Below are positions 1 to 35,534 of a stretch of 35,534 bases of DNA, one piece after another. The position numbers and the translations under genes were made by a program. Positions within the stretch are counted from its first letter, which is position 1. Every line of letters begins with the position of its first letter. The stretch comes from a virus. The notes beneath the pieces were generated by a model, which saw only the letters and a list, made by a program, of their open reading frames with translations, did not search any database and was not told the DNA's origin. The stretch is taken from positions 1-35,534 of IMG/VR virus record IMGVR_UViG_3300042397_000191; one strand, given 5' to 3'.

Positions 1-1
1 T

Positions 2-490
2 GTGATTGACATGGATGACTCAGAGAGGTACAATACACTCACTGAATTACTCACGGAGATCGGCGACAAAGCAATCATCTTCATGCCGTTCAAAGCGTCA
101 CAGCAACGCATGTTGAGCAGGCTCACCGCAGATGGTTTCGATGTTGCAATGGTCAACGGAGACACAAGCAAAAAGGATCGTGATCAGATATTCAACGACT
201 TCCAGCACACGGACAAGCCGCAGATTTTGTTGGCTCACCCCAAGGTTGCTGCGCACGGTTTGACGCTGACACGATCCAAGGACATCATTTGGTTTGCACC
301 TATTTATTCACTTGAGCAGTACGAGCAAGCCAATGCGAGGATTCGTCGGTTGACAACAACTGGCAAAACGACTGTGTGGCACATCTGGGCCACCGGCTTT
401 GAGGCAGAGCTGTACCGCAGGCTCCGCACAAAGAAAAACACACTTGCGGAATTTTTGACACTGGTGCAAGGCATCAACAGTGACGAGTAA
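2..490 (+). CDS. Superfamily 2 (SNF2/DEAD-like) helicase, C-terminal part; 5' end outside window
   Basis: This is the second RecA-like lobe of an ATP-dependent DNA helicase or translocase, probably acting in phage DNA replication or recombination. The open frame runs to the left edge, so the true start and the Walker A/B motifs lie outside the window. What is visible fits helicase lobe 2: a motif-IV-like stretch (KAIIFMPFKASQQRML), a 'VNGDTSKKDRDQIFNDFQ' segment, motif V (AAHGLTLTRSKDIIWF) and motif VI (QANARIRR with its arginine finger). The C-terminus is a short Lys/Arg-rich helix. The next gene begins 16 bases after the stop, so it is probably in one operon with the coiled-coil protein and the ssDNA-binding-like protein. 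The helicase fold is clear; the subfamily is less certain because only about 160 residues can be read. Confidence 0.85.
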   Translation: MIDMDDSERYNTLTELLTEIGDKAIIFMPFKASQQRMLSRLTADGFDVAMVNGDTSKKDRDQIFNDFQHTDKPQILLAHPKVAAHGLTLTRSKDIIWFAPIYSLEQYEQANARIRRLTTTGKTTVWHIWATGFEAELYRRLRTKKNTLAEFLTLVQGINSDE

Positions 491-506
491 GAAACGAGGT
501 AACTGA

Positions 507-899
507 ATGAACTACGACATTGCCGCAGAGCGGTATCTGCAGGTTCGCAAAGAGGTCGAAGACCTTGAGCGCGAACACAAAACAGCCAAGGCTGTACTTA
601 CTGAAAAACTGATAGCGCTGGAAAACTGGATGACAGCCAAAGCGCAAGAGGACGGACTGGAGACAGTCAAGACTCCTCACGGTACGGCCTACTGGTCTAC
701 CCACCACACAGCAACAGTTGGTTCTCGTGAAGAGTTCTTCAGCTTTTGTAAAGAGCACGATGCTTGGGACATGGTCGAGTCCCGTGCGTCAAAGACGGGA
801 GTCAAGAGTTACATCGAGGCTAACGGTGCACCCCCACCCGGGGTAAATTTCTCATCGACAAAAGTGTTCAATATGCGCAAAGCGCAATCCAAGGAGTAA
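507..899 (+). CDS. Hypothetical phage coiled-coil protein (130 aa)
   Basis: The function is not known. Residues 1-55 are rich in Glu, Lys and Leu and predict a coiled coil. Residues 60-130 hold a compact region beginning with a 'LETVKTPHGTAYW' beta segment and ending with 'GVNFSSTKVFNMRK'. A coiled coil followed by a beta-rich 'GxxxVxTxxGT' segment resembles phage Gp157- or Gam-like nuclease-modulating proteins. It also resembles unnamed proteins I recall between phage helicase and ssDNA-binding genes. A GAGG ribosome binding site lies about 10 bases before the ATG. Its place between a helicase and an SSB-like gene suggests a role in replication or recombination, but that is inferred from context only. 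Confidence 0.7.
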   Translation: MNYDIAAERYLQVRKEVEDLEREHKTAKAVLTEKLIALENWMTAKAQEDGLETVKTPHGTAYWSTHHTATVGSREEFFSFCKEHDAWDMVESRASKTGVKSYIEANGAPPPGVNFSSTKVFNMRKAQSKE

Positions 900-903
900 A
901 CAA

Positions 904-1800
904 ATGAGTAACATGATCGCAAACGTCCCAGCGCACATCGCAGCGCGTATCGCAGCCCGCCAACAAGCAGGCACCAAGTCCAGCGTAGCTTCGGCCATCG
1001 TCAGTGACGGCATCAGCATCCCGCGCATCAGCATCCGTGCTGGCCGCTATCGCCTGAACGAAGAGGGCGTTGAGACCACCGTGGGTGTCACGCTCGACAC
1101 CATCATCGTGGGTGCCAACCCCCGCGTGTCCAAAGTGTTCTACGGCAAAGCCTTCGATGCCTCAGCAGAGAATGTCCGCCCTGATTGCTGGTCCAACGAT
1201 GGCCTCAAGCCCGATGCAAGCATTGACGCTCCTGTACATACAGGTTGCGCTGACTGCCCAAACAACGTGCTGGGCTCCAAGATTCTGCCATCGGGTGCCA
1301 AGTCCAAGATGTGCGCTGACCAGCGTCACCTCGCTGTTGTGGCTGCTGCTGACCCCACAAAGGTCTACAGCTTGACCGTGCCCGTAAGCGGCATGAAAGC
1401 TCTGCGCGAGTACTTCAAGGAACTCGGCAACTACGGCATTGGGCCAGAAGAAGTCGTGACCGAGTTGGGCTTCGACGACGCTGCCAGTTTTCCCAAGATC
1501 ACCTTCAAGCAGAAGGGCTATGTGCCAGAGAAAGCTATTGGCCGTGTGGATAACTTGTTGGCAAGTGACCCTGTCAAAGTGGCGACTCGTCAAATGGCCC
1601 CAACCGCTGCTGGCCCTGCGCTGGCTGCACCAAAAACACAGACTGCGATCGCCGCACCTGCAGTGGACGATGCCTACGAGGAAGAGTCTTCAGCACCAGC
1701 GCCTGTTGTTTCCGCGCAACCCAAGGCTAAGCCCACAGTTGCCCCAGTAAAAGCGTCGGATGAATTGGCTGCGAAGCTCGACAGTCTGTTCGACGAGTAA
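904..1800 (+). CDS. Putative single-stranded-DNA-binding protein with Cys cluster and acidic tail (298 aa)
   Basis: This probably coats single-stranded DNA during phage replication. Residues 35-190 form the folded part, with beta-rich segments and four cysteines (C95, C115, C118, C137) spaced like a metal site. Residues 205-285 are a disordered Ala/Pro/Lys linker. The last residues (AAKLDSLFDE) form an amphipathic acidic tip, as in SSB and T7 gp2.5 proteins, where the tip recruits partners. An AGGAG site lies 7 bases before the ATG, and the gene starts 4 bases after the upstream stop, so it is co-transcribed with it. A strong terminator follows, so this gene ends a transcription unit. The SSB call rests on architecture and neighbourhood, not on a clear OB-fold signature. 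Confidence 0.6.
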   Translation: MSNMIANVPAHIAARIAARQQAGTKSSVASAIVSDGISIPRISIRAGRYRLNEEGVETTVGVTLDTIIVGANPRVSKVFYGKAFDASAENVRPDCWSNDGLKPDASIDAPVHTGCADCPNNVLGSKILPSGAKSKMCADQRHLAVVAAADPTKVYSLTVPVSGMKALREYFKELGNYGIGPEEVVTELGFDDAASFPKITFKQKGYVPEKAIGRVDNLLASDPVKVATRQMAPTAAGPALAAPKTQTAIAAPAVDDAYEEESSAPAPVVSAQPKAKPTVAPVKASDELAAKLDSLFDE

Positions 1801-1824
1801 TAGAATCACAGCTCATTTAGGGCT

Positions 1825-1847
1825 CCCCGGCTTAGGCCGGGGTTTTT
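1825..1847 (+). terminator. Rho-independent terminator after the SSB-like gene
   Basis: A perfect 7-bp GC stem (CCCCGGC / GCCGGGG) with a TTAG loop is followed directly by TTTTT. It lies 25 bases after the stop of the 298-aa gene and before the primase-helicase. It should separate, or partly attenuate, transcription between the two. Confidence 0.9.
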
Positions 1848-1863
1848 CATCTAGGGGCATATT

Positions 1864-4830
1864 TTGGACACCAAACACTTTCTTACTCGCGTTTTTGCCC
1901 AGACAGACGAACTCGTTATCTGCACCCACAAGCCTGATCCATCTGGCAAGAATCCACGTGGGTTCTTCTGGAATAGAGGCTCGTTCGCAGACATCGACAG
2001 CGCCGTCGCAGCTATCAATCAGTGGGACACAGAGCCCAACACTACGGTCTACTACACAGTCGGTGCGTTTGCTGGGCACGCATACACCGATGACAACAAC
2101 AAGCAAAAGTGGTATCGCACACAGGCGCATGCAACATGGTTCAGGGCACTTGCCCTTGACCTCGACATCGGTGCTGACAAGCCGTACCAGACACAAAAAG
2201 AGGGCTGGGCCGCTATGGTCACAGCGCTCAAAGCAATTGGCATGCCAATGCCAATGGTCATCTCATCAGGCAACGGCATCCACTGCTATTGGCCACTTAC
2301 CGACAACGTGAAAAAAGACCACTGGGTCAAGGCATCCACAGCACTGCGCATCGCGCTTGAGGAGAACGGCGTTGAGATCGACACCACAAAAATTCACGAC
2401 CCATCCATGGTGCTCCGCCCCGTTGGCACGCACCACAAGAAACAGCAACCATGGAAGGACGTCCGGTGTGTTGCGGACTGCCCAGACTACGATGCTGCTG
2501 CGCTCTTCACAACGCTCAAGCCGTGGTTCGGCAAGGTTGCCAAACTATCACCCAACCCACTTACGCCACGTGCAGGCAAGCCCAAGTCCTCAATACTCGC
2601 TGCCGTGCTCAGTAGCAACGATGTCGTCCTCGACGCAGTGGCTGAGCGATGCAACCAAGTCAAAGCTCTTGTTAATTCTGGCGGCGTTCTCGATGCCGCT
2701 GGCCGCGATGTACCTGAGCCACTATGGCGTGCTTCGTTAGGTCTGGCCAAGCACTGCACCGATGTAAGCGAAGCTGTCATCAAGCTCGCGGGTAAGCACA
2801 AAGACTTTGACCTCAACAGCAGCCTCGACAAGATCAATGGCTGGAACGGTACAGGCCCAACGACCTGCGCCAAGTTTGAGCAGCTGTGCTCTAAGGGCTG
2901 CGAAGGATGCCCGAGCCGTGGCAAGATCACAAGCCCTGCACAGTTGTCCGTGGTGACTGAGGTTGCCATTGAGACAGAGGCTGGTGAAGAAGTTGTGATG
3001 ACGCTGCCGCCCACTTACGTGGTGCAGAACAATCAGATTTACCGCGAGGTGAAGATCGAAGTCGTCACGAAGGATGCCAATGGTAACGACGTGGCGCAAG
3101 AGGTTATCGAGCTGGAGCACGTGAGCCAGTACGAGATGCACATCACTGGTGTGTACAACGACAACGAGAGCGGCAAGGCTGCATTCAAGCTGCTGGTCAA
3201 GTACCCCATGACAGGCTGGAAAGAGACAGAGCACGACATTGCAGTGCTCGCTTCCATCGGCAAAGACTTCAGCACGTTCTTGCTGAATCGTCAGGTCTTT
3301 GTGAAGAGCATTCCCCAACAAGAAAAACTGAGAGGCTACTTAATGGATTACTTATCAATGGTGCAAAAGCAAGCACCAACAGGTCAAGACTTCGTCAGCT
3401 TTGGCTGGCAAAAAGACGGCTCGTTTATGTGCGGTGCCGCACTCCTTGGTGCTCCTCACGGCGCGACAGACACACGCCTGCGTGGACCAGCAGCACACTT
3501 TGCAGACCTCATCGGACCACACGGCACCAGAGAGGACTGGATCAAAGGCATGGAGATGCTGAACCGTCCGGGTACCGACACGATGCGCTCAGCTGTCTTG
3601 TTGGCGTTGACTGGCATCATTGGGCCTGTGGCTGGGAACGCTTCCATCTTGGTGTCAATTTACTCACCAGAGACGACCACAGGAAAGACCTTGTCGCTCA
3701 TTGCGGCCAACAGCTTGATCGGTAGCCCTAAGCCGCTGTTTCTAAACCAGAAGGACACCATGAACGCGCTGTACAAGCAGCGCGGTGTGTTCAACAACTT
3801 GCCGTGCTGTATTGACGAGTTGACTGCAGCTGACGACAAAGACATGGCTGACATGGCGTACCAGTTGAGCATGGGGCGTGAGAAGATGTCCATGACCAAA
3901 GACCGCGAGCTGCGTGACCCTGCAACGTGGGACGGCCCGACGATAGGTTCATCCAACATATCGCTGCATCAGAAGTTTGAGGCCGCGCAGGCGGGCAACG
4001 AGCCGCTTAAAGCACGATGCCTAGAGCTACCCCAGCATGACCGCACGTTCGTCGCTACAAGGCCCGATGGCAAGAGCGATGGCTATGAGTTCTTCGACCT
4101 CATGGCTGAGAACAACGGCTGGGCATTCCCTGAGCTGGTGCAGTTTGTGCTGGACAACGGTGGGCAGAAGAAGGCGTGGGAGTGGGCAGAGCGATCGTTC
4201 GACAAGACTTTTGGGTTTACCTTCGAGCCGCAGGAACGCTTTTACCGCACAGCCATCATCTCTTCGTGGGGCATGGGCACCATCGGTGCCAAGCTGGGCT
4301 TGTTCCCGTTTGATGTGAAGGCTACTGTTGAGTACTTGATCGAGCATGTCAAGAAGACACGCCAGTCTGCCATCGACAACAAAATTGATGTGTTCGACAC
4401 CGTGGGCCAGTTCCTCGCTGAGCATAACGACCAGTTGGTGGAGTGCAAAGAGAAGTACGGCTCAGGCGTGGAGCAAGTCACTATGCCAGCACCTGAGCGT
4501 GCGGTGGCCCGGGTCAAGATTGTGTACGACGACAAGACACCCGTGATGCCGGGGAGCTTGGTCTACATCAACGCAGACCGCTTTCGCCAGTGGCTCAAGA
4601 CCAAGCGTGACGGGCTTGACCGCGTTGAGCGGGAACTGGAAGATGAGAGCGCCCTGATTCGCCGCCGTGAGCGCGTGACCATGTTCAAGGGTTGCCCCAA
4701 GCATGCGCCGGGTCAGATGCAGTGTCTGGTTGTGAACCTGAATCACCCACGTTTCATCGACAGCCTGACGGGCACAATGGCGCGTGCACAGAGTAAGATC
4801 GCCCTTGCAGTACTAGGAGCAGTTGCATGA
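1864..4830 (+). CDS. Primase-helicase fusion (AEP-type primase plus DUF927-like ATPase), 988 aa
   Basis: A bifunctional replication protein expected to make primers and unwind DNA at the phage fork. The N-terminus shows archaeo-eukaryotic primase motifs: metal-binding D99/D101 (ALDLDIG), S-G-N-G-I-H at 135-140, and a third motif around residues 179-193 (DPSMVLRPVG). A Cys-rich stretch (CSKGCEGCP) lies at about 340-350. The C-terminal half resembles DUF927/SF3-like ATPases, with a P-loop-like SPETTTGKT at 601-609 (lacking the usual first Gly) and D651/E652 in CCIDEL as Walker B. The start is TTG: an in-frame TAG lies at 1852, there is no ATG or GTG between, a GGGG stretch sits 6 bases upstream, and the next in-frame Met (about residue 118) would remove the D99/D101 pair. 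The stop overlaps the next ATG. Confidence 0.85.
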   Translation: MDTKHFLTRVFAQTDELVICTHKPDPSGKNPRGFFWNRGSFADIDSAVAAINQWDTEPNTTVYYTVGAFAGHAYTDDNNKQKWYRTQAHATWFRALALDLDIGADKPYQTQKEGWAAMVTALKAIGMPMPMVISSGNGIHCYWPLTDNVKKDHWVKASTALRIALEENGVEIDTTKIHDPSMVLRPVGTHHKKQQPWKDVRCVADCPDYDAAALFTTLKPWFGKVAKLSPNPLTPRAGKPKSSILAAVLSSNDVVLDAVAERCNQVKALVNSGGVLDAAGRDVPEPLWRASLGLAKHCTDVSEAVIKLAGKHKDFDLNSSLDKINGWNGTGPTTCAKFEQLCSKGCEGCPSRGKITSPAQLSVVTEVAIETEAGEEVVMTLPPTYVVQNNQIYREVKIEVVTKDANGNDVAQEVIELEHVSQYEMHITGVYNDNESGKAAFKLLVKYPMTGWKETEHDIAVLASIGKDFSTFLLNRQVFVKSIPQQEKLRGYLMDYLSMVQKQAPTGQDFVSFGWQKDGSFMCGAALLGAPHGATDTRLRGPAAHFADLIGPHGTREDWIKGMEMLNRPGTDTMRSAVLLALTGIIGPVAGNASILVSIYSPETTTGKTLSLIAANSLIGSPKPLFLNQKDTMNALYKQRGVFNNLPCCIDELTAADDKDMADMAYQLSMGREKMSMTKDRELRDPATWDGPTIGSSNISLHQKFEAAQAGNEPLKARCLELPQHDRTFVATRPDGKSDGYEFFDLMAENNGWAFPELVQFVLDNGGQKKAWEWAERSFDKTFGFTFEPQERFYRTAIISSWGMGTIGAKLGLFPFDVKATVEYLIEHVKKTRQSAIDNKIDVFDTVGQFLAEHNDQLVECKEKYGSGVEQVTMPAPERAVARVKIVYDDKTPVMPGSLVYINADRFRQWLKTKRDGLDRVERELEDESALIRRRERVTMFKGCPKHAPGQMQCLVVNLNHPRFIDSLTGTMARAQSKIALAVLGAVA

Positions 4831-5015
4831 ACGTGTATGGCACTCCTTGGGAGCTAGACGAGCCCTACGAAGTTAGCATTGCCAGAATCAAAGCCCTCGC
4901 TGCGAACGCGGGGACTCCGGGTCATAACGAATATGGACAGGCGTTGCACGCCTGTCACGGGTACAGGCACGACGCTCACTACTGGGCATGGATTTCAAAC
5001 AGGGGAAACGCATGA
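4827..5015 (+). CDS. Hypothetical small protein (62 aa)
   Basis: Function unknown. The ATG overlaps the stop of the primase-helicase gene (ATGA), and an AGGAG site lies about 8 bases upstream, so translation is probably coupled. The protein is rich in His, Tyr and Trp, especially at the C-terminus (HACHGYRHDAHYWAW). This could bind a metal, but no known motif is complete. It overlaps the next gene by 4 bases in the same way. Confidence 0.75.
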   Translation: MNVYGTPWELDEPYEVSIARIKALAANAGTPGHNEYGQALHACHGYRHDAHYWAWISNRGNA

Positions 5016-5437
5016 GCATTGATTCGATCGAGTTGTGGCACCGTAGGGGTCGGCCTGACCCCACCGCCCGCGAACTGGATATTCAGATGGGATGCCACGT
5101 GGAAGAGTTTGTGGAGATGCTGGACTGCGTGCAGTTTGACGGCACATGGAACAACCTGCGCTACGAGATCAAGCTGCTGGCTGACCGCCTCAAAAGCGGG
5201 CAAGAGCACGCTGTCATCTGCGATCGCAAAGAGATGCTGGACTCGCTGGCCGATCAGATCGTTACTTCTGTGGGTGTTGGTCACTGTGCCAGCATGAAGA
5301 TGACCGATGCAGTCGACGCCGTGAACCGCAGCAACTGGTCAAAGTACAACGAGAACGGCGAGCCTGTGTTCAACGAACATGGGAAAATAGCGAAAGGGCC
5401 CAACTACAAGCCCCCTGTGCTGAACAACCTTTACTGA
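5012..5437 (+). CDS. MazG-like nucleotide pyrophosphohydrolase (141 aa)
   Basis: An all-alpha NTP pyrophosphohydrolase of the MazG/phosphoribosyl-ATP pyrophosphatase type. It would hydrolyse nucleotides such as modified dNTPs, or alter host (p)ppGpp levels, to support phage DNA synthesis. The metal-binding pattern is visible: an EExxE-type helix (HVEEFVEMLD) near residue 33 and a second helix with ExxxxxxD (EMLDSLADQIV) near residue 72. The C-terminal part (VNRSNWSKY ... GKIAKGPNYKPPVL) is the tail I associate with phage members of the family. I chose ATG 5012 because it overlaps the previous stop as ATGA and has AGGGGA 4 bases upstream. An ATG at 4988 would add eight residues without an obvious ribosome site. 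Confidence 0.8.
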   Translation: MSIDSIELWHRRGRPDPTARELDIQMGCHVEEFVEMLDCVQFDGTWNNLRYEIKLLADRLKSGQEHAVICDRKEMLDSLADQIVTSVGVGHCASMKMTDAVDAVNRSNWSKYNENGEPVFNEHGKIAKGPNYKPPVLNNLY

Positions 5438-5446
5438 GGAACAACC

Positions 5447-5698
5447 ATGCCACGCGACTACAAGAAAGAGTACGCCAACTACCAAGGCAAACCCGACCAA
5501 ATTGCCAACCGTGCAAAGCGCAACGCTGCCCGCTCTGAGATGGAAAAGAAGGGTGTGGTGTCCAAGGGTGACGGCAAGGACGTCGACCACAAGACGCCTA
5601 TTGCCAAAGGCGGCGGCAACGGATCAGGCAATCTGCGTGCAGTGCCCAAGTCCGAAAACCGCTCCTTTGCCCGGACCAAGTCGGCCCGGATGAAGTAA
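5447..5698 (+). CDS. Small HNH endonuclease-like protein (83 aa)
   Basis: A beta-beta-alpha-metal HNH nuclease candidate. The core is DVDHKTPIAKGG followed by GNLRAVPKSENRSFART, giving the D-H, central Asn and final Asn positions of HNH proteins. The N-terminal 35 residues and C-terminus are basic and could bind DNA. It is shorter than free-standing homing endonucleases, but its size fits small phage HNH proteins that aid terminase cutting. It starts 9 bases after the MazG-like stop with a GAGGAA site, so it is the last gene of the + strand operon. The stop abuts the stop of a - strand gene. It could be a packaging helper or a mobile nuclease; the sequence does not decide. Confidence 0.75.
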   Translation: MPRDYKKEYANYQGKPDQIANRAKRNAARSEMEKKGVVSKGDGKDVDHKTPIAKGGGNGSGNLRAVPKSENRSFARTKSARMK

Positions 5699-5704
5699 TT
5701 ACTT
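5693..5704. repeat. 12-bp palindrome spanning two convergent stop codons
   Basis: AAGTAATTACTT is a perfect palindrome. It contains the TAA of the HNH gene on the + strand and the TAA of the 43-aa gene on the - strand, which abut with no spacer. It is AT-rich with no T-run after a GC stem, so it is not a convincing terminator. Confidence 0.7.
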
Positions 5705-5830
5705 CGCCTTTGCTTTCATGGCGCAGACGCCAGCCTTCGCGCACTTGGCGGGGCTAGGGCAACCTTTGCAGGGTTTGAAGGGAGCAGCTTTTTTGCCTGC
5801 GGGGGCCATCATCTTTTTACCGTACATCAT
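5699..5830 (-). CDS. Cys-rich basic microprotein (43 aa)
   Basis: Function unknown; found by reading the gap between the HNH gene and the 77-aa gene. The frame encodes a Lys/Ala-rich peptide starting MMYGKKMMAPAGKKAA, with four cysteines spaced C-x2-C-x5-C-x5-C (CKGCPSPAKCAKAGVC) and a KAKAK end. A GGAGA site lies 5 bases before the ATG, which supports a real start. It is the last - strand gene, following three other small basic genes. The four Cys could bind zinc or iron, or form disulphides. The ribosome site and strong composition bias argue that it is translated; with 43 codons, chance cannot be fully excluded. Confidence 0.6.
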   Translation of the reverse strand: MMYGKKMMAPAGKKAAPFKPCKGCPSPAKCAKAGVCAMKAKAK

Positions 5831-5848
5831 GGGATTCTCCAGTTGGGG

Positions 5849-6082
5849 TTAACGGTGCTTCGCGGTTTTTGCAGCTATCTTTTTGGGTTGAGCTACAAAC
5901 TGTTTCCCCGCAGCTTTGCCAGCGCGTTTCGCACGCGTTGTTGCAGCATACTCAGCAGGGCTAAGACTTTTAATTGCAGACTCAGGTAGATACCTTTCGC
6001 CCGTGTCAGATGATCGTTTTCCACTTTTGGTTCTCCAGTTCTGGTCAGTCCAGTTTTTGAGGGATTTTTGAGGGGCTTTCAA
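5849..6082 (-). CDS. Small basic conserved phage protein, DUF5872-like C-terminal half (77 aa, TTG start or frameshift product)
   Basis: Highly basic, with KSLKNWTDQNWRTKSG near the start, GERYLPESAIKSLSP in the middle and GKQFVAQPKKIAAKTAKHR at the end. From memory this pattern is the second half of DUF5872-type proteins of phages and algal viruses; molecular role unknown. There is no ATG in this frame: the only likely start is TTG at 6082, which overlaps the stop of the 62-aa gene, with a GGGGGG run 8 bases before it. The frame is -1 relative to the 62-aa gene and is open upstream only as far as a TAA at 6116-6118. It is therefore either re-initiated at TTG or read by -1 slippage on the G run as an extension of the 62-aa protein. 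Confidence 0.75.
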   Translation of the reverse strand: MKAPQKSLKNWTDQNWRTKSGKRSSDTGERYLPESAIKSLSPAEYAATTRAKRAGKAAGKQFVAQPKKIAAKTAKHR

Positions 6083-6267
6083 TCTCTGTACCCCCCGCCA
6101 GCGGCCTTGTATTTCTTAGCTACAAGCTGTGCCTTGCGAGCTGACCATTGGCCAGCACCAGTGCCTTGGGTTGCAGCAGCTTTCACTTGCGACACGATCC
6201 GCTTGCGCATCTCGGGCTTGGTGTAGTTGCCAGCGGCGTTGACTGTGGATTTGGGCTTGGTAGCCAT
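6079..6267 (-). CDS. Small basic conserved phage protein, DUF5872-like N-terminal half (62 aa)
   Basis: A basic protein with the segment GAGQWSARKAQLVAKKYKA and the end GGGYRD. I recognise the pattern 'GQWSARKAQ.LA..YK..GGGY' from small proteins of cyanophages and large algal viruses (DUF5872-type); function unknown. I chose ATG 6267, with GGAAG 8 bases upstream, rather than a start six codons earlier inside the preceding gene. The start lies one base after the stop of the 84-aa gene. Its own stop overlaps the possible TTG start of the 77-aa gene, and six consecutive G lie just upstream of that stop. In the relatives I recall, this segment and that of the 77-aa gene occur in one chain. Confidence 0.78.
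   Translation of the reverse strand: MATKPKSTVNAAGNYTKPEMRKRIVSQVKAAATQGTGAGQWSARKAQLVAKKYKAAGGGYRD
6091..6096 (-). other. Run of six G in the coding strand, possible frameshift site
   Basis: In the 62-aa frame the codons read GGC GGG GGG TAC AGA GAT TGA. Moving back one base after the G run enters the frame of the 77-aa gene (GTA CAG AGA TTG AAA). The C-GGG-GGG heptamer is close to, but not identical with, the classical X-XXY-YYZ pattern. Slippage by RNA polymerase is also possible. Confidence 0.35.
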
Positions 6268-6268
6268 G

Positions 6269-6523
6269 TCAGCACTTCCATGCACGAAGCGATTTGTTGA
6301 TGCGGCTGTTGGGGTCTTTGGCGGTCTTGGCGCTGGTCAGCTTCTCTTTCATACCCTCCATGCGGGCACAGAACGAGTCGCGTCGTGGGCCACCCTCGGG
6401 TTGAGGAGCCTTGAGCCCCGGCTTGCCGGGGTTCGCCTTGTTGTAAGACGCACGCCCCTTGGCGTTGAGCCCGCCCTTTTCGGACTTGCCTTCTTTGCGT
6501 GTCCACGCTGGTGTCTTTGCCAT
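6269..6523 (-). CDS. Small basic conserved phage protein, DUF6321-like (84 aa)
   Basis: Function unknown. The protein opens with AKTPAWTRKEGKSEKGGLNA, continues with KGRASYNKANPGKPGLKAP and has a PRRDSFCARMEGM segment, ending in SRINKSLRAWKC. I associate this order of motifs with DUF6321 proteins from phages and aquatic viruses. It is rich in Lys, Arg and Gly and lacks any membrane segment. I prefer ATG 6523, which overlaps the stop of the 2026-aa gene (TGATG) and has AGGAGA 6 bases upstream, over a GTG one codon earlier. It is the first of four small basic genes at the distal end of the structural operon. Confidence 0.78.
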   Translation of the reverse strand: MAKTPAWTRKEGKSEKGGLNAKGRASYNKANPGKPGLKAPQPEGGPRRDSFCARMEGMKEKLTSAKTAKDPNSRINKSLRAWKC

Positions 6524-9500
6524 CACTCTTCTCCTCTGGCTTTCGCCAACGCTTGTTGCATACGATCTCGCAGGTCGTCGAGCTCTCTGTCCAGTGCCTC
6601 GTAGTCGGGGTAGCCTTTGCGGTACTCCTCACGCTTGGCCTTGGTCATTGCAGCCTTGTAGTCCTTCTTGATGTCCTTGAGCTCTTTGCTCTTGTAGAAC
6701 GCAGCCTCGTCGACGTTGAACTGGTACAGGCCAAGTCCACCCAGTGTGCGTGCCAAGAACATAGAGCTCTTTTCGACACCTGTGGGGCCCATGGCACCGT
6801 CCTTCAGCTGACCGATCTGATCCCAGAACTTGGTCGTAACAACTGGCGGTGCCATTGTGTTGTATGCAGCCTTGCCTGTATTCACCAGCTTATCCCACTC
6901 TGTGTCTGTGGGGGCGTGCATGGGCTTGCCTGTGAAGGGGTCGTATCCGTTCATGGCGGAGATAAGCGTGACCAGTGGACCACCGGGACTGGCGAAACCG
7001 GGCAACCACGACTGACCTGCAAATGGAGACTCACCCGGCGCAGGCTGGAACAGCGACAGGAACGGGAGATACTTGCCGACGTTGAGGTAGGTTGGGTTCT
7101 GGTCATCACCAACAAATGGGATGCGCATGTGCATGTATGGGCCGAGGCCAAACAGCGAACGCTCACGCAAATAGTCTGGCCCTTTCTTGCGCAGCTCATC
7201 ATCTTCTTCCCCACCCAGCGCAGCTTGCATCAGCATCACCGATGCCATCATGTTAACAATGGCCCAAGGCTTGGTAACGGCGATACGACCGAGCACTGGC
7301 ATGATCGCGTACGACCACGACACAAACGGTAGGAATGTCTGCCGAGCAGCGCGGATAGCACGAGCGTCGATGTCGTAGTCCAAGAACATTTTGCGAGAGG
7401 CCAGACCGATTTCTTCAAGTTGCTTGGCGTCGAGTTGTTTGGTGCCGTCGCGCAACTGTACGTTGCCAGCGGTTTCTAAGAACGCGGCAAAGCGGAACAC
7501 GTTGTCTTCTGCTGCGTATATCTCTACAGCGTTGTCTTTCCAACCTGTCAACTTGGCTTTGGTCTGCTCAAACGCTGCCATAGAGGTCATGCGCTTAATG
7601 TATGACTGGTCGCTGGTGGGGGTGATGGACTCAGACAGGCGGTCGTAAACGCTGCCCTTGAGCTCAGAGTTTGTGAACTGGCCAAGCACAGCACCAGAGT
7701 TAAAGAACGCTTGCATCAGTGCGCGATCAGCGTCGGTCATTGAATCAGGGTTGCGCTCGAAGTTGGCGTACATACCTGCAGCGCGTTTGAGCGTGCCGAG
7801 GCGGATGCCGTGAAGAATCAACAGCGCGACGTTTGACAATACGTTGGTGACGTGCGTGCCGGGGTTCAGGACAGTCTTGGACTGCTTGAAAAACGCCATC
7901 AGTTCGTTGAACGACTTGAAGTTAACCGCTGGCGAGCGATCGTGCATGTCGATCATGGCATTCCACACAGGGCCCGGGATGATCTTCCCAGCAAGAGCTC
8001 CGTAGGTTGTGCCTTGTGGCAGCTGCACCCATGTGCCAGTGCGCTGTGTTTGCCAGCGCAGAGACTGCGACTTGGAAGCCTCGTCAGATACCTGCAGCAC
8101 GTTGTTGAGTTCGAGCTTGCGATCGCCAAACACTTCGTTAATCTCGTCGACACTGTCAAAGGCAACGGCTTCTGCTGTAGGCTTATCACCCTCACGACCA
8201 ATAGAAGCAAGGTTGCCGAAGTACGTTGTGGCAGCATGCGCGTGAGCCAGCGCAGCCGTGGTGTTGACCAGCGCCAGTGCAAGGTCTTCGCTCTTCAGGT
8301 TTTTCAAAGCATCCCGCGTGGTAATGCTGGATGAGAATTCAAAGTTGCCTTTGTCGGTGTCGTACTTTGAGAACTTCCAGATGCGTTTGGACTTGGAGTC
8401 AACTGCTGTACCTGAAGGTGTAACGCCGGTTTTGTCATACTGCGCTTTAGAAATAAAGCCAGCGGGCAGTCCCTTTTTGCCGAGCTTGTCTTCAAACAAC
8501 TGATAGAGCAGTTGGTCTTGGTCGACAATACCCTCTGTGGTATCGAGGAACTGCTCGAACGCTTCGAGCGACTGATGCTGCTGTGTCTTCACGCCGACCA
8601 TACTGGCGATCTTGCCAGCGCTGAGCGTAGAGCCTGCGACCTGACTGATGCTGGTGGGGTTGATGATGTACTGCGTGAACGGCATGCTCTCAAAGGCACG
8701 GCGCTCTTTGGAGTTCGCAGGCAGTGTGCTGATGTACTGCTGCATCAAGCCTTTGAGGTTGTCAGCAATGGCCTTGAACCCAGAGGCGTTCTCGATGCCA
8801 GCAAACGCTTTAGTGTTGCCGTCCATGTAGTCCAAGAATGGCTCACGCAGCTCAGGACGAGCAGCGATGGTGGTTGCAATCTTCTCCATCTGCAAATGGC
8901 CAGTCTGGGCCAAGAACTTGTAGTTGTCAATCGCTGCCACAGTGACAGGAGAGTTGCTAAAGTTCGAGTTAAACTGCATGATGACGCGCTCAAGCGTCGG
9001 CACTTCCTTGCGGATGTAGTTCGCCAGCTTCGCGCCGTTCTTTGCAATGCTTGCTGTAAGCGGCAGGTCTTTGCCATTGACGCGACCAAGGCCAACGAGC
9101 TCAAACACAAGCTGTGTGGGTGTCTTGAACTTACCGGGACCGTTGGCGAATGCAGTGGCGTCAGCAAAGCCGACCTGCTGCGCAGCAGCGTCGATCGTCG
9201 GCGCGGTCGTGGGGTCGATAGACTGCACTGTAGCTTTTAGGATTTTGCCGGTGGCTTTTCCAGTCTGCTGGGTTTCAGCGGCCTGCTGAAGCAAGCGGAA
9301 GCTGCCCATGAGCACGTCGCTGGCTACTGAGTCCTTGACACCCAACATGCGGCGCACGGTAGCCAGTATCATGTTCCAGACGTCCTTGGCAGCTTGCACG
9401 AATGACGTGGGAGTACCTTTGGATGGCATAGCTTCCAACGCCTTGCGGAACTCGACCAGCGTGTTGCCATAGGAAATCAGTTCCAGCACAGCGTCCAGTT

Positions 9501-12500
9501 CGCGTTTACCTGCGACCAGATCGGCCAGCACCTTCTGCACTTCAGCGGCTTTCTCGCTGAGTTTGGCAGTGTCGTACTTTACAACTTGATTCACCGCTTT
9601 AAGCAACTGACGAACAACCGGGTCTTTTGGGTTGCTGTGCACAAACCATTGCAAGGCGGCATGCAACGCCTCATGCAACGCAACTTCTGGAGAAGCTGTA
9701 GGTGACATGGTCACCGTGTTGTTCTTTGGATTGAACTGTGACTTACCCTCGGCGAAGACAACCTTCGGTGGGTTCTTAGTGTTCTTGAAAACTTCGGACA
9801 CGGCCTTGGCAATCATGCGCTCGAACGGTGTGCCACTGCTGCGGATGTAGTTCAGCACGCCTTGGAAGCCAGTGTCGGCCTTGGTGTACTTGTTGACCGC
9901 GTAGCCGTACTTGGCAGCACGCTCCAGCGGCTGCTCGAAGCCTTGTTGCTGTTCTTCTTTTGACGTGCGGACTTCGCCGCCACGAACATCCAGAACGTCT
10001 TTGCCAGTGCGGAACGTACCACGTTTAGCAGCGGCCCAGCCTTGCGACAGGCCGAGGTCGAGCTTTTCAAGGGCTTTGATTTCTGCCGCGATTTCAGCAG
10101 CACGGGCACCCATCTCTTCGTCTATGGTGACATTGCTCTCGCGCTCGGTATCATCCTGCATCTCGCCAAGGGTTCCAAGTTCACGGTCGAGTTCCGCTTT
10201 GCGGGCAGCGATCTTGTCTTTGTTCAGGCGGATCAGAGCTTCGACGTTCTTGGCCGAGTTGCCAGCGGCTTGACCTAGCGCAGTCAATGCGGTTTGCACA
10301 TCGCGCCAAGACTTCTCGACGTTGGCAACGCTCTCACCTGCGCGGGCCTCAGCTTGTGCCTGTTCTCCTTTTTGTGGGAATTTCTTGGTGGACTTGAGCG
10401 TGGTGCGGCTCTCGGACGGCACCATGTTGCCAGCGGCGTTCAGGTACTTGCCGTAGGCTTCGCCAAAGGCGCGAGCGGCTTGCGCCAGTTTGCCACCCTG
10501 CTCGTCACGGCTCTTTTTGCCAGTCAGGAACGCATCGCGGGCTGCACCAAGAACTTTGGCTGCAAACGTGGGACGACCGCCGACGTTAATGCGTCCGCCT
10601 TGGACAGAAGCGTTAAGATTCTCAGCGGCACCACCTAGAATTGGGCGGAGACCCAGCTCGTCAATAGTTTTCTGCGCACTCGCATCATCTTCTTCTACGA
10701 CTTGGGCTGCAGGGGCTGCTGGTGCTTTCGCTCGCTGCGTTTCTGCTTTGACGGCTTGAGGGGCTTGAGTGCCACTGGGTTCTCCGGTAGTTGCGGTAGA
10801 AGAAACACCCGCTGCAGGTTGTGCAGCGGGCAAAGCGGCGGCAACTGCAGTTGGAGCGCCGACAGGAGTAACGGGGGTGCCGCTGCGTTGAGCTGCGCGG
10901 TCGATTGTGCGCTGGACTACGGCGGAAATACTTGCGCGTTCTGCGTCAGTCTCAGCAATACCGAAGATGGCGTTGGCCTGCTTAACGATACGGTTCTCGT
11001 CGGCAGTCAGGGTGACACCAGCAGGGACTGTGGGCAATGCCGACCGAGAGATGTCAGGACCAGCAAGAGCAGCTTGTTGCGCAGGCGTCAGTTCACCCGA
11101 CACTGGGCGTGGTACATCTGGACCAGCAAGAGCGGCCTGTTGAGCAGGCGTCAGTTCACCCGACACTGGGCGTGGAATATCAGGGCCAGCGAGAGCGGCC
11201 TGTTGGCCGGGGGTCAACTCACCCGACACTGGACTCGGCGCAGTCTGTGGGCCACGAAGTGCCTGTTGTTGCAGCGGTGTAAGCGCGGCTGCGCCACCTG
11301 TGATTGGCTGCGGAACATTGGTGGGCCCTTCAAGCGCAGCTTGCCGCATTGGGGTCATGCCCGGTATCTGTGGGCCGAGCAGAGCTTCACGCTGCATGGG
11401 TGTTAGGCCAGCTGCGCCACCTGTGACCGGGCGCGGTGCGTTAGGGCCAGCCAATGCCAAACGCTGCATGTCTGTGAGTTCACCAGTGACTGGGCGTCCA
11501 GCAGACTGTGCCAAATCAATCTCGGATACTGGTGTAAATGCTTCGTCGCCCAGTGGTGCTGGGCGACGACTCTGAATGTCTTGCAAGCGCTGGGCAGCTT
11601 GCTGGGGAGTCATCAAGACGTTGCTGCCACCAGTCAGGTCGGTTTCGCCTTCTGCGCCTGTGGAGGGCTGGTCTGAGGTGATGGTGCCGTCTGGCTGGAT
11701 GGTGACTGTGGGCTCTGCTGGGCGCGTACCGGCGAGCGTAGACAAGCCAGCACGCACAGTGCCGCCGCCCAAGAAGCCCTTAGCACCTGCAACACCGTAC
11801 TCGTTCAAGGCCTCTGGGCTTGTCAGATCAGCAGTCTGTCCGGTAACACCGTAGCGCTCCAGACCAGTCTGCGGCAACTCAGTAATGGCTTCTTCCAAAC
11901 CACCACGGACAAACTGTTTAGCAGCGTTCTTTGTAAAGCCTGTGCCAGCTGCACGGGCGAGGAACTCGGTGCCTTCGCCAGCCACACGCAGGGCTACACG
12001 TTCAGCACCACCGAAACGTTCCAGCAGCGCCGCAGGGATGGTAACTGCCAGTGCGCGACCACGCTCGTCAATGCCTTGTTCACGCTGTCCCGTGCGAACG
12101 CCACCGTATGTCTGCACTGCAGTAGGGAGGAGGCCACCGACAAAGCCACCAACAGCAGCGCCAATAGGGCCAGCGACGAGGCCACCGCCAATAGCACCCA
12201 GTGCACGACCACCCAAGGCCAAGCCCACTTGCGGGGCTACTTCGCCGACAGCTTCTCGTGCAGTTGTAAAGGGGCGGGACAGAACATCGTCAAACGTCTG
12301 AATCTCGCTGGGGTTACGTCGTACAACGTCAGCACCATACTGCTCGACTGCACCGCCTACGCCTTCAGCACCAAGGTCACGCAGCGTAGAACCAGCACCA
12401 GACACGAATTGCCCAGACGCACGCCGTATATCAGACATGAGTCCGGGGGCGTTGGGGCGCTCTGTGGGCTCTGGCGTAGCTGGCGCATAGTACGACAAAG

Positions 12501-12603
12501 GCTTGAGGCGGCTGTATCTTGTAGGGTCAAACTTGTTCTCGGTGGGTTCACCACTGCTAGTACCTGCACTACCCTTGCCGTAGTAACCGTCGAGAATGCC
12601 CAT
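6523..12603 (-). CDS. Giant ejection-type internal virion protein with zincin-like motif (2026 aa)
   Basis: By size and position, after two smaller ejection-type proteins, this is the large internal protein expected to enter the host with the DNA (compare T7 gp16). Residues about 123-160 are Gly-rich and hydrophobic and could insert in a membrane. About 375-520 hold tandem 20-22-residue repeats. Residues 640-690 are an Ala/Pro linker. HEALH at 977-981 with ELISYG at 1041-1046 looks like a zinc metallopeptidase site (two His plus a distal Glu). The region about 1755-1800 is again hydrophobic (PFVSWSYAIMPVLGRIAV), and the C-terminus is charged and helical. The architecture recalls large polyvalent phage and plasmid proteins. 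Start: ATG with AAGGA about 8 bases upstream. No transglycosylase or RNA polymerase motif was recognised. Confidence 0.8.
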   Translation of the reverse strand: MGILDGYYGKGSAGTSSGEPTENKFDPTRYSRLKPLSYYAPATPEPTERPNAPGLMSDIRRASGQFVSGAGSTLRDLGAEGVGGAVEQYGADVVRRNPSEIQTFDDVLSRPFTTAREAVGEVAPQVGLALGGRALGAIGGGLVAGPIGAAVGGFVGGLLPTAVQTYGGVRTGQREQGIDERGRALAVTIPAALLERFGGAERVALRVAGEGTEFLARAAGTGFTKNAAKQFVRGGLEEAITELPQTGLERYGVTGQTADLTSPEALNEYGVAGAKGFLGGGTVRAGLSTLAGTRPAEPTVTIQPDGTITSDQPSTGAEGETDLTGGSNVLMTPQQAAQRLQDIQSRRPAPLGDEAFTPVSEIDLAQSAGRPVTGELTDMQRLALAGPNAPRPVTGGAAGLTPMQREALLGPQIPGMTPMRQAALEGPTNVPQPITGGAAALTPLQQQALRGPQTAPSPVSGELTPGQQAALAGPDIPRPVSGELTPAQQAALAGPDVPRPVSGELTPAQQAALAGPDISRSALPTVPAGVTLTADENRIVKQANAIFGIAETDAERASISAVVQRTIDRAAQRSGTPVTPVGAPTAVAAALPAAQPAAGVSSTATTGEPSGTQAPQAVKAETQRAKAPAAPAAQVVEEDDASAQKTIDELGLRPILGGAAENLNASVQGGRINVGGRPTFAAKVLGAARDAFLTGKKSRDEQGGKLAQAARAFGEAYGKYLNAAGNMVPSESRTTLKSTKKFPQKGEQAQAEARAGESVANVEKSWRDVQTALTALGQAAGNSAKNVEALIRLNKDKIAARKAELDRELGTLGEMQDDTERESNVTIDEEMGARAAEIAAEIKALEKLDLGLSQGWAAAKRGTFRTGKDVLDVRGGEVRTSKEEQQQGFEQPLERAAKYGYAVNKYTKADTGFQGVLNYIRSSGTPFERMIAKAVSEVFKNTKNPPKVVFAEGKSQFNPKNNTVTMSPTASPEVALHEALHAALQWFVHSNPKDPVVRQLLKAVNQVVKYDTAKLSEKAAEVQKVLADLVAGKRELDAVLELISYGNTLVEFRKALEAMPSKGTPTSFVQAAKDVWNMILATVRRMLGVKDSVASDVLMGSFRLLQQAAETQQTGKATGKILKATVQSIDPTTAPTIDAAAQQVGFADATAFANGPGKFKTPTQLVFELVGLGRVNGKDLPLTASIAKNGAKLANYIRKEVPTLERVIMQFNSNFSNSPVTVAAIDNYKFLAQTGHLQMEKIATTIAARPELREPFLDYMDGNTKAFAGIENASGFKAIADNLKGLMQQYISTLPANSKERRAFESMPFTQYIINPTSISQVAGSTLSAGKIASMVGVKTQQHQSLEAFEQFLDTTEGIVDQDQLLYQLFEDKLGKKGLPAGFISKAQYDKTGVTPSGTAVDSKSKRIWKFSKYDTDKGNFEFSSSITTRDALKNLKSEDLALALVNTTAALAHAHAATTYFGNLASIGREGDKPTAEAVAFDSVDEINEVFGDRKLELNNVLQVSDEASKSQSLRWQTQRTGTWVQLPQGTTYGALAGKIIPGPVWNAMIDMHDRSPAVNFKSFNELMAFFKQSKTVLNPGTHVTNVLSNVALLILHGIRLGTLKRAAGMYANFERNPDSMTDADRALMQAFFNSGAVLGQFTNSELKGSVYDRLSESITPTSDQSYIKRMTSMAAFEQTKAKLTGWKDNAVEIYAAEDNVFRFAAFLETAGNVQLRDGTKQLDAKQLEEIGLASRKMFLDYDIDARAIRAARQTFLPFVSWSYAIMPVLGRIAVTKPWAIVNMMASVMLMQAALGGEEDDELRKKGPDYLRERSLFGLGPYMHMRIPFVGDDQNPTYLNVGKYLPFLSLFQPAPGESPFAGQSWLPGFASPGGPLVTLISAMNGYDPFTGKPMHAPTDTEWDKLVNTGKAAYNTMAPPVVTTKFWDQIGQLKDGAMGPTGVEKSSMFLARTLGGLGLYQFNVDEAAFYKSKELKDIKKDYKAAMTKAKREEYRKGYPDYEALDRELDDLRDRMQQALAKARGEE
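11040..11495 (-). repeat. In-frame tandem repeats in the giant protein
   Basis: About eight units of 15-25 residues follow the pattern LTPxQQxALxGPxxPRPVSGE. Three neighbouring units (about 11050-11240) are nearly identical also at DNA level, with a step of about 63 bases, which suggests recent duplication. Units towards the N-terminus are more diverged (LTPMQREALLGPQIPG, LTPLQQQALRGPQ). Confidence 0.85.
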
Positions 12604-12638
12604 GATGTGTCCTTATATAGCGCCGCGTTGGCCCTAGT

Positions 12639-14480
12639 TTACCGGATGTTGCGCTCTATGGCTTGGAGTTCAATTGCTTGGTCTCTAGGTAATTGCGTGC
12701 GTACGCTATTGTATTTGCGACTTAACTCTACAGGGGTAAGCGCCTTTGCGTCAGATGCGAACTCCGTAGCCAGTATGCGTTGTGCTTGTGATGCAAGACG
12801 CGCACTCTCGGCCTGTGTAGCTACAACCTGCTCTCGTGCTTCTAGCGCTTTGGCTGCACGACTACCTGCTGGTGGAACATACGGCACTGGCTGTGCACCA
12901 TTTGTAAGGCCTCTGGTCGGCTGTGACTGCGTGGCCGAAGGCGCAGCAGCAGCACTTGCGGGCATCTTCACTCCGGCCTCAACAAACAAGGGAGCCAATG
13001 CTGCGTCTGTGTAGCCAAGTTCAGTCTTGAGGTACGTGACAAGCTGTGGCAGGTTACCTTTTTTGGCTTCGTCCTTGATGCCGCTTACGATTTCAGTCTG
13101 GTCACGGGAGGCCTGTTTGGTCTTGCCAAAATCTGCAAACACTTTATCGACTCGCGCAAGGCCTTCTTCTGCTTTTAGCGTACCTTCCTTGACAGCGGAC
13201 GTAATTACATCCAGTTGTGCCTTGAGCCGTGGGGAGTCAGCTTTGTCTAACCCGCCCAGCGACTCAATCATGGCGGGGGTTACGTTGACCCCCAGACGTT
13301 TGAGGCCCGCCACATTTTTTTCGAGCGGGCTAGTTTTGTCCTGCTCAGCTTGACGCTTTTCAGTACGTTCTTGCAGGTTAAACCGTTTCAAGTCCAGATT
13401 GTTCTTAAATTCGTTCTGGCTATAGTTGTACAACGCCATAGGGTCTTTGAACGAGTTCAGCGCAGCGAGCAACTCGTTTGCGCCACCCTTAATTACCTTG
13501 TCAGGCATGGGTTCACCATCGTCTCGCACACGAGAAACTGTAATGGCACCTGTCTTGGGGTCAGTCTTCATGCCCGTTACTTTTGCGCCGTCTAACACGT
13601 ATCGGTCATAAAACGCTACAGCAGGAGTAAGGTCGCCCGCAGCGATGGCAGCTGCCACAGCGCCCAGTTGAGAGTTACGTTGCGTCTCATCGAGCTTGAT
13701 CTGGTTGACCGCAAAGCCTTGGTAATCCTTCAGAGACTCTGTAGCTTCTTTGGCAAGACCGGCTTTTTGCAAAGCTGTTGCGCGGTACTGCAGCGCCGCG
13801 ATGTTGTCATCCATCGTAGGTTGGCGAGGCTCATTAGTAGCTGGGTCAATAAGCCTGTTAGCCTGCCACTTACCAACTTCAGTGTCGACATCCTCAAGTT
13901 TCTTTGTCCGCACTTGGTTGCGGTTCATCTCAGTAATTTGGCCTTCTGTCAAAAGACCTTGCCGCTGCATTTGTGCTTCTTGCTCAGGGCGAATGCGGGC
14001 TTGATACGCCTGCTCGTCCATCTCACGGCGCATACGCATTGCAGCCACAGGGTCACGCTCGGCGATCACATTGGCAGCGGCAGCATAACGAGCGGTATCA
14101 ATTTCCTGCTGCGTTGGCATGCGGCTAAAAGTCTGACCGCCAAGGCCATACTGGGTGCCTCCAACGCTCTGGCCTACATAGGGCATCTGAGGAGCGACTG
14201 AAGCATCTAAGGGTCTTTCCGCAGGGTTGCTCGAAAAAAGACCTGTACGGTTTTGTACCGAGTCCACTGTGGCAAAATCTCTTGCGTCTTGGTCGGCAAT
14301 TGATTGTGTGTAAGCCTGTGCGCGACCTAGCTCATCTTGGGTAGCTGGACGAGGCGCAATCTCTTGGGGTGTGAGCCCCATGGCTTCGCGCAGACGTTTG
14401 CGTTCCTGATCTTCCTCGCGCATCTTGAGACCGCGCTCGACGGCGGAAGCACCTACTTGAAAGCCTGCTGCGAATCCCAT
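12639..14480 (-). CDS. Putative internal virion (ejection) protein (613 aa)
   Basis: A long, mostly helical protein with many Gln, Glu, Arg and Ala. The short N-terminus (MGFAAGFQVGASAVERG) is followed by charged helical stretches. Residues about 505-540 are an Ala/Pro/Ser linker, and the last 70 residues are again helical. No enzymatic motif was seen. It sits between a 316-aa and a 2026-aa protein, the arrangement of the three ejection proteins of T7-like podoviruses (gp14, gp15, gp16), so the middle role is inferred. A strong GGAGG site lies 9 bases before the ATG, and the upstream stop is 2 bases away. Confidence 0.65.
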   Translation of the reverse strand: MGFAAGFQVGASAVERGLKMREEDQERKRLREAMGLTPQEIAPRPATQDELGRAQAYTQSIADQDARDFATVDSVQNRTGLFSSNPAERPLDASVAPQMPYVGQSVGGTQYGLGGQTFSRMPTQQEIDTARYAAAANVIAERDPVAAMRMRREMDEQAYQARIRPEQEAQMQRQGLLTEGQITEMNRNQVRTKKLEDVDTEVGKWQANRLIDPATNEPRQPTMDDNIAALQYRATALQKAGLAKEATESLKDYQGFAVNQIKLDETQRNSQLGAVAAAIAAGDLTPAVAFYDRYVLDGAKVTGMKTDPKTGAITVSRVRDDGEPMPDKVIKGGANELLAALNSFKDPMALYNYSQNEFKNNLDLKRFNLQERTEKRQAEQDKTSPLEKNVAGLKRLGVNVTPAMIESLGGLDKADSPRLKAQLDVITSAVKEGTLKAEEGLARVDKVFADFGKTKQASRDQTEIVSGIKDEAKKGNLPQLVTYLKTELGYTDAALAPLFVEAGVKMPASAAAAPSATQSQPTRGLTNGAQPVPYVPPAGSRAAKALEAREQVVATQAESARLASQAQRILATEFASDAKALTPVELSRKYNSVRTQLPRDQAIELQAIERNIR

Positions 14481-14482
14481 GA

Positions 14483-15433
14483 TTAAACCTCCACCATTTC
14501 GATGCCGAGACCGGCGTAGTTGACTGCCTTGTAGCCGTCTGGCATGTCAAAGACCATGTCAGGGAATTTCTGCTCGACGTCGTCTGCCATGACACCCAAG
14601 AAACGGCGACCTGAACCGTTGATGTACTCGAACTCATACAGTGGCAGCATTGTGCGCTCATCACGACCAACCAGCTCAATGTTTTCCTTGAGGCGGCGGT
14701 CAGAGAACTTGAGTGCGGCTGTTGTACCAGCGCCCACCAAAGCACCGGTGACTTCAGCTTCGGCTGCTTGGCCAGCGTTAAATTGGCTTACTTGGTTGCT
14801 AAGAATACCGCCGTACGTCTGGCCAGCCTGACCCATACCCTGCATGTACTGACCGCCCGGAGCCATTGAGGTGTTGAGGCCCGCAGACCCTGCGCTAGTA
14901 GCGCCTCCATAAGCAGCATTTGCGGCACCAGCAAGACCACGGCCAAGGCCTGTAACTTCGAGGCGACGTGCATAGCCCATCTGCTCAGCTTGGCTTCGCG
15001 CACTGGTTTGGGCACCAGCACTAGCAGAAGCCAGTCGCAGTGCGTTGGCGTTCATGTTTGAAATGGCAGCGCCCGAGTTGGGGTTGATACCACGGCGAGC
15101 CATCTCACGATTGCTTTGGCCCTGAGCACCTTGGAACGCTTGCTGCACATCAGCGGCTGCTCTTTGTGCCATCTGCGACCGGTAAGCCTCAGTATTAAAA
15201 TTCTCCGCGTCCCTGACCAGCCCCTGCTCAAGCGGTCGGAACGTATTTACGTTGTAGTCGTAGTATTCCTTTGCCTGCTGCATTTGCTGTTGTTGCGCTG
15301 CTATCTGTTGATTAGCAATACCTTGCGCCAAAGGCTTCATTTCAGCGTACTGCATCTTGGCAAAGTCGAGCTGTTCCCGGCCAAGCTGCTGCATTGGCCC
15401 GTAGTCGGGTGCTGGTTGCGATTTACCGCCCAT
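14483..15433 (-). CDS. Ejection-position virion protein with C-terminal S74-like chaperone domain (316 aa)
   Basis: Residues 1-110 are Gln/Ala-rich and helical (GIANQQIAAQQQQMQQAKEY). Residues 115-235 are Ala/Gly/Ser-rich with low-complexity stretches. The C-terminal 73 residues look like a peptidase S74 intramolecular chaperone: SDRRLKENIELVG with S244 and K249 in the S-x4-K spacing of the catalytic dyad, then FLGVMADDVEQKFPDMV and a YKAVNYAGL end. S74 domains normally guide trimer folding of tail spikes and fibres and may cut themselves off. Here the domain sits on a protein placed like a small ejection protein. A GGAGTAAATC site precedes the ATG. Automated annotation might call it a tail fibre protein; its place and low-complexity body argue against a normal fibre. 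Confidence 0.75.
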   Translation of the reverse strand: MGGKSQPAPDYGPMQQLGREQLDFAKMQYAEMKPLAQGIANQQIAAQQQQMQQAKEYYDYNVNTFRPLEQGLVRDAENFNTEAYRSQMAQRAAADVQQAFQGAQGQSNREMARRGINPNSGAAISNMNANALRLASASAGAQTSARSQAEQMGYARRLEVTGLGRGLAGAANAAYGGATSAGSAGLNTSMAPGGQYMQGMGQAGQTYGGILSNQVSQFNAGQAAEAEVTGALVGAGTTAALKFSDRRLKENIELVGRDERTMLPLYEFEYINGSGRRFLGVMADDVEQKFPDMVFDMPDGYKAVNYAGLGIEMVEV

Positions 15434-15436
15434 GAT

Positions 15437-15853
15437 TTACTCCTTGCGCAGCCACCGACAGGTGTCAGGCCGCATTACCAAAATGTGCATGTCGGCACCG
15501 GGGGCACCGTCTTTCATGACGAACTCTTCCTCGAACCCGAGGTGCTTGTCGAATGCCAGTATTTTAGGCTCATTTGACGGAACCATGCCAGTCAATCTTT
15601 TCAGGCCACAGTGGTTGAACGCATAATCGCACACCGCTTGGAACAGCGGAACGATCTGTTTGGTCTGCCGAGCGATGGCAATGTGACATGTAGCGTTAGC
15701 CCCATTGTAGTTGTTGACGACCACACCGGCCAGAACTTCGTCACCACTCACCACCCCGATAGCGTAGAAGCTGCCCCAGTCAGCGTTCTGGTTAACCTGC
15801 GCGGCAACCCATGCACCGATGCGTTCTTTCTGGTCATAGACTAGGTGAGGCAT
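15437..15853 (-). CDS. GNAT-family N-acetyltransferase (138 aa)
   Basis: A small acetyl-CoA-dependent acetyltransferase fold. It has the GNAT order of beta strands: WGSFYAIGVVSGDEVLAGVV, then NGANATCHIAIARQTK, a helix (PLFQAVCDYAFNHCGLKRL), a VPSNEPKILAFDKHLGFEEE segment typical of the GNAT C-terminal half (N...A...YxKxGF), and a final strand. Similar genes stand among podovirus virion genes; the substrate is unknown and could be a virion or host protein. The start is uncertain: ATG 15853 was chosen, but GTG 15871 (18 bases earlier) is also possible and neither has a good ribosome site. Confidence 0.75.
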   Translation of the reverse strand: MPHLVYDQKERIGAWVAAQVNQNADWGSFYAIGVVSGDEVLAGVVVNNYNGANATCHIAIARQTKQIVPLFQAVCDYAFNHCGLKRLTGMVPSNEPKILAFDKHLGFEEEFVMKDGAPGADMHILVMRPDTCRWLRKE

Positions 15854-15885
15854 GGGTGAATTATGGCTCACTGGGGTGGAGTTGG

Positions 15886-16158
15886 CTACACATCAACTAA
15901 TTCTCCTCCGGTCCAATCCGGCTGCAGCATTACTTTGCCTAGCACATCCGTGAGGGCATCTTCGTAAGTTCCAGAGTACGTCATGGGAATCAAGGACATG
16001 GCATCACCCGCAGCCTGCGTGTTTGCATCAGCCAAGTTGATGTAGGAAGACATTTTCACCACCATGATGCCGGGCTCACCAAACTGCACCTCAGCCACTT
16101 TATGGTACTCGACTACCCGGTTGTCGGGTAGTGCCTTGATAAGTTTTAGGATGCTCAT
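15886..16158 (-). CDS. Hypothetical small virion-cassette protein (90 aa)
   Basis: Function unknown. The ATG overlaps the stop of the 1160-aa fibre gene (ATGA), so I start here rather than at an upstream Met in the longer open frame. The protein begins MSILKLIKALPDNRVVEYHK, has a beta-rich middle (AEVQFGEPGIMVVKMSSYIN) and ends in an acidic tail (QPDWTGGELVDV). Its coupling to the fibre gene suggests a small tail-assembly or virion role, but no family was recognised. Confidence 0.7.
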   Translation of the reverse strand: MSILKLIKALPDNRVVEYHKVAEVQFGEPGIMVVKMSSYINLADANTQAAGDAMSLIPMTYSGTYEDALTDVLGKVMLQPDWTGGELVDV

Positions 16159-19100
16159 GCCGTTGCAATACCTTGATTTTGTAGCGCGGAAATTAATGTG
16201 TTCCATTCACTTCGAATAACAACTCCATTAGGATTGTAAAATTCTACAATAGCCAAACCGTTTGCACCATCACCGCCTCTTGCAGTGATACCACCGCCAC
16301 TAGTAAGACCACCACCACCACCACCACCATAAATATTACCATTAGCTCCTACTATGTTAGGGTAGCCATACTCAGCTCCAAGGCCGCCAATGCCATAGTT
16401 GACACCTGAATTACCGCCCTTGCCTCCGTAGTCGCCAGAACCATATTCACCCGTATAGCCCATTTGTCCGGCTTGACCGTTAGTTGTACCTGTCCCACCT
16501 GCCCCACCGGGAGCACCGTACGGGTTTTGAATTGACTGCCCGCTACCCCCGCCACCACCGCCAGCAGCAGCATAACCAAAAACAGTAGTGTTTTGCCCTG
16601 CAACTCCGTATGCTCGATTACCTACTCCACCGCTTCCACCACTTCCTACTTGAACTGTTATTGTTTGGCCCGGAGTTACAGTGTATGTAGCAACAACAAG
16701 ACCGCCGCCGCCACCGCCGCCACCGCCGCCATTCATATCGGAAGTCCCACCCCCTCCGCCGCCGCCAACTAAAGTAACACGCATTTGCGTAAAACCGGCT
16801 GGAACAACCGGGTAGTAGGTACCAGCTGTTTGATACCTATTGGTAGTGCCAACCAGTTGGCTAATATCTATAGTACCCGCAGTCAACGTGCCCGTAAAAG
16901 TACCAGTTGCACCCGTGATGTTTGCACCATTTAGGCTACCTCTAAAATTACCACTAGAAAATTCTACGCTACCTGCTTTGTTTATTATCCAGCCAGCAGA
17001 GCCTGCTACATAGTCATCGGATTGAATAATATCGCCAATTTTTGCGTTGGTAATTGCTGCGTCTGCTATCTTGGCGGTGGTGATGGTTGCAGCTGCAATT
17101 TGGGCATCCGTGATGGTTGCGTTAGCGATCTTTGCACCGGTGATTGTTGCGGCTGCAATTTGGGCATCCGTGATGGTTGCGTTAGCAATCTTAGCGTTCG
17201 TAATCGCAAGGTTCGCAATCTTGGCATTGTCCACCGCAAGGTTTGCAATCTTGGCGTTTGTGATAGTGCCGTTCTGGACGAAAGCATCCGCCATGTACAC
17301 GCCCACAGGGACAACCACTCCGTTAATGGTCGTTTCTGTCGTTCGTACAATGAATGGAATGGCCGGTGCGACGCCCGGGCCGCTAGGGCTGGCAACATAA
17401 AACGAGTCTGCGCGAACAGCGAACGCAGAGCTGGCTGCTGCATTGTTGGCGGTTGACGACAGCCCATACCCAGACACGTATCCGTTGGTGTCTACTTTAA
17501 CTGTGTACTGTGCAGTCGCCCCGTCTGGGCCAGCTGTCGTAGACGCAAGTGTTTGCAACGCGGAAATGTTGCCTGAAACCGCACTTTGCAGGGTAGCGGT
17601 AATTCCAGCAAATGTCTGTGTTTCCGAAACACGTACTGTTTGTTCAGTCTGTATAGCAGCTGAATTAGAAATTGTTGCTACCACCAAACCGTTTACTTGC
17701 CTAGCAAATGCCTGTGTGTCCGTGGTACGTGCGGTTTGTTCAGTCTGTATAGCAGCTACGTTAGCGCCCGTCAAAGCAGCTATGCCGGTAGTTTGGCTAG
17801 CTAACGCTTGTGTGTCCGTAGTACGTGCAGTTTGTTCAGTCTGTATAGCAGCCGAGTTTGAACCCGTCGATGCAGTAATTGCAACAACTTGGCTTGCCAA
17901 AGCCTGAGAATCTGTAGCAGATAGCACCCGCTCTTGTGCCAATCCAGAAACACTGTTGTCCGTAGATACTTTCAACTGGTTTATTTGCGCTGCATTTGCA
18001 GAGTCCGCTGTAGCGCGTAGCTGTGTTTCTGTATTGGTAGCCGCACGATTGTCGCCCACCGATGCTAAGGCGGTGGCTATCTGAGATAACTGGGAAGACG
18101 AATCCGTGGCACGCGCAGTTACTTCAGTTAATAGCCCAGTGGTGTTAGTTCCAACTGCAGCGTATAAAAGAGAAGTTTGAGCAGCTTGAGCGGAAGCATC
18201 CGTTACGCGTACGTTGGTTTCAGTCAACAGCCCTGCAGTACCGTCGCTTGTTTTGGCAGCTAAATACGATGTCTGGGAAGCCTGCGCGAAGTCTGCTGCG
18301 CTACGTGCATTGATTTCGGTTACCAGCCCAGCCGTGTTTTGCCCTGTCGTGGCAGTCAGCGACCCAACTTGTAGAGCCTGCGAAGAGTCCGCTGTGCTGC
18401 GTAGGGTAGCTTCGCTAAACAGCGCCGCAGCGCCGTCACTTGTTTTAGCGGTCAAATACGATGTCTGCGCTGCTTGCGCGGAAGCATCCGTTACGCGTGC
18501 GTTGGTTTCAGTCAATAGCCCAGCCGTATTCTGGCCGGTAGTTGCAAATAGAGTACCTGTCTGCGCTGATTGAGCGGAGTCCGCTGTACTACGAGTTGTA
18601 ATTTCTTCAAGAATCCCAGCTGTATTGTCACCAGTCTTTGCAATTAGCAAAGACATTTGTGATGCCTGCACAGAGTCCTGCGTTGACCTAATAAGTTCCT
18701 CTGTCTTGATGGAGGCTTGGTTGTTACCGGCAGCGTTTGATAAACTAGAAACTTGCTGCGAGAAAGTTAAGTCAGCAGCGCTTCTAGCGTCCTGTTCAGT
18801 CTTTACCGCAGCGATTAGAGCACCCACGTCACCGGCACTGGCAGCAGAAAGAGCGTCAATTTGATTCTGTAGGTTGTCTGCGGATGTGTTGATCGCGTTG
18901 GTGCGTGCGGTGGCTTCTGCATTAATGTCGGTAGCACGCTGCAGCGCTTCTTCCGCAAGCAAATACGCTATAGAGTTTGTCAGTGTTGCAGGGCCGTCGA
19001 TAAGATCAATACGGCTGCCAAGAGTTTGATATAACTGAGACTCAGTAATTTGGCCGGTCAGTGCCTGCAGTAGTAGCGATACGTCCTGTCCAGTGGTAGC

Positions 19101-19637
19101 CACAAGTCCGTTGGTTCCGCCTGCAGGAGAGGCGCTTAGCACGTTATCGACGCTCTCCCATTTGATCCACAAGTGCCAGACCGTGGAAGGGTTAGTAGCG
19201 TAAGACGAGACAGACCCAGAAAACTGCGTGATCTCCGCAGCATCGGCAAACACAGGCAGCGGATCACCGGGAGACCGCACAACGCCGTAAACGCGTGTAC
19301 GCAAATGGCCGTGACCCTGCGTGTACAACGGATTGTCATGTTCGATAAACACGCTGGTGATTGCGGCAGTGACCGTAAACCCCGTCGGCGTAGGTGGTGG
19401 AGTCAGGTCGGGTGATTCACCAGCCTTTGTCTTCTCGCCAGCATCAAGAGGCAAAGACCCCGATTTTTTGGCAGCTGACAAATTGGCAATGGACACGATA
19501 CCCGAGTCCACTAAGTCACGCAGCGTAATGCCGCGATCCAGCGGGTCGCCTACTTTTCCAAGGTACGTCATCAATGTCTCGCGCAAGCGAGCATTGAAGT
19601 TTGTCGAGCTTTCGCTGGGTAGATCGTTACGGCTCAT
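16155..19637 (-). CDS. Tail fibre / tip protein with J-like C-terminal modules and Gly-rich tip (1160 aa)
   Basis: Residues 1-60 may be an attachment region. About 78-170 resemble a fibronectin-III-like domain (PTPTGFTVTAAITSVFIEHD). About 185-300 are helical (LLQALTGQITESQLYQTLGS), as in lambda J-like tip proteins. About 306-679 are 32-residue repeats that could form a trimeric stalk. About 700-785 resemble DUF1983 (AQYTVKVDTNGYVSGYGLSS). About 788-866 are ten-residue repeats (ITNAKIANAT, ITDAQIAAAT). The last 200 residues are Gly-rich (VTLVGGGGGGG and several GGGGGGG runs) and end with GLAIVEFYNP. Such Gly-rich tips can be receptor-binding adhesins. The N-terminal hub half of J is absent. 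The gene overlaps both neighbours by ATGA. Confidence 0.8.
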   Translation of the reverse strand: MSRNDLPSESSTNFNARLRETLMTYLGKVGDPLDRGITLRDLVDSGIVSIANLSAAKKSGSLPLDAGEKTKAGESPDLTPPPTPTGFTVTAAITSVFIEHDNPLYTQGHGHLRTRVYGVVRSPGDPLPVFADAAEITQFSGSVSSYATNPSTVWHLWIKWESVDNVLSASPAGGTNGLVATTGQDVSLLLQALTGQITESQLYQTLGSRIDLIDGPATLTNSIAYLLAEEALQRATDINAEATARTNAINTSADNLQNQIDALSAASAGDVGALIAAVKTEQDARSAADLTFSQQVSSLSNAAGNNQASIKTEELIRSTQDSVQASQMSLLIAKTGDNTAGILEEITTRSTADSAQSAQTGTLFATTGQNTAGLLTETNARVTDASAQAAQTSYLTAKTSDGAAALFSEATLRSTADSSQALQVGSLTATTGQNTAGLVTEINARSAADFAQASQTSYLAAKTSDGTAGLLTETNVRVTDASAQAAQTSLLYAAVGTNTTGLLTEVTARATDSSSQLSQIATALASVGDNRAATNTETQLRATADSANAAQINQLKVSTDNSVSGLAQERVLSATDSQALASQVVAITASTGSNSAAIQTEQTARTTDTQALASQTTGIAALTGANVAAIQTEQTARTTDTQAFARQVNGLVVATISNSAAIQTEQTVRVSETQTFAGITATLQSAVSGNISALQTLASTTAGPDGATAQYTVKVDTNGYVSGYGLSSTANNAAASSAFAVRADSFYVASPSGPGVAPAIPFIVRTTETTINGVVVPVGVYMADAFVQNGTITNAKIANLAVDNAKIANLAITNAKIANATITDAQIAAATITGAKIANATITDAQIAAATITTAKIADAAITNAKIGDIIQSDDYVAGSAGWIINKAGSVEFSSGNFRGSLNGANITGATGTFTGTLTAGTIDISQLVGTTNRYQTAGTYYPVVPAGFTQMRVTLVGGGGGGGTSDMNGGGGGGGGGGLVVATYTVTPGQTITVQVGSGGSGGVGNRAYGVAGQNTTVFGYAAAGGGGGGSGQSIQNPYGAPGGAGGTGTTNGQAGQMGYTGEYGSGDYGGKGGNSGVNYGIGGLGAEYGYPNIVGANGNIYGGGGGGGLTSGGGITARGGDGANGLAIVEFYNPNGVVIRSEWNTLISALQNQGIATA
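16250..16770 (-). repeat. Glycine-codon low-complexity tracts in fibre tip
   Basis: Several runs of CCACCG or ACC units on the + strand encode poly-Gly tracts of 5-10 residues in the fibre. Clear examples lie at about 16300-16330, 16545-16565, 16703-16732 and 16748-16768. Runs of this kind are prone to length change by slippage. Confidence 0.8.
17040..17275 (-). repeat. 30-bp (ten-residue) tandem repeats in fibre
   Basis: Seven or eight units encode I-T-x-A-x-I-A-x-A-x. A higher-order 60-bp unit containing TTTGGGCATCCGTGATGGTT on the + strand occurs twice, at about 17099-17118 and 17159-17178, pointing to recent duplication. Confidence 0.85.
17600..18720 (-). repeat. 96-bp (32-residue) tandem repeats in fibre stalk
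   Basis: About eleven units follow the pattern (T)TGxNTAGLLTExxxRxTD, then SAQxxQxSxLxA. Some neighbouring units share long identical DNA stretches, for example GAAGCATCCGTTACGCGT, seen at about 18192 and 18481. Hydrophobic positions repeat in a way that fits a coiled or beta-helical trimeric stalk. Confidence 0.85.
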
Positions 19638-21292
19638 ACGGCGGCGAGCTCCTTCTTACTGCTGGCAACGGCTACGCCTTGGATTGCATTGGTACCTTCT
19701 ACTTCGACTTGGTAGTCGAACGCTCGATAGCCCGAGGGCAACCAGAATGGTGAACGGCTCTGAACCGTCTCAGTATGCTTGAGAACACCGTCCGCATACA
19801 AGCGAAACGTGACCGGGTACGCACTGGCAACCACTTCAGCAGCGCCGTAGTTGAGCGGGAACCCTTGCTTGTAGACTTTGCTCTTGGCAATATACGTCAT
19901 AAACGTAGAGCCAGCATCCCACTTGCGCACGTTGACGCCATCCAAAACGTACAGCTGGTCGCGCAGCTCATCAAAGTACATGCCGGAATAACCGGTGTCC
20001 ATGAAGTAGATACCCTGCGGGCTGTTGGGGTCAATGAAGAAACCCTTGCGCCCTGCACCTGCGTCGTAGCTGCCGAAGTACAGACCTTCGTACATGCAAC
20101 CAATGATGGAGCTGGGAACCAGCGCCTGCCAGTCCTCGCGCAGCATGATGCCAGCCGTAAGAATTCGGGGGCCACCAGAGCCCAGCCAGCACAGACCGTC
20201 TTCAGACGCCCACGCCACGCCGGAGCCCATGCTCACAATGGACTGAGATGCAACGCAGCCTTGCGGCATTTCCACACGCTGCTGGTCCAACCCGTCCGGC
20301 GTAGAACCGTTGACAAGCACGGGGCGTGAGGTGGTCAACACCAGCATGGTCTGCCCGAATACGCCAATACCCACGGGTTTACCGTCCGGCGGTACAACGT
20401 CATAAGCTGCGGGCCAAGCGTACGGCGTGTAGGGTTCGCATATACGCACGGAGTTGCCCACAATGCCTGCCAGCATACCATTCCACATAGGCGTCAAAAA
20501 CGTCATGTTTGGCTCGGTAGTGTTTGCAATACCGCCGGTTGGGACGCCGGGAGCTGGTAGCCACGTGCTCGTTGTAAGCAATTCGCTGATCGTTCGGTTG
20601 TCGTCAGTCGTGGTTGACGTACCAATGGCTATCTCGCGTAAAAAGTAAAAGTCAGCGTTGGCCGCTGAGTTGCTCTGCGTCTTATAAATACGGATGGCCG
20701 TGATGTTGTAGTTACCGGATGGAACCGCAGCAAAAGCGCTGATGGCTGTACTGCCTTGGTTATCGCGGGTAACTGCCGCGCTTACGGGAGACGTAGCTGA
20801 CTCCCAGCCAAAGTCGTTGACGTAAGTGTAGACGTAAAAATACGTCTCAATCGTGGGGGTCGCCGTGCCTGAGTTTGTGCCCACAACCGTTGGGGCCGTG
20901 ACTGGAGCAGGCAACCCCATTGGCCTAGTGGCAGACGGGTTGACTTGGGGGTCCGTACCATCCAGTGCCAAGTTGTTGGTGAATTTGGGAGCGCCGTCGC
21001 CAGTAAAGAATGTCTGCTCAGTGGTGTCGTTTACCGAGAAACCACGTACCGCGTGAACAACGCTAGTCCACGACAGCCAGTACTGGCTGTCAGTGGCTAC
21101 ATCACGACCCATGCGGTAGATTGTCTGCCGACCGGACGGGACCGTGGCCACAGTAAAAGGGTTGCGCCAAGAGCGCAAATCTCCCCGACCGGGCTTTTGA
21201 TTGATAGACGTGGTGAGAACCGAATCGGACAAGAGCTTTGGCTCGACTGCCCGGTTTTCGCCGAGGAAACCTGCGAACCGAAAGATTGCCAT
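19634..21292 (-). CDS. Tail nozzle / tail tubular protein B-like (552 aa)
   Basis: A beta-rich protein that probably closes the short tail through which DNA leaves. It starts MAIFRFAGFLGENRAVEPKL and has NQKPGRGDLRSWRNPFTVAT, a GRQTIYRMGRDVATDSQYWL segment and later propeller-like repeats (VNGSTPDGLDQQRVEMPQGC, VAWASEDGLCWLGSGGPRIL). I recall this sequence style from podovirus proteins annotated as virion structural or nozzle proteins (compare P22 gp10 and T7 gp12). The stop overlaps the 1160-aa gene start (ATGA), so nozzle and fibre are coupled. It supports a podovirus-like tail. The exact family assignment is from memory and should be tested by profile search. Confidence 0.7.
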   Translation of the reverse strand: MAIFRFAGFLGENRAVEPKLLSDSVLTTSINQKPGRGDLRSWRNPFTVATVPSGRQTIYRMGRDVATDSQYWLSWTSVVHAVRGFSVNDTTEQTFFTGDGAPKFTNNLALDGTDPQVNPSATRPMGLPAPVTAPTVVGTNSGTATPTIETYFYVYTYVNDFGWESATSPVSAAVTRDNQGSTAISAFAAVPSGNYNITAIRIYKTQSNSAANADFYFLREIAIGTSTTTDDNRTISELLTTSTWLPAPGVPTGGIANTTEPNMTFLTPMWNGMLAGIVGNSVRICEPYTPYAWPAAYDVVPPDGKPVGIGVFGQTMLVLTTSRPVLVNGSTPDGLDQQRVEMPQGCVASQSIVSMGSGVAWASEDGLCWLGSGGPRILTAGIMLREDWQALVPSSIIGCMYEGLYFGSYDAGAGRKGFFIDPNSPQGIYFMDTGYSGMYFDELRDQLYVLDGVNVRKWDAGSTFMTYIAKSKVYKQGFPLNYGAAEVVASAYPVTFRLYADGVLKHTETVQSRSPFWLPSGYRAFDYQVEVEGTNAIQGVAVASSKKELAAV

Positions 21293-21293
21293 A

Positions 21294-22118
21294 TCACACC
21301 ATCCGTTTGAATGTCACCGTACCAATGGTTTGCGAGTTGCCCACAGTTGCTATAGACAGTGCAGTGCTCGCGTCGGATGCACCTGTAACAGTGACCAAAT
21401 ACTCCTGCGCCGAACCAGCGCTTGGCTTGACCACGTCGCCGAGGCCGTAAGCTGTCAGGTTGGCGAATGTCCTCACGCCTGCAATACACACAAACACTGC
21501 GCCGTCGGTGAACTGGGTTCCTACTGTGTCGTTGGTCAAGAACGCAGTTGATGCTGAAGTAGTTCCACTTGTGATAACCAAGAACTCTTTGAGCGACGTT
21601 GCACTGGGTCGCACAATCTGACCAGCAGTGTAAGCCGTAGCCGCGCTGGGGTATGTCAGCAGTGTAGGGAACTTTGGAATTGTGCGGAATGTAACCGTAC
21701 CGTCAGTGGTTGTGCTGCCATCGGTCAAAACCCAGTTGGGCTCTGTAGACACGTTGGCGGTAGTACCAGCGACGGTAACTACAAACAGCTTTACGATTGC
21801 ACCGGTATAGCCAGTAGGTGGCGACACTGAGGCTACGCGAGTACCAAGTGTCAGTGCGGTGTTTTGAGGGCGCGACAAGTAACTTTCGACGTTGGTTGTC
21901 GTACCGGTGGCAGCCCAGTTACTCTTGGACACAATACCATTGGTGGACGCAGAACCAGCCAGCAGTTCGCCGATAGACAATGTGCCCGTGTTGCCAGCAG
22001 CGCCGCCGGACAACGTCAGCAGGTTTGCGTCAGTCTCCTCGGGATAACCCGGAACGTCAACAGTAGTGGTATACACGATGGTTCGCACGAAAGATACGCG
22101 GCGGGTATTTTTAGGCAT
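21294..22118 (-). CDS. Modular tail-associated protein (274 aa)
   Basis: A Thr/Ser/Ala/Val-rich, beta-type protein with hardly any charged residues beyond the N-terminus. Three repeats end alike: TDGTVTFRTI near residue 145, FTDGAVFVCI near 210 and QTIGTVTFKRMV at the C-terminus. This points to small beta-sandwich or carbohydrate-binding-like modules. Its position before the nozzle-like gene and after the endolysin suggests a virion tail role. An AGGAG site lies 8 bases before the ATG. No named family was recognised. Confidence 0.65.
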   Translation of the reverse strand: MPKNTRRVSFVRTIVYTTTVDVPGYPEETDANLLTLSGGAAGNTGTLSIGELLAGSASTNGIVSKSNWAATGTTTNVESYLSRPQNTALTLGTRVASVSPPTGYTGAIVKLFVVTVAGTTANVSTEPNWVLTDGSTTTDGTVTFRTIPKFPTLLTYPSAATAYTAGQIVRPSATSLKEFLVITSGTTSASTAFLTNDTVGTQFTDGAVFVCIAGVRTFANLTAYGLGDVVKPSAGSAQEYLVTVTGASDASTALSIATVGNSQTIGTVTFKRMV

Positions 22119-22138
22119 GGTGGGCTCCTGCGTCTTGA

Positions 22139-22747
22139 TTACGCCAGATTGTAATTGGGATTGGCCAGAAGGGCCAGTGCTTGGTTGGTGTGCTTTATAC
22201 GGTCGTCGAGGCCGATTGTGCCACCGTTGATCTTCTTGGTCATGGTGACATAATCTTTTGCATCGGCCTCTTTGTTTAAGCCACGCTTATTCCAAAACCA
22301 CGCAGCCGTTAGCGCGGCGTATGGCCGAGTCAGAACCAAATCTGGGTCTGCCACAAAGTCCACCCCCAAGGCGTCAGAAGCAAGCCGATAGTTATCCTTG
22401 CCCGTCAATTGGATCAGGCCACGACCACGGTACTTCCAGCCATCACCCTCATTGGTGTTGCCCATCCGGCCAGAATACACCTTGTTGGCGATCTTCTCAG
22501 GGTTGCGGTGGAACGGCTGCGCGTCCGCTTCAGAAGCAAAGCGGCTCGGCCAAGTGGCGTGCAAACCCTTGGCGCTGTAGTTCAGGTTTTCTTGCAGAGT
22601 TTTGAAGTTGCCGGATTCATGGGCGCACTGGCCGATGAACGCCGCTTGGCGCTCGGGGGTGTTGATGTCAAAACGCTGGAATGCCGCCGTCAGTGGCTCA
22701 AGCCAAGCCGGGTCAATGTGCATTTCCTTGAGGTGGTCTTCAGTCAT
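22139..22747 (-). CDS. Endolysin, glycoside hydrolase family 19 type (202 aa)
   Basis: A chitinase-like muramidase that cuts peptidoglycan at the end of infection. The family core is visible: FIGQCAHESGNFKTLQENLN with the candidate catalytic E44 and a second acid E53, GLHATWPSRF, then GDGWKYRGRGLIQLTGKDNY at 101-120 and YAALTAAWFWNKRGLN. No signal peptide is present, so it needs a holin. I start at ATG 22747, overlapping the holin stop as ATGA; the longer open frame lies inside the holin gene. The length is normal for a phage GH19 endolysin. Confidence 0.9.
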   Translation of the reverse strand: MTEDHLKEMHIDPAWLEPLTAAFQRFDINTPERQAAFIGQCAHESGNFKTLQENLNYSAKGLHATWPSRFASEADAQPFHRNPEKIANKVYSGRMGNTNEGDGWKYRGRGLIQLTGKDNYRLASDALGVDFVADPDLVLTRPYAALTAAWFWNKRGLNKEADAKDYVTMTKKINGGTIGLDDRIKHTNQALALLANPNYNLA

Positions 22748-23235
22748 TTTGCTGCCTTGGAGAGAATGTCGGTCTTGGCTTGTGATCCAGCAGACGAGCC
22801 AAAGTAGTAGGCAATTATGCCCGTCCACGCTGTACCCAAGCTGCCCAGCATCATCAAGATGGCCGGGTTGCTGCTGTCAATCTGGTTGAAAAACATCATC
22901 ACCATGATGCCGAAAAAGCCTATAGTCACAGCGCCAGCAAGAATAGGCGGCATCATGCTTCTGGTGGTGGCTTGCATCTCCCGTGCTGACTTGCGGTCTT
23001 CTACCTCCAACTTGGCAAAGTTAAGCCCAAGCTCTTGCGCTTGTTTTTGCAATTCAATCTCAGCAATTTTGACCTGCGCGATCTGCTCTGCTGACAGCTT
23101 GTTGCTGGCAATCATGTCCTGAACTTGGTCAGGCTCTACGCCAATGGCTTTGGAGATGGCTGAAACAGCCATACCAGCCAAAGGGCCACCAAGCGCCGTG
23201 GCGATGGTGGGCGCAATTTGTTTAAGCCAATCCAT
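22744..23235 (-). CDS. Holin candidate (163 aa)
   Basis: This probably forms the membrane lesion that lets the endolysin reach the wall. The N-terminus has a Gly/Ala-rich hydrophobic helix (ALGGPLAGMAVSAISKAIGV, about 15-32). Residues 40-92 are a charged helix, and two clear membrane segments follow at about 96-116 and 124-146 (MMFFNQIDSSNPAI lies between and before the second). The order matches phage holins that I recall being encoded directly before GH19 lysozymes. It is coupled to the endolysin by an ATGA overlap, and a GGGGAAATTG site precedes its ATG. Confidence 0.75.
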   Translation of the reverse strand: MDWLKQIAPTIATALGGPLAGMAVSAISKAIGVEPDQVQDMIASNKLSAEQIAQVKIAEIELQKQAQELGLNFAKLEVEDRKSAREMQATTRSMMPPILAGAVTIGFFGIMVMMFFNQIDSSNPAILMMLGSLGTAWTGIIAYYFGSSAGSQAKTDILSKAAK

Positions 23236-23236
23236 A

Positions 23237-23845
23237 TCAATTTCCCCTTTTGGTTAGCATGGCGCTGGCAATCTCCAGCATGAATTTTACTTGTTGAATG
23301 TCTTGCGGCGGCTCAGTCCAGCCGACCGTAACTTGACCGACAAACCGATGACTGTCTGGCGGCACGCTGACCCGGCAGGTGAACGCCACGCCCTTTTCCA
23401 AGTACCACAGGCCCACCTCAGACTGAGCGTAGCGGTAATCACCACAGGGAATCTCGTTGGTCATCAGCTTGACCACATCCGAATTGTTGGCTGTGTTCTG
23501 ACTGAACAATCCCACATCAATGTCTTCAATTGTCTTGTCACGCCCTTCCTTGGTGTAGGCCCGGTACAGCACCCGGCTGTTAAACAGAGGGTTGACTTTA
23601 AACACCGCCACCACAGTGGCCCCCGTCTTTTTCAGCAGCATCGAACTGGCGTCATCGGCTCGGTTCGTGTTGATCTCTGGCAGCTTCTTCGACTCTTTGT
23701 AGGCGTCCAGCATGAAGGTCTGGTTCTGCCACAGGAAGTAGCCCGAGAACGCCATCACGCCCATGATAAGGATGGCAAACAGCTTGAACGGGCTGTCTAC
23801 ATAGGTCAGCACCTTGTCAATGATGGACTCAGGCTTTTCACTCAT
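23237..23845 (-). CDS. Single-pass membrane protein in lysis region (202 aa)
   Basis: One membrane segment lies at about 21-39 (KLFAILIMGVMAFSGYFLWQ), followed by a soluble domain of about 160 residues that should face the periplasm if the N-terminus is inside. The soluble part has beta segments (GATVVAVFKVNP, VGLWYLEKGVAFTC) with two Cys (IPCGDYRYA and FTCRVS) that could pair. No enzymatic motif was recognised. It overlaps the 148-aa gene by ATGA and ends before the holin start. A role in lysis timing, spanin-like fusion or host-envelope modulation is possible but only inferred from place and topology. Confidence 0.7.
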   Translation of the reverse strand: MSEKPESIIDKVLTYVDSPFKLFAILIMGVMAFSGYFLWQNQTFMLDAYKESKKLPEINTNRADDASSMLLKKTGATVVAVFKVNPLFNSRVLYRAYTKEGRDKTIEDIDVGLFSQNTANNSDVVKLMTNEIPCGDYRYAQSEVGLWYLEKGVAFTCRVSVPPDSHRFVGQVTVGWTEPPQDIQQVKFMLEIASAMLTKRGN

Positions 23846-24288
23846 CGCAAGTGCTTCATGTAAAGAACGATGCCGCCCACCAGCAGGGCAGTCAAGATAA
23901 CGACCCCCACACCGATGGCTATGTATTCAACCATGTCCTCAAGCTGCTTTTGCCGCCTCTTTGCTTCTCTGGCGGCTTCTTCCTTGGCCTCCCTGCGTCT
24001 ACGTGCAGCAGCGGCTTGGAACTTCTGCCAATCACCCCACATCCCCGGTCTTCCAGCGTAGACCATGCGCTCACGCAGTTCGACCTCTTGAGCGTTAAGC
24101 TGCTCCAGCGCCATGAATTCTTCCATGTCGGAGCCGCCACCCTTCTTAGTGGCCCGTTCTTGAATCACCGCCTTGTTGTCAAAGTAGTCAAACACCCGTG
24201 AGCCGAGCGCAGACAGTTCTTTGCCGTTAGCCAGAGCGCCTTTTATTACAGCAAAGGCAGCGTTCGCTGCGGCAAGTTCAGCCAACAT
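23842..24288 (-). CDS. C-tail-anchored coiled-coil membrane protein (148 aa)
   Basis: Function unknown. The N-terminal 40 residues are helical (MLAELAAANAAFAVIKGALA). A middle part carries GRPGMWGDWQKFQ. A very basic coiled coil (ARRRREAKEEAAREAKRRQK) spans about 88-118, and a membrane segment (EYIAIGVGVVILTALLVGGI) spans 121-145. I recall similar proteins in podovirus lysis regions. ATG 24288 was chosen because GAGG lies 7 bases before it; the longer frame upstream overlaps the 32-aa gene. The gene is coupled to both neighbours by overlaps. Confidence 0.7.
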   Translation of the reverse strand: MLAELAAANAAFAVIKGALANGKELSALGSRVFDYFDNKAVIQERATKKGGGSDMEEFMALEQLNAQEVELRERMVYAGRPGMWGDWQKFQAAAARRRREAKEEAAREAKRRQKQLEDMVEYIAIGVGVVILTALLVGGIVLYMKHLR

Positions 24289-24376
24289 ACAACACCTCAA
24301 CAAACACTTTGGCGCACCAAACCACCAGCCCACAAACGAGGGCCGCAGCGATGAAGCTAACGGCCCAGTCTTTCAT
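24278..24376 (-). CDS. Membrane microprotein (32 aa)
   Basis: A 32-codon frame beginning MKDWAVSFIAAALVCGLVVW, predicting one membrane helix and a short tail ending VEVLYVG. The ATG overlaps the stop of the 74-aa gene (ATGA), and the end overlaps the start of the 148-aa gene by 11 bases, so the three are tightly coupled. Similar 'MKDW..(S/A)FIAAA' peptides are, as I recall, found in phage lysis regions. Function unknown; the size suits a holin helper or antiholin-like role. Its tight coupling makes it likely real. Confidence 0.6.
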   Translation of the reverse strand: MKDWAVSFIAAALVCGLVVWCAKVFVEVLYVG

Positions 24377-24597
24377 GACTTATCCGCTTTTCCGTCCAGC
24401 TTGTCAAAAATTTGCTTCAAGATTGACTTGACTTCAGCAATGTCTGATCGGTAATCGTCTTTTGCCAAGTAGGTGTGCGGCAGATCGTTCACCTTGTCTT
24501 CCAACTTTTGAATCGTGCGAGTCAAGTTGTTGATGACATAGACGGCCAAGAACCCGGCAACTGATACGACTAAGTTGAAAAGCTGTTGGTTGTCCAT
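24373..24597 (-). CDS. Small single-pass membrane protein (74 aa)
   Basis: The N-terminus carries a membrane segment (LFNLVVSVAGFLAVYVI, about 6-22). It is followed by a helical, charged tail with LPHTYLAKDDYRSDI and a KQIFDKLDGKADKS end. This plan (one membrane helix, heptad-like tail) is shared by phage proteins near holins, and could be an inner-membrane spanin-type or a holin-regulating subunit; no lipobox partner is evident. I start at ATG 24597 with AAGG 7 bases upstream, not at the earlier Met of the longer frame. It is the first gene after a short non-coding gap that has a TATAAT box. Confidence 0.7.
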   Translation of the reverse strand: MDNQQLFNLVVSVAGFLAVYVINNLTRTIQKLEDKVNDLPHTYLAKDDYRSDIAEVKSILKQIFDKLDGKADKS

Positions 24598-24651
24598 AGC
24601 AAACCTTAAAAAACAATGGCGCAATTATATGCTACAAGGCATTTTTGTATG
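24598..24651 (-). promoter_or_regulatory. Short gap with possible promoter before the lysis cassette
   Basis: On the - strand a perfect TATAAT lies at 24629-24624, about 30 bases before the start of the 74-aa gene. The -35 region is poor: CATACA at 16-base spacing matches TTGACA at three positions. An imperfect TACAA/TTGTA hairpin overlaps it. In an arm where most genes overlap, this 54-base gap is a plausible site for a lysis promoter, but the evidence is weak. Confidence 0.3.
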
Positions 24652-25014
24652 CTAAGCCAAGGTCGCACGAATCGGCATAGCCATCGAAAGCGGGTTCACG
24701 CCCGCCGGAATCATCGACGGGTCGAGAATGTCACTGTTGTCTTTGTCCCGCAGGGCATGGATGCAGTACGCAACGGTTTCGTCGGTCAGGGACTCAAGCT
24801 CATGTACCTTATCCTTGTGGATGTAGATCATATGTGGCGCGGTGAACTCGGTGGCTACGCCTTCGACCGTGACCTTTAACTTGCCTTTGGCAAGCAGCGT
24901 CAGGTGATCGAACTGGTGCGTGTGACCAAGCTCGGTGTCTCCTGCCTTCTTGAAGTACATCATTCGGGAGTAGAGGTTGGCTACGCACCCGATGTGGATG
25001 GCTGGCGCTGTCAT
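24652..25014 (-). CDS. Cupin-fold protein (120 aa)
   Basis: A single-domain cupin (small beta barrel). Motif 1 is visible as GDTELGHTHQFDHLTLLAKG with H31, H33 and H37 as possible metal ligands. The second half has APHMIYIHKDKVHELESL with H71. The residue usually Glu in motif 1 is not in its standard place, so enzymatic activity is uncertain. It may instead be a metal-stabilised structural domain. The ATG overlaps the stop of the 126-aa gene (ATGA), which places it in a tail-associated group. The stop is followed by the gap before the lysis cassette. Confidence 0.75.
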   Translation of the reverse strand: MTAPAIHIGCVANLYSRMMYFKKAGDTELGHTHQFDHLTLLAKGKLKVTVEGVATEFTAPHMIYIHKDKVHELESLTDETVAYCIHALRDKDNSDILDPSMIPAGVNPLSMAMPIRATLA

Positions 25015-25391
25015 AAGACTTGCTGCGGGATTGTGTTAGGGGGGTTGTACGCCCCAGCCTGATCGACAGGGATGCCTGTGTATGGGACTAAACCCACGCG
25101 CTGCTCTTGTTGATCTAAGTCTTCTTCGTGATACGGCTGAATTGTCGCTAGAAAACCAGCGCCGCCTTGTGCGGTGTACGCCATGTCGAGAACCTGCTCA
25201 CGAGTAAGCTGCTCAATTGGCGTGAAGTTCTGGATGTTGTTAGTCTCCAGCATCGTCTCTACCCCAGCCACACTGACCAGAGATTCGCGTTCAAAGTGGA
25301 TTGCCCAGCGAACAAGGCCTATCACGTTTGGATAGCCATTCTTGTTCTCGAATACTTGCACTTGATGTAGTTTGAATGATGTTGTTGTCAT
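25011..25391 (-). CDS. Small tail-region protein, DUF7936-like (126 aa)
   Basis: Function unknown. Opens MTTTSFKLHQVQVFENKNGY, then a strand VIGLVRWAIHFE, then FTPIEQLTREQVLDMAY (the 'F.P...LT...V..' segment I associate with DUF7936-type phage proteins), and an extended Pro/Gln C-terminus. The 120-aa protein at 26006-26368 shows the same order of elements (basic start, V-W-strand, 'LTEADVVAWI', Pro-rich end), so the two may be distant paralogues. ATGA overlap with the upstream 154-aa gene. A tail-fibre assembly or virion role is inferred from place. Confidence 0.6.
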   Translation of the reverse strand: MTTTSFKLHQVQVFENKNGYPNVIGLVRWAIHFERESLVSVAGVETMLETNNIQNFTPIEQLTREQVLDMAYTAQGGAGFLATIQPYHEEDLDQQEQRVGLVPYTGIPVDQAGAYNPPNTIPQQVL

Positions 25392-25852
25392 GGTTTCTCT
25401 GCTCCATAAAACTGACTGATGGAAATTGTCCCGCTACTCGGGACGCTGGTGTTGATGCTGGTTGTGGACGACGATTCGCGGTATACGCCATAAAGATTGT
25501 ATCCGCCACCATACGGGTCACTAACAGTCGTGCGGTATGAACCTCGGAAGTATGTGTAACCTCCTGACGTTGCGCTTGTTATGTTGATGTCGGTGCCCGG
25601 ATAAAATTCTGCCCCGGGCCACCTCACCGTCACATAGGTGAATGGGGTGTAAACATTCTCCCACCAAGTGTAAGGAAATGATGGGTAATTGTAATACTCG
25701 CCGCTGGTTGGTTCGCGCACAGTGACAGTCTTGCTTGACGGCACATAAGCACCGCCCCGGTAGTACTCGTTTATTGAGGCAGGACTAGCTCCACCCATCG
25801 TGGTCTGAATGTTTGCGAGTGAAATCGCGCCGGATGATTGAAGAAACGGCAT
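25388..25852 (-). CDS. Tail-associated beta protein with SGxISL module (154 aa)
   Basis: The first 35 residues (LQSSGAISLANIQTTMGG, then PASINEYYRGGAYVP) are a short module that I recall at the N-terminus of small phage and tail proteins. The body is rich in Tyr, Thr, Ser and Gly (GEYYNYPSFPYTWWENVYTP), suggesting an adhesin-like beta sandwich. The C-terminus returns to a similar motif (SSGTISISQFYGAEKP). The preceding 43-aa gene encodes the same N-terminal module alone. Stop overlaps the 126-aa start by ATGA. A receptor-contact or tail-decoration role is plausible but not shown. Confidence 0.65.
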   Translation of the reverse strand: MPFLQSSGAISLANIQTTMGGASPASINEYYRGGAYVPSSKTVTVREPTSGEYYNYPSFPYTWWENVYTPFTYVTVRWPGAEFYPGTDINITSATSGGYTYFRGSYRTTVSDPYGGGYNLYGVYRESSSTTSINTSVPSSGTISISQFYGAEKP

Positions 25853-25853
25853 A

Positions 25854-25985
25854 TCAAGCCCCCTTCATCTGGGTGATTTCCTGGCGGACTGCCGTCTCGT
25901 TCATGTTGATCGCAGCTGTGGCCGATCGGCCCAACTCGACGTTGACCTGCGACAGCGATATCGAACCGGATGCTGGTAATGCCAT
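25854..25985 (-). CDS. Stand-alone SGxISL-module microprotein (43 aa)
   Basis: Found in the gap between the 120-aa and 154-aa genes. It reads MALPASGSISLSQVNVELG at the start and ends QEITQMKGA. It aligns with the N-terminus of the next protein (PASGSISLSQVNVELG against QSSGAISLANIQTTMGG, then SATAAINMNE against SPASINEYY). An AGGAT site lies 6 bases before the ATG, and its TGA is one base before the ATG of the 154-aa gene. It therefore looks like a real, translated single-module gene, perhaps a partner or a duplicated piece of its neighbour. Confidence 0.75.
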   Translation of the reverse strand: MALPASGSISLSQVNVELGRSATAAINMNETAVRQEITQMKGA

Positions 25986-26005
25986 CGCTTATCCTTTAAA
26001 TGCGA

Positions 26006-26368
26006 TTAGGTTCCGGCTGGAGCTTCAGGAGCTGGGGTTTCGATGACCGGTGCCCATGGCATGGCTGTGTCAGCCAGCGCGTTCTTGGCCACTTCTTTAT
26101 CCAGCACGTACTGGATATGATCCTTGATGCTGGGCAAGCGAGTCTCGGTGGCCTCGATCCACGCGACCACATCGGCTTCAGTCAAAGCGGTCAGCTCGAT
26201 GAAAAGCTGGCCGTTGGGGTCAGCAAGGTCGGTTGTCTGTGGCAGCTCGAAGGACTGCCCAGCCTCCTCGCCCTTCATGGTCCAAGCAACTTGCTTAACG
26301 ACGTTGCTGCGGTCTCCGACGGTAGCCGTACGGATACCTGTGGGCTTAATGGTGAAAGTTGCAGTCAT
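26006..26368 (-). CDS. Small tail-region protein, DUF7936-like (120 aa)
   Basis: Function unknown. It starts MTATFTIKPTGIRTATVG, with a VVKQVAWTMKGEE strand, a FIELTALTEADVVAWIEATE segment, and a Pro/Ala-rich end (PWAPVIETPAPEAPAGT). This order fits the DUF7936-type small proteins I recall downstream of phage tail fibres. A GAGGA site lies 6 bases before the ATG, and the fibre stop is 2 bases upstream. It might be a fibre-assembly or virion-attached protein. See also the similarly built 126-aa protein. Confidence 0.65.
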   Translation of the reverse strand: MTATFTIKPTGIRTATVGDRSNVVKQVAWTMKGEEAGQSFELPQTTDLADPNGQLFIELTALTEADVVAWIEATETRLPSIKDHIQYVLDKEVAKNALADTAMPWAPVIETPAPEAPAGT

Positions 26369-26370
26369 GA

Positions 26371-29300
26371 TTAATCCTCGATGAGTTTGGCTACGATAGC
26401 CTCAAGTCTAACAAGTTTGGCGCGAAGTTCCACAACTTCTTTGGCCAGCTCGACTGCGGACACCAGCGCCGCGTTGCCGTAGGCCAGCGACAGGGTTTCT
26501 TTGTCATCTGCACCTGCGGTCACCACTTCGGGCAGCAGCTTTTGCCAGTCCTGCGCTGAAGAACCTGCTTGGCGTTCGCCGTTGTCGGTGCGTGTGTAGG
26601 TTCCGCTCTTCACCGTGGCGAGGCGGCTCACGAAGTTGGCAGCGACAGGGGCCCAGTCTTTCTTCAGGCGCTCGTCTGAATAGGCAGTGACGTTGCCTGT
26701 GCAAACCAAATTGCCAGAGTTCAAGTTGTAGTTTGTGCCATCCCAATAAAGGTAGTGCGAGCCACTACTGCTCAGATAGACAACGCCGGTAGTGCCGCCA
26801 GAACGGTACGCAGTAAGGTCACCATTGACAACAGTCAGTCCTGTGCTAACGCCGGTAGTGTTCGGCGTAAACACGCCGGTAGTGCCATTGATTCGCCCAG
26901 CAGTGCCAGAAGCTGCAGCACCCACACCGATCGAGTTGACCTGATAGTTGTTCCCAGTATTCAGTGCGTTGGCAGTAGTGGCAGTAGTGGCGTTCCCAGA
27001 CAGTGCCCCAGATACTGTACCAACCGTCAGCGTATTTGTGCTTGGGTTGTACGTGAACGTCGCCTCTGAATCTTGCAACAACCCGTAGTTGCCCGTAGTG
27101 CTCGCTGTGGTGTTGGCAAAAGGGACTTTGAACGCGCTGGCAGTTGCAGAGGTGGTGACAGTCGCTGCTGTAGAAATAGCAGCAGTGCCTGTGGTGTTCT
27201 GGTTCCATGTCGGAACGGTACCTGTTAGTCCGCTGTACGCTACGTTGGTGGCCGTAGCTGCGTTGCCGGTGACGCTAATACCCCAAGTGCCTGAAGCACT
27301 GCCACCTGTGAGGGTGGGGCTGTAGCTGTTGTAGTTGCCATCCGTGAGAATGGTTCTCCAAGAGTTCCAAGCTACCGTGTCATCGTTGCGCGTGCGGATT
27401 TTGAAGTCGTTGCCACCGCCGCTGTAAGCGCCGACAAGCTGGCAAGAGTAGTCGATATCACCGCTCAAACCGCCGAATGCAATGTATGGCCCGGTAGGCT
27501 CCCCGGAGCCACCATAGGTGAAGCCCATCTCTGGGGCAGATATGCTTGAGTTAAGGCTCGTGCTGTCGCTCGAGTGAATGCGACCGCGACGCTTGAGCAT
27601 GGCTCGGTTTGAGTTTATTCCCCCAAGTTGAGATGCGCTGTCAGCGACTCGTGCAGAATCAACGCGAACGCCGTAAGTTCCTGCGCCGTTCCACCCCATC
27701 AGGGTAGGGTAAGAACCAGACCAAGCAGTAGTGGCGTTTGTGTTGCTTACTGCGCTTCCATCGGGGGCGGTGCCATTGGATGCGTCAAAAATGGTGTGAT
27801 CATTACCGTAGTTTTTCCACGCAAGTTGGCCGACAACTGCGGTAAGCGTTCCGTTGGTGCTCCAGTTCGTACGGTTCGTTGACAGGTTTGTAGCTGTGGC
27901 TGCGTTGCCTGTAATGCTGATCCCCCAAGAACCAGACGCCGCAGATTGAATGGCCGCAGCAACGGCTGCTGGCGTAGTACGTACCATCTGATTAGTGGTT
28001 GGGTACATCGACACCAAAACGGTTGGAGTTACCCCCGACAACCCCGAAGAAAGCACGATCTCTCGGGCAGCAATGTCACCTGCTGCATCTCGGTACGCAA
28101 TGGTGTTCGCGGTGGGAGCAGTAGTTGGGTTGTTGAAGCCCGAAATAGAACCTGAAGTTCCAGTTACGTTGATGCCCCAAGAGCCGGAAGCACCTCCGCC
28201 TGTCAGCGACGGGCTGTAGCTGGTGTAGTTCTCCGTCGTCAGGAACGTGTAAGGGCCTACGACTGTGGAGTTGCCCTGTTTGCGGGAGTACTGCGGCGCA
28301 CCCCAGAACGGCATGATGAGCGTCTGGCTGTAGTAGGTATTACCATCGCCGTGGTTGCTGATCAGGTAGCTGGCCCAGCCAGAGTTACCCGCAAACGCGT
28401 CTGGAGTCTGGTACCAAGTGAAGTTCCCATTCCCGAAGCCGGTGTTGCTGACTGCATTGGAAGAGCCTGTTGTGCTCTGGTTCCATGTCGGAACGGTACC
28501 TGTTAGTCCGCTGTACGCTACGTTGGTGGCCGTAGCTGCGTTGCCCGTGATGGAGATACCCCAAGAGCCCGAAGCACCAGTGCCTGTTAGGGTGGGGGCG
28601 TAACTGTTGTAGTTGCCAGCTGTCAATACTTGACTGCCGTTTTGAGTGATCGCGCCTATGGTGTTAAATGTTCCGCCCGTACCAAATCTAGCAATTTCAG
28701 TAAGCGACCCGCCTGATGCGGTGTAGTAAACCCCAAAACCATCTGAAGGCGTTGCCCCACTGCGTATGTTTCCCAAAGAAAACGTATTGCCGTACCATTC
28801 AAAATTCAGCAACTTGACAGGTGTGCCGGTCGTATAAGACGGCGCAGTGATTGTGATGGCGTTGGATTCTGTCGCCGTAGCCAGCGTCACCGTGCCAGTG
28901 TTTGAAATGTTCGTTGCCGTAGCTGCGTTGCCCGTGGTGTTCTGGTTCCATGTCGGAACGGTACCTGTTAGTCCGCTGTACGCTACGTTGGTGGCCGTAG
29001 CTGCCGTGTCTGCATAACCAGCGCGAATTTTTTGCCAAGCCGTAAAACCGTTGCCTTCGTTATATCGAACAGATAAATATGGCGTTGTTGAATTTCGGTC
29101 AACGGCAAACATTGCCCCATATGAACCAGCACCTGTTGCAGGATAGTCCGAACCTAAACCGATGTACCAAGAATAATACTGTGATCCTCCAGTTGCGGGG
29201 CCATTGGAACTGCCTTGTACAAACCTGTACCCAAACCCGTAGGAGGGTGTAGTGGCATCAAAAGATGTTCTTGTAGAATGGGAATCTCCCATGTTGTTGT

Positions 29301-30150
29301 ACAAGTTCACTGCCGATATGCTGTTCAATAAAGAGGCGTTTGAGGCCGTATCTGCGTTGCCTGTTGTGTTTTGATTCCATGTCGGAACGGTACCTGTCAA
29401 CCCGCTATACGCTACGTTGGTGGCCGTGGCAGCATTGCCCGTGACGCTAATTCCCCAAGAACCACTTGCCCCCGTACCTGTCAGGGTGGGGGCGTAGCTG
29501 TTGTAGTTGCCTGCGTGCAGAACTTGGTTGCCTGCTTGCTGAATCGCACCTTCGACGTTAAGACCGTTTGTTGGATTGGCAGTTGCAGCGTAACCCGACC
29601 CTATTGTCATGCCGCCATGAACATGCAGCTTCTTGCCGGATACCGTAGAACCGCCGCCACCAATGGCGAACGTGCTGGTCGAGCCGTTGAACCATGTGTA
29701 GTCGGTTCCCGAAACGTCGGTCCAGCTAATCCCAGCCCATGAGGTGCCGCCCCCGTTAAGAATGATCTGGGTATCGCTGGCATTTGAGAACGTGGTAACG
29801 CCAGTAACCGTTCCGCCAGTCAGCGGCAGGTACCCAGTGCGTGTATCCGTCTTGAAGTCATCTAGCATCGCCTTGGTGATGCGCAGCTCAACGATGTCGT
29901 TGGCCGCGTATGCGCGGGCGGTCGTGCCCTCCTGAGCACGCTGGACTGTGAACGTATCAGTGGCTCGTGCCGTGACCTTGACAACCTCTAGGTTGCCCGC
30001 CGAGTCCATCAACGTGGCATAGAAGTAGTCCCCGCCAGCGATGACAGGGAATCTAGCACCGTGGCCCGCCGTCACCGAAAAGCTGGTGGCGACGTTGGTG
30101 ATAGAGGCCGACAGGGCCGATACCGCGTTGTTTGCGTACAAGACTGGCAT
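26371..30150 (-). CDS. Tail fibre with C-terminal S74 intramolecular chaperone (1259 aa)
   Basis: A long receptor-binding fibre. Residues 1-110 form a beta-rich N-terminal domain (FSVTAGHGARFPVIAGGDYF) that may attach to the tail. The body alternates unique beta domains with a repeated linker (GNAATATNVAYSGLTGTVP, then TWNQNTTG, then LTGTGASGSWGIS) seen several times. Modules with phrases such as GSQYYSWYIGLGSDYP and GPYIAFGGLSGDIDYS may bind surface sugars. The end carries SDERLKKDWAPV with S1158/K1163, the S-x4-K dyad of S74 chaperones, followed by a helical trimer-forming tail (VELAKEVVELRAKLVRLEAI). Self-cleavage before S1158 would release about 102 residues. The start overlaps the 601-aa stop (ATAATG). 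Confidence 0.88.
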   Translation of the reverse strand: MPVLYANNAVSALSASITNVATSFSVTAGHGARFPVIAGGDYFYATLMDSAGNLEVVKVTARATDTFTVQRAQEGTTARAYAANDIVELRITKAMLDDFKTDTRTGYLPLTGGTVTGVTTFSNASDTQIILNGGGTSWAGISWTDVSGTDYTWFNGSTSTFAIGGGGSTVSGKKLHVHGGMTIGSGYAATANPTNGLNVEGAIQQAGNQVLHAGNYNSYAPTLTGTGASGSWGISVTGNAATATNVAYSGLTGTVPTWNQNTTGNADTASNASLLNSISAVNLYNNMGDSHSTRTSFDATTPSYGFGYRFVQGSSNGPATGGSQYYSWYIGLGSDYPATGAGSYGAMFAVDRNSTTPYLSVRYNEGNGFTAWQKIRAGYADTAATATNVAYSGLTGTVPTWNQNTTGNAATATNISNTGTVTLATATESNAITITAPSYTTGTPVKLLNFEWYGNTFSLGNIRSGATPSDGFGVYYTASGGSLTEIARFGTGGTFNTIGAITQNGSQVLTAGNYNSYAPTLTGTGASGSWGISITGNAATATNVAYSGLTGTVPTWNQSTTGSSNAVSNTGFGNGNFTWYQTPDAFAGNSGWASYLISNHGDGNTYYSQTLIMPFWGAPQYSRKQGNSTVVGPYTFLTTENYTSYSPSLTGGGASGSWGINVTGTSGSISGFNNPTTAPTANTIAYRDAAGDIAAREIVLSSGLSGVTPTVLVSMYPTTNQMVRTTPAAVAAAIQSAASGSWGISITGNAATATNLSTNRTNWSTNGTLTAVVGQLAWKNYGNDHTIFDASNGTAPDGSAVSNTNATTAWSGSYPTLMGWNGAGTYGVRVDSARVADSASQLGGINSNRAMLKRRGRIHSSDSTSLNSSISAPEMGFTYGGSGEPTGPYIAFGGLSGDIDYSCQLVGAYSGGGNDFKIRTRNDDTVAWNSWRTILTDGNYNSYSPTLTGGSASGTWGISVTGNAATATNVAYSGLTGTVPTWNQNTTGTAAISTAATVTTSATASAFKVPFANTTASTTGNYGLLQDSEATFTYNPSTNTLTVGTVSGALSGNATTATTANALNTGNNYQVNSIGVGAAASGTAGRINGTTGVFTPNTTGVSTGLTVVNGDLTAYRSGGTTGVVYLSSSGSHYLYWDGTNYNLNSGNLVCTGNVTAYSDERLKKDWAPVAANFVSRLATVKSGTYTRTDNGERQAGSSAQDWQKLLPEVVTAGADDKETLSLAYGNAALVSAVELAKEVVELRAKLVRLEAIVAKLIED
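27199..29439 (-). repeat. Four near-identical 63-69-bp DNA repeats inside the fibre gene
   Basis: Copies lie at 27199-27267, 28477-28545, 28942-29004 and 29371-29439. The first three are identical over at least 63 bases (CTGGTTCCATGTCGGAACGG at the left end, + strand), and the fourth has a few changes. All are in the same frame and encode the AYSGLTGTVPTWNQ linker. Shorter related pieces encoding the SGSWGIS and GNAATATN phrases occur elsewhere, for example near 27890 and 29430. Conservation at DNA level suggests recombination or recent duplication. Confidence 0.9.
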
Positions 30151-31955
30151 TATGCAACCCTCAAAATTTCAATAGTCTCAAGTGTAGCCGTTGCACTAGC
30201 GCCCTGCACAGTTACAGCCACCATACCTGCATCTTCGAGCTCGGCAGCGACGTCAATATCAGCGTAATACACGCTGCCCACGCCAATATCACCGACAGCT
30301 GCACTTAGACCCACAGACATCACACTGACGTCGCTGCCGAGCTCGGTAAAAGCCACACCTGCCGAAATATCGCTATGCGTATAAAGTTTGCGCAAGAACG
30401 CATCGACAATGACCACCTGCGCCAGTGCGTATCCGTTGACGTTCTTGGTGATGTACAGCGTTGTGTCAGCAGCGCTGGCCTGCGATTGCACAATTCCGTC
30501 GAGGCTGATAGCCAGTCTGAGCGCAGCGACCACCGTGGTGATTTCGTCGCCAGCGCCGGATATGGGCTTGTTGACGTTCATCAGCGCGGAAACAGTGGCC
30601 TGCGACGTCACAGCGGCTGCCATACGCACTTGAATGCCCAGTAGCGCGGTCGTGGATGCAGCGGCATTACCGGCCACAGCCATGTTCTTGGTCAACGCAG
30701 CGTTACCAGCTGTCTGAGCAACGGCAGTCGCCGCTACGACCATGTTCTTGTCAAGCGATGCGGAAGCGGAAGTGGTCGCAACTGCCTGCGCCTGAATGTT
30801 CAGGTTCTTGGTAATAGCCGCAGCCGCAGGTGCCACACTGAGCGTCACTGCTGCGCCGCAGGCCATGTTCTTAGACAAAACCGCTGTGGCTGTCGTTGTG
30901 GCTGTGGCCGCGCCAGCGCCGCTAAACTTCAGGTCTGCGGTGACCATGCCAACCGTCGTAGCCACAGCGTTGGCCGAGGCCTCCATCACTTTGGTCAGCG
31001 CACCCGTAGCGCTCGTACTGGCCGACGCAGAAGCGGCGACCGTCATGTTCTTTGTCAGTTCCGCTGCGCCAGCTGTGGTGGCCGTAGTGACTGTGTCGAG
31101 CGCCTGCAGTGGGTTAATCAGGCTGGCCGTCGAAGTAGACAGCGCCGTCCCGTTGGCAGAAGCAACAATAGTCTTTGTGATCGTCGAATCAGCCGATGTA
31201 GTAGCCACAGCGTTCGAAGCGAACGCCATGTTCTTGATGAGCGAGGACGCACCTGCCGTCACACCACTGGTTACCACGGCCCCAGCGATAATATCGGTCT
31301 TGGCCAAATCAGCTATCGGCGTGGCCGACACAACCGCTGCCGACGCAACGGTAAACACGACTGTAGGAGCTCCAGATACCGTGGTGGCTCCGATAACGGA
31401 ACCCGAAATGTTTTTGGCCACGCCCAGCGCTGTCGTGGTCGTAATCAGCGTACTGACCGCTGCGGACTGGTTCGACGTTTTAGCAAGGGCGGCAGAAGTC
31501 GCGGTCGCTGTGCTGATCGCAGCAGCGAGGCTTGCCGTTTTACTCACAGCGCCTTCAGTGGCTGCCGTGGTAGTGGCCTGCCCAGCGATAGGTGCCGTTT
31601 TAGCAAGCGTAGAAGACGCCGTGGCAGCTGCCTGCGCAGCTGCCGCTAGACTGAACCCAAGCGAGACGTTGGCCGCTACGGTAGCCGTGCATGAGCGCGA
31701 GCCTGCAAGTGCGAAGCCCAACGTGATCTGCGCGAATGATCCGACGGTGCCGTTGCCAGCAACCGCCATGTTTTTGGTCAGCGAAGCAGACGCAGAAGGA
31801 CTAGCCGCGCCAGTGATAACACCCGTTAGGTTGGGAGCTCTTGACAGCGGCGCAGCTATGCTGGCCGCGCAGTTGATGGATGCTGCGAGCGGCTGGAGAA
31901 TCCCGGCGCTGCCGTTTAGGGTGGCAACGTTTAGGGCTGAGCCGTTCAGCAGCAT
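30150..31955 (-). CDS. Ala/Ser/Thr-rich repetitive tail protein (601 aa)
   Basis: Almost the whole chain is Ala, Thr, Ser, Val, Gly, Leu and Asn. The N-terminus has LLNGSALNVATLNGSAG, a short motif that I recall at the start of phage tail proteins. From about residue 55 to 450 it holds some 15 or more units of about 21 residues built on L-x-K-(N/T)-(M/L)-x-V-A-x-A-x-A-x-x-T (for example LTKNMAVAGNAAASTTA). Charged residues are mainly the Lys of each unit. The last 130 residues form a different, more normal beta domain (ITKNVNGYALAQVVIVDAFL, then acid-rich strands). It lies directly before the big fibre and overlaps its start. A tail shaft or fibre-connector role is plausible; no named family was recognised. 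Confidence 0.7.
   Translation of the reverse strand: MLLNGSALNVATLNGSAGILQPLAASINCAASIAAPLSRAPNLTGVITGAASPSASASLTKNMAVAGNGTVGSFAQITLGFALAGSRSCTATVAANVSLGFSLAAAAQAAATASSTLAKTAPIAGQATTTAATEGAVSKTASLAAAISTATATSAALAKTSNQSAAVSTLITTTTALGVAKNISGSVIGATTVSGAPTVVFTVASAAVVSATPIADLAKTDIIAGAVVTSGVTAGASSLIKNMAFASNAVATTSADSTITKTIVASANGTALSTSTASLINPLQALDTVTTATTAGAAELTKNMTVAASASASTSATGALTKVMEASANAVATTVGMVTADLKFSGAGAATATTTATAVLSKNMACGAAVTLSVAPAAAAITKNLNIQAQAVATTSASASLDKNMVVAATAVAQTAGNAALTKNMAVAGNAAASTTALLGIQVRMAAAVTSQATVSALMNVNKPISGAGDEITTVVAALRLAISLDGIVQSQASAADTTLYITKNVNGYALAQVVIVDAFLRKLYTHSDISAGVAFTELGSDVSVMSVGLSAAVGDIGVGSVYYADIDVAAELEDAGMVAVTVQGASATATLETIEILRVA
30600..31900 (-). repeat. Degenerate 63-bp (21-residue) repeats in the 601-aa gene
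   Basis: Units are recognisable by ATGTTCTT(G/A/T)-type blocks on the + strand encoding K-N-M at about 60-190-base intervals (for example at 30681, 30741, 30867, 31047, 31227 and 31767). DNA identity between units is low to moderate, so this is an old, diverged array. It produces a long open frame on the opposite strand that is not a gene. Confidence 0.75.
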
Positions 31956-31969
31956 CCGTTACCCCACAA

Positions 31970-32404
31970 TTAAGCGAAGGTAATAGACAGCGAAGCGGCT
32001 GGGAATGTAACGGTGTCAGCTTGGTTGATGGTTTTGCTGATGGTCAGAGCGCCCCAGAACAGCAAGTTACCGGCAGAGGCCGCGTCGTAAATACCGAAGT
32101 GGGTCACAGTGCCCCAAGTCGCTGCAGGGGTTGGGAAGGTAATTGCAGCGTTATTGCTGGTCTGACCACCGGTACCACTAGAGGCTACCGTCGATGCCGC
32201 AGCTTGCGTGCCAGCCCAGTTAGCTAGCGAAGAAGCCACAGACACACGAGCGTAAGAGCCACCAGAAACTTCGGTACCGCCGCCCGAGTCGGACGGAGCA
32301 GCTGTCAGCAGACCGACGTACAGCGTAGTGGTAGTGGGGGCGGTTTGGCCACGGAACAGCTGGTCGATCAGCTTGTTCTCCAGAAAATCGGACATTGCAG
32401 ACAT
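31970..32404 (-). CDS. Small conserved tail protein (144 aa)
   Basis: This resembles a widespread phage protein often labelled tail fibre or hypothetical: SDFLENKLIDQLFRG at the N-terminus, TTTLYVGLLTAAP, GGTEVSGGSYARVSV, then WGTVTHFGIYDAASAGNLLF and a final beta strand ADTVTFPAASLSITFA. It is all beta and probably forms an oligomer on the virion tail. AGGAGCAACC precedes ATG 32404; an internal ATG three codons later is the alternative. Placed between the BppU-like protein and the repetitive 601-aa protein, it supports a tail assembly role. The precise function is not known. Confidence 0.8.
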   Translation of the reverse strand: MSAMSDFLENKLIDQLFRGQTAPTTTTLYVGLLTAAPSDSGGGTEVSGGSYARVSVASSLANWAGTQAAASTVASSGTGGQTSNNAAITFPTPAATWGTVTHFGIYDAASAGNLLFWGALTISKTINQADTVTFPAASLSITFA

Positions 32405-32413
32405 GGTTGCTCC

Positions 32414-32749
32414 TTATGCAAACTGTGAACGAACATTGAACTTGAGAACTTCGTAGACAGTTTGGAACTGCCCGTCAAAGTCGATTTCGACTTCGCCTTC
32501 GTAAAGGCCCGGCTCGACATCGAGTACACCGTTCGGAAAATTGAATCTTACCTGACCTGTAGTACCACCACTCACTTTTTCGCAAGTAAGGGTGTTCAAT
32601 ATGGTTGTTGTGTTGGCGGCGCGGAAGTACACCTTTACCACCACACCAGCGTCAGATAGATTAATAGCAGCACCGGTGGCTGGATCAGTTAGTGTGAGGC
32701 GAATGTAGGGGAGGTTGTCCCCCTGAACCAGTTTAATCTTTTCGGCCAT
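32414..32749 (-). CDS. BppU-like N-terminal domain protein (111 aa)
   Basis: A single beta domain with the pattern of phage baseplate upper protein N-termini: LVQGDNLPYIRLTLTDPATG at the start, AINLSDAGVVVKVYFRAANT in the middle, and GLYEGEVEIDFDGQFQTVYE towards the end. In longer proteins this domain fixes receptor-binding proteins to the baseplate; here it is a stand-alone copy. It probably links head-tail adaptor and fibre components. An AAGG site precedes the ATG, and the adaptor stop is 8 bases upstream. Confidence 0.75.
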   Translation of the reverse strand: MAEKIKLVQGDNLPYIRLTLTDPATGAAINLSDAGVVVKVYFRAANTTTILNTLTCEKVSGGTTGQVRFNFPNGVLDVEPGLYEGEVEIDFDGQFQTVYEVLKFNVRSQFA

Positions 32750-32757
32750 ATGCTACC

Positions 32758-33417
32758 TTACACTTTAGGCGCGACGCCAGTCGTGCCATTCATCTCAGTC
32801 GTCAATGCTGCTTGGAATGCGCCGTAGTGGGCTTGAGCACGCTGCGCATTACCAGCGTACTCGCTATCTTTGGTATATGCTCGGTAAAGAATATAGTCGC
32901 CCAAAACGTTGCCGTAGATATCAGGCAAGCTGATATTACCGGTCACAGCGCTATATACAGCCCCATCAGCGGGCTCTGCTATGTCCGTTGGATAGGCAGA
33001 GAACACAATTTCCACGGAGGCACCTGAAGATGCTGCTGGTGGATACACGTAAAACACGCGTGGATCACGAGGATCGTACATGTAGTGCAGCACTTCGGTA
33101 ACGCCAGTTAGGTTGTACCAGTTAGGGCTCTGTGTGTCCAAAATAGTCCGGTTAGTCATACGAACGGCACGCTTAGTGCCGGAGGTGTTACGGACTACAT
33201 CAATTAACTTAGCGCCGGTACTAGGTAAAGCTTGCTTAGCTCCGGTTACAAGGGCCACAGTGGCGTTGGTGACCATTGAATCAGGTCTATACAAAATCAC
33301 TTCACGCTGCCCATCATTGAGGTAGCGAACTAACTCAGCAACAGGCCAACGGATAGACGTATTGTCCTGCATTGTCTCAACAACGCGGCGGATGATGGAG
33401 GAAGCAGCAATGGTCAT
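32758..33417 (-). CDS. Head-tail adaptor protein, DUF6682-like (219 aa)
   Basis: Probably one of the connector proteins below the portal. The sequence follows the DUF6682 style: SIRWPVAELVRYLNDGQREV at residues 20-40 (the 'W...EL..YLNDGQRE' helix), LYRPDSMVTNATVALVTGAK, KLIDVVRNTSG, and a later HYMYDPRDPRVFYVYPPAA segment. A C-terminal helical part carries RAYTKDSEYAGNAQRAQAHY. Order of genes (capsid, small proteins, two adaptors, tail) agrees. A GAGG site lies 7 bases before the ATG. Confidence 0.8.
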   Translation of the reverse strand: MTIAASSIIRRVVETMQDNTSIRWPVAELVRYLNDGQREVILYRPDSMVTNATVALVTGAKQALPSTGAKLIDVVRNTSGTKRAVRMTNRTILDTQSPNWYNLTGVTEVLHYMYDPRDPRVFYVYPPAASSGASVEIVFSAYPTDIAEPADGAVYSAVTGNISLPDIYGNVLGDYILYRAYTKDSEYAGNAQRAQAHYGAFQAALTTEMNGTTGVAPKV

Positions 33418-33425
33418 GATTTACC

Positions 33426-34058
33426 TCAAGCAAAAGGGCGTGCGCGTACGCGCATTGAGCCACGGACCATGCCGTAGTTACCTTCAATGCGCGAATTGTT
33501 TGTCTTCCTCGCAGCGGAGTCCAGTAGATACTGGGCCTGTGCAAAGTTTGTAAATGGTTGGTCTGGAATCTGCATAGCGCGAGCGATTGCATTCGACACG
33601 ATAGGGTCAACCCAGATGTCATACAGATCATCGTCTAGCTGCGTAGCATCACGCGTAGGACGAAGATTTACCGCCACCACCACGGTGTACGCGCCGTCTG
33701 GTGGTGGCGACAACATCAATGTGAACGAGTTGTCTGTGCGATCAGAGTAAAAGCCGATTGGTTTCGCTTGCCCTGTGGGCATGTCGTTGCGAATAGCTTC
33801 AAACAAACCGGGCTGCAGCTCTTCGCCATCAACCGTCACACCCATAACGCGGCTGATCTCGTGATACTTTGTAGGTGGGTCTAGGTCGTATTGCACGACA
33901 CCAGCAGATGTCTTGAAAGAATCAAGATTCTGGCGCAGCACCAAAGATTTTTCGGCAAACTCAATTGCAGCACTGACCAGAACCTGATCCACCATGGGCT
34001 CTGAGCAGCCGGGTAGATACGGCAGTATTCTCGAATAGAAAGCGCTCAGAAGTTTCAT
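33426..34058 (-). CDS. Putative head-tail connector / tail-adaptor protein (210 aa)
   Basis: A second connector-type protein: helical N-terminus (KLLSAFYSRILPYLPGCSEP, then VDQVLVSAAIEFAEKSLVL), a beta region (GVVQYDLDPPTKYHEISRVM, FTLMLSPPPDGAYTVVVAVN) and a helical C-terminal part (DIWVDPIVSNAIARAMQIPD). Helix, beta sandwich, helix is the layout of many phage adaptors (compare T7 gp11-like and lambda-type connectors). No single family was firmly recognised. It lies between a small Ala-rich protein and the DUF6682-like adaptor, which supports the role. Confidence 0.65.
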   Translation of the reverse strand: MKLLSAFYSRILPYLPGCSEPMVDQVLVSAAIEFAEKSLVLRQNLDSFKTSAGVVQYDLDPPTKYHEISRVMGVTVDGEELQPGLFEAIRNDMPTGQAKPIGFYSDRTDNSFTLMLSPPPDGAYTVVVAVNLRPTRDATQLDDDLYDIWVDPIVSNAIARAMQIPDQPFTNFAQAQYLLDSAARKTNNSRIEGNYGMVRGSMRVRARPFA

Positions 34059-34069
34059 GGTGGGCTACC

Positions 34070-34345
34070 TTATTCAGCAGCAGTGGTTTGCTCTTCTGCG
34101 GGGGGCTCCGCAGGTTTGTCGTAAGATTCTACCGCAGGTGCAGCTTTTTTGCGAGTTTTTGGCGCAGCAGCTTCTTCAGCGGCGGCGTTTGAGTGTGCGT
34201 TGGCCAGCTCTTGGCCTTCAGTGGTGTACACCCAGTCTTGGTCTACCATGCGGGCCAAAACAACGATCTTGCCGTCGATGGTAGCGCGAATTTTGTGGCC
34301 AAGGACTTGACCGCTCAGGCGGTCCATTAATTCAAGTGCGTTCAT
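34070..34345 (-). CDS. Hypothetical small protein with Ala/Glu/Pro-rich tail (91 aa)
   Basis: Residues 1-45 look folded (MNALELMDRLSGQVLGHKIR, then ATIDGKIVVLARMVDQDWVY). Residues 50-91 are a disordered Ala/Glu/Lys/Pro tail containing TRKKAAPAVESYDKP and ending PAEEQTTAAE. Function unknown. It lies in the head gene region between the second UUCG-loop terminator and the adaptor genes; a head-completion or scaffold-like role is possible but unproven. A GGAG site lies 7 bases before the ATG. Confidence 0.7.
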   Translation of the reverse strand: MNALELMDRLSGQVLGHKIRATIDGKIVVLARMVDQDWVYTTEGQELANAHSNAAAEEAAAPKTRKKAAPAVESYDKPAEPPAEEQTTAAE

Positions 34346-34361
34346 TCTTTACTCCAAATGT

Positions 34362-34384
34362 AAAAAGGGGCTCCGAAGAGCCCC
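34362..34384 (-). terminator. UUCG-loop terminator downstream of the 110-aa gene
   Basis: On the - strand GGGGCTC-TTCG-GAGCCCC is a perfect 7-bp stem with a UUCG tetraloop closed by C-G, followed by TTTTT. It lies 17 bases after the 110-aa stop. The other strand shows CGAA as loop and TTTATT after the stem, so it could also act weakly in the opposite direction. Confidence 0.9.
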
Positions 34385-34400
34385 TTTATTGTGCCACCGA

Positions 34401-34733
34401 TTAGGCGCTGAGAACAGCGCCCCAGTTTTCACTGCCCAAGCTGATGTAAGCACCAGACATGTTAGCGGCCAAGGCCTTGGCTGCGTTGGCAGAACCGCCG
34501 TTGATCGCGCCGCCAGTGGAGGCGTACACGTTCAAAGCAGCAGCAGAGATGTTCACAATGTGAACGATATCGCCGACAGGACGCTCAGCAGGCAGTTTGA
34601 CGCCATCGCTGGCGTTGCCTGTAGTCACGACGTTAACGGCACCAGACAACTGGGTAGCGCCAGCCTGAGTCTGAGTTGTACCAGCGGTAGCCGTAGCGTA
34701 GCCGCCGATGCTGCGAGCAAATTGAGTAGACAT
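34401..34733 (-). CDS. Small capsid-associated candidate (110 aa)
   Basis: A small all-beta protein rich in Ala, Gly, Thr and Ser: MSTQFARSIGGYATATAGTT, then VKLPAERPVGDIVHIVNISA and a GAYISLGSENWGAVLSA end. The pattern suits a capsid decoration or head-fibre-type protein, and it follows the major capsid gene. I start at ATG 34733 with GGAG 6 bases upstream, leaving out four residues of the longer frame. It is framed on both sides by UUCG-loop terminators, so its message may be produced separately and in large amount, as expected for a high-copy virion protein. Function is inferred from position. Confidence 0.65.
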   Translation of the reverse strand: MSTQFARSIGGYATATAGTTQTQAGATQLSGAVNVVTTGNASDGVKLPAERPVGDIVHIVNISAAALNVYASTGGAINGGSANAAKALAANMSGAYISLGSENWGAVLSA

Positions 34734-34760
34734 AAAAATCTCCAAAGAATGAGGGAATAG

Positions 34761-34781
34761 AAAGGGCCCCCGAAGGGGCCC
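34761..34781 (-). terminator. UUCG-loop terminator after the major capsid gene
   Basis: On the - strand GGGCCCC-TTCG-GGGGCCC forms a perfect 7-bp stem with the stable UUCG loop, followed by TTTCT. It starts 6 bases after the capsid stop. The T-run is short, so partial termination or RNA 3'-end protection is likely. Confidence 0.85.
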
Positions 34782-34787
34782 AGTTCA

Positions 34788-35534
34788 TCAGCTGGCGGAA
34801 CCGACTTGGGCCACGACCAGAGCTTCAGGCTTGACAGTCTTGCGACCGTACACAGCCAAACCACGGACGATATCGCCGAAGTCAGTCTGGTTACGCAGAG
34901 GCTCAGTCTTGTTTACGGTCATGGCGAAGGACATTGCTGCCTTGGTGCCAGCAACCATGGTACGACGGGCCTTGGCGCTCGACACAGTACCGCCAGTGGC
35001 GGGGTCGGTCAAACCAGCGACCAGTGCCTTGCCAGCAGCGCCGCGAGGCAGCAAGTTGGACACGTACACAGTGAAGCGGTCCAGCATACCGATCTTGCCG
35101 CTACGGATGGTCGACTGAGCGTCGCCAGTGAAGTAGGCTTGAGCGATGTTGGATTGCATCAACAGGTGACGGTCGAAGGGGCTGATAATCAACCAGCGGC
35201 CATCTTCAGGCACGTTCTGCTCGTCCAGCACTGTGGACATACGCAGGATACCCTTGAGCACGTTCTCAGGAGTGGCTTGGTCGATGGGGGTAACGTCTGT
35301 GCCCAAGTTGTAGGCGGCAGAGATAGCACCAGCGGTAGCGCCTTCGTTGGCAGCGGCAGGGCCTTCAGTGACCATGTTGTTGAAGAACACTTCGTTTTCG
35401 ATGGCGATCTTCAACTGCTTGGCAGCGTCTTCGGTGAACATGTTCATCAGGTTCATGTCGGACTGATAGGCCAGCACGTCGTTGACTTGCACGCCGAAGT
35501 ACTTGCCCTTGTTCACTTGCATATCTTGGAAGAT
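34788..35534 (-). CDS. Major capsid protein, partial (N-terminus beyond right edge)
   Basis: The C-terminal 248 residues of a phage coat protein. The open frame passes the first Met (35522) and continues to the edge as I-F-Q-D, so the gene starts outside the window. Visible features are a helix with MNLMNMFTEDAAKQLKIAIE, a loop region rich in Ala and Gly, VPEDGRWLIISPFDRHLLMQ (the 'P..gR.lvisP....lL' segment common to many phage coat proteins), then GMLDRFTVYVSNLLPRG and a C-terminal PLRNQTDFGDIVRGLAVYGR. This last 'f.d.vrgl.vyG..v..p.al' end is frequent in podovirus coat proteins. It is followed by a UUCG-loop terminator and the 110-aa gene. Confidence 0.85.
   Translation of the reverse strand: MFQDMQVNKGKYFGVQVNDVLAYQSDMNLMNMFTEDAAKQLKIAIENEVFFNNMVTEGPAAANEGATAGAISAAYNLGTDVTPIDQATPENVLKGILRMSTVLDEQNVPEDGRWLIISPFDRHLLMQSNIAQAYFTGDAQSTIRSGKIGMLDRFTVYVSNLLPRGAAGKALVAGLTDPATGGTVSSAKARRTMVAGTKAAMSFAMTVNKTEPLRNQTDFGDIVRGLAVYGRKTVKPEALVVAQVGSAS

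Follow-up and report, generated by a model that had tools for sequence, protein, structure and literature searches.

In the window, by which we mean the whole 35,534-nucleotide stretch of viral DNA analysed here (IMG/VR record IMGVR_UViG_3300042397_000191), two small genes on the minus strand overlap in different frames next to a run of six G residues. This arrangement raises the question of whether they yield one protein through a -1 frame change at the G run, or two proteins with a start codon each.

Two overlapping genes in a compact operon

Gene A (6267..6079, minus strand) begins with ATG, encodes 62 amino acids and ends with the codons GGC GGG GGG TAC AGA GAT TGA, whose Gly codons contain the G6 run (6091..6096, minus strand). 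Gene B (6082..5849, minus strand) encodes 77 amino acids in the -1 frame relative to A. Its frame is open from only 34 nucleotides upstream of A's stop codon, a stretch without ATG or GTG, and the sole start available is a TTG that shares the four nucleotides TTGA (6079..6082, minus strand) with the TGA of A. The coordinates, frames and codons given in the initial annotation, the single TTG start and the basic character of both products (pI 10.7 each) were all reproduced.

A and B are genuine genes rather than chance open reading frames, as judged from their profile matches and from selection in relatives. A matches phrog_17747 over nearly its full length (6.3e-27, profile positions 4-63 of 63), and B likewise matches phrog_14910 (2.3e-36, positions 3-79 of 80). 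The median pairwise dN/dS among relatives is 0.04 for A and 0.10 for B, values that nearly saturated synonymous sites make approximate and that indicate purifying selection on both genes.

Upstream in the same operon lies a gene of 85 amino acids (6269..6526, minus strand) that matches DUF6321 (PF19846, 7.1e-19) and whose TGA ends one nucleotide before the ATG of A; the same domain occupies the C-terminal position in PHROG-matched proteins of 300-900 amino acids, and a literature search on DUF6321 found no paper with that name. Directly downstream of B, an open reading frame of 43 amino acids (5699-5830, minus strand), left out of the initial gene list on account of its length, starts with ATG behind a GGAGA and encodes a basic product with four Cys residues, CKGCPSPAKCAKAGVC. 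It is kept in 17 fetched loci plus the window and is probably another small gene of the A-B operon. Adjoining the end of the operon is a convergent gene of 83 amino acids (5447-5698, plus strand) with weak likeness to HNH endonucleases (E 0.09 to Pfam HNH, 7e-5 to phrog endonuclease VII).

The junction and the start codon of B

Relatives of B or of A and B together were collected from 19 named-phage records and the best 80 IMG/VR loci, and junction layouts were analysed in 90 loci, the window included. A TTGA junction with B in the -1 frame is present in 48 of the 90. IMG/VR was also scanned with a pattern in which the Gly-Tyr of A and the Lys-Ala-Pro-Gln of B were fixed, while the two codons before TGA were left free; together with the other collected loci, this gave 137 distinct junctions among the matches listed.

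Across these 137 junctions the overlap has the form NTGA, and among the matches listed the triplet that shares bases with the stop of A is TTG in 106, ATG in 23, GTG in 8 and CTG in none; as the loci are related, these counts are not independent events. A was confirmed upstream in 133 of the listed junctions, 101 of which have GAT as the last codon. Whenever the terminal residue of A is Asp, it is encoded by GAT and never by GAC among the matches listed, whereas Asp elsewhere in the same genes is encoded by GAC 165 times and by GAT 100 times. GAT and GAC are synonymous for A, yet only GAT precedes TGA, so that it must be the start codon of B which is constrained. The missing C before TGA is hard to account for except through this start-codon constraint. 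TTG is a weak start codon; nevertheless, initiation of B at TTG as a separately started gene is supported, and a fixed split with initiation at this codon, one of the two options of the initial annotation, fits all of the data.

Other relatives have a B start of their own. The Roseobacter phages CRP-13 (MW514247) and CRP-9 (MW514246) resemble the window in that the homologues of A and B are annotated as two coding sequences (hypothetical proteins) with a four-nucleotide overlap, but this overlap is ATGA instead of TTGA, and B is longer at its C-terminus. In two loci (L034 and L068) B starts at a GTG five nucleotides past A's stop; in L001-L008 and others about 80-180 nucleotides of other sequence separate A from B; and in Puniceispirillum phage HMO-2011 the distance reaches 1.8 kb, each gene having its own start. 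Relatives with ATG or GTG as the start of B and without a G run are found alongside those with TTG; the observation named beforehand as speaking against a joined protein, an ATG for B and no G run, has thereby been made in part.

Two of these insertions merit description. In L001 the intervening sequence holds a gene of 41 amino acids (L001:3158-3283; VIKGHMDDCAVMQDGPCTCG...) that starts at a GTG within the last codons of A and whose stop adjoins the ATG of B, so that it is inserted exactly at the split. In HMO-2011 one of the genes between A and B (L082:735-2504) carries the annotation methanesulfonate monooxygenase alpha subunit and is possibly a host-derived metabolic gene inserted at this position.

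The G run itself is not kept as such in relatives, where GGGGG, GGAGG and GGCGGG occur at the junction; the -1 relation, the other feature proposed for a conservation check, holds in the 48 loci with TTGA. Present in most relatives is GGRGG, the core of a Shine-Dalgarno site, which lies 9 nucleotides before the NTG, within the upstream gene and at a usable distance. In agreement, the third base of the middle Gly codon in the Gly-Gly-Gly-Tyr motif is A or G at 139 of 176 split loci versus 27 of 78 loci that encode both parts as a single chain and have no start codon after this motif (Fisher p 3e-11, relatedness ignored). Comparing the Shine-Dalgarno duplex energy with that of synonymous recodings gave no discrimination, as Gly-rich codons pair with the anti-Shine-Dalgarno sequence regardless, and the reading consequently rests on the codon comparison between split and single-chain loci. 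From this comparison we read the G run as a putative Shine-Dalgarno site of B.

Slippage, coupled initiation and independent initiation

If ribosomes underwent programmed -1 frameshifting at the G run, or if transcription slipped there, A and B would be joined in a functional fusion of about 139 residues; a fusion of roughly 140 residues made beside the 62-residue protein was one of the two options of the initial annotation. The -1 frame of the window is indeed open from the G6 run into B, and the single-chain relatives are evidence that a joined form can be functional. Among the matches listed, however, TAA or TAG closes the -1 frame downstream of the G run and ahead of B's start in 27 of the 137 distinct junctions, so that slippage could give no fusion there; L022, for example, reads GGG GGG TAT AAA GAT TGA in the frame of A and GTA TAA AGA TTG in the -1 frame, with B intact. 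The bases before TTG vary as the frame of A permits, with both TAC and TAT used for Tyr and every Gly codon allowed at the third Gly, and not as the -1 frame would require. A slippery heptamer X XXY YYZ was sought in the 0 frame and is absent, the codons being Y GGG GGN and variable, and in many loci among the matches listed the run is replaced by GGAGG or GGCGGG, changes that preserve a ribosome-binding site and lose a slippery one. Stimulatory RNA structure at the junction was sought in the window's sequence, whose fold is like that of shuffled sequences (z -0.45); a hairpin between the G run and a downstream CCCCTC seen in this fold was dismissed, since the fold is no stronger than that of the shuffles. 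Slippage would moreover leave the constraint on B's start triplet (NTG, with N other than C) unexplained. The evidence against a conserved frameshift product is good, there is none in favour of one, and we regard a functional fusion made in this way as very improbable; a false lead on frameshifting is thereby removed. It is equally improbable that a small share of ribosomes slips at the window's G6 run, where the -1 frame is open, and yields, alongside the two separate products, the single-chain form known from distant relatives as the product of one gene. For similar cases the junction offers a simple test: leave the base before the stop codon free and check for CTG, and seek stops in the alternative frame.

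As single-chain homologues exist, one might suppose that faulty sequencing or assembly produced the split, or that a single-chain gene has decayed into a pseudogene here. This reading, whose probability is practically nil, is already refuted by these data: the same junction occurs in more than 100 distinct sequences, both open reading frames are under purifying selection and the start codon of B is constrained.

The account that we hold with high confidence is that A and B are two separate overlapping genes of one operon, B having a Shine-Dalgarno-guided TTG start, probably coupled in translation, and likely derived from an old fission of a DUF5872-like gene. Both genes are co-oriented members of a tightly packed operon; ribosomes would finish A at its TGA and initiate B at the TTG within the overlap, directed there by the putative Shine-Dalgarno site (GGRGG, here G6) embedded in the conserved Gly-Gly-Gly-Tyr codons of A, with coupling by termination-reinitiation. 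A single-chain basic DUF5872-like protein would have undergone fission into the pair, whose products would still act together.

Coupling of A and B by termination-reinitiation is probable, and we infer it for the window phage from the published behaviour of four-nucleotide overlaps. Such overlaps couple translation, removal of the Shine-Dalgarno motif inside the upstream gene lowered reinitiation in four of five Escherichia coli pairs, and gene overlaps are overrepresented where the products are subunits of heteromeric complexes (PMC6728339, PMC10666635). With the known coupled stop-start pairs (PMC6728339, PMC10666635), A and B share the common strand, the four-nucleotide overlap, a Shine-Dalgarno-like motif in the upstream gene and products that likely act together; they differ in that most members of the A/B family start B at TTG, with ATG or GTG in others, and in that coupling is here a prediction. 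Joint action of the two products is likely in view of their shared basic charge and their occurrence in one chain elsewhere.

Alternatively, B could be initiated de novo at TTG from its Shine-Dalgarno site, largely or wholly independently of the translation of A. The GGRGG is suitably spaced from TTG and B also stands away from A in relatives such as HMO-2011, but TTG by itself is weak as a start. Among the five overlapping E. coli pairs tested, one, bioBF, was not coupled (PMC6728339), whereas among the coupled arrangements of bacteria the four-nucleotide overlap is the most frequent (PMC10666635). On balance, independent initiation seems unlikely, though less so than slippage.

Single-chain relatives and the origin of the pair

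The two parts do lie in one chain elsewhere, as stated in the initial annotation: A and B are joined in Synechococcus phage S-CRES1 gp97, in L036 and L218, and in about 78 distinct loci altogether. A corresponds to the N-terminal and B to the C-terminal half of these proteins, which match both phrog_17747 and phrog_14910. The families of A and B are different, but they join in single chains, and the two parts did not hit unrelated families.

The single-chain relatives resemble DUF5872 (PF19197), the family named in the initial annotation: 28 of 42 match it at E up to 0.1 (best E 2.3e-6), over most of the profile length, and one member scores 25.4 bits, below the curated cutoff of 27.5. The resemblance did not extend to the window, where the halves are separate genes and where neither A nor B nor a hypothetical A+B chain matched Pfam at E up to 1. 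A link between the window and DUF5872 would therefore run via intermediates. A literature search on DUF5872 found one paper, with a table entry only.

When 251 distinct A+B pairs are placed in a tree, the split forms all constitute one clade (support 0.89) and the single chains fall outside it under a midpoint root, which suggests one fission followed by repeated change of start codon, overlap and inserted genes. As the deep nodes are weakly supported (0.39-0.51), a fission, and not a fusion, is likely although unproven, and the same strength attaches to the view that the A/B pair arose by an old split of a basic single-chain protein resembling DUF5872. L016, a candidate for a natural single chain, was left out of the count, its in-frame appearance stemming from a change of the A frame midway.

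As a kind of system A/B is ordinary, and its fission history is a modest addition. The analysis links phrog_17747 and phrog_14910 to each other and, tentatively, to DUF5872, which makes the products of A and B likely partners and opens either the pair or its single-chain homologue to study. The latter provides a handle through a confident structure model (mean pLDDT 89.7), the least certain stretch of which is the linker at the split site. Searching PDB sequences with a profile made from the single-chain alignment gave no match, and Foldseek with the model returned no PDB hit below E 6.9. Against viral models, Foldseek found an unnamed protein at E 8e-10 and weaker others, none giving a function. 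One further likeness is to BFVD A0A6J5PCY7, a 1022-amino-acid protein of an uncultured phage named ParB/Sulfiredoxin, which shares 53% identity with the single-chain model over 47 columns; part of the A/B family may also be a domain within large phage proteins.
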